From Hyphomicrobiales bacterium (GTDB taxonomy: Bacteria; Pseudomonadota; Alphaproteobacteria; Rhizobiales; JAJFHB01): a stretch of DNA of 64,000 bases. The stretch's first letter is position 1, and every line of letters starts with the position of its first letter. Shown here piece after piece: positions 1 to 64,000 of the stretch. Under the pieces are notes generated by a model. That model was not told where the DNA came from. It did no database searches and saw nothing but the letters and a program-made list of their open reading frames with translations. The stretch covers positions 1 through 64,000 of the forward strand of contig JAJFHE010000045.1 in NCBI GenBank assembly GCA_021775755.1, given 5' to 3'. Made by a program: the position numbers and the translations under genes.

Positions 1-2
1 CG

Positions 3-3000
3 CGCGATGAACTGTTTCAGATAGATGTGTCCACGCTGACGGAATTTGCCCAGGGCATTCACCTTCTGGCGGAGCGGCCGCGCACGCGGATTTTTGTGCG
101 CAAAGACAAGTTCGACCGGTTTGTCTCGATCTTGCTGTATATTCCGCGCGACCGGTTCAACACCAAAGTGCGAGAGAATACCGGCGCCTTGCTGGCGCAA
201 GTTTATGAAGGCGCCGTGTCGGCTTATTATCCAAGCTTTCCCGAAGGCTCTCTGGTCAGGGTGCATTTCATTATCGGCCGTTATGAAGGCCAGACACCGT
301 CGCCCAATATGGCAAAACTGGAAGCCCGCGTCGCAGCCCTTGTGCGCACCTGGAGCGACAATTTGGGCGATGCGTTACGGGAGGCTTATGACAATTCGAA
401 AGCAGCGCGGCTTTCAGCCGATTATATGAACGCCTTTTCAGCTGCTTACCAGGAAGCCTATGTGGTTGACGAAGCGCTGGCCGATATCACCCATTTTGAA
501 CGCATAGGACAGGAAGATTGTCCGGGCCTGCAGTTTTACCGTAACGAAAAGGATGACGACGCCGCCGTGCGGGTCAAGCTTTACAATTGCCACGTTCCGA
601 TCGCGCTGAGCGACCGGTTGCCGATTTTGGAAAATATGGGGCTGAAAGCGATCAACGAGCGCAGCTACAATATTGCCCGCGGCGAGGGCGATGCCCAAAT
701 GTCGTTTTGGCTTCACGACATTGTGCTGCACTCTGTGGACGGTGAGCGTGTTCGATTGACAAAAGTGAAACACTTGCTGGAAGACGGGTTTTTGGCGGTG
801 TGGCAGGGCCAGGCGGAGAACGATCAATATAATAGTCTGATTGCAAGCCAGGCCTTGTCCTGGCGCGATGTTTCCATTTTGCGCGCCTGTTCAAAATATT
901 TGCGCCAGACCGGCATATTGTTCGGCCAGGTTTACATGACGGCCACGCTTGTGAAACATGCTGACCTTGCAAAATTGCTGATCGATTTATTTTATGCGCG
1001 ATTTTCCACGGTCAAGCTTTCGCAGGACGACCGCGCCCGCAAGCAAAAGTTAATAATGGCCAAGCTCAATAAGGGGCTTGGCGCGATCAGTTCGCTGGAT
1101 GAGGACCGTATCATTCGCAGATTTTCGAATCTGATCTTGTCAATGTGGCGGACAAATTATTTTCAAAGCCTGGAAGACGGTGCGACAAAACCGGCGATTG
1201 CGTTCAAGATCGATAGCCAAAGCGTGGAGGGTCTGCCGGAGCCGAAGCCCTATGCCGAGATATTTGTTTACGCGCCCGATATTGAAGGGGTTCATCTGCG
1301 CGGCGGCAAGATTGCCCGCGGTGGCTTGCGCTGGTCGGACCGGCCGGCCGACTTCCGCACCGAGGTTTTGGGGCTGGCGAAAGCCCAGCAGGTTAAAAAC
1401 GCGGTGATTGTGCCCGTGGGTGCCAAGGGCGGATTTGTGCCGAAAAACCTGCCGGCAAGCGGCAGCCGCGATGAGATCGTGCAAGAAGCAATCAGGTGTT
1501 ACAAGATTTTCATTTCAAGCCTGCTTGATGTTTCGGACAATTTGAAGGGCATGAAAATTGCGCCTCCCAAACAGGTGATCCGTCATGATGGCGATGATCC
1601 CTATCTGGTGGTGGCGGCGGATAAGGGAACGGCGACCTTTTCGGATATCGCTAACGGGATTTCTCAGGAATATGGCTTCTGGCTGGACGATGCGTTCGCA
1701 TCGGGCGGTTCGGCCGGCTATGATCATAAGAAAATGGGCATTACCGCGCGCGGCGGCTGGGAGGCGGTGAAGCGCCACTTCCGCGAACTGAACATCGATA
1801 TTCAAACCATGCCGTTTACGGTGATCGGCGTCGGCGACATGTCCGGCGACGTCTTCGGCAACGGTATGTTGCTGTCGAAACAGATCAAGCTGCTCGCCGC
1901 TTTCGATCATCGCGATATCTTCATCGATCCGGACCCGGATCCCGCATCGGGCTGGAAGGAACGCAATCGGCTGTTCAAGGCAGCTCGGCTGACCTGGCAG
2001 GACTACGACAAGAAGCACATCAGCAAGGGTGGCGGTGTATTCTCCAGATCGTTGAAGTCCATCGATCTGAGTGATGAGATCGTTGCGCTGACGGGCCTCA
2101 AGTCGAAAAAGGCAACGCCGATCGAGCTGATACAGGCATTGCTGCGGGCGTCGGCGGACCTTCTGTGGTTCGGCGGTATCGGCACCTATGTTCGGGCATC
2201 GAGCGAAACCGACGACGATGCCGGTGACCGCGCCAACGATGCGGTGCGAATCACGGCGAAGGAACTCAACGTGAAGGCGATTGGCGAAGGTGCCAATCTC
2301 GGCATTACGCAACGCGCGCGCATTGAATTTTCAAGCCTGGGCGGGCGCATCAACACCGATGCGATCGACAATTCCGCCGGTGTCAATTCATCGGACGTCG
2401 AGGTCAACATCAAGATTGCCCTGGGGACCGCGGAGCAGGCGAAGCTTCTGACACGGCCCGCCCGCAACAAGCTGCTGGCGGAAATGACCGACAATGTGGC
2501 GCTGCTCTGCCTGCGCAACAACTATCTCCAGACCCTGTCGCTGACACTCGCCGAGCAGCGCGGTCTTGAAGAGATGGGGTTCAATCTGCGGCTCATGCGC
2601 AACCTGGAGCGTGCCAATCTGCTCGACCGCGAGATCGAGTTTCTGCCCGACGATGTGGAAATGGCGGAACTGGAGCAGAACGGCCAGTCGCTGCGGCGGC
2701 CGGAACTTTCCGTGCTGCTCGCCTATGCCAAGATCACGACCTTCGATCTTCTGCTGAAGTCATCGCTTCCCGATGACGACTATCTCGGCGGCGAGCTGAT
2801 GGGTTATTTCCCCGAACGGCTGCAAAAACGGTTCCCCGACCAGATCCGCAGCCACAGGCTGCGCCGGGAAATTATCGCAACTTTGCTGGCTAACAGCATT
2901 GTCAATCGTGGCGGCCCGAACTTTGTCAACCGGCTGGCGGATGAAACAGGCGCGGATGTGGGAACCATCACCAGCGCCTATGTTCTGGCACGCGACAGTT

Positions 3001-3704
3001 TCGGGTTCCGTGCGCTCAACGATCTGATCGACGCGCTCGACAACAAACTCGACAGCGACGTTCAGCTTGAACTTTACAAGGGTCTGCAGGACGTCACGCG
3101 CCAGCAAACCGTCTGGTTCCTGCGCAACGTGATGCCCGTTGCAGCTCTGGGCCCGGTGGTGGAGCACTACCGCTCAGGCCTGGGGGAGGTCGACAAGGCG
3201 CTCGATGCCGTGTTGCCGGATGCCGCGGTTGCCGACATTGCGGGCCTGCGCAAACAACTTGAGGAGACCGGCGTTCCCCGCAAGGTGGCGGAGAGCGCCA
3301 GCAGGCTGCGTTACCTCTCCCGCGCACCCGATATCGTCCTTGTGGCCTCGCAGAACAATTGGAGCGTGCCGGTTGTGGCACGGGTGTTCTATTCCCTGGG
3401 CGCAGCCCTCGGCGTCGATCTGATTGCGGAGCGCGCCCGATCCATTTCGGTGCATGACTACTTCGAGCGGGTTGCGGTGACGCGTGCACTGGAAGGCATA
3501 TTCGGGTCGCAACGCATGTTGTGCGCCGAGATCCTTGCGCAGTCCGGCCGCGCTCACGACAAGGCCTGGGACAAGTGGTCGGTGGCCAACGAGCGCGCGC
3601 TTGGGCGCACCCGCGGTGCGATTGAGGAAATGGTTGCCGGAGATCTCAATCTTGCAAAACTGACCGTGGCGGGAAGTTATCTCGCCGACTTGTCGAGCCA
3701 CTGA
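3..3704 (+). CDS. NAD-specific glutamate dehydrogenase, large type (5' truncated by window edge)
   Basis: Oxidative deamination of glutamate to 2-oxoglutarate with NAD, in the cytoplasm. The frame is open to the window edge, so the annotated GTG near base 27 is only an internal codon. About 1230 residues are visible, whereas this large GDH class is usually about 1600, so roughly the N-terminal quarter is missing. The catalytic core is recognisable around residues 430-480 of the visible part (GGLRWSDRPADFRTEV followed by VPVGAKGGFVPK). The nucleotide-binding half follows, with GVGDMSGDVFGNGM and GGIGTY. The gene ends with TGA just before the dodecin gene. Family assignment is firm. Confidence 0.95.
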   Translation, partial: RDELFQIDVSTLTEFAQGIHLLAERPRTRIFVRKDKFDRFVSILLYIPRDRFNTKVRENTGALLAQVYEGAVSAYYPSFPEGSLVRVHFIIGRYEGQTPSPNMAKLEARVAALVRTWSDNLGDALREAYDNSKAARLSADYMNAFSAAYQEAYVVDEALADITHFERIGQEDCPGLQFYRNEKDDDAAVRVKLYNCHVPIALSDRLPILENMGLKAINERSYNIARGEGDAQMSFWLHDIVLHSVDGERVRLTKVKHLLEDGFLAVWQGQAENDQYNSLIASQALSWRDVSILRACSKYLRQTGILFGQVYMTATLVKHADLAKLLIDLFYARFSTVKLSQDDRARKQKLIMAKLNKGLGAISSLDEDRIIRRFSNLILSMWRTNYFQSLEDGATKPAIAFKIDSQSVEGLPEPKPYAEIFVYAPDIEGVHLRGGKIARGGLRWSDRPADFRTEVLGLAKAQQVKNAVIVPVGAKGGFVPKNLPASGSRDEIVQEAIRCYKIFISSLLDVSDNLKGMKIAPPKQVIRHDGDDPYLVVAADKGTATFSDIANGISQEYGFWLDDAFASGGSAGYDHKKMGITARGGWEAVKRHFRELNIDIQTMPFTVIGVGDMSGDVFGNGMLLSKQIKLLAAFDHRDIFIDPDPDPASGWKERNRLFKAARLTWQDYDKKHISKGGGVFSRSLKSIDLSDEIVALTGLKSKKATPIELIQALLRASADLLWFGGIGTYVRASSETDDDAGDRANDAVRITAKELNVKAIGEGANLGITQRARIEFSSLGGRINTDAIDNSAGVNSSDVEVNIKIALGTAEQAKLLTRPARNKLLAEMTDNVALLCLRNNYLQTLSLTLAEQRGLEEMGFNLRLMRNLERANLLDREIEFLPDDVEMAELEQNGQSLRRPELSVLLAYAKITTFDLLLKSSLPDDDYLGGELMGYFPERLQKRFPDQIRSHRLRREIIATLLANSIVNRGGPNFVNRLADETGADVGTITSAYVLARDSFGFRALNDLIDALDNKLDSDVQLELYKGLQDVTRQQTVWFLRNVMPVAALGPVVEHYRSGLGEVDKALDAVLPDAAVADIAGLRKQLEETGVPRKVAESASRLRYLSRAPDIVLVASQNNWSVPVVARVFYSLGAALGVDLIAERARSISVHDYFERVAVTRALEGIFGSQRMLCAEILAQSGRAHDKAWDKWSVANERALGRTRGAIEEMVAGDLNLAKLTVAGSYLADLSSH

Positions 3705-3799
3705 GCGGCCTGAATGGATCCCGCGATTTCGTGCGTGGCCATTGCGCTCTCGCTGTCGTAGGCTTTAGGCGTCGTGTTCAATTTGTGAGGTAAGTAGTC

Positions 3800-4003
3800 A
3801 TGTCAGTCCACAAAACCGTTGAAATCAGTGCTGAATCGGCCAAAAGCTGGAGCGATGCAACGGAAGAAGCGGTCAAAGAGGCCGCCAAAACCATCAAGGG
3901 CATCAGGTCCGTCTGGATCAAGGATATGTCCGGCGAAGTCGGCGACGACGGTGAGATCACCAAATACCGCGTTAATTGTAAGATCACCTTCGAGGTCAAA
4001 TAA
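3800..4003 (+). CDS. Dodecin family small flavin-binding protein
   Basis: A 67-residue protein of the dodecin family, which forms hollow dodecamers that store or buffer flavins. Visible family features are the start HKTVEISAESAKSWSDA, a single helix rich in Ala and Lys, and the closing strand YRVNCKITFEVK. Length is typical. A Shine-Dalgarno-like AGGTAAG lies 6-7 bases before the ATG. It follows glutamate dehydrogenase on the same strand after a 95-base gap and converges on purH, whose stop is 11 bases away. Any role specific to this neighbourhood is unknown. Confidence 0.9.
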   Translation: MSVHKTVEISAESAKSWSDATEEAVKEAAKTIKGIRSVWIKDMSGEVGDDGEITKYRVNCKITFEVK

Positions 4004-4014
4004 TCGGCTGCAAT

Positions 4015-5604
4015 TCAGTGTCGGAAATGGCGCTTGCCGGTGAACACCATGGCAAGGCCTGCTTCATTGGCGGCGGCGATTACATCGCCGTCGCGCATTG
4101 AACCTCCGGGCTGTATGACCGCCGTGGCGCCGGCTTCGGCCGCCTGAAGCAATCCGTCGGGAAACGGGAAAAATGCGTCTGAGGCAACGACGGAGCCTTG
4201 CGCAAGCGGCTCTTCGATACCCGCGGCGCGCGCGGCTTCGCCTGATTTAAAGGCGGCAATGCGGGCGGAGTCAACGCGGCTCATCTGGCCGGCGCCGATG
4301 CCGACAGTGGCGCCGTCGAGGGCATAGACGATGGCGTTCGACTTAACGTGCTTGGCGACGCGCCAGGCAAATCTCAGATCCGCCATTTCGCGAGTGTCGG
4401 GGCTTTTGGACGTGACGACGCGAAGATCGTCGTTGCCAAGTACGCCGGAATCGCGCGATTGCATCAAAAGACCGCCGGCCACCGATTTGAAGACGGTACC
4501 GGGGGTGGCGGGATCGGGCAGGGCACCGGTCAGCAACAGTCGCAGGTTCTTTTTTGCACCGATGATCTCCAGCGCCTCTTCGCTTGCATCGGGTGCGATG
4601 ATGACCTCGGTAAATATTTCCACAATGTCGCTCGCCACCGATGCATCGATCGTGCGGTTGAGCGCAACAATGCCGCCGAACGCGCTCACCGGATCGCAGC
4701 GCAGCGCCATGCGGTAAGCGTCGCGAAGGGTGGCAGCGGTTGCGACGCCGCAGGGATTGGCGTGTTTGACAATCACCACCGCCGCATCGCCACCGCCAAA
4801 CTCGCCCATGCACTCAAACGCCGCGTCGGTGTCGTTGATATTGTTGTAGCTGAGCTCCTTACCCTGCACCTGTCGGGCCGTCGCAACACCCGGCCGCGAA
4901 GTGCCGTCGACATAAAAGGCAGCTTCCTGATGCGGATTTTCGCCATAGCGCAGGCTCTGCTGCAAGCGACCGCCAAACGCGCGGTAGTCCAGCGCATCGC
5001 CACCCAGTTCAGCGGCGAACCAGGAGCTGATGGCGGCGTCATAGGCGCCGGTGCGGCTGTAGGCTTTCGCGGCAAGACGGGCACGCGTTTCGCGCCGTGT
5101 CGCACCGCCGGTCTCTTCAAGCTCCGCAAGTACCTGCTGATAATCGCCGGGATCGACAATGACGGTGACGCTTGTATGGTTTTTCGAGGCGGCGCGAATC
5201 ATGGCCGGCCCGCCGATATCGATATTCTCGATACACTCATCGAACGCCGCACCCCTGGCGACGGTCGCCTCGAACGGATAGAGGTTGACGACGAGAAGAT
5301 CGATGTCGGGAATATCGTGGTCGGCCTGGGCGGAACGGTGGGCGTCATCGCCGCGCACCGCCAGGAGGCCTCCATGTACTTTCGGGTGCAGGGTCTTGAC
5401 GCGGCCGTCCATAATTTCAGGAAATCCGGTGAGGTCGGACACGTCGCGCACCGCAAGGCCGGCATCGGCGATCGCCCGGGCGGTGCCGCCGGTTGAGAGA
5501 ATTTCGATATCGCGGCCGCGCAGGGCCCGGGCGAACTCGATCAGGCCGGTTTTATCTGAAACGGATATCAACGCGCGTTTGATGATGGGGTCGGATGCGG
5601 TCAT
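4015..5604 (-). CDS. purH: Bifunctional AICAR transformylase / IMP cyclohydrolase
   Basis: The last two steps of purine synthesis: formylation of AICAR and ring closure to IMP, in the cytoplasm. The protein has 529 residues, the usual size. The N-terminal cyclohydrolase (MGS-like) domain starts [13 protein letters not shown] and contains [14 protein letters not shown]. The C-terminal transformylase has the KHANPCG motif and ends [10 protein letters not shown], the usual PurH tail. An upstream GTG-type extension exists, but the start at [14 protein letters not shown] matches the family and lies nearer a purine-rich leader. It is transcribed away from the divergent dehalogenase-like gene. No convincing ZTP riboswitch is seen in the leader. 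Confidence 0.97.
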
Positions 5605-5694
5605 GTGGGAGCCCCTGGGGCAGCGAGGAGTGAACGGTGTGTCGCCGGATAGCACGCGTGGGCGTGCAGGTGAACTGCAACAAAGGACGCAGGT

Positions 5695-5710
5695 GGGGCG
5701 CCATCGCCCC
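5695..5710. promoter_or_regulatory. Short GC hairpin in the purH upstream region
   Basis: GGGGCG, four bases (CCAT), then CGCCCC make a perfect 6-bp stem about 90 bases upstream of the purH start, in the 191-base gap between purH and the divergent dehalogenase-like gene. It has no U-tract. It could be part of the purH leader RNA or chance in GC-rich DNA. The function is unknown. Confidence 0.25.
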
Positions 5711-5795
5711 GCATCCTGAAACCGGCACTATCGGTTACCGTACGACCACGTCACAATAGCCGGAAAGGTGGAAACGCATTACGGGGAAGTCTGAT

Positions 5796-6515
5796 ATGGG
5801 ACTGGGAAGCGTCAAAGCACTGACATTCGACACTGGCGGCACAATTCTTGACTGGCACACCGGATTCAGTTCCGCGCTTGCGGAAGTGGGTGCCAGACAC
5901 GGGCTGGAGCGGGACTGGGGGGCACTGACCAACGAACTGCGCCGCCGTTCGCTCGGCGCCATGATCAATCTCGGTGAGCATAAGCCGCCGGCCTACAATT
6001 TCGACGGTGCACACCGCAGCGCGCTTGACGGCATCATCGCCGAAAACGACCTTGATGCGTTCACCGAAGAAGAACGTCACATGATTGCCTATGACAGGGC
6101 GCATAACTTCGAGTGCTGGCCCGACTTTCCAGCCGTTCTGCCGAAGCTGCGCGGCTCCTATATCTGCGCTTCATTTACGATCCTGAGTTTCCGCATCATC
6201 ATCGACACGGCACGGCGCAACGGCTTGAGCTGGGATGCGGTGATATCGTGCGAGGCCATCGGCAAATACAAGCTGCTGCCCGAATCGTACCAGACCGCGG
6301 CACGGTTTCTGCAACTGCAGCCGGACGAGTGCTGCATGGTGGCGTGCCACAACTTCGATCTGGACGCGGCCCGCGCCGTCGGATTCAAAACCGCCTTTGT
6401 GCGCCGTCCCGACGAATGGGGCGCGGACGGGCCGCCCGATCCTGAACCCAACCCGAAATGCGATATTATCGTCGACAGCTTCCCGGAGCTGGCCGAAGCG
6501 TTAGGGGTTCATTGA
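5796..6515 (+). CDS. HAD-superfamily hydrolase, type II haloacid dehalogenase-like
   Basis: A 239-residue HAD hydrolase. The nucleophile motif is FDTGGT with Asp12. The residue two places on is Gly, whereas phosphatases have Asp and classical L-2-haloacid dehalogenases have Tyr. The C-terminal motif VACHNFDLDAARAVGF followed by KTAFVRRP is characteristic of type II haloacid dehalogenases. The usual KPDP-like loop reads KYKLLPESY. The substrate cannot be deduced; the family name does not prove dehalogenation. GGGGAAG stands about 6 bases before the ATG. The 3' end overlaps the convergent heparinase-like gene by 15 bases. Confidence 0.85.
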   Translation: MGLGSVKALTFDTGGTILDWHTGFSSALAEVGARHGLERDWGALTNELRRRSLGAMINLGEHKPPAYNFDGAHRSALDGIIAENDLDAFTEEERHMIAYDRAHNFECWPDFPAVLPKLRGSYICASFTILSFRIIIDTARRNGLSWDAVISCEAIGKYKLLPESYQTAARFLQLQPDECCMVACHNFDLDAARAVGFKTAFVRRPDEWGADGPPDPEPNPKCDIIVDSFPELAEALGVH

Positions 6516-8264
6516 ACCGCCGGTCAACGGTAGGCCTTCCGGTGCGGCAGTACGGTCCGGTCTTGCGGTCGCGGACTTCTCCAGGAGGCGGAATGCCCAT
6601 TTGAGAGATGTTTCGCCCGAAACGGCGGTGTTGAGCACAATCTGCTGAGTGCGCTGGGGCACGCTGCGGTCGTCGAAATAAACGCTTTCTTCAAGTGCTG
6701 AAACCGCCCCCTTTGCGCTGAAGCGCCATCCGGTACGGTTTGGCAGCATGATCAGCACCGAGAGACCGTCCTGTGACAGTGTTGCCTTGACGGCCGGGTG
6801 GAGATGAAACCGGACGGCAACGTCATGCACCTTGCCGCTGGCGGCCTGGTCAGGCGCCGGTAGGAGCCGGTCCTCGCCACGCACATCGCCACCTTGTCGA
6901 GCGACGAATATCTGGCGCTGGTGAATGAGGCCAAACCGCTTTGCATAGCCATCGTGACGCGCGTTGACGATGGAACCTGTTTCGGCATGTCCGACCTCGA
7001 CTCCGACATTTTCAGGACCGAATAAGAACGGGCCCGGTGCGAACATCTCAAGCCACTCTTGGGCAAGAACCACCGCGCTTGAGCGTTTTCCGATGGTCAG
7101 TGTGGAATGTGCCGCGGTCGCGGCGGTGGCGCGGCGCCACTCTCCTGGCCCGTCGGCGCAGTGGCCGCAGTTTACGACTATGCGCGTCGTGTCGTGAGAC
7201 AGTTCAAATGACAAACACCCGGCATGTCCGGCGGCGCCTGTGTTCATTGCAGGGGCCGCGCCGGTGTCGACGATGGCAAGCGTTTTGCCCGCGGCGAGCC
7301 GTGCATATCCGGAATGACGGCACCGTTCGATTGGCAGTGCCTTACTGTTGGCTGCCTGCACGAGACTGGATATAGCCCGCCGTCGGGTTGCGCCCGCCCC
7401 GTTGAAGAGGGCGAGGCCGCCGTCGCCATGGCGCAGCGTCGCAAGGAACGGCAGCATCCGGTCAAGTGCGATCAGCAAACTGTCCGGTGCAGGGGTTTGC
7501 GTCGTTTCGAAAGCGTGGCGCAGCGGCACAAGATCGAGCAGCAGATCGACGAGAACCTCCGGATTGCGCGAGATGTGCCCTCCGTCGGGCAGAATCTGCC
7601 GGTCGAGCTCGCTTTCGAGCAACGCTGTGGCGCGTTCTGCATATTTCTCAAGACCCGCCATGCACACAATGGCGAAGTTGAGCGCGATTGCTCCCTTGAG
7701 CCGGGCGATGGGATCGCCGCTTGCAGGGATGCGGGCGAGAATGTGGCGCATCTGCCGCCCCAGCGATGCGAGAACCCGGCGCTGAAAGTCTTCGCCCGCA
7801 CCGGTCAGGTAAAGCGGCGCATGACGCATCATGGCGATGGTGCGGTCCGACGTGACGGCAAGATCCCATGCCGGCCCTCTGCGGTGGACGTAGCGCTCGA
7901 TCCAGTCTCCGACCAGTGCACGGGCCTGAGCCCGGGAAAGCTCATTCTCCGATACCGCCAGATCGGCAAGCCATTCAAACGAGAACAGGGCAGCCCGCCA
8001 GGCGGGGTCGGCGCCGGTGTGGGAGAAAGGCGAGGCAATGCCGAGATCTTGGCGCGAGCCGGCGAATGTCCATTGGCCGCGATACATCGCCTGCGCACGG
8101 TCGGGATCACCCGGTGCCAGGCCCAGGGGCGCATGAGAAATACGTTCGGGCGTCGGCGATTTGGCACGTGGCATCAGCCGGTTCAGGGCTTGGCGCAGAC
8201 GCGCCGCGGTCCCGGAAGCGGTGCTGTGAGCGATATGCTGTGCGATAGACAGGGCGCCGTTCAT
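6501..8264 (-). CDS. Heparinase II/III family protein
   Basis: 587 residues: an alpha-helical N-terminal half (roughly 90-330, with WRAALFSFEWLADLA and WIERYVHRRG) and a C-terminal beta-sandwich (about 370-560, with CLSFELSHDTTRIVVNCG and HSTLTIGKRSSAVV), as in the heparinase II/III family. Members are polysaccharide lyases, but many alphaproteobacterial copies next to purH and rpe have no known substrate. No signal peptide is evident at the N terminus. It lies upstream of purH in the usual order rsmB-rpe-heparinase-purH, with a dehalogenase-like gene on the opposite strand between it and purH. Confidence 0.88.
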   Translation of the reverse strand: MNGALSIAQHIAHSTASGTAARLRQALNRLMPRAKSPTPERISHAPLGLAPGDPDRAQAMYRGQWTFAGSRQDLGIASPFSHTGADPAWRAALFSFEWLADLAVSENELSRAQARALVGDWIERYVHRRGPAWDLAVTSDRTIAMMRHAPLYLTGAGEDFQRRVLASLGRQMRHILARIPASGDPIARLKGAIALNFAIVCMAGLEKYAERATALLESELDRQILPDGGHISRNPEVLVDLLLDLVPLRHAFETTQTPAPDSLLIALDRMLPFLATLRHGDGGLALFNGAGATRRRAISSLVQAANSKALPIERCRHSGYARLAAGKTLAIVDTGAAPAMNTGAAGHAGCLSFELSHDTTRIVVNCGHCADGPGEWRRATAATAAHSTLTIGKRSSAVVLAQEWLEMFAPGPFLFGPENVGVEVGHAETGSIVNARHDGYAKRFGLIHQRQIFVARQGGDVRGEDRLLPAPDQAASGKVHDVAVRFHLHPAVKATLSQDGLSVLIMLPNRTGWRFSAKGAVSALEESVYFDDRSVPQRTQQIVLNTAVSGETSLKWAFRLLEKSATARPDRTAAPEGLPLTGGSMNP

Positions 8265-8318
8265 GGTGCCCCGCTTTCGTGCGCGCGGGCCGTGAAACCC
8301 GGGCTGTGTGCCCGTCCT

Positions 8319-8981
8319 TTAGGGAGCTCGCAGTTTTTCGATATTTGCGGCGTAGGCCTCGGGCCCACCGTCAAAAGTCGCAGTGCCGGCAACAAGGACA
8401 TCGGCGCCGGCGCCAATCGCCAGTGCTGCCGTATCGAAGTTAATGCCACCATCGACTTCAAGATCGATGTCCCTGCCTGAGCGGTCTATCCAGGTGCGCA
8501 GCGTTTCGATCTTCGAAAGCTGGCTCTCGATGAAGCGCTGCCCGCCAAAGCCTGGATTTACGGTCATCACGAGCACCAGATCGAGATCGTCGAACAAAGG
8601 TTCGACAGCTTCGACCGGCGTGCCCGGATTGATCGACAGTCCCACCTTGCACCCGGCCGCCCTGATTGCCTGCGCGGTGCGGTGGCCATGGGCCCCCGCC
8701 TCCGGGTGAAACGTGATGATATCGGCTCCGGCTTCAACAAACGCGTCGATAAAAGGATCGACCGGCGAAATCATCAAATGCACGTCGAATATTTTATCCG
8801 TATGTGGCCTTAACGATTTGATAACGCTGGGACCAAAAGAGATGTTTGGCACGAAATGGCCGTCCATTATGTCGAGATGGACGTAATCGGCGCCCGCCCG
8901 GTCAATGGCTGCGACCTCTTCGCCAAGCTTTGAAAAATCGGCGGCGAGAATGGAAGGGGCAATTTTAATGGCTCGGCTCAT
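8319..8981 (-). CDS. rpe: Ribulose-phosphate 3-epimerase
   Basis: Interconverts ribulose 5-phosphate and xylulose 5-phosphate in the pentose phosphate and Calvin pathways. It has 220 residues, full length. Typical motifs are IAPSILAADFSKLG, DYVHLDIMDGHFVPN (metal ligands), HLMI, VMTVNPGFGGQRF and LEVDGGIN. GAGGG lies close upstream of the ATG. It is 46 bases downstream of rsmB on the same strand and precedes the heparinase-like gene, probably as one operon. Confidence 0.97.
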   Translation of the reverse strand: MSRAIKIAPSILAADFSKLGEEVAAIDRAGADYVHLDIMDGHFVPNISFGPSVIKSLRPHTDKIFDVHLMISPVDPFIDAFVEAGADIITFHPEAGAHGHRTAQAIRAAGCKVGLSINPGTPVEAVEPLFDDLDLVLVMTVNPGFGGQRFIESQLSKIETLRTWIDRSGRDIDLEVDGGINFDTAALAIGAGADVLVAGTATFDGGPEAYAANIEKLRAP

Positions 8982-9027
8982 GTTGCGCCCTCAATATCAG
9001 CCGGGTGGTTGGGCCGCAAGGCACCGC

Positions 9028-10356
9028 TCAGTGTTTTTCAAGCAACGCTGCATAGAAGCCGTCGAGCCCGCCAAGCCGTGGCGGATCAAGCGGATAATGG
9101 GAGGGCAAGGTGCGCAGGTCGCCATGCGATGTGACGACGGGTCCGAGTTCTTCGAGCGCCAGCGTATCCGGTATCGGTGTGCGGACGAGGTTCGGATCAT
9201 TTTCAAGCAGCACCGACACCTGATCTTCGCCCTCTTCGGGTTCCAGCGAACAGGTGCAGTAAACCAGCCTGCCGCCGCGCGGCAGCAGCGATGCTGCATG
9301 GGCAAGTAGGCTGCTCTGCATGGTGGCAAGGGCGGTAATATCGCCGGGCGAGCGGTTCGACAAAATGTCAGGGTGGCGCCTGATGGTGCCGGTTGCGGTG
9401 CACGGCGCATCCAGCAGTATGAGGTCCGGCGGTTTTTCCGGCCTGTAGGCAAGTGCATCGGCTTCGGCAAGATCCGCGTTCAGGCTCAAACGGGCAAGAT
9501 TCTCACGGATCATTTCAAGGCGTCCCGCCGAACGGTCGATTGCCGTGACATGAGCGCCTTGTGTGGCCAGCTGAAGCGTCTTGCCGCCCGGCGCTGCGCA
9601 CATGTCGAGAACCCGTTTGCCCCGCACATCGCCGAGCAGTTTCATCGGAAGTGCGGCGGCGGCATCCTGAACCCACCAGGCACCTTCTGAAAATCCCTCG
9701 AGCGCATCAATGCGCCCGGGCGATATCAGCCGGATTGTGCCGGTGGGAAGGAGGTGCCCCCCAAGTTTTGTCGCCCACGTTTCGGGATCCTGTTTTACAG
9801 AAATGTCGAGCGATGGCTCGTGAAGGTGAGCTTCGGAAATGGCACGTGCCGCGGTGTCGCCATAAGCTTTCCGCCACCGCTTCCACATCCAGGCGGGCGT
9901 ATTGAGAACGGCCGCGTCCTGGCCCGCGAGGATCGTTTCGGTGTTTTCCGACACACGGCGCAGCACCGCGTTGATCAGCCCTTTAAAATTGCGCGCGCGC
10001 CGGTCGAGATCGGCGCAACGTACTGCAAGATCGATGGCGGCATGCGGCGGCACGTTGAGAAACAGGATTTGCGCCGCTCCAAGAGCCAGAATGACGCGGG
10101 CCGACCGAGCGGATTTCGGCAGCGGCCGCTTGAGATAGCGCGACACCGCATCCTCAATCTGGCCGGCGCGGCGCAGGGTAGTGGCAACAAGGTTTCGCAC
10201 CAGCGCCCTGTCGCGCTGTGTGAAACTCTTCATCGAACCGCGATTGCCGTCACTGCGGAAGATGTCGTCGAAATGCCGGCCTTCATGCAGCACCTGATCG
10301 AGCAGGCGGGCGGCCTGTCGCCGCGCGGGCAGGCCGACCTGTGCGTCATTTGCCAT
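9028..10356 (-). CDS. rsmB: 16S rRNA (cytosine(967)-C5)-methyltransferase
   Basis: Methylates C967 of 16S rRNA using SAM. It has 442 residues, with an N-terminal NusB-like helical domain (about 10-140, ARRQAARLLDQVLHEG) and a C-terminal methyltransferase domain. The latter shows VLDMCAAPGGKTLQLA (SAM binding), LLDAPCTATG (first catalytic Cys) and VYCTCSLEPEEGEDQV (second Cys). It is the first gene of the rsmB-rpe-heparinase run. It could also be called a Fmu/NOP2-family protein, but the NusB-like domain supports RsmB. Confidence 0.95.
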   Translation of the reverse strand: MANDAQVGLPARRQAARLLDQVLHEGRHFDDIFRSDGNRGSMKSFTQRDRALVRNLVATTLRRAGQIEDAVSRYLKRPLPKSARSARVILALGAAQILFLNVPPHAAIDLAVRCADLDRRARNFKGLINAVLRRVSENTETILAGQDAAVLNTPAWMWKRWRKAYGDTAARAISEAHLHEPSLDISVKQDPETWATKLGGHLLPTGTIRLISPGRIDALEGFSEGAWWVQDAAAALPMKLLGDVRGKRVLDMCAAPGGKTLQLATQGAHVTAIDRSAGRLEMIRENLARLSLNADLAEADALAYRPEKPPDLILLDAPCTATGTIRRHPDILSNRSPGDITALATMQSSLLAHAASLLPRGGRLVYCTCSLEPEEGEDQVSVLLENDPNLVRTPIPDTLALEELGPVVTSHGDLRTLPSHYPLDPPRLGGLDGFYAALLEKH

Positions 10357-10585
10357 GAATTGTTTCTTGTTTTGAGCTTGTCAGCGACGGGTATGTGTTC
10401 ATGACCACGGGCATTATTCGACGAAATTAGATGCTGCGCTAGCATTGCGGGCCGCTGGTGTCGGGGAATTCGGCATTGCGGGTCGTTTGTGCACCAGTAT
10501 TACGGTCGTTGCCACTGGCATCGGTTTGTTTGTACCCTATAAGATTGTGGGGAATGAATGGCAACTGCAAGAGGGTTTCCGCCAC

Positions 10586-10786
10586 ATGAGCAGCGATTCG
10601 AACTCCAAGATAGGTGTGCGAAAGTTGCCTGCTGCGGCGCAGCGTGCATTGAAAGAGGCCGACAGCCGGCGCGCGCGCCATGTTGCACTGTCGAGTAATC
10701 CTCCACGCGAGAAATATGGCCGGGACGGGCCGGAGCCAACCCGGTTCGGCGATTGGGAAAATAAGGGGATAACAAGCGATTTCTGA
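10586..10786 (+). CDS. DUF1674 protein, SDHAF4-like succinate dehydrogenase assembly factor
   Basis: A 66-residue protein. The C-terminal signature GPEPTRFGDWENKGITSDF is diagnostic of DUF1674, whose eukaryotic member SDHAF4 helps load flavinated SdhA. I chose the ATG giving MSSDSNSKIGVRKL, preceded by GAGGG, over an upstream ATG that would add 47 residues lacking family similarity. It stands alone, divergent from rsmB and about 23 kb from the sdh operon in this window. Assembly-factor function is inferred from the eukaryotic homologue. Confidence 0.88.
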   Translation: MSSDSNSKIGVRKLPAAAQRALKEADSRRARHVALSSNPPREKYGRDGPEPTRFGDWENKGITSDF

Positions 10787-10887
10787 TACTTAAGGGCTCC
10801 ATACGGAGTATCTAGCATTGCTTTTACATCGCTAGTTTAAGCAGGTGCCAGCTTGAGTTTGCACCATGTATGCGCGTATCGGTCTTA

Positions 10888-10917
10888 TTGTACTATTTAA
10901 AATATCACAATATTGTG
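10888..10917 (+). promoter_or_regulatory. Candidate promoter with palindromic operator upstream of the LuxR-type gene
   Basis: In an AT-rich patch, a -35-like TTGTAC is separated by 17 bases from a -10-like TATTGT. The -10 lies inside a perfect 12-bp palindrome CACAATATTGTG at 10906-10917. A palindrome over the -10 box is a common repressor or autoregulator arrangement. It is 64 bases upstream of the chosen start of the regulator gene. The binding protein is unknown. Confidence 0.45.
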
Positions 10918-10980
10918 CGATTTCATGGCACCGGAACATGCAATCTTGACGTGTCGCACTTTCGAGCAAAGGCAACTGCG

Positions 10981-12171
10981 ATGCATACTGACCTCCTCAA
11001 CCAGCATCTTATTGATGCGATATATGATGCCGCGATCGACGAAGACCGATGGCAGAATGTCGTTGATATGATGTCTGAGAAGGTTCCGGGGACGGCAACG
11101 ACCATCACACGCCATGTCCTGGCGGATGACGTTCGGGTCAAACAGTTCACCAGCGGCATTCCGTCAGAATTTGTCGCGAAATACGATACCTATTACAAGA
11201 CGCGCAATCCGGTCCCGCGGAGAATGCTCACGGTCACCGAACAGTCGCCGGTTTACGTCGACGACATATTTGAGCGCAAAGAATACTATGACACGGAGTA
11301 CTTTCGTGAGTACCTCAAGCCGCAGAAATTTGCTACCGGAGTTTATTCCCGGCTTCTGGCAGAAGGCAATCAGATTTGCATGCTTGGGGCGCTCGTTCAC
11401 GAAGACGGCGGCCCGAGCGTTGCCGGAAAAGCGTACAACTGCCTTGAGAAATACGCCCCGCATGTCTCGCGCTCGGCACGCATTTCACGGCACCTATCGA
11501 GCGCCGGTCTGATTGAGCAGAGCCTGGAAGACACATTGGCGCATGTCAGCGCTTCTATCTTCGTCCTGACCAAGACGCTGGCCATTGAGTATGCCAATAA
11601 CGCGGCGAGGGACCTGCTTGCAAGCGGTGCCGGACTGCATCTGGATGCCAATGGCTGGCTGCACGCGGACGATACGGAATCTGACCAGCTGCTATATGCG
11701 AACGTCGCACATGCTCTGAAATGGTCGCAGCCGTCTCCGCCGTTTACGCTGCGCCACTACGGTGGACGCCGTCCGCTGACCGCCATCGCACTGAAGTTCA
11801 GCGGCGATCTGGCGCGCCAGACCCAGTTCGACCGACTTTTCTCGGATGGGCGCGAATTCGTAAGCCTGTTCATATTCAATACCAACGCACGCGTTTGTCC
11901 GGCCAGCGAGCTTGTGTCATCGACATTCGATCTGACCCCGTGCCAGACGCAACTTGCACTGGCTCTGTTCCAGGGCAAAACGCTGCAGACCTATTCCGAT
12001 GGCGCCGGATTGTCCCGCAACACAGCACGCAATCACCTTGCTGCCATCATGCACAAAATGGGCACGAAGCGGCAGAGCGATGTCGTCACGATCATCGCGC
12101 AACTGGCGACATTATCTTCTGATGGTGTGTCCTGGAGTGATGCACACCTCAGGCAAAGCAGTTTCGGTTGA
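10981..12171 (+). CDS. LuxR-family transcriptional regulator
   Basis: A 396-residue regulator. The C-terminal part (about 325-380) is a LuxR-type helix-turn-helix: FDLTPCQTQLALALFQGKTL followed by YSDGAGLSRNTARNHL and KMGTKRQSDVV. The N-terminal 300 residues look like a sensory region, with a PAS-like stretch IFVLTKTLAIEYANNAAR around 190. No canonical acyl-homoserine-lactone domain is evident. I preferred the ATG at MHTDLLNQHL to one 37 codons upstream, because the upstream piece overlaps the promoter-like region and has no similarity. The targets are unknown; it converges on acs. Confidence 0.85.
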   Translation: MHTDLLNQHLIDAIYDAAIDEDRWQNVVDMMSEKVPGTATTITRHVLADDVRVKQFTSGIPSEFVAKYDTYYKTRNPVPRRMLTVTEQSPVYVDDIFERKEYYDTEYFREYLKPQKFATGVYSRLLAEGNQICMLGALVHEDGGPSVAGKAYNCLEKYAPHVSRSARISRHLSSAGLIEQSLEDTLAHVSASIFVLTKTLAIEYANNAARDLLASGAGLHLDANGWLHADDTESDQLLYANVAHALKWSQPSPPFTLRHYGGRRPLTAIALKFSGDLARQTQFDRLFSDGREFVSLFIFNTNARVCPASELVSSTFDLTPCQTQLALALFQGKTLQTYSDGAGLSRNTARNHLAAIMHKMGTKRQSDVVTIIAQLATLSSDGVSWSDAHLRQSSFG

Positions 12172-12204
12172 ACGCAAACCGATCTAAAGCCCATCCACAA
12201 ATTA

Positions 12205-12230
12205 GGGCGCGCCGTTTCCGGCGCGCACCC
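12205..12230. terminator. GC-rich hairpin between convergent LuxR-type gene and acs
   Basis: GCGCGCCG, loop TTTC, then CGGCGCGC gives a perfect 8-bp stem, extended by GG/CC with one bulged A. It sits in the 81-base gap between two convergent genes. There is no strong U-tract on either side, so intrinsic termination is plausible but not certain. Confidence 0.5.
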
Positions 12231-12252
12231 TTCAATGTGTTGTTACGCCGCG

Positions 12253-14196
<1,944 letters not shown>

Positions 14197-14313
14197 TTCG
14201 GAAACCACCTCCCCTGGAAGGAATTTTTCTCGGCGGCATTATGGTGGGTGGCGTGCCTAACGGCAACCACGGCATCGGTCAGACTTTGGTATTGCGACGA
14301 TTGGCGCAAGTGC

Positions 14314-14682
14314 TTACGCCGCGCCAAGCGCACCGAAATAGACGTGCGCAGCAATCACAGACAGCGATACGCGTGCCAGGGCCCTTCCCTTGCAAGGGCC
14401 CGCAACGCAGACACCGTCGCCGAGTTGGAAGCGGGCGCCATGGGTTGTACAAAGAAGCTGCGAACCATCGCGAGTGAGAAAGCGGTCGGGGAAGGTTTCA
14501 AGCGGCGTTCCCTGATGTGGGCAGGAGTTGATGTAGCCGAACACCGCACCGCTGTGGCGGACGACAATGATGTCATGCCGGCTGTCACCGATGGCGACTT
14601 CAAATCCCCGGGCGCCGGGGTCGGCGAGCTCGTCGAGACGGCACAACGGCACCCCATGACCGGCAGCGGTCGGTCCCTTCAT
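14314..14682 (-). CDS. Rieske [2Fe-2S] ferredoxin-like protein
   Basis: A 122-residue stand-alone Rieske protein. All four cluster ligands are visible: CPHQG (Cys54, His56) and CTTHG (Cys78, His81), in a 100-residue Rieske fold beginning VPLCRLDELADPGARGF. Such proteins donate electrons to oxygenases or act as small redox carriers. Its start ATG overlaps the stop of the upstream DUF1761 gene (ATGA), so the two are probably translationally coupled. No oxygenase is adjacent, and the partner is unknown. Confidence 0.88.
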   Translation of the reverse strand: MKGPTAAGHGVPLCRLDELADPGARGFEVAIGDSRHDIIVVRHSGAVFGYINSCPHQGTPLETFPDRFLTRDGSQLLCTTHGARFQLGDGVCVAGPCKGRALARVSLSVIAAHVYFGALGAA

Positions 14683-15095
14683 GCACCGAACCAGCCAATA
14701 ATGGCGCCCATGATCGCCAGCACCCCGAGCCAGTGGGTGCCGTCGATCACGGTCAACATCGGCCTTTGGCCCTGAAAGCGGTGGTTGACCGCCATGGTGG
14801 TCAGGACGAAGCCGAACCACACGAAAACCGCACTGATGATGCCGCCGGAAATGCCGGTGCTGCCGACGTGACCGATGAGGCCGGCAAGAATGTAGGCGAT
14901 GATGAGTTGCGCGATCGCGGCGACGATGAAGGGCAGCGGCGATGTCTTGCCGCCGGGCCCCTTGAAATCGTCCGCGCTCAGTCGGGCAGCAGCCATCCAC
15001 TGCTTGCCGAGCGATCCATAATACAGCGCGCCGAAGCCGAACCCCGCAGCCGCGGCAACAAGTACCGCGATGTAGTTCATTCCTGAAAATGCCAT
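14679..15095 (-). CDS. DUF1761 family membrane protein
   Basis: 138 residues with about four hydrophobic segments (near 8-25, 55-75, 85-105 and 120-137). The family hallmark is GALYYGSLGKQWMAA in the N-terminal third, with a conserved Trp/Gly ending. DUF1761 proteins are uncharacterised inner-membrane proteins. A GGGAGA sequence precedes the ATG. Its stop overlaps the start of the Rieske ferredoxin-like gene by 4 bases, suggesting linked roles, but none is established. Confidence 0.87.
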   Translation of the reverse strand: MAFSGMNYIAVLVAAAAGFGFGALYYGSLGKQWMAAARLSADDFKGPGGKTSPLPFIVAAIAQLIIAYILAGLIGHVGSTGISGGIISAVFVWFGFVLTTMAVNHRFQGQRPMLTVIDGTHWLGVLAIMGAIIGWFGA

Positions 15096-15110
15096 GGCTG
15101 TTCTCCCGGA

Positions 15111-15467
15111 TTAGCTGACCTTGTGCACTATATCATCGCGGCCAAGTGCGGGTAGCGTCCGCACGCCGGTACGCCTGATTTCGGAATCTTCAAACTGGCG
15201 CGTCACCGGCAAGCATCACATCGGCGGTCGGCAGGGTTTGGGTGAGAATATCGAGATGCAGACACTCCACACCGGTGCCGTTCGCTTGTGCATTGAGATT
15301 GGCCGCTTCCAGTGCGAACCGGTCATTGTCGGCACCGGTGCCGCGGGCAGCGCCGGCAAGTGCTGCGGTAATGGCCATGAGCCCGGCACCAGAGGCATCG
15401 GCAGAAGGCGGCAGTTTTCGTCTACGAAGACGCGGCATTCCGCTGTAATGCGCAAACGCAGGGCCAT
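15111..15467 (-). pseudogene. Remnant of an ETFB-lysine-methyltransferase-like (class I SAM) gene
   Basis: Three fragments of one protein lie in order on the minus strand, in different frames. First, FVDENCRLLPMPLVPG matches the N-terminal region of ETFB methyltransferase/PrmA-like proteins. Next, about one base out of frame, comes DASGAGLMAITAALAGAA with a run to ANLNAQANGTGVECLHLDIL and VMLAGD, the SAM-binding core. Last, after another frame change, VTRQFEDSEIRRTGVRTL corresponds to the family C terminus. The sections between them (about 40 and about 50 residues in intact proteins, from memory) are absent. It lies directly after EVE, where I recall relatives having the intact gene. Boundaries are approximate. 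Confidence 0.72.
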
Positions 15468-15473
15468 GACCGC

Positions 15474-15899
15474 TCAAGGGGCTTTCTTGAGACCACCCAT
15501 GGCACACACCTTGCGCCATTCGGCGTCGCTCACCGGTTGCACCGAAAGCCGGGAGTTATTCACCAGAACCATGTCGGCGAGATCGGGTTCACCTTTGACA
15601 TCGTCCAGGCTGACCGGTGCCGGCATATCGCACACGGCTTTAACGTCCACACACTCCCAGGTTCCACTTCCATCGGTCGAATCGGGGTGTGCAAGCGCCG
15701 CGATCTCGACGATTCCAACGACGCGCTTTTCATTGACCGAGTGATAGAAAAAGCCGAGCTCACCAAGCTTCATCTCTCGCATTTTGTTGCGTGCCTGGTA
15801 GTTGCGCACGCCATCCCATTCTTCGCCAGGTGCCGTCGACGCTTTTTGGTCTTCCCAGGACCACGCACCCGGTTCGGATTTGAAAAGCCAGTATGCCAT
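15474..15899 (-). CDS. EVE domain-containing protein
   Basis: 141 residues forming one EVE domain, a PUA-like fold thought to bind modified nucleic-acid bases. The opening MAYWLFKSEPGAWSWED, then WDGVRNYQARNKMREMKLGE and GFFYHSVNEKRVVGIVE, are characteristic. It begins 3 bases after the YciI-like gene stop, in the order gpsA-YciI-EVE, and is followed by the methyltransferase remnant. The molecular role in this organism is unknown. Confidence 0.93.
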   Translation of the reverse strand: MAYWLFKSEPGAWSWEDQKASTAPGEEWDGVRNYQARNKMREMKLGELGFFYHSVNEKRVVGIVEIAALAHPDSTDGSGTWECVDVKAVCDMPAPVSLDDVKGEPDLADMVLVNNSRLSVQPVSDAEWRKVCAMGGLKKAP

Positions 15900-15902
15900 T
15901 GC

Positions 15903-16193
15903 TCAGACCTCCGGTGCCTTGACCGTCCACTTCCAGGGACGGATATCGACGGTTGCGAAGAGGCCGGCCTGCGCATAGGGGTCGCGCGCAAGCGTTGCCT
16001 CAAGATCGGTAATGCTGCCGGCCTCGAGCAGCAGAAGGCTGCCGTTCATCTTCTCGCCGGCCTCGTCCGTAAACGGTCCGCCAGCCTTCAGGGCATCGCC
16101 CAGGCTTTGCAGATATTCAACATGCGCCGCGCGGTTTGCGGCGCGCAGTTCGTGGCCGTCGGGCTTGTCTGAGCAGATTACGGCATAGAGCAT
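15903..16193 (-). CDS. YciI-like protein
   Basis: 96 residues of the YciI/YCII-related family, small dimeric alpha-beta barrel proteins with a conserved His-Asp pair. Visible here are MLYAVICSDKPDGHELR, RAAHVEYLQSLG (the conserved His), GSLLLLEAGSITDLEA and DPYAQAGLFATVDIRPWKW. The enzymatic role is uncertain for most members. It sits between gpsA and the EVE gene on the same strand, probably one operon. Confidence 0.93.
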   Translation of the reverse strand: MLYAVICSDKPDGHELRAANRAAHVEYLQSLGDALKAGGPFTDEAGEKMNGSLLLLEAGSITDLEATLARDPYAQAGLFATVDIRPWKWTVKAPEV

Positions 16194-16245
16194 GCGGGTT
16201 GGTCTCCAAGAACTTTCAAAATGGGCAAGGTCATGGCCTGGTCAA

Positions 16246-17250
16246 TCAGGTTTCGGATTTAATCGGACGGTTGAGAAGCCGTTCTATAGCGCTTTCCACG
16301 TCTATGGTGCCCTCGACAATTTCGTGAACGCTCCGGCATATCGGCATATCCACGCCCATCTGATCGGCCATTTCGCAGACGACCTTTGCGGAATAGACGC
16401 CTTCGCTAACGGAATTGCGCGCGCCGGTCACTTCCGCAACGCTCAGTCCTTTGCCAAGTGCCATGCCGAGCGACATGTTGCGCGACTGCGAAGAATTGCA
16501 GGTGAGGATGAGATCGCCGAGGCCGGAAAGACCGGCAAGCGTTTCGGGCCGCGCGCCCAGGGCCGTACCAAATCGTGACAGCTCAGCAAAACCCCTCGTC
16601 GTCAGCGCCGCGCGGGCACTGGCGCCAAGCCCCTTGCCATCGACAATGCCGCAGGCGATGGCAAGGACGTTCTTAACGGAACCACCCACTTGAGCGCCGA
16701 TCATGTCGCCGGACAGGTAGGGTCTGAAGGCGGGGATGGAGAGCGCCTCGGCGACCGGGCGGGCGTGTTCGGCATCGCGGCCGGCCAGCGTTACGGCGGT
16801 GGGCAGGCCGCGCGCGACATCGGCGGCAAAACTCGGGCCCGAAAGTACCATGGCGTTACCGCCGGGCAGCACCTCGTCGAGTACCTGGGTCATCAGTTTC
16901 GCGGTGCCGCGCTCAATGCCCTTGGAGCAGATCACGAGAGCTGTTTCAGACGATATATGCGGCGCCAGATCGGCAAGCACTGTCCGCAGGGCCTGTGCCG
17001 GAGTGACCAGCAAAAGCGCGCCGCAGGCGCTAAGGCCGGTCAGATTGTCGGTGGCGCGAATACCCTTGTCGAGCGGCACGCCGGGCAGAAACACCGTGTT
17101 TTCATGGGTCTCGTTAACGGCGGTGCAGACTTCGCGCTCGCGCGCCCAGATCAGTGTGTCCGCACCGGCTCTCGCCGCAACGCTTGCAAGCGCCGTTCCC
17201 CATGCACCGCCGCCCACGACGCCGATGCTTTCAATACGATCCGATGTCAT
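16246..17250 (-). CDS. gpsA: NAD(P)H-dependent glycerol-3-phosphate dehydrogenase
   Basis: Reduces dihydroxyacetone phosphate to sn-glycerol 3-phosphate for phospholipid synthesis. It has 334 residues. The Rossmann motif is IGVVGGGAWGTALASV, with VICSKGIERGT, LSGPSFAADVARGLPTAV and the C-terminal KNVLAIACGIVDGKGLG and GLGDLILTC. An ATG nine codons upstream is possible, but the chosen one has GGAG just before it and matches the family start. It follows tsaD after 41 bases, as in many alphaproteobacteria. Confidence 0.97.
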   Translation of the reverse strand: MTSDRIESIGVVGGGAWGTALASVAARAGADTLIWAREREVCTAVNETHENTVFLPGVPLDKGIRATDNLTGLSACGALLLVTPAQALRTVLADLAPHISSETALVICSKGIERGTAKLMTQVLDEVLPGGNAMVLSGPSFAADVARGLPTAVTLAGRDAEHARPVAEALSIPAFRPYLSGDMIGAQVGGSVKNVLAIACGIVDGKGLGASARAALTTRGFAELSRFGTALGARPETLAGLSGLGDLILTCNSSQSRNMSLGMALGKGLSVAEVTGARNSVSEGVYSAKVVCEMADQMGVDMPICRSVHEIVEGTIDVESAIERLLNRPIKSET

Positions 17251-17291
17251 GGATGCTCCGGTTTCTCCAAGCCCCACAGGGGTAGCACTGC

Positions 17292-18404
17292 TTACGCCTT
17301 GACGCCAGCGCCGGGCACCGCCTCTGCGTCCGGATCGAGCGGCCAGCGCGCCCTCGGCATAACGTCAAGATTGTCCGCAGCTCCCCCGGCAAGCCGTTCC
17401 GCCGCGGCCCACGCGATCATGGCGGCATTGTCGGTGCACAGGGCGTGCGGCGGACAGCACAGGCGGTAGCCGCGCGCCTGGCACAGGTTGTTGAGCACTT
17501 CGCGCAGCCGTGTGTTTGCAGCAACACCGCCCGCAACCACAAGAACCGGTGTTTCCAGATCGTTGTGCCGCGCTTCGAATCGCGTCATGGCGCGCCCGGT
17601 GCGGTCGCGCAGGCAATCGGCTGCCGCTTCCTGGAATGCGGCGCAGATGTCGGCGCGCAAATCTGGGTCGTCGCGATGCGTCCTGTTTACCGCGTGCAGC
17701 ACCGCAGTTTTCAGTCCGGAAAACGAGAAATTGCAATCGTCCTGGCCCATGAGCGGACGCGGCAGGGAGATGGCGTTGCGATCGCCGGAGGCGGCTTCGC
17801 GCTCTACCGCCGGTCCGCCTGGATATCCAAGGCCGAGGAGCTTTGCGGTTTTGTCGAAGGCCTCGCCGAGGGCGTCGTCGAGCGTCGTGCCAAGGCGGGT
17901 GTACTGCCCGACATTCTCGACGATAAGAAGCTGGGTGTGGCCGCCGGACACGAGCAGCAGCAGATAGGGAAACGCGATGCCGTCCGTCAGTCTTGCGGTA
18001 AGCGCATGGCCCTCGAGATGATTGACCGCGACAAAGGGTTTGCCGGTGACCAGCGCCAGACCCTTCGCGGTCATCAGGCCGGCGATGATGCCGCCGATAA
18101 GGCCGGGGCCTGCGGTTGCCGATATGGCATCCACGCCGTCAAGGCCAAGCGATGCGTTCATGAGCGCGCGGGCGACAATCCGGTCGAGGTGCTCGACATG
18201 GGCGCGCGCGGCGATTTCCGGCACAACACCGCCATAGGGGGCGTGCGCTGCATCTTGTGAGCGTACCTCGTTTGAAAGGATTTCGCCGTTCCCGAGCGCG
18301 TCCCGCCGCACGATCGCCGCGGCGGTTTCGTCGCATGACGATTCAATGCCGAGCACCACAAGCGGCCGGTTCTCGGATTGGGGGAATTTCGTTTGCGCGG
18401 ACAT
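17292..18404 (-). CDS. tsaD: tRNA N6-adenosine threonylcarbamoyltransferase
   Basis: Transfers threonylcarbamoyl to A37 of ANN-decoding tRNAs, working with TsaB/E/C. It has 370 residues. The N-terminal ASKHA motif is [15 protein letters not shown]. Metal ligands are likely in HVEHLDRI and NHLEGHAL, the nucleotide site is [11 protein letters not shown], and [13 protein letters not shown] follows. I start at MSAQTKFPQ, 29 codons inside the longest frame, because upstream codons overlap the divergent hemC leader. The gap to hemC is 58 bases, so the promoters must be tightly packed. Confidence 0.96.
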
Positions 18405-18462
18405 TGCGAAGGCGCTAGTCGTTATGGCTCCAACGCGCGTCCTAGCAGCTACAAAGAGGCTC

Positions 18463-19386
18463 ATGCAAACTCTACCGCTCAGGATCGGCACCCGCGGCAG
18501 CGCGCTGGCGCTTGCTCAGGCACATGAAGTCAAGGCACGGCTGCGCGCCGCGCACGGCTATTCAGAGACCGATGTTTCCATCGTGACGATCACCACGACC
18601 GGCGACCGGGTAACGGACAGACCGCTCGCCGACATCGGTGGAAAAGGCCTCTTCACGAAGGAAATCGAGATCGCGCTCAATGAGGATGCGATCGATATCG
18701 CGGTGCATTCCATGAAGGACATGCCGGCGGAACTGCCACGCGGCTTCGTCATCGAAACGATCCTGCCGCGGGAAGACCCGCGCGATGGGTTTTTGAGTCC
18801 GAAGGCAAAACACCTCACGCAGTTGCCCGAAGGCGCCGTGGTCGGTTCGTCGTCGGTACGGCGGCAGGCACAGATCAAACGGCTGCGGCCCGATCTTGAG
18901 GTGGTCATGTACCGAGGCAATGTGGACACCAGGCTGCGCAAACTCAAGGAAGGTCAGGTGGATGCGACGCTTCTTGCCTGCGCGGGCCTGAAACGGCTCG
19001 GCCTCGGGCACGAAATTACTGTGGCACTTGAAGCCGATGAGATGCTCCCTGCCGTGGCACAGGGAGCCATCGGCATCGAAGTGCGCGAAGCGAACGATGA
19101 ACTGCGGGCCGCATTGACGGCACTGGACGACCAACCGACCAACATTGCAGTGGCGGCGGAGCGGGCGTTTCTCGGTGTGCTCGATGGATCGTGCCGCACG
19201 CCGATTGCCGGTTACGCGGAATATACAAGCGACGGCCTGCTGACGCTCAAGGGTATGGTGCTCGCCCCGGACGGCTCGCAGTGGCATGAAGGCGAACGCA
19301 GCGGACTGGCCAGCGATGCGGTTGAGATGGGCCGCGATCTGGGTAGCGATCTTGCCGACCGGCTCGATCCGGCCTGGATGGTGTAG
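18463..19386 (+). CDS. hemC: Hydroxymethylbilane synthase (porphobilinogen deaminase)
   Basis: Polymerises four porphobilinogen units into hydroxymethylbilane for heme and corrinoid synthesis. It has 307 residues. Motifs are [16 protein letters not shown] at the start, [21 protein letters not shown] and the cofactor-attachment region [13 protein letters not shown], whose Cys carries the dipyrromethane. AGAGG lies just upstream of the ATG giving MQTLPLRIG; the longer frame is non-homologous. It is the first gene of hemC-hemD-Mic60-hemY. Confidence 0.97.
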
Positions 19387-19391
19387 GCGCC

Positions 19392-20135
19392 ATGCATCTG
19401 CTCGTCACCCGGCCGCGCGATGACGCCGGTCCGTTGGCCGCGGAACTTCAGCGCCGTGGCCATCGCGTGAGTTTGGAGCCGCTGCTGAAAATTGTTGCGA
19501 CCGCGGCGCCGGGTCCTGCCCACGCGCGGTATCAGGCGGTGCTGGTAACCAGTGCGAACGGGGTCCGTGGTCTCGTTACGGCCGGGCTCAAAGAGCGCCT
19601 GCGCGATACGCGCGTGCTGGCCGTCGGCGCGGCATCGGCAGTGGCTGCACACGAGGCTGGATTTTCCGATGTGACGTCGGCTGACGGCGATCTTGAAACG
19701 CTTGCCGGCCTCGTCGGCGCCGCCTGCGTCCCGGGCGATGGAGTGTTGCTCTATGCGTGCGGCTCCACGGTGTCGGGCGACCTCAAGGGCATGCTCGAGG
19801 CGCCGGGCTATTCGGTCGAGCGCCTTTCGCTTTATGAGGCGCGGCCGGCGAAGGCGTTGTCGCGCAATATCGGCGATGAACTCAAGGCCGGTACGATCGA
19901 CGGCGTTCTCCTGTTTTCACCCCGAACGGCGGGGATCTGGAGTACCCTTATCCGGGCCGAAGGTCTCATGGACACGATGGGAGCGTTGCGGTTCTACTGT
20001 TTGTCGCGCGCCGTTGCAGCCAAAGTTTCGCTCGATCAGGGTATTTCACATGCGTCTTTGCGAGTGGCCGAAAGTCCGGATATAGAGGCGCTGCTTGATG
20101 TCATTGAGGCTGATTCGAAAACCGCTGCAATATGA
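19392..20135 (+). CDS. hemD: Uroporphyrinogen-III synthase
   Basis: Cyclises hydroxymethylbilane with inversion of ring D. It has 247 residues and low overall conservation, as is normal for HemD. Recognisable parts are the start HLLVTRPRDDAGPLAAELQ, VLVTSANGVRGL, VLAVGAASAVAAHEAGF, LSLYEARPA and LLFSPRTAGIW. It begins 5 bases after the hemC stop, which supports the call. The gene downstream is the mitofilin homologue. Confidence 0.93.
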   Translation: MHLLVTRPRDDAGPLAAELQRRGHRVSLEPLLKIVATAAPGPAHARYQAVLVTSANGVRGLVTAGLKERLRDTRVLAVGAASAVAAHEAGFSDVTSADGDLETLAGLVGAACVPGDGVLLYACGSTVSGDLKGMLEAPGYSVERLSLYEARPAKALSRNIGDELKAGTIDGVLLFSPRTAGIWSTLIRAEGLMDTMGALRFYCLSRAVAAKVSLDQGISHASLRVAESPDIEALLDVIEADSKTAAI

Positions 20136-20257
20136 CGTGACAGGGGCCCGGCGTTAAGTCGATTTTTGCACTCCGGTCTGATAATGTGACGGCAATCGGG
20201 CGAGGGATCAGCGCGGCGGCGCGAAGCGACGCGAACAGGCATGCAGGAAACGTGACC

Positions 20258-21733
20258 ATGGCTGGCAAGAGCTCAGGCGGATCCAACCGCCGTAAAGGCG
20301 CAAGCGCTGGACGCGGCGGCGCCACTCACAAGCCCTCCGCTCCTCCGATAATCGATTTGGAGGCGACCGAGGTTGCCGGCGATGCGGGATCCGCCGAGGC
20401 GGCCGCATCGGCGACGCCGATGGATGATGACACAACCGGCGCAAGGCGCAGCGCACGCGGCGGCTATCGGGTTCGCGCCCGTGCCCGTGCCTGGCGCTCC
20501 GCGTTCAGGGATCAGGTCAGTTCGCGCGCGGAAAACCTGCCCTGGATCCGCATCATCGCGTTTGGCGCCGGGTCGGTTGTGCTTGTGGCCTTCGGTATCT
20601 GGGTTGGTTCCTCGGTCGGACCGCGAGCCCTCGTGCCGGTGGCGACGGCCGATCTCGAAGCGGAAACGCAAGCGCAAATCTCCGCCATCGAAACCGCCGT
20701 GAACGACATACATGCTGCGTCAAGCGGCTATGGCGAAAGGTTCGATGCGCTGGAGCGGCGTTTTGACCAGCTGTTCGGCGAAATCGGCGAAGCGGAGCGC
20801 CGCGCCGGTGAGGCCGGGTCGGGGCTGGCGGAGTTGCGGGCGGCGTTGGAGGATCTGCCAGGTGGCGGAGAAGCGGCGGACCCAGAAACGGCGGGGCGCC
20901 TGCAGATGCAGTTGAGTGGCGTTGCCGACCGTCTGGGCGCGCTTGAAGCGGCGGTGGGTGCGCTGTCTGACGCAGTGCCCGCGGACGGGGCCGGTGATGA
21001 CCGTCTCGACGAGCTTGCCCGCGCCTTTGAAGGGCTTGAAGAAACCGTGCAGGCGGCAACGCAGGCCGTGCAACCGGACAATGGCCGTCTTGAAGGCCTG
21101 ATCGGAAATCTGCAAAACACCCTGACGGGCCTTGAGGAACGCATCGAGGCGCGGCTGGCAGAGCTGGAACAGCCGCAGCCAACAGTTTCCGCATCGGTCT
21201 CGCCGATTGTTGCGGCGTCGGCCGCGTTGCACTTTGCGGTACAAAGCGGCGCTCCCTATGGCGCCGAATTCAAGCGAGTTGCGGAACTGGCGCCCGGGCT
21301 TGCGGGGCTTGAAAACCTCAACAGGTTTTCAGACACAGGCATTCCACCACGCGATGAACTGGTGCGGCGGTTCGGCGAACTCGCACAAAACCTAAAAGCC
21401 CGGATAGGCGGCGCCGCCCAAGCGGCGCCCGGCGGGGAAGATGTGGTGTCGGGCCTGTGGGACAAGGTCCGCACGATGGTTGATATTCGCCGTGCCGGCG
21501 AGCTTGACCGCAGGGCGGCGCTCGGCCGTGTCGAGGAAGCACAGGGGGCTGTGAACGAGGGTGATCTTGTTGCCGCACTTGCAGCGCTCGGACAGGTAAA
21601 GGGTGTGGCAGATGTGGAAATCGCCGCCTGGACAGTACCGGTGCGCGCCAGGCTCAATGCCGACCGCGCCATGGATCTGCTGCTGCGCCGCGCCATAGGC
21701 ACCGTACCCGCAGCCGGCCGGTCGGGGAGCTGA
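20258..21733 (+). CDS. Alphaproteobacterial mitofilin (Mic60) homologue, COG4223
   Basis: 491 residues: a disordered, basic and Gly/Ala-rich N terminus (about 1-95), one membrane segment (about 98-120, IRIIAFGAGSVVLVAFGIWV), a long Ala/Glu-rich coiled coil (about 130-320), and a C-terminal mitofilin-like module containing RAALGRVEEAQGAV and WTVPVRARLNADRAMD. Mic60 shapes mitochondrial cristae; alphaproteobacterial homologues have been linked to intracytoplasmic membrane shape. Lying between hemD and hemY is the known context. I start at the ATG preceded by AGGAAA. Confidence 0.88.
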   Translation: MAGKSSGGSNRRKGASAGRGGATHKPSAPPIIDLEATEVAGDAGSAEAAASATPMDDDTTGARRSARGGYRVRARARAWRSAFRDQVSSRAENLPWIRIIAFGAGSVVLVAFGIWVGSSVGPRALVPVATADLEAETQAQISAIETAVNDIHAASSGYGERFDALERRFDQLFGEIGEAERRAGEAGSGLAELRAALEDLPGGGEAADPETAGRLQMQLSGVADRLGALEAAVGALSDAVPADGAGDDRLDELARAFEGLEETVQAATQAVQPDNGRLEGLIGNLQNTLTGLEERIEARLAELEQPQPTVSASVSPIVAASAALHFAVQSGAPYGAEFKRVAELAPGLAGLENLNRFSDTGIPPRDELVRRFGELAQNLKARIGGAAQAAPGGEDVVSGLWDKVRTMVDIRRAGELDRRAALGRVEEAQGAVNEGDLVAALAALGQVKGVADVEIAAWTVPVRARLNADRAMDLLLRRAIGTVPAAGRSGS

Positions 21734-21740
21734 CGGGATC

Positions 21741-23381
21741 ATGCTGCGCCTCGTCGCCATATTCGTGGTCATTGCGTTGCTTGCAGCCGCTGCGACATGG
21801 TTTGCGGACCGGCCGGGCGAAATTACGCTTACCTGGCTAGACTATGAAATCCGCACCAGCTTGATGTTTGCCGGGGCGATGCTGATCGCCGCACTGGCTC
21901 TTCTGGCGATTGCCTGGTCGGTGCTGCGCGCAATAATCGGAGCGCCTGGCACAATCACGGCATTTTTCCGCGACCGGCGCCGCGAGCGCGGGCTCGATGC
22001 GTTGACGAAAGGCGTGGTTGCGGCGGGTGCGGGAGATGCTGTGGCGGCGAAACGTTATGCCTCGCTTGCGGGGAGGTTTCTCGGCGATGCGCCGCTCGCC
22101 CGGCTGCTGCAGGCCCAGGCGGCGCAGCTCAGCGGCGACGAGGTGACCGTCAAGCGAGTTTTCGACACGATGTTGCAGGCGCCCGAAACCGAAGTTCTTG
22201 GATTGCGCGGGCTTTTTGTACAAGCGCGCCAGGATGGAGACCAGACGCGTGCCCGTGCGCTTGCGGAGCGCGCACTCGCTCTCAACCCACATCTTTCCTG
22301 GGCGGCACTAGCGGTGCTTGCCATGCAGTCGGCGGACGGTGACTGGGAGAGCGCGGAACGCACTATTGAAGAGTGCAAGCGCCACAAACTCTTCGAGCCG
22401 CGCGAAGCGGCGCGTAAAGTGGCCGTTGTGCTGACGGCCCGCGCCATGGCAATTGAGGACACTCAACCACAGGTGGCGCTTGGATTTGCGGAGCGCGCGC
22501 ACAAACTTGCGCCGGAACTTGCGCCGGCAGCAATTGTCGCCGGTCGGCTGCTTGCGGCCATGGACCAGACCCGCAAAGCAAATCGTGTACTTGAAAAAAC
22601 CTGGGCACTCTCGCCACATCCAGAACTTGCAGAACTCTACGGCGGCGTTCTTTCCGGGCGTTCGCCACGCGAACGCCTGAAGCGCGTCAAGGCACTCGTG
22701 CGCAAATCACCGGCGGAGTACGAAGGCCCCATCGCCATTGCCCATGCCGCCCTGGCGGCGTTCGAATGGGACGAGGCGCACGAAGCCCTGGAGCCGCTTC
22801 TGGATGATTTTCCCTCAGCGCGGGTATGTGGGTTGATGGCCGAACTGGAACAGGGCGCCAATGCGGATGAAGGCCGCGTGCGGGAGTGGCTGGCGCGGGC
22901 AATGCATGCGCCGCGCGATCCGGTATGGACGGCGGACGGCTTTGTCTCCGACACGTGGAAGCCGTTTTCTCCGGTGACGGGAGAGCTGGATGTATTTGTC
23001 TGGCGGGTTCCGGTCGAAGGAATTGCACTGCCGGATAAGAGCGGGGTTCAGCACGCCTCGGCGGTACCCGCAATCGCGGACGGCAGCGCAGAACAGTCCG
23101 GTTCGCGTGAGGAGAGCGCCAAGGAGAGCACTGGGGACACCGCGCCGCCGCCGGCACACGATGCAGAAGCCGGCCATGAGGGCGACAGTGTCCGCTCCGA
23201 ACCGGCGAAGGCTGACGATACGGACGATGGATCCGGCGACGACGTTGCAGGCAGTGGGGAAGATACTCCTGCGGCAAAACCACGGATCTTCGTGCCACCG
23301 CGGGCGCCTGACGACCCGGGCCCCGATCCGCGTGACGAAGAGCCTGGTGGAAACTGGTTCCAGGGCCTTTTTGCGCGGTAG
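21741..23381 (+). CDS. hemY: HemY-like membrane protein with TPR repeats
   Basis: 546 residues. Two N-terminal membrane segments (about 3-20 and 40-65) flank the periplasmic stretch ADRPGEITLTWLDYEIRTS, the HemY N-terminal signature. Helical TPR-like repeats follow (about 95-400), and then an acidic, probably disordered C-terminal tail of about 120 residues (rich in Glu, Asp, Ser, Pro). This is the TPR-type HemY of proteobacterial heme operons, not the Bacillus oxidase of the same name; its exact role is unclear. It follows Mic60 after 7 bases. Confidence 0.9.
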   Translation: MLRLVAIFVVIALLAAAATWFADRPGEITLTWLDYEIRTSLMFAGAMLIAALALLAIAWSVLRAIIGAPGTITAFFRDRRRERGLDALTKGVVAAGAGDAVAAKRYASLAGRFLGDAPLARLLQAQAAQLSGDEVTVKRVFDTMLQAPETEVLGLRGLFVQARQDGDQTRARALAERALALNPHLSWAALAVLAMQSADGDWESAERTIEECKRHKLFEPREAARKVAVVLTARAMAIEDTQPQVALGFAERAHKLAPELAPAAIVAGRLLAAMDQTRKANRVLEKTWALSPHPELAELYGGVLSGRSPRERLKRVKALVRKSPAEYEGPIAIAHAALAAFEWDEAHEALEPLLDDFPSARVCGLMAELEQGANADEGRVREWLARAMHAPRDPVWTADGFVSDTWKPFSPVTGELDVFVWRVPVEGIALPDKSGVQHASAVPAIADGSAEQSGSREESAKESTGDTAPPPAHDAEAGHEGDSVRSEPAKADDTDDGSGDDVAGSGEDTPAAKPRIFVPPRAPDDPGPDPRDEEPGGNWFQGLFAR

Positions 23382-23507
23382 TGCGCGAAGTGCAGCGTAA
23401 GGCGGTCCGGCGCATGCATTTTGCGCATGCATTGGCCGGTTGCATTGCGTTCCATGAAGCGGTATCAGGACGGCGTGACCGGCACGCTGGTTACCGGTCC
23501 TTGCGGG

Positions 23508-23583
23508 GCCGCTATAGCTCAGTTGGTAGAGCGGCGCATTCGTAATGCGTAGGTCGGGTGTTCGAGTCACCCTAGCGGCACCA
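23508..23583 (+). tRNA. tRNA-Thr (anticodon CGT)
   Basis: A complete 76-base cloverleaf. The acceptor arm GCCGCTA pairs with TAGCGGC. The D-arm contains AGCTCAGTTGGTAGAGC. The anticodon stem GCGCA/TGCGT encloses loop TTCGTAA with anticodon CGT, and the T-arm has GTTCGAGTC. The discriminator A and CCA are encoded. A short T-run follows directly, consistent with termination. Confidence 0.97.
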
Positions 23584-23938
23584 TTTTTCACGTCTTCAGC
23601 AGTTTGCGATGTGAGTGCCGTCTCGCGGCCGACTTGCATACGCGCAAATGCGCGGGCCCGGGATATGGCAGCCGCGAGAATCCGTCAAACTGAGGATTTG
23701 TCCGGTCCCCACAAATTTTCAAAAGCGAGTGGCGCAAGTCAAAATGGGCGGCACAGCCGGAAATTGTGCTTGGTACTCCAGGCTTGTTGCAGATTTGTAA
23801 CTTGCACCTGCGGCACACCGGTGCTTTCCTTGAAAGCGGCGCGTTGAGGGCCGCTGCCTTGTCAAGTCTGGAGTGTTGGTACACAATCTGTCCAGTACTC
23901 ATAATTGTCGACATGAATTGAACTGCGGAGCAGAACTC
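23584..23938. other. 355-base intergenic region before the caspase-like gene
   Basis: No open frame with protein character is visible on either strand. After the T-run behind the tRNA it is less GC-rich than its surroundings, and near its 3' end it holds the candidate promoter listed separately. I see no repeat, RNA gene or insertion-sequence remnant in it. Confidence 0.6.
23859..23887 (+). promoter_or_regulatory. Candidate sigma-70-type promoter for the caspase-like gene
   Basis: TTGTCA and CACAAT are separated by 17 bases, 51 bases before the start codon. The -35 matches 5 of 6 consensus positions and the -10 matches 4 of 6. This is a sequence match only, with no further support. Confidence 0.4.
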
Positions 23939-26173
23939 ATGCGCAGGATCTTTTTAGTGGCGCTCCTCGGATTGGCGGTTTTTGCCGCCACGGCGCCTGC
24001 TCAAGCGGCGAAGCGAATCGCGCTCGTCATCGGAAACTCGAACTACGAAAATGTCGGTGCGCTGGCCAATCCTGAGAATGATGCTCAGGCGATGGCGGAA
24101 GTGCTCGGCGAGGTTGGTTTTGAAGTTATCCTCAAAACCAATGTCGACTATCGCGGCATGTCGCGGGCGATTCGCGATTTCGGCAAGCTGCTGAGGTCTG
24201 CGGGACGTGACACCGTCGCCCTGTTTTTCTACGCTGGGCATGGTGTGCAGGCGAGCGACACCAACTATCTGCTACCGATCGGCGCGGAAGTCGATGCCGA
24301 ACCCGATCTCGTTGGCGAGGCGGTCAATGCAAATTGGGTGCTCAGCCAAATGGAATCCGCCAGTAACGGCCTCAATATCGTGATTCTCGATGCCTGCCGG
24401 AACAATCCGTTCAGCGGCTCGTCATTCCGTTCAGCATCGCGCGGGCTTGCGCGACTTGATGCGCCGACCGGCTCGCTGATCGCCTATTCGGCGGGGCCCG
24501 GCGAGGTTGCCGCGGACGGGCGCGACGCAAACAGCCCCTATACCAAGGCCCTTGTAGCGGCTATGCGCCGGCCCGGCCTTGAGCTTTTGAGCATGTTCCG
24601 CCAGGTGCGGATCGCAGTCGAAGAAGAAACGAGGGGCAACCAAACGCCATGGGAGGAGCAATCTCTCAGGGGAGATTTCTTCTTTACGCCGCCGGTGCAA
24701 AATGCGGCCGTGCCTTCGAACCAGGGCGGAGCCACGGGTACGACACCGACGCAGTCTCAACCAGGTGCCAACCCCGCCGCCGATATCGCGTTCTGGAACA
24801 CGGTCAAGGACAGCAACAACCCGGATGAACTGCAAGCCTATCTCGACGCGTATCCGGACGGCCGGTTCCGGGCCCTCGCACAGATCCGCATCGCTCACGC
24901 AAATGCCGCCGAAAGCGCCGGCACCGCGATTCCCGATGAGAGCACCGTAGAAGATTCGCGTGGCCGCGTTAGCGTCAATGAAGAAGGCGGCCTGAGGTTG
25001 CTTGGTATGACGGTGGAAAACCTGAACGCCGATCTGCGCAACCGTCTCGGCATCGCCGCAAACGTTGAAGGCCTTGTGGTGACCGAGGTCGCAAATAGCA
25101 GCGTTGCGTGGGAGCGCGGAATTTCACCGGGCAGCGTGATTGTCGATGTCAACCATACGGTTGTTGCGGCGCTGTCCGATCTCGCAACCCAGACGACGCG
25201 GCTGGCGGCCGACGGCCGCCCCTCGGCGTTGATGCGCGTTGTCGATCCTTCGTCAGGCTCGCCTTCATTTATTGCGTTTCCCCTGTCCGGTTTGACTATC
25301 GATCAGGTCGGGCGGGTGCCGGAGCGCTCGCAATCGTCCGGCGGGTCGTCGGGCAACAGCATTCAGCAAGGCGGGTCGTCAGGCAGCAGCATCCAGCAAG
25401 GCGGATCGTCGAGTGGCGGCCAGGGGCAGTCGCTCGGCGGGAGCCAGCAGGGTCAGTCGTTGGGCGGCGGCAGCCAGGGTCAGTCGTTGGGCAGCGGCAA
25501 TCAGCAGCAGGCGCTGGTTGACCCGGACCAGCAGTCCGGGTCGTCGCTGTCGAGCACGGAACGTCAGGCTGAAGAATGGTTCCAGATCGGCGAACAATAC
25601 TACTACGGTAACGACCGGGCGCAGAACTACGCCGAGGCCATAAATTGGTATCGGAAGGCGGCCGAGTACGATCACGCCGAAGCGCTGTTCTCGCTCGGCT
25701 GGGTCTATGCAGAAGGCCAAGGCGTTACCAAGGATATGAGAGAGGCGGCGCGATGGTACCGGCGTGGGGCGAGTACCGGCCATGCCAGCTCGCAATTCCA
25801 GCTTGGCTATCTCTATGATATCGGCGAAGGCGTAGGCCAGGACGACCGCGAGGCGGTCAAACTCTACCGCCAGGCCGCGGCAGGAGGGATTGCCGGTGCC
25901 AAGAACAATCTTGCGATCATGCTCGACGAAGCGCGCGGTACGGCGCGCGATCCGGCGGGCGCGGCGAGAAATCTGGTGGAAGCGTATGTCGCCGGTTACG
26001 AGGCGTCGCAAACGTGGCTGTTTGAAAAGGCAGACCAGTGGGCGGTTAACACGCGGCGTGAAATCCAGAAACTATTGCAACGCTCCGGACACTACACCGG
26101 TCCCATTGACGGCGGCATCGGGCCGGCATCACGGCGTGCGCTGGAAAGTTACCGACGGGCGAATGGCGGCTAG
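23939..26173 (+). CDS. Secreted caspase-like (C14) protein with Sel1 repeats and peptidoglycan-binding-like C terminus
   Basis: 744 residues. A signal peptide (about 1-23) ends AQA. The peptidase C14 domain (about 24-260) has the catalytic dyad His101 in FFYAGHGVQ and Cys153 in VILDACRNNPF, so it may be active. A PDZ-like region (about 350-450, GLRLLGMTVENLNADLR then SPGSVIVDVN) is followed by a Gly/Ser/Gln repeat linker (about 465-535), Sel1-like helical repeats (about 545-690, ALFSLGWVYAEGQGV, SQFQLGYLYDIGEGV) and a C-terminal module like peptidoglycan-binding domain 1 (HYTGPIDGGIGPASRRALE). GGAG precedes the ATG by 8 bases. Substrate and role are unknown. Confidence 0.88.
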   Translation: MRRIFLVALLGLAVFAATAPAQAAKRIALVIGNSNYENVGALANPENDAQAMAEVLGEVGFEVILKTNVDYRGMSRAIRDFGKLLRSAGRDTVALFFYAGHGVQASDTNYLLPIGAEVDAEPDLVGEAVNANWVLSQMESASNGLNIVILDACRNNPFSGSSFRSASRGLARLDAPTGSLIAYSAGPGEVAADGRDANSPYTKALVAAMRRPGLELLSMFRQVRIAVEEETRGNQTPWEEQSLRGDFFFTPPVQNAAVPSNQGGATGTTPTQSQPGANPAADIAFWNTVKDSNNPDELQAYLDAYPDGRFRALAQIRIAHANAAESAGTAIPDESTVEDSRGRVSVNEEGGLRLLGMTVENLNADLRNRLGIAANVEGLVVTEVANSSVAWERGISPGSVIVDVNHTVVAALSDLATQTTRLAADGRPSALMRVVDPSSGSPSFIAFPLSGLTIDQVGRVPERSQSSGGSSGNSIQQGGSSGSSIQQGGSSSGGQGQSLGGSQQGQSLGGGSQGQSLGSGNQQQALVDPDQQSGSSLSSTERQAEEWFQIGEQYYYGNDRAQNYAEAINWYRKAAEYDHAEALFSLGWVYAEGQGVTKDMREAARWYRRGASTGHASSQFQLGYLYDIGEGVGQDDREAVKLYRQAAAGGIAGAKNNLAIMLDEARGTARDPAGAARNLVEAYVAGYEASQTWLFEKADQWAVNTRREIQKLLQRSGHYTGPIDGGIGPASRRALESYRRANGG
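25340..25511 (+). repeat. Tandem coding repeats, Gly/Ser/Gln linker
   Basis: Two consecutive 30-base units (25340-25369 and 25370-25399) encode GGSSGNSIQQ and GGSSGSSIQQ. They are followed by degenerate units encoding GQSLGG-like peptides up to about 25511. All lie inside the caspase-like gene between the PDZ-like part and the Sel1 repeats. The unit number may vary between strains. Confidence 0.8.
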
Positions 26174-26200
26174 AGCGGGATCCGGACGGCAAATCGCTCT
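26172..26200 (+). terminator. Inverted repeat after the caspase-like gene
   Basis: AGAGCG and CGCTCT are separated by 17 bases, starting inside the stop codon. The block resembles the AGAGCGGGAT-type intergenic repeats I recall from Hyphomicrobiales. There is no U-tract. It may be a degraded repeat or a weak terminator. Confidence 0.3.
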
Positions 26201-26247
26201 GGCGCCCGGCAGACATAAACGATAGATTTCGGCGCTCCGCACATGTC

Positions 26248-27453
26248 GTGCGGGGCGCTGAATCATTTGGGCCGGGACCACATCACGTGCACTGTTTCTC
26301 CGATGCAGAGATGCAAAGGCGGCTGCAGAACCTGCGTCGTCTTATGGATTTCACGGGACTCGACGCGGTCGTGCTGACGTCGTTTCACAATGTGCTCTAC
26401 TACAGCAATTTCTGGATGACGCCGTTCGGGCGGGGACATTATGTGGTGGTGCCCCGGCGCGGCGACCCGGCCGTCATCGCGCCGCGCATCGAGTTCGACA
26501 GGCCGGAAAAACTGTCGTGGTTTGAAGACGTCCGCATCTATTGGGATACACGCAGTCCGCTCGACGGGGCGATACGCTATGTGTCCGAGGTGCTGAGGGA
26601 CAACGGCATTGAGGACGGGCGTCTGGGTATTGAGGAAGACTACATTCCGGTTAGTCTCTATCGCGGCTTTGAGACGACACTGCCGCGGTTTGGCTTTGTC
26701 GACGTGACCCATGCCATCATGCGCCAGCAGATCGTCAAGTCAGCCGAAGAGATTGCGCATATCCGAAACGGTGCGGAGATCGCAACGATCGGCGCCGAAG
26801 CGTTTGAACGGGCGCTTGAAAAGGGCGTGAGCGAAATGGCGGTTGCACGCCGGGCCGTCGGCGCCATGGAAGACGAGATTGCGAGCAGATTTCCCGACAT
26901 CGAACATGATGGAACCTTTTCCTGGTGCCAGTTCGGCAGGGAGCACACCTATGTGGCGCACAATCCGAACACGCCGCAAACACTGAGAGACGACGAACTC
27001 ATCAGTTTGAATGTCTTCCCGATGATTGCCGGATACTATCATCTTCTGGAGCGCAGCATGTTCGTAGGCAAAATGCCGGACGACGTGCGCAAGCCCTTGG
27101 AGGTCTGTTCGGCGGCGCACGAGGCGGGCATCTCCGCGGTACGCCCCGGAGTGCGCTGTAACGAGATTGACGATCACGTCAATCCGATATTCGAGGAAGC
27201 CGGCTATATCGCTGACCGGACATTCGGAACAGGCCATTCGTTCGGCATTATGGGGCAATGGTACGGGCGCGATGAAATCGGCGAGTTGCGACCCTATAAC
27301 GACACAGTGCTTGAGCGCGATATGGTGATTTCGATCGAACCGATGATCTCCGTGCCCGGGGTCGGCGGTTTTCGCCATGCCGATATGTTGCTCGTAACCG
27401 AAGATGGGTCGGAAGTGCTGACCACATACCAGCGCGGTGTTATCGTTGTTTAG
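26248..27453 (+). CDS. Creatinase-like M24 family hydrolase
   Basis: 401 residues, nearly the length of Pseudomonas creatinase (about 403). Features recalled from creatinase and matched here include TSFHNVLYYSNF, IKSAEE-like VKSAEEIAHIRNGA, AHNP with the probable catalytic His238, LNVFPMIAGYYHLLERS, FGTGHSFG and VISIEPMISVPGVGGFRHAD. Creatinase hydrolyses creatine to sarcosine and urea without metal. Whether creatine, another guanidino compound or a peptide is the substrate here cannot be told. The start is uncertain: the GTG has no clear Shine-Dalgarno, and GTG or ATG codons follow within 65 bases. Confidence 0.82.
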   Translation: MRGAESFGPGPHHVHCFSDAEMQRRLQNLRRLMDFTGLDAVVLTSFHNVLYYSNFWMTPFGRGHYVVVPRRGDPAVIAPRIEFDRPEKLSWFEDVRIYWDTRSPLDGAIRYVSEVLRDNGIEDGRLGIEEDYIPVSLYRGFETTLPRFGFVDVTHAIMRQQIVKSAEEIAHIRNGAEIATIGAEAFERALEKGVSEMAVARRAVGAMEDEIASRFPDIEHDGTFSWCQFGREHTYVAHNPNTPQTLRDDELISLNVFPMIAGYYHLLERSMFVGKMPDDVRKPLEVCSAAHEAGISAVRPGVRCNEIDDHVNPIFEEAGYIADRTFGTGHSFGIMGQWYGRDEIGELRPYNDTVLERDMVISIEPMISVPGVGGFRHADMLLVTEDGSEVLTTYQRGVIVV

Positions 27454-27537
27454 CTGCGGCGCGGCACAATCGGGTGCGCGCATCTGCGGCCCGGGCGTCT
27501 GCGGGGCAGGCGTTTTCCGGCAGGTTATGCGGGGAAC

Positions 27538-28257
27538 ATGAAACTCGAACTCGACCATACGGAAGAAGCCATCGCCCTGCGGCTGGCGCGCGATGTAAAA
27601 CCGAACTATCTGCGCGACTGGGTTTACGGCGGCATTGACGGAGCGATCACGACATTCGCCATAGTTGCCGGCGTTGTCGGAGCAGACCTTTCAATTCGAG
27701 TGATTCTCATTCTCGGCGCGGCAAATCTTCTGGCCGACGGCCTGTCCATGGCGGCGGGCAATTACAGCGCCACCAAGACCGAGGTTGACGAATACAAGCG
27801 TCTCGAAGCGATCGAGCGGATGCACATCGCCCATGTTCCAGAAGGCGAACGCGAAGAGGTCCGGCAGATCCTGAGATCCAAGGGGCTGGACGGCCCGGCC
27901 CTCGAAGAAGCCGTTGACGCGATCACGGAGGACGAGGAACGCTGGGTCAACACCATGCTGGTGGAAGAGTACGGAGTGTTGCCCAACACCCGCTCGCCGC
28001 AGCGGGCCGCCTGGAGCACGTTCGCAGCCTTTGTGGTGTGTGGCGCTGTTCCACTGCTGCCCTTTATCGTGGGAGTTGAGCACGCATTCGCGCTTGCCAT
28101 TCTGCTTACCGGGATCGTGTTTTTTGCGATTGGCTCGGCCAAGAGCAGATGGTCTCTCACTTCGTGGTGGCGGTCCGGCCTTGAAACCCTGGCAATAGGG
28201 TTAGGCGCGGCGGGAGTGGCTTACGCCATCGGCGATTTTCTTGAACGCATGATCTGA
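27538..28257 (+). CDS. VIT1/CCC1-family membrane transporter
   Basis: 239 residues. The N-terminal YLRDWVYGGIDGAITTFAIVAG is the family hallmark. It is followed by NLLADGLSMAAGNYSATKTE, a cytosolic metal-binding-like helical hairpin rich in Glu (about 80-150), and three C-terminal membrane segments. Relatives move Fe2+ or Mn2+ out of the cytoplasm or into vacuoles. There is no ferritin-like extension. GGGGA precedes the ATG. It lies between the creatinase-like and first enolase-superfamily genes, with no obvious functional link. Confidence 0.9.
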   Translation: MKLELDHTEEAIALRLARDVKPNYLRDWVYGGIDGAITTFAIVAGVVGADLSIRVILILGAANLLADGLSMAAGNYSATKTEVDEYKRLEAIERMHIAHVPEGEREEVRQILRSKGLDGPALEEAVDAITEDEERWVNTMLVEEYGVLPNTRSPQRAAWSTFAAFVVCGAVPLLPFIVGVEHAFALAILLTGIVFFAIGSAKSRWSLTSWWRSGLETLAIGLGAAGVAYAIGDFLERMI

Positions 28258-28272
28258 CGGGGACGCATCGCA

Positions 28273-29391
28273 ATGACAGGCATGGAAATAACTGAAGTCC
28301 GCGTTTATCAGGTAGACCTGCCTTTGAAGGAGGGCCGCTACTCCTGGGCCGATGGCAAGTTCGTCGATGCTTTCGACTGCACGGTGGTGGTGGTCGAAAC
28401 GGCCGGCGGTGCAAAGGGATACGGTGAGGTCTGCCCGCTTGGCCCGTTTTATCTGCCGGCATTCGGCAAAGGCGCGCGTGCGGGAATGGCGGAGGTCGTG
28501 CCGCATCTCCTCGGCCTCGATGCAACGGAACTTGGATGCGTGAACCTTGCAATGGACCGCGCCCTGCTTGGCCACCCTTATGTGAAGTCGGCTCTCGACA
28601 TGGCCTGCTGGGATCTGGCGGGCAAGCGTGCCGGCATGCCCGTATGCGATCTGTTGGGGGGCCGCCACGGCACAGCCGTTGCACTCTACCGCGCTATTTC
28701 ACAGGAGGCGCCTGAACAAATGGCTGAGAAAATCGCCGGTTACCGCGACGAAGGCTACACGAAATTCCAACTGAAAGTCGGGGGTGATCCGGTTGACGAC
28801 GTTGCACGGATCCGGGCGTCGCGCAACGTGCTCGACCGGGGTGAGATTCTCGTCGCGGATGCAAACACCGGCTGGCTGATGCACGAGGCGGCGCGGGTGT
28901 GCGACGCGGTTTCCGATGTCGATGTCTATATAGAACAGCCATGCAGGACCTATGAGGAATGCCTGACCATCCGCCGCCGCACCGCACGGCCTTTCGTGCT
29001 CGATGAAAATGTCGATGGCCTGCACATGCTGCTGCGGGCCCATGGCGACGGCGCCATGGATGTTATCAACCTGAAGATTTCAAAGGTTGGAGGGCTGACC
29101 AAAGCACGCCAGATCCGCGATCTTTGCGTCGAACTGGGCGTCGCCATGACAATCGAGGACAGCTGGGGAGGCGATATCATTACGGCGGCGATTGCGCACC
29201 TTGCGCACTCAACGCCTGAACGGCTACGGTTTTCCTCCACCGATTTCAACAGCTACGTCACCGTCGACACCGCAAGCGGTGCGCCGCAGCGCGATCGCGG
29301 ATACATGAGCGCGGGGACGGCGCCGGGGCTCGGCGTCGAAGTTGACGAAAACGCATTGGGAGCCCCAGAAGCGGTATACACGGCGGCCTAG
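28273..29391 (+). CDS. Enolase superfamily (mandelate racemase / muconate lactonizing group) enzyme
   Basis: 372 residues. The N-terminal capping domain (1-130) is followed by a TIM barrel. Likely metal ligands are Asp in VADANTGW, Glu in YIEQPC and Asp/Glu in VLDENVDG. The catalytic lysines are in FQLKVGGD and NLKISKVGG, and the active-site loop is [12 protein letters not shown]. The DSWGGD/QxK pattern recalls hydroxyproline-betaine 2-epimerase and cis-3-hydroxyproline dehydratase relatives, but I cannot fix the substrate. Its stop codon lies inside a 14-bp palindrome. A paralogue-like gene lies 1.9 kb downstream. Confidence 0.85.
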
Positions 29392-29415
29392 GTCATGACC
29401 TAGTTCATGACCTAG
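29389..29415. promoter_or_regulatory. Palindrome and tandem repeat, candidate operator before the histidine kinase
   Basis: TAGGTCATGACCTA at 29389-29402 is a perfect 14-bp palindrome. Its right part is repeated immediately: GTCATGACCTAG (29392-29403) and TTCATGACCTAG (29404-29415). It starts in the stop codon of the upstream enzyme gene and is 45 bases before the kinase start. It may be an operator; the protein is unknown. Confidence 0.5.
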
Positions 29416-29460
29416 CGGCGCAGGCGCGCCGCGCGGCCGCAATCCATAGAGCCTGACACA

Positions 29461-31104
29461 ATGACAATCTGTGATCCGGAACGATTATCGAAGCTTCAAA
29501 GTTACCAGATCCTGGATACGCCGCCTGATGAGCGGTTTGATCGGATTGCCAGGCTGGTCGCCCGGTCTTTCACAGTCCCGATGGTTGGAATTTCCTTCGT
29601 CGACAGGCGCCGGGTCTGGTTCAAGTCAACGATAGGATTCGACGTGCGTCAGGTGCCGCTCGATCAGTTCCACTGCTCACAGGTCGTCGCGGAAGACCGG
29701 TTTCTCGAAATCTCCGATGGCGTCTCACCGCCGGTGGTCTCACACAGTCCTTCCGGCGGCCTGCCCGCGACCCGGTTTTATGCCGGCGCGCCGCTGCGCA
29801 CGAACGATGGCTTCGTGCTCGGATCGATTTGTATTTTTGACGAGAAATTCCGCCGCCTGCGGCCGTCCGAGCGGCATAGCCTTGAGAGCATGGCTGACTT
29901 TGTTGTCGACGAACTGGAACAGTTCAAGTCGCTGCAGCGCAATCAGGTCGAAACGGAAGTTCTCAAGTCGAGCGAGCGTCATTTCCGCGAATTGCTTGAT
30001 ATTGCGCCGATTCTTGTGTGGATGACGGATGCGGTCTGGCAAAGTGTGTATTTCAACACGAACTGGCTGAATTTCACTGGCCGATCTCTGGTGGAGGAAC
30101 TTGGCAGCGGGTGGGAGCGCGGCCTCCACAGGGACGATATCAAACGGTGCCACGAGACCTTTACCGAATCGACTCAAAACCGCAACGTCTACTCAATCGA
30201 GTACCGGTTGCGGCGCCACGACGGCGAGTATCGTTGGCTGCTTGAATCCGGCCGGCCGCGCTTTGACGCCGATGATGCATTTCTTGGATGCGTCGGCGGC
30301 GCGGTCGACATTACCGACCTCAAGGTTGCCGAAGCCAGGCTCGAGGCGCGTACGCGTGAGCTGGAGAGATCCAACAGTGCACTTGAGCAATTTGCCTCCG
30401 TTGCGGCCCATGACCTCAAGGCGCCGCTGCGCCATATCGTTGCGTTCAGTGAGATTCTCAAAACGGAGTACGGGGAAACGCTCGATGAGCAGGGGCGGCT
30501 CTGCGTCGAGCAGATGGCTGCGGCGTCGCTTCGTATGCGCAACATGGTCTCGAGCCTCCTGGAACTCTCACGCATTTCGCTTGCTTCGAACGAAAGCGGA
30601 TTTGCCGCAACGTCACTGGTGGACGTCATTTCGCGCGCACATGCGAATGTCGGCCTTGCCGCGCTGGATGTGCATCACGGCGACCTGCCCGAGGTTTATG
30701 GGGCTCGTTCGCTGCTCATTCAGCTGTTTCACAACCTATTCGACAATGCGGTGAAATATGCCGTGGATACAAAGGCCGATGTAACGGTCGAGGCGAGCAT
30801 GACAGAAGACACCGTCGAAGTTTCAGTTTCCGACAAAGGACCTGGAATCGATGCCGAAAACGCCGATCTGATATTTCAACTGTTCAAACGTCTGGCAAAC
30901 AAGGCGGAAGTTTCCGGCTCCGGCATCGGGCTTGCGCTGTGCTCCAGGATAATCGCGCTGCATGGTGGAAAGATCTGGCTCGACGACAGCTATAAAGGTG
31001 GTGCGCGGTTTCGATTTACACTGAATTCCCCCACTTCAGAACACATCCTGATGCAATGCGCTCCCGATGCGGTGGCAACGGGCGCTGGCGAGACGGATAG
31101 TTAA
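29461..31104 (+). CDS. GAF-PAS sensor histidine kinase
   Basis: 547 residues, with no membrane segment, so a soluble sensor. A GAF domain (about 20-155) is followed by a PAS domain (about 172-290, with the PAC part EYRLRRHDGEYRWLLESGRP) and HisKA with His317 in SVAAHDLKAPLRH. The HATPase domain has NLFDNAVKYA, DKGPGID and GSGIGLAL. It resembles bacteriophytochrome-type kinases without the phytochrome core. No response regulator is adjacent. It lies between two related enolase-superfamily enzymes, after a palindromic candidate operator. Confidence 0.93.
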   Translation: MTICDPERLSKLQSYQILDTPPDERFDRIARLVARSFTVPMVGISFVDRRRVWFKSTIGFDVRQVPLDQFHCSQVVAEDRFLEISDGVSPPVVSHSPSGGLPATRFYAGAPLRTNDGFVLGSICIFDEKFRRLRPSERHSLESMADFVVDELEQFKSLQRNQVETEVLKSSERHFRELLDIAPILVWMTDAVWQSVYFNTNWLNFTGRSLVEELGSGWERGLHRDDIKRCHETFTESTQNRNVYSIEYRLRRHDGEYRWLLESGRPRFDADDAFLGCVGGAVDITDLKVAEARLEARTRELERSNSALEQFASVAAHDLKAPLRHIVAFSEILKTEYGETLDEQGRLCVEQMAAASLRMRNMVSSLLELSRISLASNESGFAATSLVDVISRAHANVGLAALDVHHGDLPEVYGARSLLIQLFHNLFDNAVKYAVDTKADVTVEASMTEDTVEVSVSDKGPGIDAENADLIFQLFKRLANKAEVSGSGIGLALCSRIIALHGGKIWLDDSYKGGARFRFTLNSPTSEHILMQCAPDAVATGAGETDS

Positions 31105-31241
31105 ACTCTTTGAATAATTTTCACTCACCCGGCGGTTGGAAGCTGACGTAGGGTGCTGCGTCCTGAAATTCGGTTCGGGATCGAACCGGCGTTGTTCGCC
31201 ACTGGCGGTGGCGCCGCGGCCTCGGCCCGGAGCGGAGCAAA

Positions 31242-32342
31242 ATGCACATCACGCGGATTTCCATTTTTCAGTGCGATCTGGACCTGAAGAAACCTTACTA
31301 CCTTTCAGGCGGCCGGCTGCGCTTCGACCGGCTCGACAGTACCGTTGTCGCCATCGAGACCGATGAGGGCCTGACCGGCTGGGGAGAGGGCTGTCCATGG
31401 GGTTCGACTTATCTGCCGGGTTTCGGCCGCGGCATTCGGGCAGGACTTGAGGAACTGGCGCCGCAACTGATCGGTCTCAATCCGCTTGTTCCCGACCACG
31501 TCAACCTGGTGCTGGATACAGCATTGCCGGGCCATCCCTACATCAAGTCCGCCGTTGATCTGGCCTGCTGGGACATTCTCGGCCAGCGCTCGGGCATGCC
31601 GGTTTGCGAGCTTCTTGGCGGGCGTTATGGCGATGCGGTTCCACTTGTCAGCTCGGTATCGACCGGCTCACCGGATGAAATGCTGCAAACGGTAAGAGAT
31701 TTCGCGTCGGACGGGTATTTCATGCATTCGGTGAAGGTCGGTGCCGACGTTGCCCTCGACATCGAACGCATCAGGTATCTCACAAGCAACACGCCGGCCA
31801 CCGAAATGCTGGTGTACGACGCCAATCGCGCCTGGCTGCCAAGCGAGGCAATCGCGGTGATGAATGGGGTGGCGGATTTGCAGGCGACCTTCGAGCAGCC
31901 CTGCGAAACCTACGAAGAATGCCTGCATGTCCGTCGTCTCACCACTTCGCCCATCAGCCTCGATGAGGTCATCAAGGAGTTCCACGATCTCGTGCGGCTG
32001 CAGGCGGATGGGGCGGCGGAGCTTGTCAATATCAAGATCGGCCGCGTCGGCGGATTGACCAAGGCCCGGCGCATGCGGGATTTCTGCATGGCGTTCGGCA
32101 TCCGCATGCTGATCATGGATACCGGCGGCAGCGTCATTTCGGACACGGCGGCGGCGCATTTGGCGCACGCGACACCGGAACGCTACCGGGTTGCGACATG
32201 GGATTGCGCGGCAATGCTGACCCGGGCCACTGCAACAGGGGCATTGGCCGACAACGGCGTGATCCGGGCACCGCTCGATCCGGGGCTGGGCGTGGCTCCG
32301 ATTGCCGACGAACTTGGCGAGCCGATCGCCGTCTACCAGTAG
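31242..32342 (+). CDS. Enolase superfamily enzyme, cis-3-hydroxy-L-proline dehydratase-like
   Basis: 366 residues. The start KPYYLSGGRLRFDRLDST and GWGEGCPWGSTYLPGFG match my memory of cis-3-hydroxy-L-proline dehydratases, which make 1-pyrroline-2-carboxylate. Metal ligands are likely Asp in VYDANRAW, Glu in TFEQPC and Asp/Glu in SLDEVIKE. The catalytic lysines are in HSVKVGAD and NIKIGRVGG. GGAG precedes the ATG. It shares many short blocks with the gene at 28273-29391 and is probably an older paralogue. Substrate identity is inferred by resemblance only. Confidence 0.85.
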   Translation: MHITRISIFQCDLDLKKPYYLSGGRLRFDRLDSTVVAIETDEGLTGWGEGCPWGSTYLPGFGRGIRAGLEELAPQLIGLNPLVPDHVNLVLDTALPGHPYIKSAVDLACWDILGQRSGMPVCELLGGRYGDAVPLVSSVSTGSPDEMLQTVRDFASDGYFMHSVKVGADVALDIERIRYLTSNTPATEMLVYDANRAWLPSEAIAVMNGVADLQATFEQPCETYEECLHVRRLTTSPISLDEVIKEFHDLVRLQADGAAELVNIKIGRVGGLTKARRMRDFCMAFGIRMLIMDTGGSVISDTAAAHLAHATPERYRVATWDCAAMLTRATATGALADNGVIRAPLDPGLGVAPIADELGEPIAVYQ

Positions 32343-32389
32343 CCAAGTCGTTTTACCGGGCGCACCAGTTATTTCAAATGAACCTGACC

Positions 32390-32938
32390 CTAGTTGCGCG
32401 GCGGTACGACACGGCCCTTCCGCATGATCTCTTCGACAGTTGGAAAATTGACCTGTGCGGCAGGCGGCACGTCTGTCCACGGCGGAACCGGTTTGAAGCT
32501 CTTGAAGTAGTCGAAGGGCCGTACACCCGGACCGGTGGGGGTATCGACGACAATACGCCCGACCATCCCGGCATGTTCGTGCGGTGCGCAGTAGTAGTCG
32601 TAAACACCGGGCACCGTGAGAACGACGCTGAACCGGTCGCCTGGTTCAACAAGGTAACCGCTGTCCCATGGCTGTGCGGTTTTGGGGATGCGCAGGCTGT
32701 GATCATCATTATCTGGATGGTAAGCCGTCGCCGTGTGTACGTTTTGCCTTGTCGTCCATCGGATGGCGGTTCCGGCCTCAACCCGCAACCCAATAGGATC
32801 GAACCAGACTTTTGATCCATTCACGTCGCCGCGCATTTCAATGTCCACTACCGGCGCCCCGGCCCTTGCGAGAGCAGGCAGTGCGAGGCCGGCGAGCCAA
32901 AACCCGCCGGCACTCAATAAAGATCTTCGACTTGCCAT
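32390..32938 (-). CDS. Tat-exported cupredoxin (plastocyanin/azurin-like) protein
   Basis: 182 residues. The N terminus SRRSLLSAGGFWLAGLALP is Tat-like. The cupredoxin fold (about 30-135) has a probable type-1 copper site: His68 in QNVHTATAY, Cys117, His120 and Met125 in YYCAPHEHAGMVG. This pattern (C-x2-H-x4-M) fits pseudoazurin/plastocyanin-type proteins. A 45-residue tail follows, ending RKGRVVPPRN. Its start overlaps the stop of the preceding secreted-protein gene by 1 base (TAATG), so they are co-translated. It probably transfers electrons in the periplasm. Confidence 0.85.
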   Translation of the reverse strand: MASRRSLLSAGGFWLAGLALPALARAGAPVVDIEMRGDVNGSKVWFDPIGLRVEAGTAIRWTTRQNVHTATAYHPDNDDHSLRIPKTAQPWDSGYLVEPGDRFSVVLTVPGVYDYYCAPHEHAGMVGRIVVDTPTGPGVRPFDYFKSFKPVPPWTDVPPAAQVNFPTVEEIMRKGRVVPPRN

Positions 32939-33360
32939 TACTGCAGGTCGGCCCCGGCGGGATCGATATGCCAGACCACAACGTGGTAGTGGGGCATTGC
33001 TACGCCGGGGTGCCCGGCATTGTAATACATGTCGACCGAATGGGCGTTGGAACCCGCAACGCCTAGTCCGGCAAACTCTTTCTGGGCATTCATGTCCGCA
33101 AGAGGGATCATATAAATTGTGCTGACGAGCTTGCCGGTCTTGTCATAGGCCGCGAAAGGACCGGCTGGAAGCGTCGACGGGTCAACATACAGACTGCCCA
33201 GTCCCGGGATGTGGATCGGAAGAGCGACGAGATCGCTAACCGCTTGATAGTCTCCGCCCGGCGGGGACATCGGGGCGGCATTGTCTGCCTGAACAGGTGA
33301 CCGGGCCATTGCCAGTAACACCAGGGCCATGACGGCGGCCAATGTAGTTTTTTTCATCAT
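32938..33360 (-). CDS. Small secreted protein, TTHB210/DUF5602-like
   Basis: 140 residues with a Sec-type signal peptide (about 1-24, MMKKTTLAAVMALVLLAMA). The mature part contains DYQAVSDLVALPIHIPGLG, LVSTIYMIPLADM, SVDMYYNAGHPGVAMPHYHV and VVWHIDPAG. The GHPG...PHY pattern reminds me of TTHB210 of Thermus, which is controlled by an adjacent ECF sigma factor. An ECF sigma gene lies just upstream here as well. GGAGAAG precedes the start ATG. The function is unknown; the family call is tentative. Confidence 0.6.
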   Translation of the reverse strand: MMKKTTLAAVMALVLLAMARSPVQADNAAPMSPPGGDYQAVSDLVALPIHIPGLGSLYVDPSTLPAGPFAAYDKTGKLVSTIYMIPLADMNAQKEFAGLGVAGSNAHSVDMYYNAGHPGVAMPHYHVVVWHIDPAGADLQ

Positions 33361-33409
33361 TTTGCTTCTCCGTTGTCTGTGAAAGACGATGGCCGGAGAG
33401 CATGATCGA

Positions 33410-34147
33410 TCAGTGATGCTGTCTAGATGAGGGTATGCGAACTCCTTTTTGAAGCCGGGCAATCACGGTACCCGTCGTTCGTGCGCAGCGGCTTCCTCCA
33501 AATGGAAATGCTTCCAGGGATGCCGCTGTGAGATGCTCTTCCAGACCAGCCCGCAGCGTTGCTTTAGCCCGGTGCAAACGGGACTTTACGGTTTCTGGCC
33601 GAATATTGAGCGCATTGGCCGTTTCCTCAACGGACATCTGTTCGATTGCGCGCATGACGAAAACCTCGCGGAATCCATCGCCAAGGCTGTCGATCTCGTG
33701 TTCCAGCAAGTTTCGGATGTCGCTTATGGCCGCCGTGGCTTCCGGTGTGATGTGATCGACGATCTCCGCCTGGGCAAAACTCGCGCCGGTTCGATCACCC
33801 ATTGGTCGGCTAGCGGCAGTCGCCACGTTACGCCGCTTAATCTGCCTGAGTTTGGACAGGGCGAGATTGACGGTAATCTTTGAGAGCCATGCCGTCATGC
33901 TGTCCGCCGTCCTCAGCGTTTGCAGTTGGGTGAACGCCTTTACAAAGGCATCCTGGACAACATCCTCCGCTTCCATGTCGTCGCGCACAATGCTGCGCGC
34001 GATGCGAAACAACCGCTGGTTATTCTGCTGCATGATTTCGGTGAGTTGGTCCGTGCGGCCGTGATGTGCTTCCTCAACCGCAACGGACAACCCCGAAACC
34101 AATTCTTGTCTTGAACTTTCCAAGGGTCGCATCACTGACCGTTTCAT
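33410..34147 (-). CDS. ECF-type RNA polymerase sigma factor
   Basis: Up to 245 residues. Region 2 includes NQRLFRIARSIVRDDMEAED and VVQDAFVKAFTQLQ. Region 4 includes GFREVFVMRAIEQMSVEETA and PETVKSRLHRAKATLR. It therefore redirects RNA polymerase to a small set of promoters. The start is uncertain: the longest frame adds about 35 residues before region 2, and a Met at MQQNNQRLF is also possible. No anti-sigma gene is adjacent. A matching ECF-type promoter lies just upstream (listed). It heads the run with the secreted protein and cupredoxin. Confidence 0.92.
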   Translation of the reverse strand: MKRSVMRPLESSRQELVSGLSVAVEEAHHGRTDQLTEIMQQNNQRLFRIARSIVRDDMEAEDVVQDAFVKAFTQLQTLRTADSMTAWLSKITVNLALSKLRQIKRRNVATAASRPMGDRTGASFAQAEIVDHITPEATAAISDIRNLLEHEIDSLGDGFREVFVMRAIEQMSVEETANALNIRPETVKSRLHRAKATLRAGLEEHLTAASLEAFPFGGSRCARTTGTVIARLQKGVRIPSSRQHH

Positions 34148-34170
34148 GTCTCAGGTTCATCGACAACATA

Positions 34171-34198
34171 TAGACGCCCGCAGCGACGAAAAGGTTCC
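34171..34198 (-). promoter_or_regulatory. ECF-type (sigma-E-like) promoter upstream of the sigma gene
   Basis: On the minus strand GGAAC is followed after 17 bases by CGTCTA, close to the GGAACTT/GTCTAA pattern of sigma-E-class promoters. The -10 ends 24 bases before the longest start of the sigma gene. It suggests autoregulation, a common ECF trait. I found no second copy before the secreted-protein gene. Confidence 0.6.
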
Positions 34199-34248
34199 CG
34201 AAAAAACTTCGTGACCGGTCAAAAGATTTCTTATGATCCTGAAGCGGT

Positions 34249-35028
34249 CTAGAGTTTGCGCTCCACCATCAGCTTTTTCACTTCCGCAATCGCCTTGGCC
34301 GGATTGAGGCCTTTGGGGCAGGCCTTTGCGCAGTTCATGATGGTGTGACAGCGGTAGAGACGGAACGGATCTTCTAGATTGTCGAGCCGGTCGCCGGTCG
34401 CTTCATCGCGTGAATCGATGAGCCAGCGGTAGGCCTGCAGCAGCACCGCGGGACCGAGATAGCGGTCGCCGTTCCACCAGTAGCTCGGGCACGAGGTCGA
34501 GCAGCAGGCGCACAGTATGCACTCGTAAAGGCCATCCAGCTTTTCACGGTCGTCATGGGACTGCAGCCATTCCTTCTGCGGCTCCGGCGTGACCGTCTGA
34601 AGCCACGGTTCGACGGAGGCATGCTGGGCATAGAAGTTGCTCAAGTCCGGTATGAGATCCTTGACGACCGGCATGTGCGGCAAGGGATAGATTTTGACCG
34701 TGCCCTTTACCTCATTGATGCCGCGCGTACAGGCCAGGGTATTCGTACCGTCGATGTTCATCGCGCATGAGCCGCAGATGCCTTCGCGGCAGGAGCGGCG
34801 GAAGGTCAGGGTCGGATCGATCTCGTTTTTGATCTTGATGAGCCCGTCGAGCACCATCGGCCCGCAGCCGTCCATATCGACGAAATAGCTGTCAACACGC
34901 GGATTGGTACTGTCATCGGGATTCCAGCGGTAAATCTTGAACTCGCGCACGTTCGAGGCCCCGGCGGGTTTCTCCCAGGCTTTGCCCTGGGTGACCTTGG
35001 AATTGCGGGGAAGTGTCAGCTGAACCAT
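34249..35028 (-). CDS. sdhB: Succinate dehydrogenase iron-sulfur subunit
   Basis: 259 residues carrying electrons from SdhA flavin to the quinone site (complex II, cytoplasmic face). Cysteines for the three clusters are visible: [13 protein letters not shown] with a later Cys in LACTRG ([2Fe-2S]), [15 protein letters not shown] and [17 protein letters not shown] ([4Fe-4S], [3Fe-4S]). The start is at [12 protein letters not shown]; the longer open frame upstream is a shadow of sdhA. It is the last gene of sdhCDAB. Confidence 0.98.
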
Positions 35029-35065
35029 GAGTTCGGGGTCTCCGGTTGAAGGCGTAAAGGCCGTC

Positions 35066-36901
35066 TCAGTAAACGCGTTCCTTGGGCGGTATCGGTTCGA
35101 CCTCGTTGGTGAGCGTGTGCATGTGCACGGGCCGGTAGTCGAGGCGCGCCGTACGTTTCTCATCATCGATCCAGGCGAGCGTATGTTTCCACCAGTTCTC
35201 ATCGTCGCGCTTGGAAAAGTCTTCGCGCGCGTGGGCGCCGCGGCTTTCCTCGCGCGCCGCCGCACCCTCCATCGTAACCGCCGCCTGACCGACAAGATTG
35301 TCGAACTCCAGCGTTTCCATGAGATCGGAGTTCCACACGAGAGAACGGTCAGAGACGGCGATGTCCTGAATGCCGTCCCATACGCGCTTGATTTCCTTGC
35401 GGCCTTCTTCGAGCACATCGCCGGTGCGGAACACGGCGCAGAAATTCTGCATGACCTTTTGCATGTCGAGGCGCAGTGCCGCGGTCGGCGTGCCGCCCGA
35501 GGCGTGGCGATAGCGATCAAGGCGCTCAATCGCGTGCGCGCCGGCATTTGCGGGCAGGTCCGGTTGGCTTTCGCCCGGTGTAATAGATTCAGCGCATTTG
35601 AGAGCCGCGGCGCGGCCGAACACGACAAGGTCGGTAAGCGAGTTGGAGCCGAGCCGGTTGGCACCGTGAACCGAGGCGCTGGCGCACTCGCCGGCCGCCA
35701 TCAGCCCGCGCACCGTTGCGTCCGGGTCGCCGTTTGCCGGGCAGACCATCTCGCCCCAGTAGTTGGTCGGAATGCCGCCCATGTTGTAGTGAACGGTCGG
35801 CAGTACGGGGATTGGCTCGCTGGTAACATTAACGCCGGCAAATATGCGGGCCGATTCTGAAATTCCCGGCAGCCGTTCCGCGAGCACCTCCGGATCGAGG
35901 TGGTCGAGATGCAGGTAGATGTGATCCTTTTCGGGCCCGACACCGCGGCCTTCGCGGATCTCCACCGTCATGGACCTGGACACCACGTCGCGCGAGGCAA
36001 GATCCTTGGCGGTTGGCGCGTAACGTTCCATGAAGCGCTCGCCCTCGGAGTTCACCAGATAGCCGCCCTCGCCGCGCGAGCCTTCGGTAATCAGCATGCC
36101 GGCACCGTAGATGCCGGTCGGGTGAAACTGCACAAACTCCATATCCTGCAATGGAAGCCCGGCGCGCAGCACCATGGCGTTGCCGTCGCCGGTGCACGCA
36201 TGCGCGGACGTGCAGGAGAAATAGGCCCGGCCATACCCTCCGGTCGCCAGGATCACTTTGTTCGCGCGGTAGCGGTGCAGCGTTCCATCTTCGAGATTGA
36301 GCGCCACGACACCGCGGCACACCCCCTCGTCCATGATCAGGTCGATGGCGAAATACTCGATGAAGAATTCCGCCGAGTATTTGAGCGACTGGCCGTAGAG
36401 CGTGTGCAGAATGGCGTGGCCGGTACGGTCGGCCGCAGCGCAGGTGCGCTGTGCCTGGGGGCCCTCGCCGAAATGCGTGGTCATGCCGCCGAAGGCGCGC
36501 TGGTAGATCTGCCCGCTCTCGGTGCGGCTGAAGGGCACGCCCCAGTGTTCCAGTTCGTACACGGCGGCGGGAGCTTCGCGGCAAAGATACTCAACCGCGT
36601 CCTGATCGCCGAGCCAGTCACTGCCTTTGACCGAATCGTACATATGCCAGCGCCAGTCGTCCTCGCCCATATTGCCGAGCGATGCGGCAATGCCGCCCTG
36701 GGCGGCCACCGTGTGGCTGCGCGTTGGAAATACCTTTGAGATACAGGCGGTTTTGAGACCCGCCTGGCTGCAGCCAAGCGCGGCGCGCAACCCGGCACCG
36801 CCCGCTCCGACCACCACCACGTCGAACGTGTGATCCGTATAGGGATAGGCGCGGCCATTGACCGCGAATTGATTGGGTGCGCCCGATCCGTTGCTCGCCA
36901 T
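35066..36901 (-). CDS. sdhA: Succinate dehydrogenase flavoprotein subunit
   Basis: Oxidises succinate to fumarate with covalent FAD. It has 611 residues. The FAD site is [16 protein letters not shown], with the flavin-linked His in [10 protein letters not shown]. The catalytic region has [18 protein letters not shown] and [10 protein letters not shown], and the tail is THMHTLTN-like ([20 protein letters not shown]). It begins 6 bases after the sdhD stop. It needs flavinylation, for which the distant SDHAF4-like gene in this window is a candidate helper. Confidence 0.98.
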
Positions 36902-36907
36902 AAAGCG

Positions 36908-37288
36908 TCAGCCCCCGAAGCTCAGTTTGAGGATGGCAAAGACCGCGGCAATTCCGATGACCGCGGAGAAGAAGGTATTCACGATGATGGCGGCAATCTT
37001 GACGCCTTCGCCGTGCACATAATCTTCAATGATGACCTGCATGCCGAGATACATGTGGTAGACGGCGGAAATGATCAGGGCGAGAAAGATGATGGCGACA
37101 AGCGGTGAGCCGATCAGGCTGGCGACTTCGCCATACCCCTTGCCAAGGCTTGAGATGACGATAATCACGAACAAGATGACAAGCGGCACATTGGCCACCG
37201 AGGTCAGACGCTGGCGCCAGAAATGTTCGGAGCCGGATTTTGCAGATCCCAGGCCTCTGACGGAGCCCAGAGGTGTCTTGAAACTCAT
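36908..37288 (-). CDS. sdhD: Succinate dehydrogenase membrane anchor subunit
   Basis: 126 residues with three membrane helices (about 30-52, 58-82 and 100-122). The heme/quinone region has HFWRQRLTSVAN and VYHMYLGMQVIIEDYVHGEG, the typical SdhD pattern with the conserved His and Asp-Tyr. The start MSFKTPLGSVRGLGSAKSG is preferred to an upstream Met in a non-homologous stretch. It is 13 bases downstream of sdhC. Confidence 0.95.
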   Translation of the reverse strand: MSFKTPLGSVRGLGSAKSGSEHFWRQRLTSVANVPLVILFVIIVISSLGKGYGEVASLIGSPLVAIIFLALIISAVYHMYLGMQVIIEDYVHGEGVKIAAIIVNTFFSAVIGIAAVFAILKLSFGG

Positions 37289-37301
37289 GGCCGCCGCTCC
37301 T

Positions 37302-37700
37302 CTAAAGCACTGAATAGCCGATCGCCCAGAGGGCAACCGTGATAACGATGGATCCGACAAGATTTGCCCGAGCAAACCATTCGATCGCGTTCAGGTCGAA
37401 GCCGCGCCCCGTATCCCAGATCAGATGGCGCAATCCGCCAATCGCATGATGCACCAGTGCCCAAGTGTAGCCGAAAAGAACAAGCCGCCCAATGAAGCTG
37501 CCCGCGATGTTCTGCACATAGGCGAAATAGTCGGGCCCGGTGGCCAGCGCCACCAGCCACCACACCAGAAGCAGCGTACCGAAGTAAAGCGCGGCCCCGG
37601 TCATGCGATGCACGATCGACATCGTCATGGTCAGCATCGGCCGGTAAATCTGCAGGTGCGGGGACAAGGGGCGCTCGATGTTCGATTTTGGTTCGGCCAT
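37302..37700 (-). CDS. sdhC: Succinate dehydrogenase cytochrome b556 subunit
   Basis: 132 residues. The motif RPLSPHLQIYRPMLTMTMSI then HRMTGAALY is the SdhC signature, and heme-ligand His occurs in ALVHHAIGGLRHLIWDTG. Three membrane helices follow the usual layout. The ATG giving MAEPKSNIE has GAGGAGA before it, which is stronger than the ATG 16 codons upstream. It is the first gene of sdhCDAB. Confidence 0.96.
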   Translation of the reverse strand: MAEPKSNIERPLSPHLQIYRPMLTMTMSIVHRMTGAALYFGTLLLVWWLVALATGPDYFAYVQNIAGSFIGRLVLFGYTWALVHHAIGGLRHLIWDTGRGFDLNAIEWFARANLVGSIVITVALWAIGYSVL

Positions 37701-38050
37701 CAAGGTCTCCTCAGGCAAGGGCAGCTTGGTAACGAGGTCTGAGCTCATATTTTGTACCTGCTTCGCGAGCCCAAGGCAAACGCCGCCGCGTAAGACTTAT
37801 TTGCTAGAGCGCGATGACATTTTCGCTGCGTGCAGTGCCGCGTGCGTCACAGATTGAACCCGTTGTGCCAAGAGGACGAAGCGCGGGGGTAGGTCGCGGG
37901 GCGACGCTGTGCACTCCACCGCTCTGCCACGCAACGGATGCCGATCTGCAGCTCAATTCGACGCACGCGACACAGCACGCTGCGCGTACGACATCGCATA
38001 TATTGTTGGATGGGCGGCGGGCAGCGGTGGTTACACTTTCATGCCACCGG
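37701..38050. other. 350-base intergenic region between mch and sdhC
   Basis: Probably contains the sdhC promoter and leader, but no confident -35/-10 pair, riboswitch or terminator stands out. A block around 37805-37830 (AGAGCGCGATGACATTTTCG) resembles degraded Hyphomicrobiales intergenic repeats. Open frames here are short and without protein character. Confidence 0.5.
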
Positions 38051-39100
38051 CTATCGCGGCAGAGCGACCCAGTAGTCGAGCTCAAGAATGATGTTGTCTG
38101 CCGTATCGCCGCCGTCGCGGGTGGGGAAGCCTGTGCCGGGCAGGTCCTTGGTGGCCGTTGTCACAATACGCAGGGCCCCGATATCGGAACGTCCGGGGAT
38201 CTGCGCCTTGTCGGTTACCTTCGACCAGGCGAATATCGTGCCGCCGGCAAAAAGCGGTGCGGTGTGGCGGCCGGAGTTAATCGCCGCCACATGGAAGGCG
38301 TTGGCAAGTCCGTTGAAGGACAGGGCGCGCGCCTGGGAAATGACGTGCCCGCCATAGATGATGCGGCGCCCGAACCGGCCTTGAGCTTCGGCAAACTGAT
38401 TGAAATGAACCTTCGCGGTATTCTGAAACATGCGCGCGGCGGTCATGTGTTCCGCCTCTTCGACGGTAACGCCGTCAATGTGGTCAATGCGCTCGCCGGT
38501 CTCATAGTCGTCCCAGCGGTGTGGTGCGCCGGCAAGCGTTGTTTCATAGGCGTGCAGTTTGAGGGGCGGTACGGCGCTGCCAAGGTCGTCGGGCGACACC
38601 GCCTCCGCCAGATCGGGAACAACCGGCTCCGGCGCCGGTGAATTTTCATCGCGCTTTCGCACCATCACCCACCGGACATACTCAAGCACCGCTTCACCGT
38701 CCTGATTGAGCCCGGTGGTGCGCACATAGACAACGCCGGTCTTGCCGTTGGAGTTTTGCTTGAGCCCGATGACCTGCGAGCGCGCCGACAGCGTATCGCC
38801 TTCATAGACCGGGCGCAGGAAACGGCATTCCGCATAGCCGAGGTTGGCAATGGCGTTGAGCGAGACATCGGGAACGGTCTTGCCGAAGACCGTGTGGAAC
38901 ACAAGCAGATCATCGAGTGGACGCGAGGGGTAACCGATGGCGTTCGCGAATGCGGCAGACGAATGGACCGCAAACCGTGAGCCGAACAGAGCCGAATAGA
39001 GCGTAATGTCGCCGTTTGTCAGGGTTCGAGGTGTCGCATGCTCAATGGTTTGAGCGATGGAAAAGTCCTCAAAGAAGTTTCCGGCATTGGTTTTCGTCAT
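38051..39100 (-). CDS. mch: Mesaconyl-CoA hydratase (beta-methylmalyl-CoA dehydratase), MaoC family
   Basis: Interconverts mesaconyl-CoA and beta-methylmalyl-CoA in the ethylmalonyl-CoA pathway. It has 349 residues with two hot-dog halves. The N-terminal half has GNFFEDFSIAQTIEHATPRT and SRFAVHSSAAFANAIGYPSR. The C-terminal half has the MaoC-like RRIIYGGHVISQARALSFNG. AGGGG precedes the ATG. It follows mcl1, whose product makes or cleaves its substrate, and precedes sdh. Confidence 0.92.
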   Translation of the reverse strand: MTKTNAGNFFEDFSIAQTIEHATPRTLTNGDITLYSALFGSRFAVHSSAAFANAIGYPSRPLDDLLVFHTVFGKTVPDVSLNAIANLGYAECRFLRPVYEGDTLSARSQVIGLKQNSNGKTGVVYVRTTGLNQDGEAVLEYVRWVMVRKRDENSPAPEPVVPDLAEAVSPDDLGSAVPPLKLHAYETTLAGAPHRWDDYETGERIDHIDGVTVEEAEHMTAARMFQNTAKVHFNQFAEAQGRFGRRIIYGGHVISQARALSFNGLANAFHVAAINSGRHTAPLFAGGTIFAWSKVTDKAQIPGRSDIGALRIVTTATKDLPGTGFPTRDGGDTADNIILELDYWVALPR

Positions 39101-39151
39101 GTCGAAAGGCCCCTGAACGGTGTTTCGGCTATGGGTCTACGGTCCTGAACT

Positions 39152-40033
39152 CTAGGCATGCAGTTCGGTGATCGCGTCGGCAATGGTAACCGTGTGGCGG
39201 GCGATCTGCGCGTGCAGGCGTTCAACCATGCGGCCGTCGATGGTGATCGCCCCCTTGTCCTTGTTCTCCGGCTGCGCAAAGGCTGTGATGATCTTGCGCG
39301 CAAAAGCCACTTCGCCGGGCGACGGTGCAAAAATCCCGTTGCACTCTTCTATTTGCGTCGGGTGGATCAGGGTCTTGCCGTCCATGCCGAGTGAGCGGCC
39401 ATGCTCGCATTCGGCCACGAACCCTTCCATGTCGCGAAAGTTGTTGTAGACGCCATCGAGGATTTTTAACCGGTAGGCGCGTGCGGCGGCGACGCAGGTG
39501 GTGAGCCACGAGAGCATCGGCAGGCGGTCGGCGGTAATCGCCGCGCCGGTTTCCTTGGCAAGATCGTTGGTTCCCATGACGAAGCAGGCGAGCCGGCTGT
39601 CCTTGCCCGCGCCGGCGGCTGCGATCTCGCCGGCATTGAGGATCGATAGCGGTGCTTCCATCATCGCCCACAGGCGTATGTTGGGCGCTGCGCCAAGCTC
39701 GCTCATGCGCGCCGACACTTCGCGCACGGTTTCGGCGGTCTCGACCTTCGGCACCAGGATGGCGTTTGGAGCCGCTTCCACGGCGGCCTTGATGTCGTCG
39801 TCGGCCCACTCCGTCTCAAGCCCGTTGACCCGGATGACGAGTTCGCGCTTGCCGAAACCGCCACCGCGCACCGCGGAAGCGACAAGGTCGCGCGCTTCGC
39901 TCTTCATGTCCGGCGCGACGGCATCTTCAAGATCGAAGATGAAGCCGTCGGCCGGCAGGCTCCTGGCTTTCTCCAACGCACGTGCGTTGGAACCGGGCAT
40001 ATAGAGCACGCTGCGGCGTGGCCTGAACTTCAT
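39152..40033 (-). CDS. mcl1: L-malyl-CoA / beta-methylmalyl-CoA lyase (HpcH/HpaI-type CoA ester lyase)
   Basis: Cleaves beta-methylmalyl-CoA into glyoxylate and propionyl-CoA and can act on malyl-CoA. It has 293 residues; the long frame upstream is non-homologous. Motifs are RSVLYMPGSNARALEKA, FIFDLEDAV (metal ligand), ELVIRVNGLET, VPKVETAETV, WAMMEAPLSILN, MGTNDLAKETGA and GMDGKTLIHPTQIEECN. GGGGA lies upstream. Citryl- and malyl-CoA lyases look alike; the neighbour mch supports Mcl1. Confidence 0.9.
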   Translation of the reverse strand: MKFRPRRSVLYMPGSNARALEKARSLPADGFIFDLEDAVAPDMKSEARDLVASAVRGGGFGKRELVIRVNGLETEWADDDIKAAVEAAPNAILVPKVETAETVREVSARMSELGAAPNIRLWAMMEAPLSILNAGEIAAAGAGKDSRLACFVMGTNDLAKETGAAITADRLPMLSWLTTCVAAARAYRLKILDGVYNNFRDMEGFVAECEHGRSLGMDGKTLIHPTQIEECNGIFAPSPGEVAFARKIITAFAQPENKDKGAITIDGRMVERLHAQIARHTVTIADAITELHA

Positions 40034-40211
40034 GACCGCTGTCCCCGTCTGGTTTTCCTGAATGCGGCGCGAACCTACGCCAACAAGGGCGCGTGCGCCA
40101 GCCGCCTTTGGTGCAATTTTGCCGCAACTGGCGCTTGGGTTGAGGCGGTATGCAGCTTGTGAGAGGGGACGCGACTTGGAATGGCACGCTGCTTGCGGCA
40201 CAGTGCGCGCC

Positions 40212-41039
40212 ATGGCGGTTGTGCTTTCCATATCATCGCAAGTTGCGCGCGGGCATGTCGGCAATTCTGCTGTCGCGCCGGGCCTGCGCGCGCTTGGCCA
40301 TGAGGTCTGGCCGGTGCCGACTGTGGTGCTCTCCAACCATCCAGGTCACGGCGCGGCGGCAGGATTTGCGGTCGGTTCCGGCGATATCACCGCTATGCTG
40401 GACCAGCTTGAGCAGCATGGCTGGCTCAAGGATTGCGATGCGGTTCTGACAGGTTACTTCCGTGACCGGGGCCAGTGCGGCGCCGCAGCTGAACGCATCG
40501 CGGACATGAAATCGAGAAAACCCGGCCTCATTTATTGCTGCGATCCGGTTTTGGGAGACGACCCGGCCGGCCTCTATGTGCCGCAGGACGTAGCCGCGGC
40601 CGTGCGCGACACACTGTTACCGCTGGCCGATCTTGCAACACCGAACCGGTTTGAACTGGCGTGGCTGAGTGATTGTGACGTTACGGACGCTCGCGATGCG
40701 CTCAGCGCGGCGCGGAAACTGGCGGTCGATCATGTGGCGGTGACGTCCGTTGCGGGCGAGGCCGGAACCCTCACCGGGCTTTGGCTTGAACCCGGCGATG
40801 CCCACTCGGTGTCGACGCCGCGCCTTGAAAATGTCCCGCACGGGGTTGGCGATCTTTTTGCCGGGCTGGCTACAGCGCATCTGGCGGAGGGACAAACGGG
40901 CGCGCAGTGTCTGGCGCTGACGGTGGCAGAAATAGCGCATGTGATTGCGAAAAGCCGTGGCCACGACGAGATCGACATGGCTGCCTCCCTGCCTGGATTG
41001 GCGGGCGTTGCCCCGGCTGCGATCACGCGGGTGGCGTGA
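40212..41039 (+). CDS. pdxY: Pyridoxal kinase
   Basis: Phosphorylates pyridoxal to pyridoxal phosphate. It has 275 residues of the PfkB/ribokinase fold. Features are SISSQVARGHVGNSA, PTVVLSNHPGHG, GYFRDRGQ, YCCDPVLGDDPAGLYV and TPNRFELAWLS. The anion-hole/catalytic region is HGVGDLFAGLA. Homologues usually have GTGD; the Val here is a small change. It is divergent from mcl1 and heads a run of four genes that includes a PLP enzyme, which fits cofactor supply. The start has no strong Shine-Dalgarno. Confidence 0.88.
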   Translation: MAVVLSISSQVARGHVGNSAVAPGLRALGHEVWPVPTVVLSNHPGHGAAAGFAVGSGDITAMLDQLEQHGWLKDCDAVLTGYFRDRGQCGAAAERIADMKSRKPGLIYCCDPVLGDDPAGLYVPQDVAAAVRDTLLPLADLATPNRFELAWLSDCDVTDARDALSAARKLAVDHVAVTSVAGEAGTLTGLWLEPGDAHSVSTPRLENVPHGVGDLFAGLATAHLAEGQTGAQCLALTVAEIAHVIAKSRGHDEIDMAASLPGLAGVAPAAITRVA

Positions 41040-41043
41040 CGTC

Positions 41044-41775
41044 GTGGGCGGGCTGTTTGCCGGCGTCGATGGCTGTCCGGGCGGCTGGCTTGTGGCGCTT
41101 TGGCGTAAGGGAAGCGCGGGTGGCATAGAGACCGGGTTGTGCACGACATTTCGCGAAGTGCTCGACCTGGAGCCCCAACCGGACCTGATCGCGGTGGATA
41201 TGCCGATCGGCCTGCCTGACGTCGCGATCAAGGGCGGGCGCCTTTGCGACAATGAAACGAGATCGCGGCTGGGCGCTCGTCAGAGCAGCGTCTTCTCCGT
41301 GCCGTCGCGTGCCTCGGTCGTGGAAACGGACTACGCGCAAGCCTGCGCCGTCAACCTCCGCCATTCCGACCCGCCACGGCGGGTGTCGAAGCAGTGTTTT
41401 AACCTGTTCGTCAAAATGCGCGAGGTCGATGCCTGCGTGACGCGTGAGCTTCAGGCGCGGGTGCGCGAAGTGCATCCCGAGCTGGCGTTCTGGGCCCTGA
41501 ATGGCGGTGCCCCGCTCGATTTGCCAAAAAAGGTCAAAAGCGCTCCGAGCGCGCCGGGCCTTGAACTGCGGCGGCTATTGCTTGAACGGGCGGGCTTTTC
41601 GCGCGATATCACGCAAGCATCGAAATGGCCGCGACGGCTTGTCGGGCCGGACGACATCATCGATGCCTGTGCATTGGCGTGGAGCGCGGAACGGCTGTGG
41701 CGCGGCGAGGGTCTCATTCTGCCGTCCGACCCGCCGACGGACGGACGCGGGCTGCGCATGGAAATTTGCGCCTGA
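41044..41775 (+). CDS. DUF429 family protein
   Basis: 243 residues. The start GGLFAGVDGCPGGWLVALW and IAVDMPIGLPDVAIKGGRLCD are DUF429 hallmarks; the fold is RNase H-like and some members are called predicted nucleases. PSRASVV, VREVHPELAFWALNGG and DDIIDACALAWSA follow. I start at GTG (VGGLFAGV), 4 bases after the pyridoxal kinase stop. The function is unknown. Confidence 0.85.
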   Translation: MGGLFAGVDGCPGGWLVALWRKGSAGGIETGLCTTFREVLDLEPQPDLIAVDMPIGLPDVAIKGGRLCDNETRSRLGARQSSVFSVPSRASVVETDYAQACAVNLRHSDPPRRVSKQCFNLFVKMREVDACVTRELQARVREVHPELAFWALNGGAPLDLPKKVKSAPSAPGLELRRLLLERAGFSRDITQASKWPRRLVGPDDIIDACALAWSAERLWRGEGLILPSDPPTDGRGLRMEICA

Positions 41776-41803
41776 AGAAGCGGAAACCAGAGGATTGCAG
41801 GCT

Positions 41804-42733
41804 ATGATCACGCGCGGCGACATTGAACGAACCTACGGCATCATCTCGCCTTATATCCGCAAGACACCTGTTGTTTCGGCCGATGGCGGAGAGTTCGGCG
41901 CGAACGGCGACCTCACCCTCAAACTTGAATTGCTGCAGCATGCAAGCTCGTTCAAACCGCGCGGCGCTTTCGCCAACATGCTGACCCGGGACATCCCGGA
42001 AGCCGGCGTTGTGGCGGCGTCCGGCGGCAATCACGGCGCCGCCGTCGCCTATGCCGCGAACCGGCTCGGACATGCGGCAAAGATTTTCGTGCCGACGGTG
42101 GCTTCGCCCGCAAAGATCGCGCGCATCCGCGAATATGGAGCGGATGTCGTGGTCGGGGGAGACCGCTACGCCGATGCGCTTGAGGCATCGCAGTCGTGGA
42201 TCGAGGAAAGCGGCGCACTTTCGATCCACGCCTACGATCAGCCCGAAACTCTCATGGGACAGGGCACCACGGCACTTGAGCTGCAGTCGCAGTCCGGCGA
42301 TCTCGACACGGTGATTGTCGCCGTTGGCGGCGGCGGTTTCATCGGCGGCATTGCCGCGTGGTACGGCCCGGCAGTCAAAGTCATCGGCGTTGAACCTGAG
42401 ACAAGCTGCGCCCTGCACGCCGGCCTGGAAGCCGGCCATCCCGTGGACGTGGAGGTCAGCGGCCTTGCGGCGGACTCGCTCGGTGCCCGTAGCGCCGGCG
42501 GACTGATGTTTCCGATCGCGCAGGCGCATGTCGATGAGGTGGTGCTGGTATCGGACGCGGCTATCCGCGAGGCGCAGAAAATGCTGTGGAGCAAGCTGCG
42601 CCTCGTCGCCGAACCTGGCGGTGCGGCAGCCATGGCGGCGCTGATATCTCGTGCCTATGAGCCGGCGGAAGGCGAACGCGTCGGCGTCCTCGTCTGCGGC
42701 GGCAACACGGATGCGGTGAGTTTTTCAAAATGA
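41804..42733 (+). CDS. Threonine/serine dehydratase-like PLP enzyme
   Basis: 309 residues of fold-type II PLP enzymes. The PLP lysine is in SSFKPRGAFAN. The asparagine loop is ASGGNHGAAVAYAA, and the phosphate loop is VGGGGFIGGIAAWYG. There is no C-terminal ACT domain, so this is a catabolic-type threonine or serine deaminase, or a serine-racemase-like enzyme. AGGA lies upstream of the ATG. It overlaps the following cupin gene by 4 bases and lies two genes after pyridoxal kinase. Confidence 0.87.
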   Translation: MITRGDIERTYGIISPYIRKTPVVSADGGEFGANGDLTLKLELLQHASSFKPRGAFANMLTRDIPEAGVVAASGGNHGAAVAYAANRLGHAAKIFVPTVASPAKIARIREYGADVVVGGDRYADALEASQSWIEESGALSIHAYDQPETLMGQGTTALELQSQSGDLDTVIVAVGGGGFIGGIAAWYGPAVKVIGVEPETSCALHAGLEAGHPVDVEVSGLAADSLGARSAGGLMFPIAQAHVDEVVLVSDAAIREAQKMLWSKLRLVAEPGGAAAMAALISRAYEPAEGERVGVLVCGGNTDAVSFSK

Positions 42734-43107
42734 ACGCAAGGCTGACCTACAAACCGGGCGACGATGTCGGGGTTCTGGAGCCTTGGCCATTCACCGGCGA
42801 AGCCTCCGATTACACGATTGTGCGCGGGAGCCCGCAAGCCTCCGGCCGCATCGATGGCGGCGGGCCGGGGCACACGTGGCGGCTTGGCATCTGGCGCTGT
42901 ACGGAGGGAGCATTTGAGTGCAACGAGGCGAGCGATGAACTGCAGACGGTGCTGTCGGGCCGCGTCCGCGTTGTTTCGGCAGATGGCTCGGCAAATGAAT
43001 TCGGACCCGGCATGAGCTTCTTCACCCGCCGCGGCGAGCGCGTCACCTGGGACATTCTGGAAGACGTGACCAAGGTGTTCTACAGCCTCAACCAGGATGG
43101 GTTTTAG
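42730..43107 (+). CDS. Cupin domain protein
   Basis: 125 residues of one cupin barrel resembling the ureidoglycine-aminohydrolase-type cupins (DUF861). It shows SGRIDGGGPGHTWRLGIW, ELQTVLSGRVRVVSADG and FGPGMSFFTRRGERVTWDI. The usual metal-binding His pair of the first cupin motif is not clear, so it may be non-catalytic. It is translationally coupled to the dehydratase-like gene (ATGA). The role is unknown. Confidence 0.8.
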   Translation: MNARLTYKPGDDVGVLEPWPFTGEASDYTIVRGSPQASGRIDGGGPGHTWRLGIWRCTEGAFECNEASDELQTVLSGRVRVVSADGSANEFGPGMSFFTRRGERVTWDILEDVTKVFYSLNQDGF

Positions 43108-43164
43108 GAAGGTGCGACGGTTGGGGCATTGATAATTGCCCGCGATGCCCCTATCCCACTCCTC

Positions 43165-43815
43165 ATGGAAAACATCCCCGCAGCTCTTCTCGACGGCTAT
43201 CGCGATTTCCGCGAGCACCGGCTTGCGCATGAAAGCGATCGTTATCGCCGGCTTGCACAACAAGGCCAGGAGCCGGAATGCATGGTAGTTGCGTGCTGCG
43301 ACTCGCGCGCCGCGCCGGAGACCATTTTCAATGCCGCGCCCGGTGAACTCTTCGTGGTGCGCAATGTCGCCAATATCGTGCCGCCCTACAAACCGGACGG
43401 TGAGTTTCACGCCACTTCCGCCGCCCTTGAGTTCGCGGTGCAAAGTCTCAAGATCCGCCACATCGTTGTGCTCGGTCATGGCCGCTGCGGCGGTATCAAA
43501 GCGGCGCTCGACCCCAATGTGGAGCCGCTCTCGCCGGGCGATTTTATCGGCAAGTGGATGGAGCTGCTCGGGCCTGCCGCGGACGCCGTTGCGGGGTACG
43601 AATGGATGACCCACACCGAACGCCAGACCGCGCTTGAGCGCATTTCGATCCGCCATTCGCTCGAAAACCTGCGCAGTTTTCCCTGCGTTTCGATTCTCGA
43701 AGGCCGCGGCAAGCTTCACCTGCACGGCATGTGGTTCGACATTTCAAGCGGGGAGCTGCTGGTTATGGATCCCGAAAGCGGCGATTTCGACAGCCCTCAG
43801 TTGAACGCCTCGTAG
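43165..43815 (+). CDS. Beta-class carbonic anhydrase
   Basis: Hydrates CO2 to bicarbonate. It has 216 residues. The zinc site is Cys44 and Asp46 in ACCDSR, with His105 and Cys108 in GHGRCGG. PGELFVVRNVANIVPP and SILEGRGKLHLHGMWFDISS are typical. The frame continues to a TTG 12 codons upstream; I prefer the ATG at MENIPAALLDGYRDF, which matches relatives, although neither has a strong Shine-Dalgarno. The 3' end overlaps the convergent oxidoreductase by 19 bases. Confidence 0.93.
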   Translation: MENIPAALLDGYRDFREHRLAHESDRYRRLAQQGQEPECMVVACCDSRAAPETIFNAAPGELFVVRNVANIVPPYKPDGEFHATSAALEFAVQSLKIRHIVVLGHGRCGGIKAALDPNVEPLSPGDFIGKWMELLGPAADAVAGYEWMTHTERQTALERISIRHSLENLRSFPCVSILEGRGKLHLHGMWFDISSGELLVMDPESGDFDSPQLNAS

Positions 43816-44960
43816 CGCTCCAGCGAGAAGGGCTTCAGCGTATCTAGCGCCCGGCCATCGGCGATGGCTTCGGCAATGAGGCTGCCAATCGCGGGCGCAA
43901 GCGTGACGCCGCTGTGGGTTGCAATGATGAAAAGGCCATGCGATCGCGGCAGCGGGCCGGCAAGGCTCTTGCCGTCCTGCGGGTAGGGCCTCACGCCTAT
44001 GGCGATCTTACAATCATCAATGCAGGCGTCTCCGGGAGAGCCCGGAACGCGCTCCCTTGCGCGCCGCAGGAGCTTTAGGGCCGCTTCGCGCAGGATTGCC
44101 GGGTCATCGGTGCCGGCGGCCAGGCCGTCGGTGTCGTCGGCGCCGAGTTTAAGACCGCCTGAAAAGTCAGGCAGTATGTGCACGTCCGCATCGCTGGAAA
44201 AATAAATCACCCGGCGCACAAGGCCGGGCGGCGCTGTGGCGGGCGTCGTTACCAGAAGGCCCGGCACACGGTGCATCGGGAAGCGTGCAGCAAAACCGTC
44301 ATAGCCTGTAAGTTCGCTCAGGACTTCCGGTGTGCCGGGGCCCGTGGCGACCAGCACATTGGGTGTTTCGAACGTGCCTTCATCGGTGACGATGGCGGTG
44401 ACGCGGCCGTCATCGTCGGCGAGAATTTCACGCGCGGCGCAATGCTCGCGCACCTCACCACCGAGGTTGCAGATCTGATCCGCCATAAACCGAACGAACC
44501 GCGGCGCATCGAGGCAAAGATCGCGCATCGCGTAAAGCGCGTGAGAATCGTCGTCGAAAGCGACATGGGGCTCAAGCTCGCGCAGCTCGCTGACGCCAAT
44601 CAATTTCGAGGGATAGCCGAAGCTTTCCAGCGCCGCCGCCTTGGCGGCGAGGGCGGCATGGCCGGCAATGTCCGAGCTCCTAACCACTTCGAGCGCCCCG
44701 GTCGGATTGATGCCAAGGGCTTCTTCGCCGAACTCGACGGCGAGTTTCAGATAACCCTCAAGGCCCAGCGCATTGAGCCGGTGATAGGCTTCGTCGGACG
44801 TTTTCGACGTGGCGTTTATCCAGGCGAAGCTTGAGCCCGTGGTGCCGCCGGCAATGTCCGCCTTTTCGACGACGGCAACCTTCAGCCCCTTGCGCGCCAG
44901 AAAATACGCGCTCGTGCAGCCGATAATGCCGCCGCCGACGATAATGGCGTCGAATGCCAT
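43797..44960 (-). CDS. FAD-dependent oxidoreductase, D-amino-acid oxidase (DAO) family
   Basis: 387 residues. The dinucleotide motif is AIIVGGGIIGCTSAYFLARK with Glu at EKADIAGG. The DAO-fold middle shows FRPY-like regions, and the C-terminal FAD contact is FIIATHSGVTLAPAIGSLIAE with GVRPYPQDG. DAO-family enzymes oxidise amines such as glycine, sarcosine or D-amino acids, and the substrate here is not evident. It is 22 bases downstream of asd on the same strand and convergent with the carbonic anhydrase. Confidence 0.88.
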   Translation of the reverse strand: MAFDAIIVGGGIIGCTSAYFLARKGLKVAVVEKADIAGGTTGSSFAWINATSKTSDEAYHRLNALGLEGYLKLAVEFGEEALGINPTGALEVVRSSDIAGHAALAAKAAALESFGYPSKLIGVSELRELEPHVAFDDDSHALYAMRDLCLDAPRFVRFMADQICNLGGEVREHCAAREILADDDGRVTAIVTDEGTFETPNVLVATGPGTPEVLSELTGYDGFAARFPMHRVPGLLVTTPATAPPGLVRRVIYFSSDADVHILPDFSGGLKLGADDTDGLAAGTDDPAILREAALKLLRRARERVPGSPGDACIDDCKIAIGVRPYPQDGKSLAGPLPRSHGLFIIATHSGVTLAPAIGSLIAEAIADGRALDTLKPFSLERYEAFN

Positions 44961-44982
44961 GGCGGATTTCTCGCTACCGGGC

Positions 44983-46026
44983 CTAGGCTGCCGCCTGCTT
45001 TGCCGCGTAACCGCGATTGACCAGTGCTTCTGCGATCTGCACCGTGTTGAGGGCCGCGCCCTTGCGCAGGTTGTCGGAGACCACCCACAAGGCCAGGCCG
45101 TTGTCGACGGTGAAGTCCTCGCGGATGCGGCTGATGAAGGTGGCGAAATCGCCGACGCACTCGACCGGGGTCACGTAGCCGCCGTCTTCGCGCTTGTCGA
45201 CGACCATGCAGCCTGGAGCTTCGCGCAAGATTTCACGCGCCTCATCCGCCGTGATCGGGGATGCGAACTCAATGTGAACCGCTTCTGAGTGGCCGACAAA
45301 GACCGGCACGCGCGCGCAGGTGGCGACGAGCTTGATCTTCGGATCGAGGATCTTCTTGGTTTCGGCCACCATCTTCCACTCTTCCTTGGTGAAGCCGTCG
45401 TCCATGAAGGCGTCGATATGCGGGATCACGTTGAACGCGATCTGCTTGGTGAAGTGCTTTGCTTCCGGCGGATCGGTAACGAAGATACCGCGCGTCTGGT
45501 CCCACAGCTCGTCCATGGCATCGCGCCCGGCGCCCGATACCGACTGATAGGTCGAGACGACAACGCGCTTGATCTTTGCGTGGTCATGTAGAGGCTTCAG
45601 TGCGACGACCAGTTGCGCGGTCGAACAGTTCGGGTTGGCGATGATGTTCTTGCGGTTGTTGAGAGCAAGATAGTCGTCGAGCACGTTTGCGTTCACTTCC
45701 GGCACCACAAGCGGCACTTCCGCGTCATAGCGGAAGCACGAAGAATTATCGATGACCATGCAGTTCTGGCGGCCGATGCGCGGAGACCATTCCTTCGACA
45801 CCTTCGAGCCGGCAGACATGAGACAGAAATCGACGTCTGAAAAGTCGAAATTCTCAAGCGTCTGGCATTTCAGCGTTCGATCGCCATACGAGACTTCCCG
45901 GCCCTGGCTTCTGCTTGAGGCAAGGGGGATGATTTTGTCCGCGGGAAACTCCCGCTCCGCAAGGATATTGAGCATCTCGCGGCCGACATTGCCGGTGGCT
46001 CCGGCGACAGCTACCTTGTAGCCCAT
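44983..46026 (-). CDS. asd: Aspartate-semialdehyde dehydrogenase
   Basis: Makes aspartate semialdehyde for lysine, threonine and methionine. It has 347 residues. The NADP motif is VAVAGATGNVGREML. The catalytic Cys is in IIANPNCSTAQL, with SVSGAGRDAM and CARVPVFVGHSEAVHIEF following. AGGTGA precedes the ATG giving MGYKVAV; a GTG three codons upstream is less likely. It is near leuB, as in other Hyphomicrobiales. Confidence 0.97.
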   Translation of the reverse strand: MGYKVAVAGATGNVGREMLNILAEREFPADKIIPLASSRSQGREVSYGDRTLKCQTLENFDFSDVDFCLMSAGSKVSKEWSPRIGRQNCMVIDNSSCFRYDAEVPLVVPEVNANVLDDYLALNNRKNIIANPNCSTAQLVVALKPLHDHAKIKRVVVSTYQSVSGAGRDAMDELWDQTRGIFVTDPPEAKHFTKQIAFNVIPHIDAFMDDGFTKEEWKMVAETKKILDPKIKLVATCARVPVFVGHSEAVHIEFASPITADEAREILREAPGCMVVDKREDGGYVTPVECVGDFATFISRIREDFTVDNGLALWVVSDNLRKGAALNTVQIAEALVNRGYAAKQAAA

Positions 46027-46271
46027 GGCGATCACCTGAATGTTGACATGTAATTGTTGTTGCCTTTGTGGCCCGCAGGCCCTAAAGAGCGCCGTTCACT
46101 TACGCGCTTGCGCGCGACAATTCAAGCTAGTGATAAGTCGTTGATACAAATGAAACGCCCGCACGGCGGTCTGAAGGCTTTCGGCGGGATCGGTTCGAAA
46201 CGCTTTTATGCCTCGAAATCGACACTTGGACACATTATCTAGACACTGACATGCGCGAAGCAGGACTTGCA

Positions 46272-46526
46272 ATGACGCGGCTGGCGACCGTCCTTGTGGG
46301 AGTGGCTCTGATCCTCCTCGGACTGGCGTTCATCCCGCTGCCGATACCGCTGGGTGCCGTTCTGGTGCTTGCCGGTACGGCGCTTCTGATTTCCAGCAGC
46401 AACACATTTGCGCGGTTTATCCGTTTTATCCGCAGCAACAGCGCGTTTCTCGACGCGTTCTTCGACAAGATCGCATCCGTTCTGCCAGATAGCCTCTCGC
46501 AGCTTTTGCGGCGCACCGAACCTTAA
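46272..46526 (+). CDS. Small hypothetical membrane protein
   Basis: 84 residues with a hydrophobic hairpin: segments about 5-20 (LATVLVGVALILLGLAFI) and 26-42, separated by PLPIPLG. A basic/amphipathic tail ends LSQLLRRTEP. The proline-rich turn between two helices resembles small PGPGW-like membrane proteins, without the exact signature. AGGA lies 6 bases before the chosen ATG; an ATG 7 codons upstream lacks one. It converges on leuB, 8 bases away. The function is unknown. Confidence 0.6.
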   Translation: MTRLATVLVGVALILLGLAFIPLPIPLGAVLVLAGTALLISSSNTFARFIRFIRSNSAFLDAFFDKIASVLPDSLSQLLRRTEP

Positions 46527-46534
46527 GAATCCGC

Positions 46535-47659
46535 TCACGCAACGAGCGCGTCGAGCTCCTTGATCACCGCCTTGCCCATATCTTCCGTCGATGCTTTCTG
46601 CATGCCGTCCTGCATAATGTCGGCGGTGCGGATGCCGCGTTCCAGAACATTGGCAATGGCGCCGTCGAGCCGGTCGGCTTCATCGCCCATGTCGAAGGAA
46701 TAGCGCAGCGCCATGGCGAAGCTGCCGATCATGGCGAGCGGATTGGCAAGTCCCATGCCGGTGATGTCCGGCGCGGAACCGTGTACCGGCTCATAAAGCG
46801 CCTTGCGGGTGCCGCTCTCATCGGCCGCACCAAGCGATGCCGATGGCAGCATGCCGAGCGAGCCCGTCAGCATGGCGGCCGCATCCGACAGCATGTCGCC
46901 GAAAAGATTGTCGGTCACGATGACATCGAACTGCTTCGGAGCGCGCACCAGCTGCATGGCGCAGTTATCCGCGTACATATGCGACAGTTCCACGCCGGAT
47001 GAGGCGTATTCGTTGTCGAACACCCATTGTGCCTCCTGACGCCACAGGACGCCGGACTCCATGACATTGGCCTTTTCGACCGAACACAGTTTCGCCTGCC
47101 GCTTTGCGGCAAGCTCAACGGCGATGCGCACGACGCGGCGGATCTCGCTGGTCGTGTAAACCTGCGTATTGATGCCGCGGCGCTCGCCGTTTTCGAGCTC
47201 GGTAATGCCGCGCGGTTCGCCGAAATAAACGCCACCGGTCAGTTCGCGCACGATCAGGATATCGAGGCCCTCAACAAGCTCGCGCTTCAGCGACGAGGCG
47301 TCGGCAAGCGCTGAATAGCAGATCGCGGGGCGCAGATTGGCAAACAGTTCAAGATCCTTGCGGAGCCGCAACAGTCCGCGTTCGGGCTTTTGCTCAAATG
47401 GCAGTTCGTCCCATTTCGGCCCGCCCGCCGCACCGAGCAGCACCGCATCGGCGGCAAGCGCCTTGTCGACGGTTTCATCGGTGATCGGAACGCCGTTAGC
47501 GTCAATCGAGGCGCCGCCGACCATTTCGTCCTCGACCGAAAAACTATGGCCCGTGACATTGGAGCGCGCGTTGAGCCACTCGATGACGCGTTTGACCTCG
47601 GCCATCACTTCCGGGCCGATGCCGTCGCCGGGCAGGAGAAGCAGGTTGTAAGTGCTCAT
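46535..47659 (-). CDS. leuB: 3-isopropylmalate dehydrogenase
   Basis: Oxidises and decarboxylates 3-isopropylmalate in leucine synthesis. It has 374 residues. Motifs are [47 protein letters not shown] and the signature [18 protein letters not shown], then [14 protein letters not shown]. It lies 39 bases downstream of leuD. GGAAAG stands before the ATG. Confidence 0.98.
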
Positions 47660-47698
47660 GATGTCGGGCTTTCCGTTTTTGATCTTCTGTATGAGGGC

Positions 47699-48304
47699 TC
47701 AGGCCCAGGACTGCGTCTCTGCGCGTTTTGCTTCGAAACTCGAAATCGCCTCTTCCTTCTGCAGCGTCAGGCCGATGTCATCGAGCCCCTCCAGCAGGCA
47801 ATGCTTGCGGAACTGGTCGATGTCGAAGGAGATGCACCCGCCATCGGGCCCGCGGACTTCCTGAGCGGCAAGATCGACGGTGACGATGGCGTTCGACCCG
47901 CGGTCGGCGTCATCCATTAGTTTGTCGACATCTTCCTGGGGCAGCACGATGGGCAGAATGCCGTTCTTGAAGCAGTTATTGTAGAAGATATCCGCGAAAG
48001 AAGGCGCGATAACGCAGCGGATGCCGAAATCGAGCAGCGCCCAGGGGGCATGTTCGCGCGACGAACCGCAGCCAAAATTATCGCCGGCCACCAGGATCTC
48101 CGCATTGCGGTAGGCCGGTTTGTTGAGCACGAAGTCCGGCAGCTCCTTACCGTCATCGCCATAGCGCATCTCGTCGAATAAATGCGTGCCGAGCCCGGTG
48201 CGTTTGATGGTTTTGAGAAACTGTTTCGGGATCAGCATGTCGGTGTCGACATTAATCATCGGAAGCGGCGCGGCAACGCCGCTGAGCGTCGTGAATTTTT
48301 CCAT
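47699..48304 (-). CDS. leuD: 3-isopropylmalate dehydratase small subunit
   Basis: Partner of LeuC in isomerising 2- to 3-isopropylmalate. It has 201 residues from [15 protein letters not shown]. Motifs are [13 protein letters not shown] and [17 protein letters not shown], the conserved aconitase swivel region. It is separated from leuC by about 2.7 kb with an acyl-CoA synthetase and two small genes. It is divergent from the acyl-CoA synthetase. Confidence 0.97.
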
Positions 48305-48537
48305 CGGGCCTGCCCAGTTTAGCCAGGGAATGGCGGCCGGTGTGTTATTGGCCGGGTACCGTCCATGGCGGTTGAAACCGTCGCGCGCCTGCCTTAGCGC
48401 ATAGTGGGGCCTGCGCCAAGACCTGGAGCGCAGATTCAATCATGTGGAGATCGTTTGCACCGGCGCTGAGTGCTGTTCGCGTGTATCGAAAAGTGTCTAG
48501 AATACCGCCCCTGACGGCACGGTATGAGGGAGTGGAA

Positions 48538-50166
48538 ATGTCCGTTGCGAAGATGACCAATTACGCGGAGACCTACCGGTCGTTTTCGTGGGATCTGCCC
48601 GAGCGATTCAATTTCGGCGCGGACGTGATCGACCGGTACGCCGAAGACCGGGACCGCGCCGCTCTCATCTGGTGCAATGAGGCGGGCGCCGAGCAGCGGT
48701 TCACCTTTGCCGATATCAAGCGGCTTTCGAGCCGGCTGGCGCAGTCGCTGGCCGAACGCGGTATCGCCAGGGGGGACCGGGTCATCGTCATGCTGCCGCG
48801 GCTGCCGCAATGGCAGATCGCGATGATCGCCTGCCTCAAGCTCGGTGCCGTGGCGGTGCCCTGCATCGATATGCTGACATCGCACGATCTGGAGTACCGG
48901 ATTACCCATTCCGGCGCCCGCGCGGTGATCACCACGGCGGCGAACGCGGAGAAGATTCCCGCCGGTTTGGCCGACCTTGAAATCCATCTGGACGCGGCGG
49001 GCCGGTGGATAAGCGGAGGAGTGGAAATCGCCAGTGCGGACGTTTCGTTCACGCCGAAGCGGTTCGCTCTGGAGGATCCGGCGGTGATTTACTACACGTC
49101 CGGCACCACCGGGAGCCCGAAGGGCGTAACCCATTCGGTACGGGCGCTTTACGTGTGGCGCTTTCATGCCCGCTACTGGCTCGATCTCGGCGATGGCGAT
49201 GTCATGTGGTGCACGGCGGACACCGGCTGGAGCAAGGCGGCTACCAGTATTCTGCTCGGCCCGTGGAGCTGGGGAGTGCCGGTGCTCTTTTACGATGGCC
49301 CCTTCGACGCTGAAAAACGGCTCGAACTTCTTGCGCGCTACAACGTCAGCGTATTTTGCGCGGCGGCGACCGAGCTGCGCCAGCTGGTCTATCAGGATGT
49401 CTCGAAATTCGACCTTTCGTCACTGCGGCGCACCGTGTCGGCGGGCGAAGCGCTTAATCCGGAAGTAGCGGAGCGCTGGAGCGAGTTGACCGGCGCGCCG
49501 GCCCATGAAGGTTACGGTCAAACCGAAACCCTCATGAGCGTGCACAACTATCCCTGCACGAAGAGCAAGCCCGGATCGATGGGATTGCCGCTGCCCGGCT
49601 ACACCGTCGCGATCCTCGGCGATGACGGCGCGGAGCTGCCGCTTGGCGACACCGGTACGCTTGCGATTGCGCTGCCAAACCCCAATCTTTTCCTTGGCTA
49701 TTGGAAGGAGCCGGAACGCCAGGCGCAATCGGTCGTGCGCAATGGGCGCGGCGAGTGGTGGATGACCGGCGACAGCGCCTGGATGGACGAAGACGGCTAC
49801 GTGTTTTTCGAAGGCCGCGCCGATGACATTATTTCCTCTTCAGGCTACCGCATCGGTCCCTCGGAGGTCGAAAACGTTCTCGTCGAGCACCCGGCGGTGC
49901 GTGAATGCGCGGCCGTTGCCAGTCCGGACCCCGAGCGCGGCGAGATCGTCAAGGCGTTCGTCATTCTCGCCGGCGGAGCGACGCCGACCGATCAGCTTGT
50001 GACCGAGCTGCAGGAACACTGCAAACGCGCAACGGCGCCGTATAAGTATCCGCGCGAAATCGAATTCGTGGAGGATCTTCCGAAAAACGTGGCGGGCAAG
50101 CTTCTGCGCTCCGTGCTAAAGGCACAAGAGTATGAGCGCAAGAGCGATCAGGGCGTGAAAATATAG
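48538..50166 (+). CDS. AMP-dependent acyl-CoA synthetase (medium-chain type)
   Basis: 542 residues. ATP site: VIYYTSGTTGSPKGVTHS. Further motifs are AHEGYGQTETLM and WWMTGDSAWMDEDGYVFFEGRADD. The C-terminal lysine is in LPKNVAGKLLRS. The overall pattern with GTADTGWSK-like TADTGWSKAA resembles the medium-chain (ACSM) class rather than acetyl-CoA synthetase. The exact acyl substrate is unknown. GGGAG precedes the ATG. Its 3' end overlaps a small convergent gene by 19 bases. Confidence 0.88.
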   Translation: MSVAKMTNYAETYRSFSWDLPERFNFGADVIDRYAEDRDRAALIWCNEAGAEQRFTFADIKRLSSRLAQSLAERGIARGDRVIVMLPRLPQWQIAMIACLKLGAVAVPCIDMLTSHDLEYRITHSGARAVITTAANAEKIPAGLADLEIHLDAAGRWISGGVEIASADVSFTPKRFALEDPAVIYYTSGTTGSPKGVTHSVRALYVWRFHARYWLDLGDGDVMWCTADTGWSKAATSILLGPWSWGVPVLFYDGPFDAEKRLELLARYNVSVFCAAATELRQLVYQDVSKFDLSSLRRTVSAGEALNPEVAERWSELTGAPAHEGYGQTETLMSVHNYPCTKSKPGSMGLPLPGYTVAILGDDGAELPLGDTGTLAIALPNPNLFLGYWKEPERQAQSVVRNGRGEWWMTGDSAWMDEDGYVFFEGRADDIISSSGYRIGPSEVENVLVEHPAVRECAAVASPDPERGEIVKAFVILAGGATPTDQLVTELQEHCKRATAPYKYPREIEFVEDLPKNVAGKLLRSVLKAQEYERKSDQGVKI

Positions 50167-50381
50167 GTCGTCAGGAGATCGTAAATCACATAGATCGCCG
50201 CGCAGGTACCGAGAAGAATGCCGATACGGCGGCCCCAGACTTCCGTCCAGTCCTGCGGTTCAGCCGCGTTGGTGTCGACCGGCGGCGCGCCGAGTAGTTT
50301 CTCCGACTGCGCCTGCAGCCGCTCAAGATCCGCGCGGGCCCGCTTTGCGGCGCGATCGTGGCGGTCTTCGATATTGCTCAT
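50148..50381 (-). CDS. Hypothetical single-pass membrane protein
   Basis: 77 residues. The N-terminal half is charged and helical (DRAAKRARADLERLQAQSEK, likely coiled coil), and the C-terminal half has one membrane segment (about 52-74, IGILLGTCAAIYVIYDLL). No family is recognised. It starts 41 bases after the HExxH gene stop and converges on the acyl-CoA synthetase. Confidence 0.6.
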   Translation of the reverse strand: MSNIEDRHDRAAKRARADLERLQAQSEKLLGAPPVDTNAAEPQDWTEVWGRRIGILLGTCAAIYVIYDLLTTYIFTP

Positions 50382-50422
50382 TTGACTTGTCCTCGGCGCG
50401 GTCGTCGTCCACGCATGGAGTT

Positions 50423-50977
50423 CTAGCGGGTGTTGAGCGTGTCCAGCGTGCGGCCGGGCGAGCGGCGCGGAGCCGGGATCGCACCACTATAACACTGCCG
50501 CAGGTATTCGCACCGTTCGGGTCCCGGCGGGTGGAAGCGGTCGCCGGCGGAGTTGATGAACAGCTGCTGGCAGATTGCGTTGACATCGCGGGGGCGCAGC
50601 CAGCCCTCGCGCTTGCCGGTCTGGATCGCCTGACAGTCGGCGCCGATTTCATCGGAGCCAAGCGTCTGGTGACCGCACTCATGATGGTAGACAAAGAGCT
50701 GCGTGCGCCAGGGCAGCTGGCGCATTTTTTCTGGATTGAGGATGATCAGGTCGCTCAACGACCCTCCATAGTCCCAGAACGTCGGGGAGATCAGGGTCTG
50801 CGTGCTGCCGCATCGTGGCGCGCGTCCGTTGACCTGCCACTGGCCCGGCGCCAGCATGCGGGAATTACCGGCCATGAGTTCCGACATGGTGACGGATTGC
50901 GCCGGCAGGGCAAACGCGGACATCCAGAAAAGCGCCGCAAGAGTGAGCGACAAGGCGGCTCGGCAAACACGGTACAT
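50423..50977 (-). CDS. Secreted HExxH-containing hypothetical protein
   Basis: 184 residues with a signal peptide (about 1-28). The middle contains FVYHHECGHQTLGSDEIGAD: an HExxH zinc motif (His99, Glu100, His103) with acidic residues seven to eleven positions on (Glu110, Asp114), as in small zinc peptidase folds. Several cysteines (C56, C101, C115, C134) could form disulfides outside the cytoplasm. Peptidase activity is inferred only. The start is MYRVCRAALS; the upstream frame overlaps the leuC end and is not homologous. Confidence 0.65.
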   Translation of the reverse strand: MYRVCRAALSLTLAALFWMSAFALPAQSVTMSELMAGNSRMLAPGQWQVNGRAPRCGSTQTLISPTFWDYGGSLSDLIILNPEKMRQLPWRTQLFVYHHECGHQTLGSDEIGADCQAIQTGKREGWLRPRDVNAICQQLFINSAGDRFHPPGPERCEYLRQCYSGAIPAPRRSPGRTLDTLNTR

Positions 50978-51060
50978 GTATGGCAGGCCCTTTCCGGCAG
51001 TGCTCACTTGGCTGTGACTGTGCGTTACGGCGCGTGTCAGTGTCAAATCACGATCCGGGC

Positions 51061-52467
51061 TCAGGACACCGCGCGGATATCGACAAAGTGACCCGCGATC
51101 GCCGCCGCCGCCGCCATGGCGGGTGAGACCAGGTGCGTACGGCCGCCACGGCCCTGGCGGCCCTCGAAGTTGCGGTTCGACGTCGAGGCGCAACGCTCGT
51201 CCGGCTCAAGTTTGTCGGCGTTCATCGCCAGACACATTGAACAGCCGGGCTCGCGCCACTCAAAGCCCGCATCGAGGAAGATCTTGTCGAGGCCTTCCTG
51301 TTCCGCCTGCTGCTTCACAAGGCCCGAACCCGGTACGATCATCGCATTTACCCGTTCCGATACTTTCTTGCCTTTGACGACATGTGCGGTGGCCCGCAGG
51401 TCCTCGATACGGCCGTTGGTGCATGAGCCGATAAAGACGCGGTCGATGGCGATGTCCTGTATGCGGGTGCCCGGCTGAAGCCCCATGTACCTGAGCGACC
51501 GTTCCATCGCCTGGCGTTTGCCGTCATCTTCGATCGCGGCGGGATCGGGCACGGCACCATCGATGGTCACAACGTCTTCCGGGCTCGTGCCCCAGGTAAC
51601 GATCGGCGGCAGGGCGGCGGCATCGAGTGCGATTTCCACGTCGAAGGCCGCGCCATCGTCGCTTGCAAGCGTGCGCCAGTATTCCATGGCCTGGTCCCAC
51701 TTCTCTCCCGATGGTGCCATGGGACGGCCCTTGAGAAACTCGAAGGTCTTTTCGTCGGGTGCGATCATACCGGCACGCGCACCGCCCTCAATTGTCATGT
51801 TGCAGACCGTCATGCGGCCTTCCATCGAGAGTGCGCGGATCGCATCGCCGGCAAACTCGATGACATGGCCGGTGCCGCCCGCCGTGCCGATTTCGCCGAT
51901 GATTGCGAGAATGATATCTTTTGAGGTGACGCCGTCTTCGAGCGCGCCGGTGACGGTGACGCGCATGTTCTTTGCTTTTTTCTGTATGAGCGTCTGGGTG
52001 GCGAGAACATGCTCCACCTCCGAGGTGCCGATGCCATGGGCGAGCGCGCCGAAGGCGCCGTGCGTGGAGGTATGGCTGTCGCCGCAGACAATCGTCGTGC
52101 CCGGCAGGGTGAAGCCCTGTTCAGGGCCGATGATGTGGACAATGCCCTGCCGCGGATCTGTTTCGTCGTAATATTCGATACCGAACTCGGCGCAGTTTTT
52201 CGCCAGGGTGTCGACCTGAAGCCGAGATTCCGGATCGTCGATGCCCTTCGACCGGTCGGTTGTCGGCACGTTGTGGTCAACGACGGCCAGCGTTTTCTCC
52301 GGCGCGCGCGGTGTGCGCCCGGTCAAACGCAGGCCCTCAAACGCCTGTGGGCTTGTGACCTCGTGCACCAGATGCCGGTCGACATAAAGCAGACAGGTTC
52401 CATCGTCCTGTTCATGCACCAAGTGATCGTCCCAGATCTTGTCATAGAGTGTGCGCGGTGCAGACAT
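51061..52467 (-). CDS. leuC: 3-isopropylmalate dehydratase large subunit
   Basis: 468 residues of the aconitase superfamily, in leucine synthesis. Cluster cysteines are in [13 protein letters not shown] and GCSMCLAMN. Also visible are [31 protein letters not shown] and [25 protein letters not shown] precedes the ATG. It lies downstream of rplS, after a clear terminator, in an order common in Hyphomicrobiales. Confidence 0.98.
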
Positions 52468-52612
52468 GCGGCAGGTCCTTCGTCACGTGCGGGGGGATTT
52501 CCCCGGGTGCGCGCTCAAGGCGCGCCGTTTTGCGGCTTTCATTTGCCACAGGCAGAGGGTGCGCATCAATAGCGAAGAAGCTGGAAACCTCCGGCCGGCC
52601 GCGCCGGGCATG

Positions 52613-52647
52613 AAAAAGGCGGCAGGGCCATGGAGCCCGCCGCCTTT
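52613..52647 (-). terminator. Rho-independent terminator after rplS
   Basis: On the minus strand AAAGGCGGC and GGGC pair with GCCC and GCCGCCTTT around a short loop, followed by TTTTT. The hairpin starts 23 bases after the rplS stop, in the gap before leuC. The strong GC stem plus U-tract makes this the clearest terminator in the window. Confidence 0.85.
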
Positions 52648-52669
52648 GAAATGCCAATCGGCGAAGCGT

Positions 52670-53083
52670 CTATTCTTCGGCCGCCGCAGCCTGCGTCGCC
52701 GGACCCTTTGCCGGCTTGCGGCGGAAATCCTGGCGCTCGGCGATGCGTGCAGACTTGCCGCGCCGTCCGCGCAGATAGTAGAGCTTGGCGCGGCGCACCT
52801 TGCCGCGGCGCAACACTTTGATCGACGCGATCAGCGGCGTGTAGACCGGGAACACACGTTCCACACCCTCGCCGTAAGAGATCTTGCGAACCGTGAAGCT
52901 CTCATTGAGCCCGGCGCCCGAGCGGGCAATGCACACGCCTTCGAAGGCCTGCACGCGTTCGCGCGAACCTTCGATCACCTTGACGTTCACCTGAACCGTG
53001 TCGCCCGGCGCAAATTCGGGGACTTCCCGGATCTCGGCGATCCGTGCGGCTTCTTCCTGTTCGATCTGTTCGATGACATTCAT
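52670..53083 (-). CDS. rplS: 50S ribosomal protein L19
   Basis: 137 residues. The core is [52 protein letters not shown] and [23 protein letters not shown], the universal L19 pattern, with a short Ala-rich tail ([12 protein letters not shown]). AGAGGA precedes the ATG. Usually trmD is close upstream; here a 7-kb catabolic cassette separates them. Confidence 0.98.
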
Positions 53084-53364
53084 GTCGAAATCCTCTTAAC
53101 ACTCATGCGCGGCGGGACGCTGCGGTCGGCGCAGTCTCGAAATCGTCAGCCCGGCGCTTGAGAAAATTCGGCCATTCCATATCGCAATCCGTTTCGTTTG
53201 TCGATGCCTGAATTGTGTTTGCGTTTATTCGGCGAGCCGCGATCCGAGGCAGTTTCGGCGCGCCTGAATGTTTCCGTGCTGGCGCCCGGCGAGGCAACTG
53301 TCATAGGATTTGGCCGCGGCGGCCAACAGATCTCGCTCCCGTGCCGAAGGAAAGTCAGAAAACA

Positions 53365-53976
53365 ATGACCTACAGACTGTTCAGCCATGACGGATCGGGC
53401 GGGTTCGTCGTTGAAGCGGCGTTGGTGAAGGCCGGGGTGCCGTTTGAAATTTCCGTCGTCGAGACCGACGCGGGCGAGCAGATGGCGCCCGAGTTCATCG
53501 CTCTCAACCCGCTGCATCAGGTGCCTGTGCTGATCCTGCCGGACGGCACTGTGATGACGGAGACCGCGGCCATGGCGATTTACCTCTCCAGTGCCTGTCC
53601 CCAAGCCGGTATTGCGGCGCTCCCGGGCTCGCCGGCCTATGCGCAGTTTCTGCGCTGGATGGTGTTTATGTCGGTCAACCTTTACGAGGGCTGCCTGCGC
53701 GGCTTCTATCCCGAACGCTATACGACAGACGCGGAGGGCGCCGATGCTGTGAAACAGGCCAGCGACGGCCATATGCGCCGCAGCTTCGAAGTGATCGAAG
53801 AGGTGCTGCGTGAGCGCCAGTTCATATGCGGCGATGAGTTGACGATTGCAGATGTCTATCTGGCGATGCTCGCTCAGTGGGGGCCGAAGAGTTCGCTAAA
53901 GGGTGTTGCGTCGGTGGTGAGCGAGGTTGCCGCAGATCCGGTCTACGGCTCGCTCTGGAAGCGCCACGGGTTCTGA
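53365..53976 (+). CDS. Glutathione S-transferase family protein
   Basis: 203 residues. The N-terminal thioredoxin-like domain (about 1-78) includes LFSHDGSGGFVVEAALVKAG, LNPLHQVPVLILPDG and TETAAMAIYL (glutathione gamma-Glu site). The C-terminal all-helical domain (about 88-200) includes FICGDELTIADVYLAML. The usual catalytic Ser/Cys/Tyr is not certain. First gene of the cassette; it may detoxify or cleave an intermediate. AAGGAAAG lies upstream of the ATG. Confidence 0.88.
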   Translation: MTYRLFSHDGSGGFVVEAALVKAGVPFEISVVETDAGEQMAPEFIALNPLHQVPVLILPDGTVMTETAAMAIYLSSACPQAGIAALPGSPAYAQFLRWMVFMSVNLYEGCLRGFYPERYTTDAEGADAVKQASDGHMRRSFEVIEEVLRERQFICGDELTIADVYLAMLAQWGPKSSLKGVASVVSEVAADPVYGSLWKRHGF

Positions 53977-54030
53977 AACGCGGGATGTATCGCCAGGCGC
54001 GACAACCGCAGCAGTCAAAGGGAGGCGGTG

Positions 54031-54381
54031 ATGACAGAAGTCAAACTGTTCAAGGCGGACGAGATGAAATTCGAGCCCTACGGCGGACCGCCGGGTAAGG
54101 CGGAGATCGCGCGCCTCGTCGGGCCGGAACTGAGTTCGTCCATGGGAATGGGCATAGCCACTTTTGATGACTGCTCGATCGAATGGACAATTCTATACGA
54201 TGAAGGGATTGTCGTGCTGGAAGGGGCGTTCAGGCTTTGGGTCGGCGATGACTGTTACGACATGGCGCCCGGCGATGCGATCTGGTTGCCGGAGGGGGCG
54301 CCGCTCAAGTATGAAGGCCAGGGCGCGAAAGTGTTTTACTGTCTTTCGCCTGTCGACTGGAAAACCCGCCACAACCTCTAA
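54031..54381 (+). CDS. EutQ-like cupin protein
   Basis: 116 residues of one cupin barrel. The pattern IEWTILYDEGIVVLEGAFRL, YDMAPGDAIWLPEGAPLKYE and KVFYCLSPVDW is as in EutQ and related cupins. The cupin-1 motif lacks the usual HxH pair, so metal binding is doubtful. EutQ acts in ethanolamine use in some bacteria; that role cannot be assumed here. ATG follows GGGAGG closely; a GTG just before it is unlikely to be used. Confidence 0.75.
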   Translation: MTEVKLFKADEMKFEPYGGPPGKAEIARLVGPELSSSMGMGIATFDDCSIEWTILYDEGIVVLEGAFRLWVGDDCYDMAPGDAIWLPEGAPLKYEGQGAKVFYCLSPVDWKTRHNL

Positions 54382-54412
54382 TCCTTGAAGTTCATCTGTG
54401 GAGACCGTGCCG

Positions 54413-56371
54413 ATGGCGCAAAACCTCGCTCACCTGTTTTCGCCGATCAGCGTTGGCGGGCTCGAAATCAAAAACCGGATCCTTTCCACTGGCCATGATA
54501 CCAGCCTGCCAACCGATGGTATGGTGAACGATGCGCTGGTTGCCTATCACGAGGCGCGCGCCCGCGGCGGAGCGGGGCTCATCGTCAGCCAAGTGGTGGG
54601 TGTCCACGAGACGGCGCGCTACACCAGCCACATTCTCATGGGAGTGAGTGACGAGTGCATTTCTGGCCTTGCCGAACTCGCCGATGCCGTTCACGTGCAT
54701 GGGTGCAGGCTTTTCGTGCAGCTTTTTCATCCAGGCCGCGAAATCATGGAAAGCCAGGATGGCACGACGCCGGTCGCCTATGCGCCGTCGGAAACGCCAA
54801 GCGAACGTTTTCACGTCATCCCGCGCGCCATGTCCCGGGCCATGATCGCCGAGGTTGTCGACGGCTACGGGCAAACGGCTCGGCGTGTCCGTGAGGCGGG
54901 CGCCGATGGCGTGGAAATTGTCGCAAGCCACGGCTACCTGCCGGCACAGTTTCTCAATGCCCAGATCAACCGGCGCGAGGACGAATTTGGCGGCTCCTTC
55001 GACAACCGGCTGAGGTTCATCCGCGAAGTCTGTGCCGCCGTCCGCAATCAGACAGGGCCGGGTTTTGTTGTCGGAATGCGCATATCCGGCGACGAAAAGG
55101 ATCCTGAAGGGCTCACCGAGGCCACCTCGCTGGAGGCTATCGTCGCGCTCGAGCCGGAGATCGATTATGTGAACGTGATCGCTGGAACGTCGGCGTCACT
55201 CGGTGGCGCCACGCACATTGTGCCGCCGATGCTGATCGAAAATTCTTATGTGGCGCCGTTTGCAGCTGCGGTGAAGGCCAATGTGTCGATCCCCGTATTT
55301 GTGGCCGGCCGCATCAACCAGCCGCAGGACGCGGAGCGGGTCATTGCGGCGGGAAGTGCCGACATGTGCGGTATGACGCGCGCGATGATCTGCGACCCGC
55401 AGATGGCCAACAAGGCGCGCGAGGGGCGTTTCGACGACATCCGCGCCTGTATCGGATGTAACCAGGCGTGCATCGGGCACTTTCACAAAGGATACCCGAT
55501 ATCTTGCATTCAGCATCCTGAAACTGGCCGTGAGCGCGCCTATGGCGCTCCTGAGCCGGCCAAACATCCTCGCAAGGTTATGGTCGTCGGTGGTGGGCCG
55601 GGTGGCATGAAGGCGGCGGCGGTAGCGGCAGGGCGCGGCCATGAAGTGACGCTCTTTGAGGCGGGACCACGGCTGGGCGGTCAGGCTTTGCTGGCCCAAT
55701 TGCTACCGGGCCGCTCCGAGTTCGGCGGCATTGTTACCAACCTGTCGCGGGAGGTGGAGCTTTCCGGCGCGCAAGTCGTCACGGGCACATCCGTCGATCG
55801 CGCGTTCATCGAAAAGGAGGCTCCCGACGCGGTAATCGTTGCCACCGGCGGCAAGCCGCGCTGGCCGCACAACGCGGAGCTTGGCGAGGAAGTGCATGTG
55901 GTCGATGCGTGGCAGGTGCTGAAGGAACAGGTCAATGTGGGGGCCTCCGTGGTCATCGCCGACTGGCGCTGCGACTGGGTCGGTGTCGGGCTTGCGGAAA
56001 TGCTGGCCGAATCGGGCTGCCATGTGCGGCTCGCGGTGAACGGACTGCATGCCGGCGAACTCCTGCCGTTCTATGTGCGCGACATGGCGGCGGCGCGCCT
56101 GCACCGCCTCGGCGTTGAAACCATCACATATGCAAGACTTTACGGTGCCGACGCCGACACGGTTTATCTGCAGCACACCGCGAGCGGAGAGCCGGTCGTC
56201 ATCGACAATGTCGACACGCTGGTGCTGGCGCAGGGTCACTCTCCGGAGAATGCGCTGCTCGATGCGCTTGAGGATTTAGGCACGGAAGTGATCGCGATCG
56301 GAGATTGCGTTAGCGCGCGCACGGCCGAAGAGGCCGTGTTCGAAGGCCTGAAAGCGGCGTGGGTGTTGTGA
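54413..56371 (+). CDS. NADH:flavin oxidoreductase / Fe-S FAD enzyme (2,4-dienoyl-CoA reductase or N-methylproline demethylase type)
   Basis: 652 residues. An N-terminal OYE-like FMN barrel (about 1-345, FSPISVGGLEIKNRILSTGH, GADGVEIVASHGYLPAQFL) leads to a [4Fe-4S] cysteine set in CIGCNQACIGHFHKGYPISC. C-terminal FAD/NAD domains follow (VMVVGGGPGGMKAAAVAAGR, VIVATGGKPRWPH). The family includes 2,4-dienoyl-CoA reductase, trimethylamine dehydrogenase and N-methylproline demethylase. The substrate is unknown; the amine-oxidase and oxygenase-like neighbours favour an amine or N-methyl compound. The ATG at MAQNLAH is preceded by GGAGA. Confidence 0.88.
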   Translation: MAQNLAHLFSPISVGGLEIKNRILSTGHDTSLPTDGMVNDALVAYHEARARGGAGLIVSQVVGVHETARYTSHILMGVSDECISGLAELADAVHVHGCRLFVQLFHPGREIMESQDGTTPVAYAPSETPSERFHVIPRAMSRAMIAEVVDGYGQTARRVREAGADGVEIVASHGYLPAQFLNAQINRREDEFGGSFDNRLRFIREVCAAVRNQTGPGFVVGMRISGDEKDPEGLTEATSLEAIVALEPEIDYVNVIAGTSASLGGATHIVPPMLIENSYVAPFAAAVKANVSIPVFVAGRINQPQDAERVIAAGSADMCGMTRAMICDPQMANKAREGRFDDIRACIGCNQACIGHFHKGYPISCIQHPETGRERAYGAPEPAKHPRKVMVVGGGPGGMKAAAVAAGRGHEVTLFEAGPRLGGQALLAQLLPGRSEFGGIVTNLSREVELSGAQVVTGTSVDRAFIEKEAPDAVIVATGGKPRWPHNAELGEEVHVVDAWQVLKEQVNVGASVVIADWRCDWVGVGLAEMLAESGCHVRLAVNGLHAGELLPFYVRDMAAARLHRLGVETITYARLYGADADTVYLQHTASGEPVVIDNVDTLVLAQGHSPENALLDALEDLGTEVIAIGDCVSARTAEEAVFEGLKAAWVL

Positions 56372-56390
56372 GACCAGTTTGATTTCCGCT

Positions 56391-57068
56391 TCAATCCGCG
56401 GCCAGTACCAGCCTCATGACCGCCTCCTCCAGCGCCTTGCCGAAGCCACCTGACCATTCGGCAGCTGGCGGCATTTCGCCGAAGAAGGGCGTTGCGCCAA
56501 CCACCATTGAATAGACCGCCATGGCCAGGTGGTGGCGCGTTTCAGTGTCGAGATCGGGGCGGATTTCGCCGATCAGATCGGCATAACGCGTGCTCACCCA
56601 GTCGTACCAGATATTCGTCAGACGGCGCGCCTCGCGATCGCGTGCCTCAAATGACCAGCGTTCCCTGATCTGCGCAACGAAGTTCTCGTCCCGGTTCATC
56701 GCAAGCTCGAACGCAACGAGATTTCTGAGCCGTTCGCGGGGGTCTGTGTTGGGGCCGCCCCGAGCAGCCAGCCAGTCCTTTGCGTGGCTGGTGATCTGTT
56801 CGGCGAATACCGCACGAAGGAGATCGGCTCGGGTTGGAAAGTAATATTGAAGATTGCCTTTCTGAATGCCGACTTTGTGCGCAACCGCCTCCAGTGTGAG
56901 CCCGGAATGGCCGTGCCGGGACAGTGTGTCCAAAGCCGCTTTCAGGATTTCGCCGACGCGCCGGACGCCTTTGACCGTTGTGGCCCCAGCGGTATGGACA
57001 CCGAGGTCGGGGAGGATCGCGGAGCTGTCCGGGCGGGTGGATTTCAGCGCATTTCTGGTTCCAGCCAT
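56391..57068 (-). CDS. TetR-family transcriptional regulator
   Basis: 225 residues. The helix-turn-helix (about 35-85) reads AALDTLSRHGHSGLTLEAVA and HKVGIQKGNLQYYFPTRADL, which is typical of TetR. The C-terminal ligand domain begins after VFAEQITSHAKDW. It is the only minus-strand gene in the cassette and is divergent from the hydrolase gene across a 109-base AT-rich gap, so it probably represses the flanking genes. The effector is unknown. Confidence 0.93.
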   Translation of the reverse strand: MAGTRNALKSTRPDSSAILPDLGVHTAGATTVKGVRRVGEILKAALDTLSRHGHSGLTLEAVAHKVGIQKGNLQYYFPTRADLLRAVFAEQITSHAKDWLAARGGPNTDPRERLRNLVAFELAMNRDENFVAQIRERWSFEARDREARRLTNIWYDWVSTRYADLIGEIRPDLDTETRHHLAMAVYSMVVGATPFFGEMPPAAEWSGGFGKALEEAVMRLVLAAD

Positions 57069-57089
57069 AGAGCTCGTGTTTCGAACATA

Positions 57090-57134
57090 TTGACAATACG
57101 CGAAAATTTATCATATTTTTGGCCTAAGGCCTAA
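57090..57134. promoter_or_regulatory. Divergent promoter/operator region, TetR - hydrolase
   Basis: The gap between the TetR gene and the hydrolase gene is AT-rich, unlike the flanks. It holds TTGACA (57090-57095), a -10-like CATATT (57112-57117, 16-base spacer) and two consecutive GGCCTAA units (57121-57134). In this arrangement GGCC-TAA-GGCC is also an inverted repeat, a possible TetR operator. Confidence 0.4.
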
Positions 57135-57177
57135 TTTTGGCTCCGGCAATCCACAGTCCGCACTCAAGGAGACTGCA

Positions 57178-57873
57178 GTGCACCCGGTTATTCTGCTTCC
57201 CGGCCTACTCGATGACAGTTCCATGTGGGTGGAGCAGACTGCGGGTCTTGGCGATGTTTCGGTGCCTAGGGGACTTGATCTCGTCGATCACGACAATATT
57301 GGTGAATGCGCTGCATGGATCCTTCGGGAGGCGCCGGAAGAATTTTCGCTCGTGGGCTTTTCGATGGGTGGCTATGTCGCGTTCGAGCTGCTTCGCCGCG
57401 CGCCTGAACGCATCACTCGTCTGGCGCTCATCTCGACTTCCGCGCGCGCCGATACGCCAGACCGCAGGGCGGTGCGACAGGCGATGATCGACCGCGCGCA
57501 ATCGGGCGGCTACGATGCACTTGTCGATGAGTTGTTGCCGGGTGTCGTGCACGAAAGCCGTGTCGGCGACGAGGTGCTGATGGGCGCCATCCGCGACATG
57601 GCCTTGCGGGTCGGGGCGGAAGCGGTCGTGCGGCAACTGAAACTCATTATGAACCGCCCGGACAGCCGTGCCGAACTGCCCGGGATCGGGTGTCCGACAC
57701 TGATTGTTTGCGGACGAGACGATCAACTCACCCCGCCGGAGCTTTCGAAAGAAATGGCGGACGGCATTCCCGGTGCCGGTCTTGAGCTGGTCGCGAGTTG
57801 CGGCCACTACGCGCCGATGGAAAGGCCGCTCGAAGTGACCGAGTTGTTACGTCAATGGCTGCAACAACAATAG
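57178..57873 (+). CDS. Alpha/beta hydrolase
   Basis: 231 residues. The nucleophile elbow is LVGFSMGGYVAF (Ser), with Asp in VCGRDDQLTPPE and His in ASCGHYAPMERP. A small cap region lies at about 105-150. The start is GTG, with AAGGAG seven bases upstream. It could be an esterase or C-C hydrolase. First gene to the right of the divergent promoter; 48 bases separate it from the amine oxidase. Confidence 0.9.
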   Translation: MHPVILLPGLLDDSSMWVEQTAGLGDVSVPRGLDLVDHDNIGECAAWILREAPEEFSLVGFSMGGYVAFELLRRAPERITRLALISTSARADTPDRRAVRQAMIDRAQSGGYDALVDELLPGVVHESRVGDEVLMGAIRDMALRVGAEAVVRQLKLIMNRPDSRAELPGIGCPTLIVCGRDDQLTPPELSKEMADGIPGAGLELVASCGHYAPMERPLEVTELLRQWLQQQ

Positions 57874-57921
57874 TGCGGGCGACTATGGCATGATCGATAT
57901 TTCCGGCTGGAGACGCCAGTG

Positions 57922-59217
57922 ATGAAGGGGCGAAAGGTTGATGTTGTCGTCATTGGTGCCGGAATTGCCGGCTTGACCGCTGCCTGGCGCTTGTCGAGCG
58001 CGGGCCGTTCGGTGCAGATCATTGAGGCGAACAGTCGTGTCGGCGGGCGTATCCACGGTTTTCAACGCGGCGATCGTGCAGTGCAACTGGGCGGGCGCTG
58101 GACCGGGCCAGGCCAGCTTCGAGTGAAGGCTCTTGCAGAAGAACTCGGCATCAAGGTCGTTTCAAATCCGACGTTCGGCGACTTTGCGTTTGAGAGGCTG
58201 GGCGAAAACGCGGATCGCGTTATTGCCGCCGTGCGCCAAATCGATCAACTTGCAGAGGCAGTACCGCTTGATGCGCCGTGGAAAGTGCAGGATGCGTCAG
58301 TGCTCGATTCCGTGACCCTCAAAACCTGGCTTGACGCTAGGTTTGACCGTAAAGCCGCCGTGGTACTCGGCGCAGTTCTTTCCGGCTTTCTGCCCGAGCC
58401 GGGTGATCTCTCAGCGCTGCATGCATTGTTTTACATACGCTCCAATGGCGGGCTTGCCGGAATTCTCGGAATTGACGGTCCCGCGCATGACAGCGAGATG
58501 TTCGAGGGCGGAGCCCACCTGCTTACCGACCGGTTGGCTACCCGGCTCGCCGGACACATTGTCTGTGACACCCCGGTGCTTGAGATTGACCGGAACGAAG
58601 AGGGAGTGGAAGTCCGATGGCAGGGAGGAGCGCTGCAGGGCGAACATGCAGTGGTCACGCTGCCGCCGACACTTTCATCACGCATCATCTACCGGCCGTC
58701 GCTTCCGCCCGAACGCGACTATCTTCTCCAGCGCATGCCGATACGCGGAAAGATCGCGCTGGCGCTGCTCTACACTGAGCCGTTTTGGCGCAAGAACGGT
58801 AAGCGGTTGGTGGAAACCGAGCGGCTTCTGCTTTGGGACGAGGGTGGAGAACAAGAACCGGCCGCCTATTGCGGCCTGGTATCGATCGCATGGTCTCGTG
58901 CGCTGTGGGAGCTGCGGGAAGACGCATGCCGTGCAGAAATTCTCCGCGAGATTGCGAGAGAACTTGGGCCCCGGGCAGAGCAGCCTTTGGAATTCCATAC
59001 GGTCAACTGGGCGGCGGAGCCATGGAGTCGTGGCTGCAATTCATACCTTGCGACCGGAGCGTGGACCGCTTACGGCGAGGCTTTGCGGAAACCGGTGGGA
59101 CGGGTTCATTGGGCAGGTGCTGAACTGTCGTCACGATTCGTCGGGCAGATGGATGGTGCGGTACGGTCGGCGGAATTGGCGGTGGACACAATCTTGAACT
59201 CCAGTAAGAGCCGCTGA
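57922..59217 (+). CDS. Flavin-containing amine oxidase (monoamine-oxidase family)
   Basis: 431 residues. The FAD motif is VDVVVIGAGIAGLTAAWRLS with ANSRVGGRIHG. A substrate domain follows (HALFYIRSNGGLAGILGIDG, FEGGAHLLTDRLATRL). The C-terminal FAD contact is VGRVHWAGAELSSRFVGQMD plus GAVRSAELA, as in MAO-type oxidases. The conserved pattern suggests oxidation of a primary or secondary amine. GGAG stands upstream of the ATG. It lies between the hydrolase and the Rieske-oxygenase-like gene. Confidence 0.88.
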   Translation: MKGRKVDVVVIGAGIAGLTAAWRLSSAGRSVQIIEANSRVGGRIHGFQRGDRAVQLGGRWTGPGQLRVKALAEELGIKVVSNPTFGDFAFERLGENADRVIAAVRQIDQLAEAVPLDAPWKVQDASVLDSVTLKTWLDARFDRKAAVVLGAVLSGFLPEPGDLSALHALFYIRSNGGLAGILGIDGPAHDSEMFEGGAHLLTDRLATRLAGHIVCDTPVLEIDRNEEGVEVRWQGGALQGEHAVVTLPPTLSSRIIYRPSLPPERDYLLQRMPIRGKIALALLYTEPFWRKNGKRLVETERLLLWDEGGEQEPAAYCGLVSIAWSRALWELREDACRAEILREIARELGPRAEQPLEFHTVNWAAEPWSRGCNSYLATGAWTAYGEALRKPVGRVHWAGAELSSRFVGQMDGAVRSAELAVDTILNSSKSR

Positions 59218-59236
59218 GTGAACTCGGAGGGATGTA

Positions 59237-60445
59237 ATGGATCGGAGACTAGCCAATATTATTTCGCAAGCCGAGTGCGATGCTGTTATGGCGCCGGTCG
59301 ACGGTGCCATGACGCTGCCGGCACAGGCCTACGCCGATACGGGATGGTTTGCGCTTGAGGCCGAACGCATATTCGCCAGACGCTGGATGGCCGTGATGTT
59401 CGAGTGCTCGCTCCCCGGTCCGGGCGATGTCGAGCCGTTCGAGTTCTGCGGAATGCCACTTGCTGCCGTACGCGGCACCGATGATGTCTTGAGGGTGTTT
59501 CACAATATATGCCCTTATGACGGCTGCCTGGCGGTGCGGAACGCGGCCTGCGGACTTGAGCATATCGAGGTGCTCTATCACGGCTGGAAGTACGATCTTC
59601 GGGGCCGTTTGCGTGCGGCGCCGTTCTGGGGTGGCTCGCCGGAGTCCACCGCCGAAGATCTCGGGGGGCATAACGGTGATCTGGTCGAAGTGCGATCCGC
59701 AGTCCGTTTCGGTGTGCTTTTGATCAATCTCAGCGGCGACGCCGAAGACGCCGACAATTGGCTAAAGCCCTGGGCGGAGACAGTGCGCGAGCATTTCGTA
59801 ATCGATCTGCTGGTTCCCGCACGCGATGCGCAGGGCAAGCCGTTGATCGAGAAGCGCAGCGTTGCCGCCAACTGGAAAACCTATCAGGAGAACGCGTCTA
59901 TCAATCTTCTGCACGAAGCCTTTACACACGCGATCTACCGCAAATCGCCGGAAGTGCCGCGGGTCGACGGCGATGGCAACCCGACCTTCCGTACCTATCT
60001 CGATGGGTGCCTGGTAGCATTCAGCCACGACCGCACGGACTCAGGTGAAACCTATGATGAGATGAACCTTCCCATGGCGGGTCACAATCCGGCGCGTCAG
60101 CCCAATGTTGGTTTCTTTTCAACGATTTATCCCAATCTCAACGTGCCCCTGCTGGACGCTATGATCAAGGTCAACATCGCCATTCCCGTTGCGCCTGGCC
60201 GCACCGATCTCATGCACCTGAGATTTTACCGGCCCGAGGCGCTGACCTGCGATAATTTTCAGGAAGAGGAAGCCGCAGTACAGGATATGTTCGACATCAT
60301 CCACTATGAAGACCAACTGGCGATCGAGGCAGTCCAGAAGGCGCGCAGTTCACCGGTCTGGCGCCAGCACTTCTACGCGCCTCGATGGGACGCGCTGCAC
60401 CATGGGTTCAATCAGCTCGTCATGACTGACATGGAAATGGAATAG
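59237..60445 (+). CDS. Rieske oxygenase alpha-subunit-like protein lacking two cluster ligands
   Basis: 402 residues. The overall layout is that of a Rieske non-heme iron oxygenase alpha subunit: VFHNIC, then YHGWKYDLRGRLRAAPFW, NWKTYQENASINLLHEAFTH and HYEDQLAIEAVQ. The cluster motifs are altered. The first reads CPYDG (Cys92, Tyr94), not CxH; the second reads EVLYHGW (Val112, His115), not CPYHGW. The bridging Asp before the iron histidines is Asn223, while His226, His231 and Asp359 remain. A normal [2Fe-2S] cluster cannot form with these four positions. Nearby C97, C105 and H109 might give another site. AGGAGG-like GGAGGG precedes the ATG. Confidence 0.85.
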   Translation: MDRRLANIISQAECDAVMAPVDGAMTLPAQAYADTGWFALEAERIFARRWMAVMFECSLPGPGDVEPFEFCGMPLAAVRGTDDVLRVFHNICPYDGCLAVRNAACGLEHIEVLYHGWKYDLRGRLRAAPFWGGSPESTAEDLGGHNGDLVEVRSAVRFGVLLINLSGDAEDADNWLKPWAETVREHFVIDLLVPARDAQGKPLIEKRSVAANWKTYQENASINLLHEAFTHAIYRKSPEVPRVDGDGNPTFRTYLDGCLVAFSHDRTDSGETYDEMNLPMAGHNPARQPNVGFFSTIYPNLNVPLLDAMIKVNIAIPVAPGRTDLMHLRFYRPEALTCDNFQEEEAAVQDMFDIIHYEDQLAIEAVQKARSSPVWRQHFYAPRWDALHHGFNQLVMTDMEME

Positions 60446-60449
60446 AGGT

Positions 60450-61178
60450 CTATCCGGGCTCACGCCGGCGCCGCAGATCGGGGCGCCGTTCTTTAGTGAT
60501 GCGTTCTGACTGTTCGCGCCGCCAATCCTCGATCCGGCCGTGATGGCCGGACAGGAGAACTTCCGGAATGGCGCGGCCTTCCCAAACCTGAGGCCGCGTG
60601 TAATGGGGGTATTCGAGCAAACCGCCCTCGAAGCTTTCTTCAACACCTGACTGGGCCGCCCCCATAACGCCGGGGCGCAGGCGCACGGCGGCATCGATGA
60701 GGGCGAGGGCGGCAATTTCGCCGCCTGACAGCACGAAATCCCCAACGCTGATCTCTTCCAGGTTGCGGGCTTCGATGACGCGTTCATCGAGGCCTTCGAA
60801 GCGCCCGCACACGATGACCGCGCCCGGGCCGCTTGCAAGCGCCTTTATGCGCGTCTGGGTCAGCGGGGTGCCGCGCGGGGTCAAATAAATTGCCGGGCGC
60901 TCATCGTCTTTTCCGCATGTTGCATCGAGGGCTGCGGCGACCACATCGGCGCGCATCACCATGCCGGCGCCGCCGCCGGCCGGGGTGTCATCGACGGTGC
61001 GGTGTTTGTCGGTGGCAAAAGTGCGGATATCGACCGTATCGAGCTGCCAGATGCCGGCGTCGAGCGCCTTTCCCGCAAGCGAGTGGCCAAGCGGCCCTGG
61101 AAACATTTCGGGGTAAAGCGTGAGAACGCAGGCGTGCCACACGGCGGTGTCCGGCGACGGGGTGGCAGAACCGGTCAT
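60450..61178 (-). CDS. trmD: tRNA (guanine(37)-N1)-methyltransferase
   Basis: Methylates G37 of tRNAs reading CNN codons. It has 242 residues. Features of the knotted SPOUT fold are [32 protein letters not shown] and [20 protein letters not shown]. The tail [11 protein letters not shown] is short and basic. The start overlaps the rimM stop (ATGA). Its stop is 4 bases from the convergent Rieske-like gene, so the cassette abuts the trmD end directly. Confidence 0.97.
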
Positions 61179-61717
61179 GAACCCTCTTCGCTTTCGGCGT
61201 CTGCGGTCAGTTCCGGCGGGTCGATGACGACATGGCGGCCCGCGATATCCACATGCGGCACGCAATCGCGGGTAAAGGGGATGAAGACCGTCTGGCCGCC
61301 GTGTGCCGGCTCTATTTCCAAAAGATCGCCCGCGCCATAATCCTGTACCGAATGCACGGTGCCGAACATGTCGCCATTGATTGTGTGTGCGGCAAGGCCG
61401 ATCAGGTCCGCGTGATACCAGGTGTCTTCATCGCCGGTGTCGGGCAGGCGGTCACGGCTCACATACAGGCGTGTGCCCTTCAGGGCTTCGGCGCTATCGC
61501 GGTCCAAGACGCCGTTCACCCGCGCAATGACCATGCCCTTCGCCACACGCAATGCCTTGAGTGTGAATTCCCGGGTGCCGTCCTCGGACGACACAGGGCC
61601 GTAGGCGGCAATGTCGAGGGGGTCTTCGGTGAATGCCTTGACCCGCACTTCACCGCGCACGCCGTGCGCGCCGGCGAAAGCGCCGAGGCACACATGCGTG
61701 TCGGATCGTGCGGACAT
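61175..61717 (-). CDS. rimM: Ribosome maturation factor RimM
   Basis: 180 residues. The N-terminal RimM barrel has [20 protein letters not shown] and [13 protein letters not shown]. The PRC-barrel half has [18 protein letters not shown] and a long [20 protein letters not shown]. It helps 30S head assembly, usually with S19. GAGGGG precedes the ATG. It lies 23 bases after rpsP and is coupled to trmD. Confidence 0.95.
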
Positions 61718-61740
61718 GGGCGCGGCCGCCCCTCGAGCAA

Positions 61741-62229
61741 TCAGGATTCAGCGGGTGTCGCTTCGGCGTCGCCGTCCGTTGCTTCGGCGGGTGCCTCGGC
61801 GGCTTCCTCGGCCGGAGCTTCCTCGGCCGGAGCTTCTTCAGCCGGAGCTTCTTTGACGGCGGCGGCCGCATCGGCCTCAGCCTGCTTGGCGTCTACAGCG
61901 GCCTGGCGCTCCTCTTCTTCGCGTTCCTGGCGCTTCTTGCCCGGCAGTGCTTTTTGCGGGTTGTTGCGCGCGTCACGCGTCAAGATGCCGGCGGCATCGA
62001 GGAAGCGCGCGACCCGGTCGGTCGGCTTGGCGCCGACGCCCAGCCAATGTTTCACGCGCTCTTCGTTGAGGGTGAAGCGCTCGGCGTGATCCTTCGGCAA
62101 AAGCGGGTTGAAAGTGCCAACCCGCTCAATGAAGCGGCCATCGCGCGGGGAACGAATGTCGGCGACAACAACGCGGTAATAAGGACGCTTCTTCGCGCCG
62201 CCGCGGGCAAGTCTCAGTTTAAGTGCCAT
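61741..62229 (-). CDS. rpsP: 30S ribosomal protein S16 with long acidic C-terminal tail
   Basis: 162 residues. The first about 80 are the normal S16 ([54 protein letters not shown]). The remaining 80 are a basic then Ala/Glu/Pro-rich extension with three 15-base DNA repeats. Extended S16 proteins are common in alphaproteobacteria, and the tail probably lies outside the ribosome core. AAGGAG precedes the ATG. Confidence 0.97.
61802..61846 (-). repeat. Three 15-base tandem repeats in rpsP tail
   Basis: Units gcttcctcggccgga at 61802 and 61817 and gcttcttcagccgga at 61832 (plus-strand view) encode alternating EEAPA peptides in the S16 extension. Two units are identical and one has two changes. 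Replication slippage could change the number. Confidence 0.85.
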
Positions 62230-62305
62230 TCTCGTATACTCCTTGAGTGTTCAAATTCGTTCTTGTTCGGGTTTTCAGTCAATCCGTGGCGCCACTCCGC
62301 GCCGG

Positions 62306-63838
<1,533 letters not shown>

Positions 63839-64000
63839 GGTCTTCCGCTTTCCAGTGGCGTGCCGTTACCGCAACGCGAAACGCACCCGCGGGCGAACCT
63901 TCGCTGGCGGGTGGTGACCCCCCTGCCTCCCGGTTTCAGACATGCATCGGCATGCGCACCATGTGCAGGGCGGCCTGACGACGAACGGCGTCCTCAGGAT

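Follow-up and report, generated by a model that had tools for sequence, protein, structure and literature searches.

A predicted autoregulated ECF29-like sigma factor operon with an exported TTHB210-like protein and a cupredoxin in a Hyphomicrobiales bacterium

The 64,000-nt stretch of Hyphomicrobiales DNA analysed here (the window) contains a three-gene operon on its minus strand that encodes an ECF sigma factor, an exported TTHB210-like protein and a Tat-type cupredoxin, with coordinates that agree with those of the original prediction (Table 1). Our comparison of related loci showed that the promoter is conserved, that it is tied to the sigma factor gene and moves with gene order, and that no neighbouring gene family recurs. 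The reading that we favour, and consider probable, is that of an autoregulated ECF29-like operon in which the exported pair is the output and the sigma factor is gated by its own C-terminal extension. The operon is a variant of an already known, little-studied kind. By eye, an sdhB-like gene that closes a succinate dehydrogenase operon flanks it on one side and an enolase-superfamily-like gene on the other; a GAF/PAS-type histidine kinase-like gene lies between two such enolase-superfamily-like genes at 28273-32342. The cupredoxin gene overlaps the TTHB210-like gene by 1 nt (TAATG). An Rfam search returned no matches, and a scan for sigma-70 promoters and terminators gave scores at or below the shuffle level.

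Table 1. Features of the predicted operon in the window
Feature	Position	Strand	Remarks
Predicted autoregulatory promoter	34171..34199	-	-35 GGGAACCTTTT, 12 nt, -10 CGTCTA; no second exact match genome-wide
ECF sigma factor, ECF29-like (NCBIfam PRK11922)	33410..34132	-	ORF open from 34147; likely ATG 34132
C-terminal extension of the sigma factor, FPFxGxRC, residues 212-234 of P0001	33446..33514	-	Invariant Cys221, codon 33487-33485
Exported TTHB210-like protein	32938..33360	-	PDB 3vg8 by sequence and fold; motif conservation, 54 rows
Exported type-1 cupredoxin (plastocyanin/azurin family), twin-arginine N-terminus	32390..32938	-	Copper-bind; presumed ligands invariant, 36 rows

The sigma factor ORF matched the Pfam families Sigma70_r2 and r4_2, and its residues 24-234 aligned with positions 21-228 of the 231 positions of NCBIfam PRK11922 (NF008888) at 236.2 bits (cut-off 204). 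The ATG start given in Table 1 is the likely one because (T)CAGTGATGCGA is conserved in the relatives L046, L047, L048 and L053. RpoE8 of Sinorhizobium meliloti scored 326.5 bits against PRK11922 and was the sole match of the window sigma factor on pSymB at E 1e-5 in a tblastn search (E 6e-40, 42.3% identity). Carriers are few across the phylum, with 4 of 398 genomes matching at E 1e-20. Cultured genera that carry the operon include Microvirga, Nitratireductor and Azospirillum.

The original prediction had placed a promoter of the form GGAAC, 17 bases, CGTCTA before the sigma factor gene; this sequence is present exactly at 34198-34171 and is conserved before the sigma factor in relatives. The longer form, GGGAACCTTTT-N12-CGTCTA, is matched exactly nowhere else in the 5.47-Mb genome, the next three sites having 3 mismatches each. 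A search of the genome for further GGAAC-N17-CGTCTA sites, which had also been proposed, found two exact sites in all; we rejected the second (L002) as a regulon member because an open frame of 677 codons on the same strand encloses it, and it is not promoter-like. Two more sites in the same genome (L162 and L174) both fell within long open frames and were likewise set aside; the scan concerned gave 3 matches in total versus 2 for its backward control. GGAAC -35 elements are shared by many ECF groups, and with up to one mismatch the motif has 64 sites in the genome. Both facts would suit a chance or general motif that is untied to the sigma factor, although the backward control gives 182 sites at the same tolerance, and the comparison among relatives spoke against such a motif.

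To examine the promoter without relying on the predicted pattern, relatives were collected through the middle protein (the best 80 of 273 loci in named genomes) and supplemented with 14 order-level matches from 13 of 297 genomes, with plasmid loci, and with 27 regions around relatives of the sigma factor, which was found in 29 of 297 genomes at E 1e-25; after 10 duplicates had been dropped, 116 loci remained. In 71 of the 77 deduplicated sigma loci the first gene was preceded by the motif, versus 1 of the 38 loci without an adjacent sigma factor; many of these rows are related and are not independent events, and the Fisher value of 2.4e-18 overstates the certainty. None of 195 scrambled decoy motifs occurred in more than 5 of the 77 sigma loci, the opposite strand gave 1/77, and random 280-base windows contained the motif in 161 of 5150 cases. 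Among the 6-mers ahead of the first gene, GGGAAC itself was the most frequent (70/77 sigma loci versus 2/38 without sigma). Where the sigma factor was present, the motif was found with TTHB210-like partners (47/52), with DUF4142 partners (20/21) and with lone sigma factors (4/4); where it was absent, the counts were 1/22 for TTHB210 loci and 0/15 for loci with a histidine kinase. The five sigma-TTHB210 loci that lack the motif are L040, L071, L075, L082 and L090, and near versions could be recognized by eye in L040 and L075.

The position of the motif also followed gene order. In sigma-first operons it preceded the sigma factor gene in 17 of 17 cases and the TTHB210-like and cupredoxin genes in none (0/17 each), whereas in operons that begin with the TTHB210-like gene and end with the sigma factor gene it preceded the TTHB210-like gene in 23 of 25 cases, the sigma factor gene in 6 and the cupredoxin gene in 1. 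A motif that occurred by chance or served some general purpose is thus strongly disfavoured, and we give it hardly any weight. In each of two genomes (G105 and G228), a kinase-linked TTHB210/cupredoxin pair that lacks the motif coexists with a sigma-DUF4142 operon that has it, so that the promoter goes with the regulator and not with the partner proteins. L034, the only locus that has the motif but no adjacent sigma factor, resembles a trans target, since the sigma factor of its genome (G155) lies unlinked on another contig (C38). A motif that follows both the sigma factor and the gene order is the pattern expected of autoregulation, and, short of proof, the self-regulated operon of the original prediction appears to be the best reading of these comparative data. 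The sigma factor would then read GGGAACC-N-CGTC before its own gene and transcribe itself together with the TTHB210-like protein and the type-1 cupredoxin.

Several further sites were noted in the course of the survey. In L184 (G193), a perfect extra GGGAACCTTT-N-CATCCAA near position 1501 is followed by an open frame that starts with a twin-arginine sequence and is truncated-hemoglobin-like by eye; the site is a possible trans target of an ECF29-type sigma factor. In L164, L178 and L180 (G096, G011 and G155, all of one genus), a conserved GGAACCTTAT...CGTTTA near position 1501 lies upstream of a gene that is pyrD-like by eye and divergent from a secA-like gene; it could be either a trans target or another promoter. 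The lone sigma factor genes (L135-L138) belong to one genus; a pair of small membrane-protein-like genes precedes the sigma factor in L135 and L137, and L135-L137 have an extra copy of the motif approximately 930 bases upstream. The genome of the window itself has a second exported pair, DUF4142-like and amicyanin-like (L134, contig C76), with neither an adjacent sigma factor nor the motif; we rejected this second cupredoxin as a trans target because no match to GGAAC-N16-18-CGTC/CATC/CGTT was found across the locus.

The nearest described system is the S. meliloti operon of RpoE8 (SMb20592), SMb20593 and AmcY. RpoE8 belongs to group ECF29, and its start was mapped together with GGGAAC/GCATCCAA; the sections of PMC6180224 that we consulted place the blue copper protein AmcY nearby, give no known anti-sigma factor and call the control a mystery. 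The window operon shares with it a PRK11922 sigma factor without a linked anti-sigma factor, the GGGAAC -35 element, a C-terminal extension with the same Cys motif, and a cupredoxin in the operon. The two differ in the middle gene, which is TTHB210-like in the window and DUF4142-like in the RpoE8 operon (190 bits to a Rhizobium DUF4142 protein), and in the promoter, which has CGTCTA at a spacing of 17 in the window and GCATCCAA at 16 before RpoE8. The S. meliloti authors noted a second copy of the motif before SMb20593 (PMC6180224, same sections); this copy probably matters, since 17 of 18 sigma-DUF4142-amicyanin operons share the arrangement, with the motif before the sigma factor gene in 17/18 and before the DUF4142 gene in 17/18.

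In the sigma factor tree, the window sequence belongs to a separate branch of 13 rows (SH-aLRT 98). This branch uses CGTC or CGTT at a spacing of 17, whereas the other rows mostly have CATC at 16. The -35 element of the window promoter is the GGGAAC of ECF29, and no linked anti-sigma factor was found, as in that group, since no neighbour family exceeds 7 of 77 loci; the -10 element is CGTCTA at 17 instead of CATC at 16 as in GCATCCAA. We therefore call the sigma factor ECF29-like and not strictly ECF29. Residue 86 is A in 13/13 rows of the window branch versus T in 61/64 of the rest, and residue 95 is L in 12/13 versus E in 60/64; judging from these alignments, a link between the two residues and the -10 preference is possible, although two DUF4142 loci with CGTC (L142 and L143) fall outside the window branch.

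The middle protein (140 residues, with a Sec-type N-terminus) was said to resemble TTHB210, and both sequence and fold bear this out: phmmer matched PDB 3vg8 (TTHB210) with E 6.3e-22, and the only fold matches of the predicted model (pLDDT 84.4) with E under 0.001 were 8 chains of 3vg8. Its score against the Pfam family TTHB210-like (PF18197), 19.9 bits, is below the cut-off of 26.6, and the NCBIfam search gave no family for the protein; the records of relatives annotate it as DUF5602. An NxGHPGV..PHxH motif is invariant in its alignment, as are His117, His124 and His126. The third protein (182 residues) reached 48.4 bits against Copper-bind (PF00127; cut-off 21.2), and H68, C117, H120 and M125, which we take to be the copper ligands, are invariant in its alignment, with R4 and R5 nearly so; its description as a type-1 copper protein is thus borne out, with the His-Cys-His-Met set kept. 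The Sec and twin-arginine signal types of the two proteins were assigned by reading the sequences, without a signal-peptide program. Two exported products downstream of the sigma factor, as described at the outset for the window, are also a family-wide property, and the same holds for the predicted autoregulation, the type-1 copper protein, the resemblance to TTHB210 and the missing anti-sigma neighbour.

The original prediction had suggested the small secreted protein as the sensing partner of the sigma factor. A sensing or anti-sigma role would suit a protein that is found in every TTHB210-type operon counted, that adjoins the sigma factor in sigma-first ones, and whose Thermus counterpart neighbours a sigma/anti-sigma pair. 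However, its N-terminus is of the export type, and no other helix fit for a membrane anchor is predicted; DUF4142 replaces it in 21 of the 77 sigma loci, 4 loci consist of the sigma factor alone, and 37 loci were counted in which a TTHB210-like protein occurs without the window-type sigma factor. A histidine kinase match was found in 15 of these sigma-less loci, and in rhizobia a HisKA/HATPase kinase follows the pair; TTHB210-like/cupredoxin pairs without the sigma factor occur in Gemmatimonadota and other lineages as well. These findings turned us away from the suggestion, which we now regard as very improbable. Since the pair is found without the sigma factor and with a kinase, it is a module used by several regulators, and the middle protein is most likely an output and not a sensor of the window sigma factor. 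The exported pair as a whole would then serve periplasmic redox or copper handling. On the sigma factor tree, the exchange of TTHB210 for DUF4142 needs 3 label changes, but the starred branches force only 1 for DUF4142; two independent swaps are thus no more than a suggestion. In a plasmid of Thioclava (L128, 3117-5262), two IS6 transposase genes surround the TTHB210-like gene, and the cupredoxin is reduced to a fragment.

The original prediction also linked the operon to an ECF sigma factor of Thermus. The resemblance to TTHB210 stood, and in the SigE system of Thermus thermophilus a TTHB210 homologue likewise adjoins an ECF sigma factor gene; the sigma factors themselves belong to different families. 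Thermus SigE scored 365.7 bits against PRK13919, a family that was not among the best 25 of 93 families for the window sigma factor. In strain HB8, TTHB210 is divergent from sigE, which is followed by a zinc-finger/RskA anti-sigma factor (TTHB212) and a ferritin-like gene, and, unlike in the window, no linked cupredoxin is annotated in the SigE locus. In L065 (4937-6965), an ECF sigma factor gene that is nearer to Thermus SigE than to the window sigma factor (82 versus 36 bits) lies before TTHB210-like and cupredoxin genes, perhaps as another regulator swap.

Neighbour clustering of the 77 sigma loci yielded no family that reached more than 7 loci, and by eye no anti-sigma factor could be recognized among the families, in agreement with the original statement that no anti-sigma gene is adjacent. 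An FPFxGxRC-type motif with Cys221 was present in 76 of 76 complete sigma factors, the 77th (L038) stopping at a contig end. The mean top-residue fraction of the extension was 0.60, versus 0.68 and 0.70 in regions 2 and 4 and 0.35 and 0.21 in the linker and the tail, respectively. Residues 219-234, which come after the long helix that ends region 4, are predicted to form a further helix, with a mean pLDDT of 96 for residues 221-230; the matched rows of the fold search mostly span residues 12-210, short of the extension. We propose the extension as the control element because it is the sole conserved feature left once no linked anti-sigma factor is found. It would gate activity within the sigma factor itself, and its invariant cysteine could act as a switch through thiol or metal chemistry, or could provide the contact with a partner encoded elsewhere. 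On conservation and the predicted model, the Cys221 extension appears to be the best candidate control element and the cysteine a putative switch. Within the sections available to us, PMC8999054 lists ECF29 among the groups with regulatory extensions, under the mechanism 'others'.

Two comparisons bear on this reading. CorE-type metal-responsive ECF sigma factors (ECF238) also have no anti-sigma factor and are controlled through a Cys-bearing C-terminal extension (PMC8999054, same sections), although a cysteine-rich domain and a linker with a CXC motif are described there for CorE, and the window sigma factor has one invariant Cys in a short helical extension; the likeness is one of working only. 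In the S. meliloti ECF26 system of RpoE1/RpoE4 (sulfite, SorT and the pseudoazurin Azu2), an ECF sigma factor likewise controls a blue copper protein (PMC3511301, in the part consulted), but the ECF26 factors have linked membrane anti-sigma factors and a GGAATA/GT promoter.

An anti-sigma factor might instead be encoded elsewhere, perhaps shared with other ECF factors, with the extension as its docking surface. The extension is indeed conserved like a surface, Thermus TTHB210 sits in a sigma system with an RskA-type anti-sigma factor, and our neighbour survey covered linked genes only; on the other side, no linked anti-sigma factor was seen in any arrangement, and none is known for ECF29 in the cited sections of PMC6180224. 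We consider this alternative rather unlikely. A serious rival of about the same modest weight dispenses with a gate at the protein level: another regulator would start transcription of the sigma factor, which would then amplify its own operon. PhaR (AniA) has a binding site ahead of S. meliloti rpoE8 (PMC12542648, in the part consulted), rpoE8 has a second mapped start without the motif (PMC6180224, same sections), and read-through is possible in the window, where the promoter starts approximately 50 nt past the stop codon of the same-strand sdhB-like gene. However, 126-fold overexpression of RpoE8 changed no target (PMC6180224, same sections), whereas a gate-free amplifier should have activated one. 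The overexpression result also counts against our own reading, as does the 2.6- to 3.2-fold rise of amcY in deletion mutants of S. meliloti (PMC6180224, same sections): the sigma factor may require an activating step, or the promoter may not be recognized in the way that we assume. The five sigma-TTHB210 loci that lack the motif, and the different -10 element and spacing of ECF29 members, weigh against it too. Gating by the extension of the sigma factor itself continues to be our preferred reading.

For ECF29-type sigma factors, the survey provides a promoter tied to the sigma factor gene and to its position across 77 loci. The comparison proposes a specific 23-residue candidate for ECF29-type control, with one invariant cysteine, in place of the presumed secreted sensor. 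It also indicates that two unrelated exported proteins can fill one slot beside a cupredoxin, and gives TTHB210, whose structure has been solved, a recurrent partner. In a more specific and decidedly speculative form of the proposal, the sigma factor would be its own sensor without an anti-sigma factor, the single invariant cysteine in its short C-terminal helix reading intracellular copper or thiol redox and thereby freeing the sigma factor for expression of itself and an exported pair. If this is true, the TTHB210-like/cupredoxin and DUF4142/amicyanin pairs would be two forms of a single periplasmic redox device, each able to stand in for the other, of which the former would also have been recruited by an unrelated histidine kinase.
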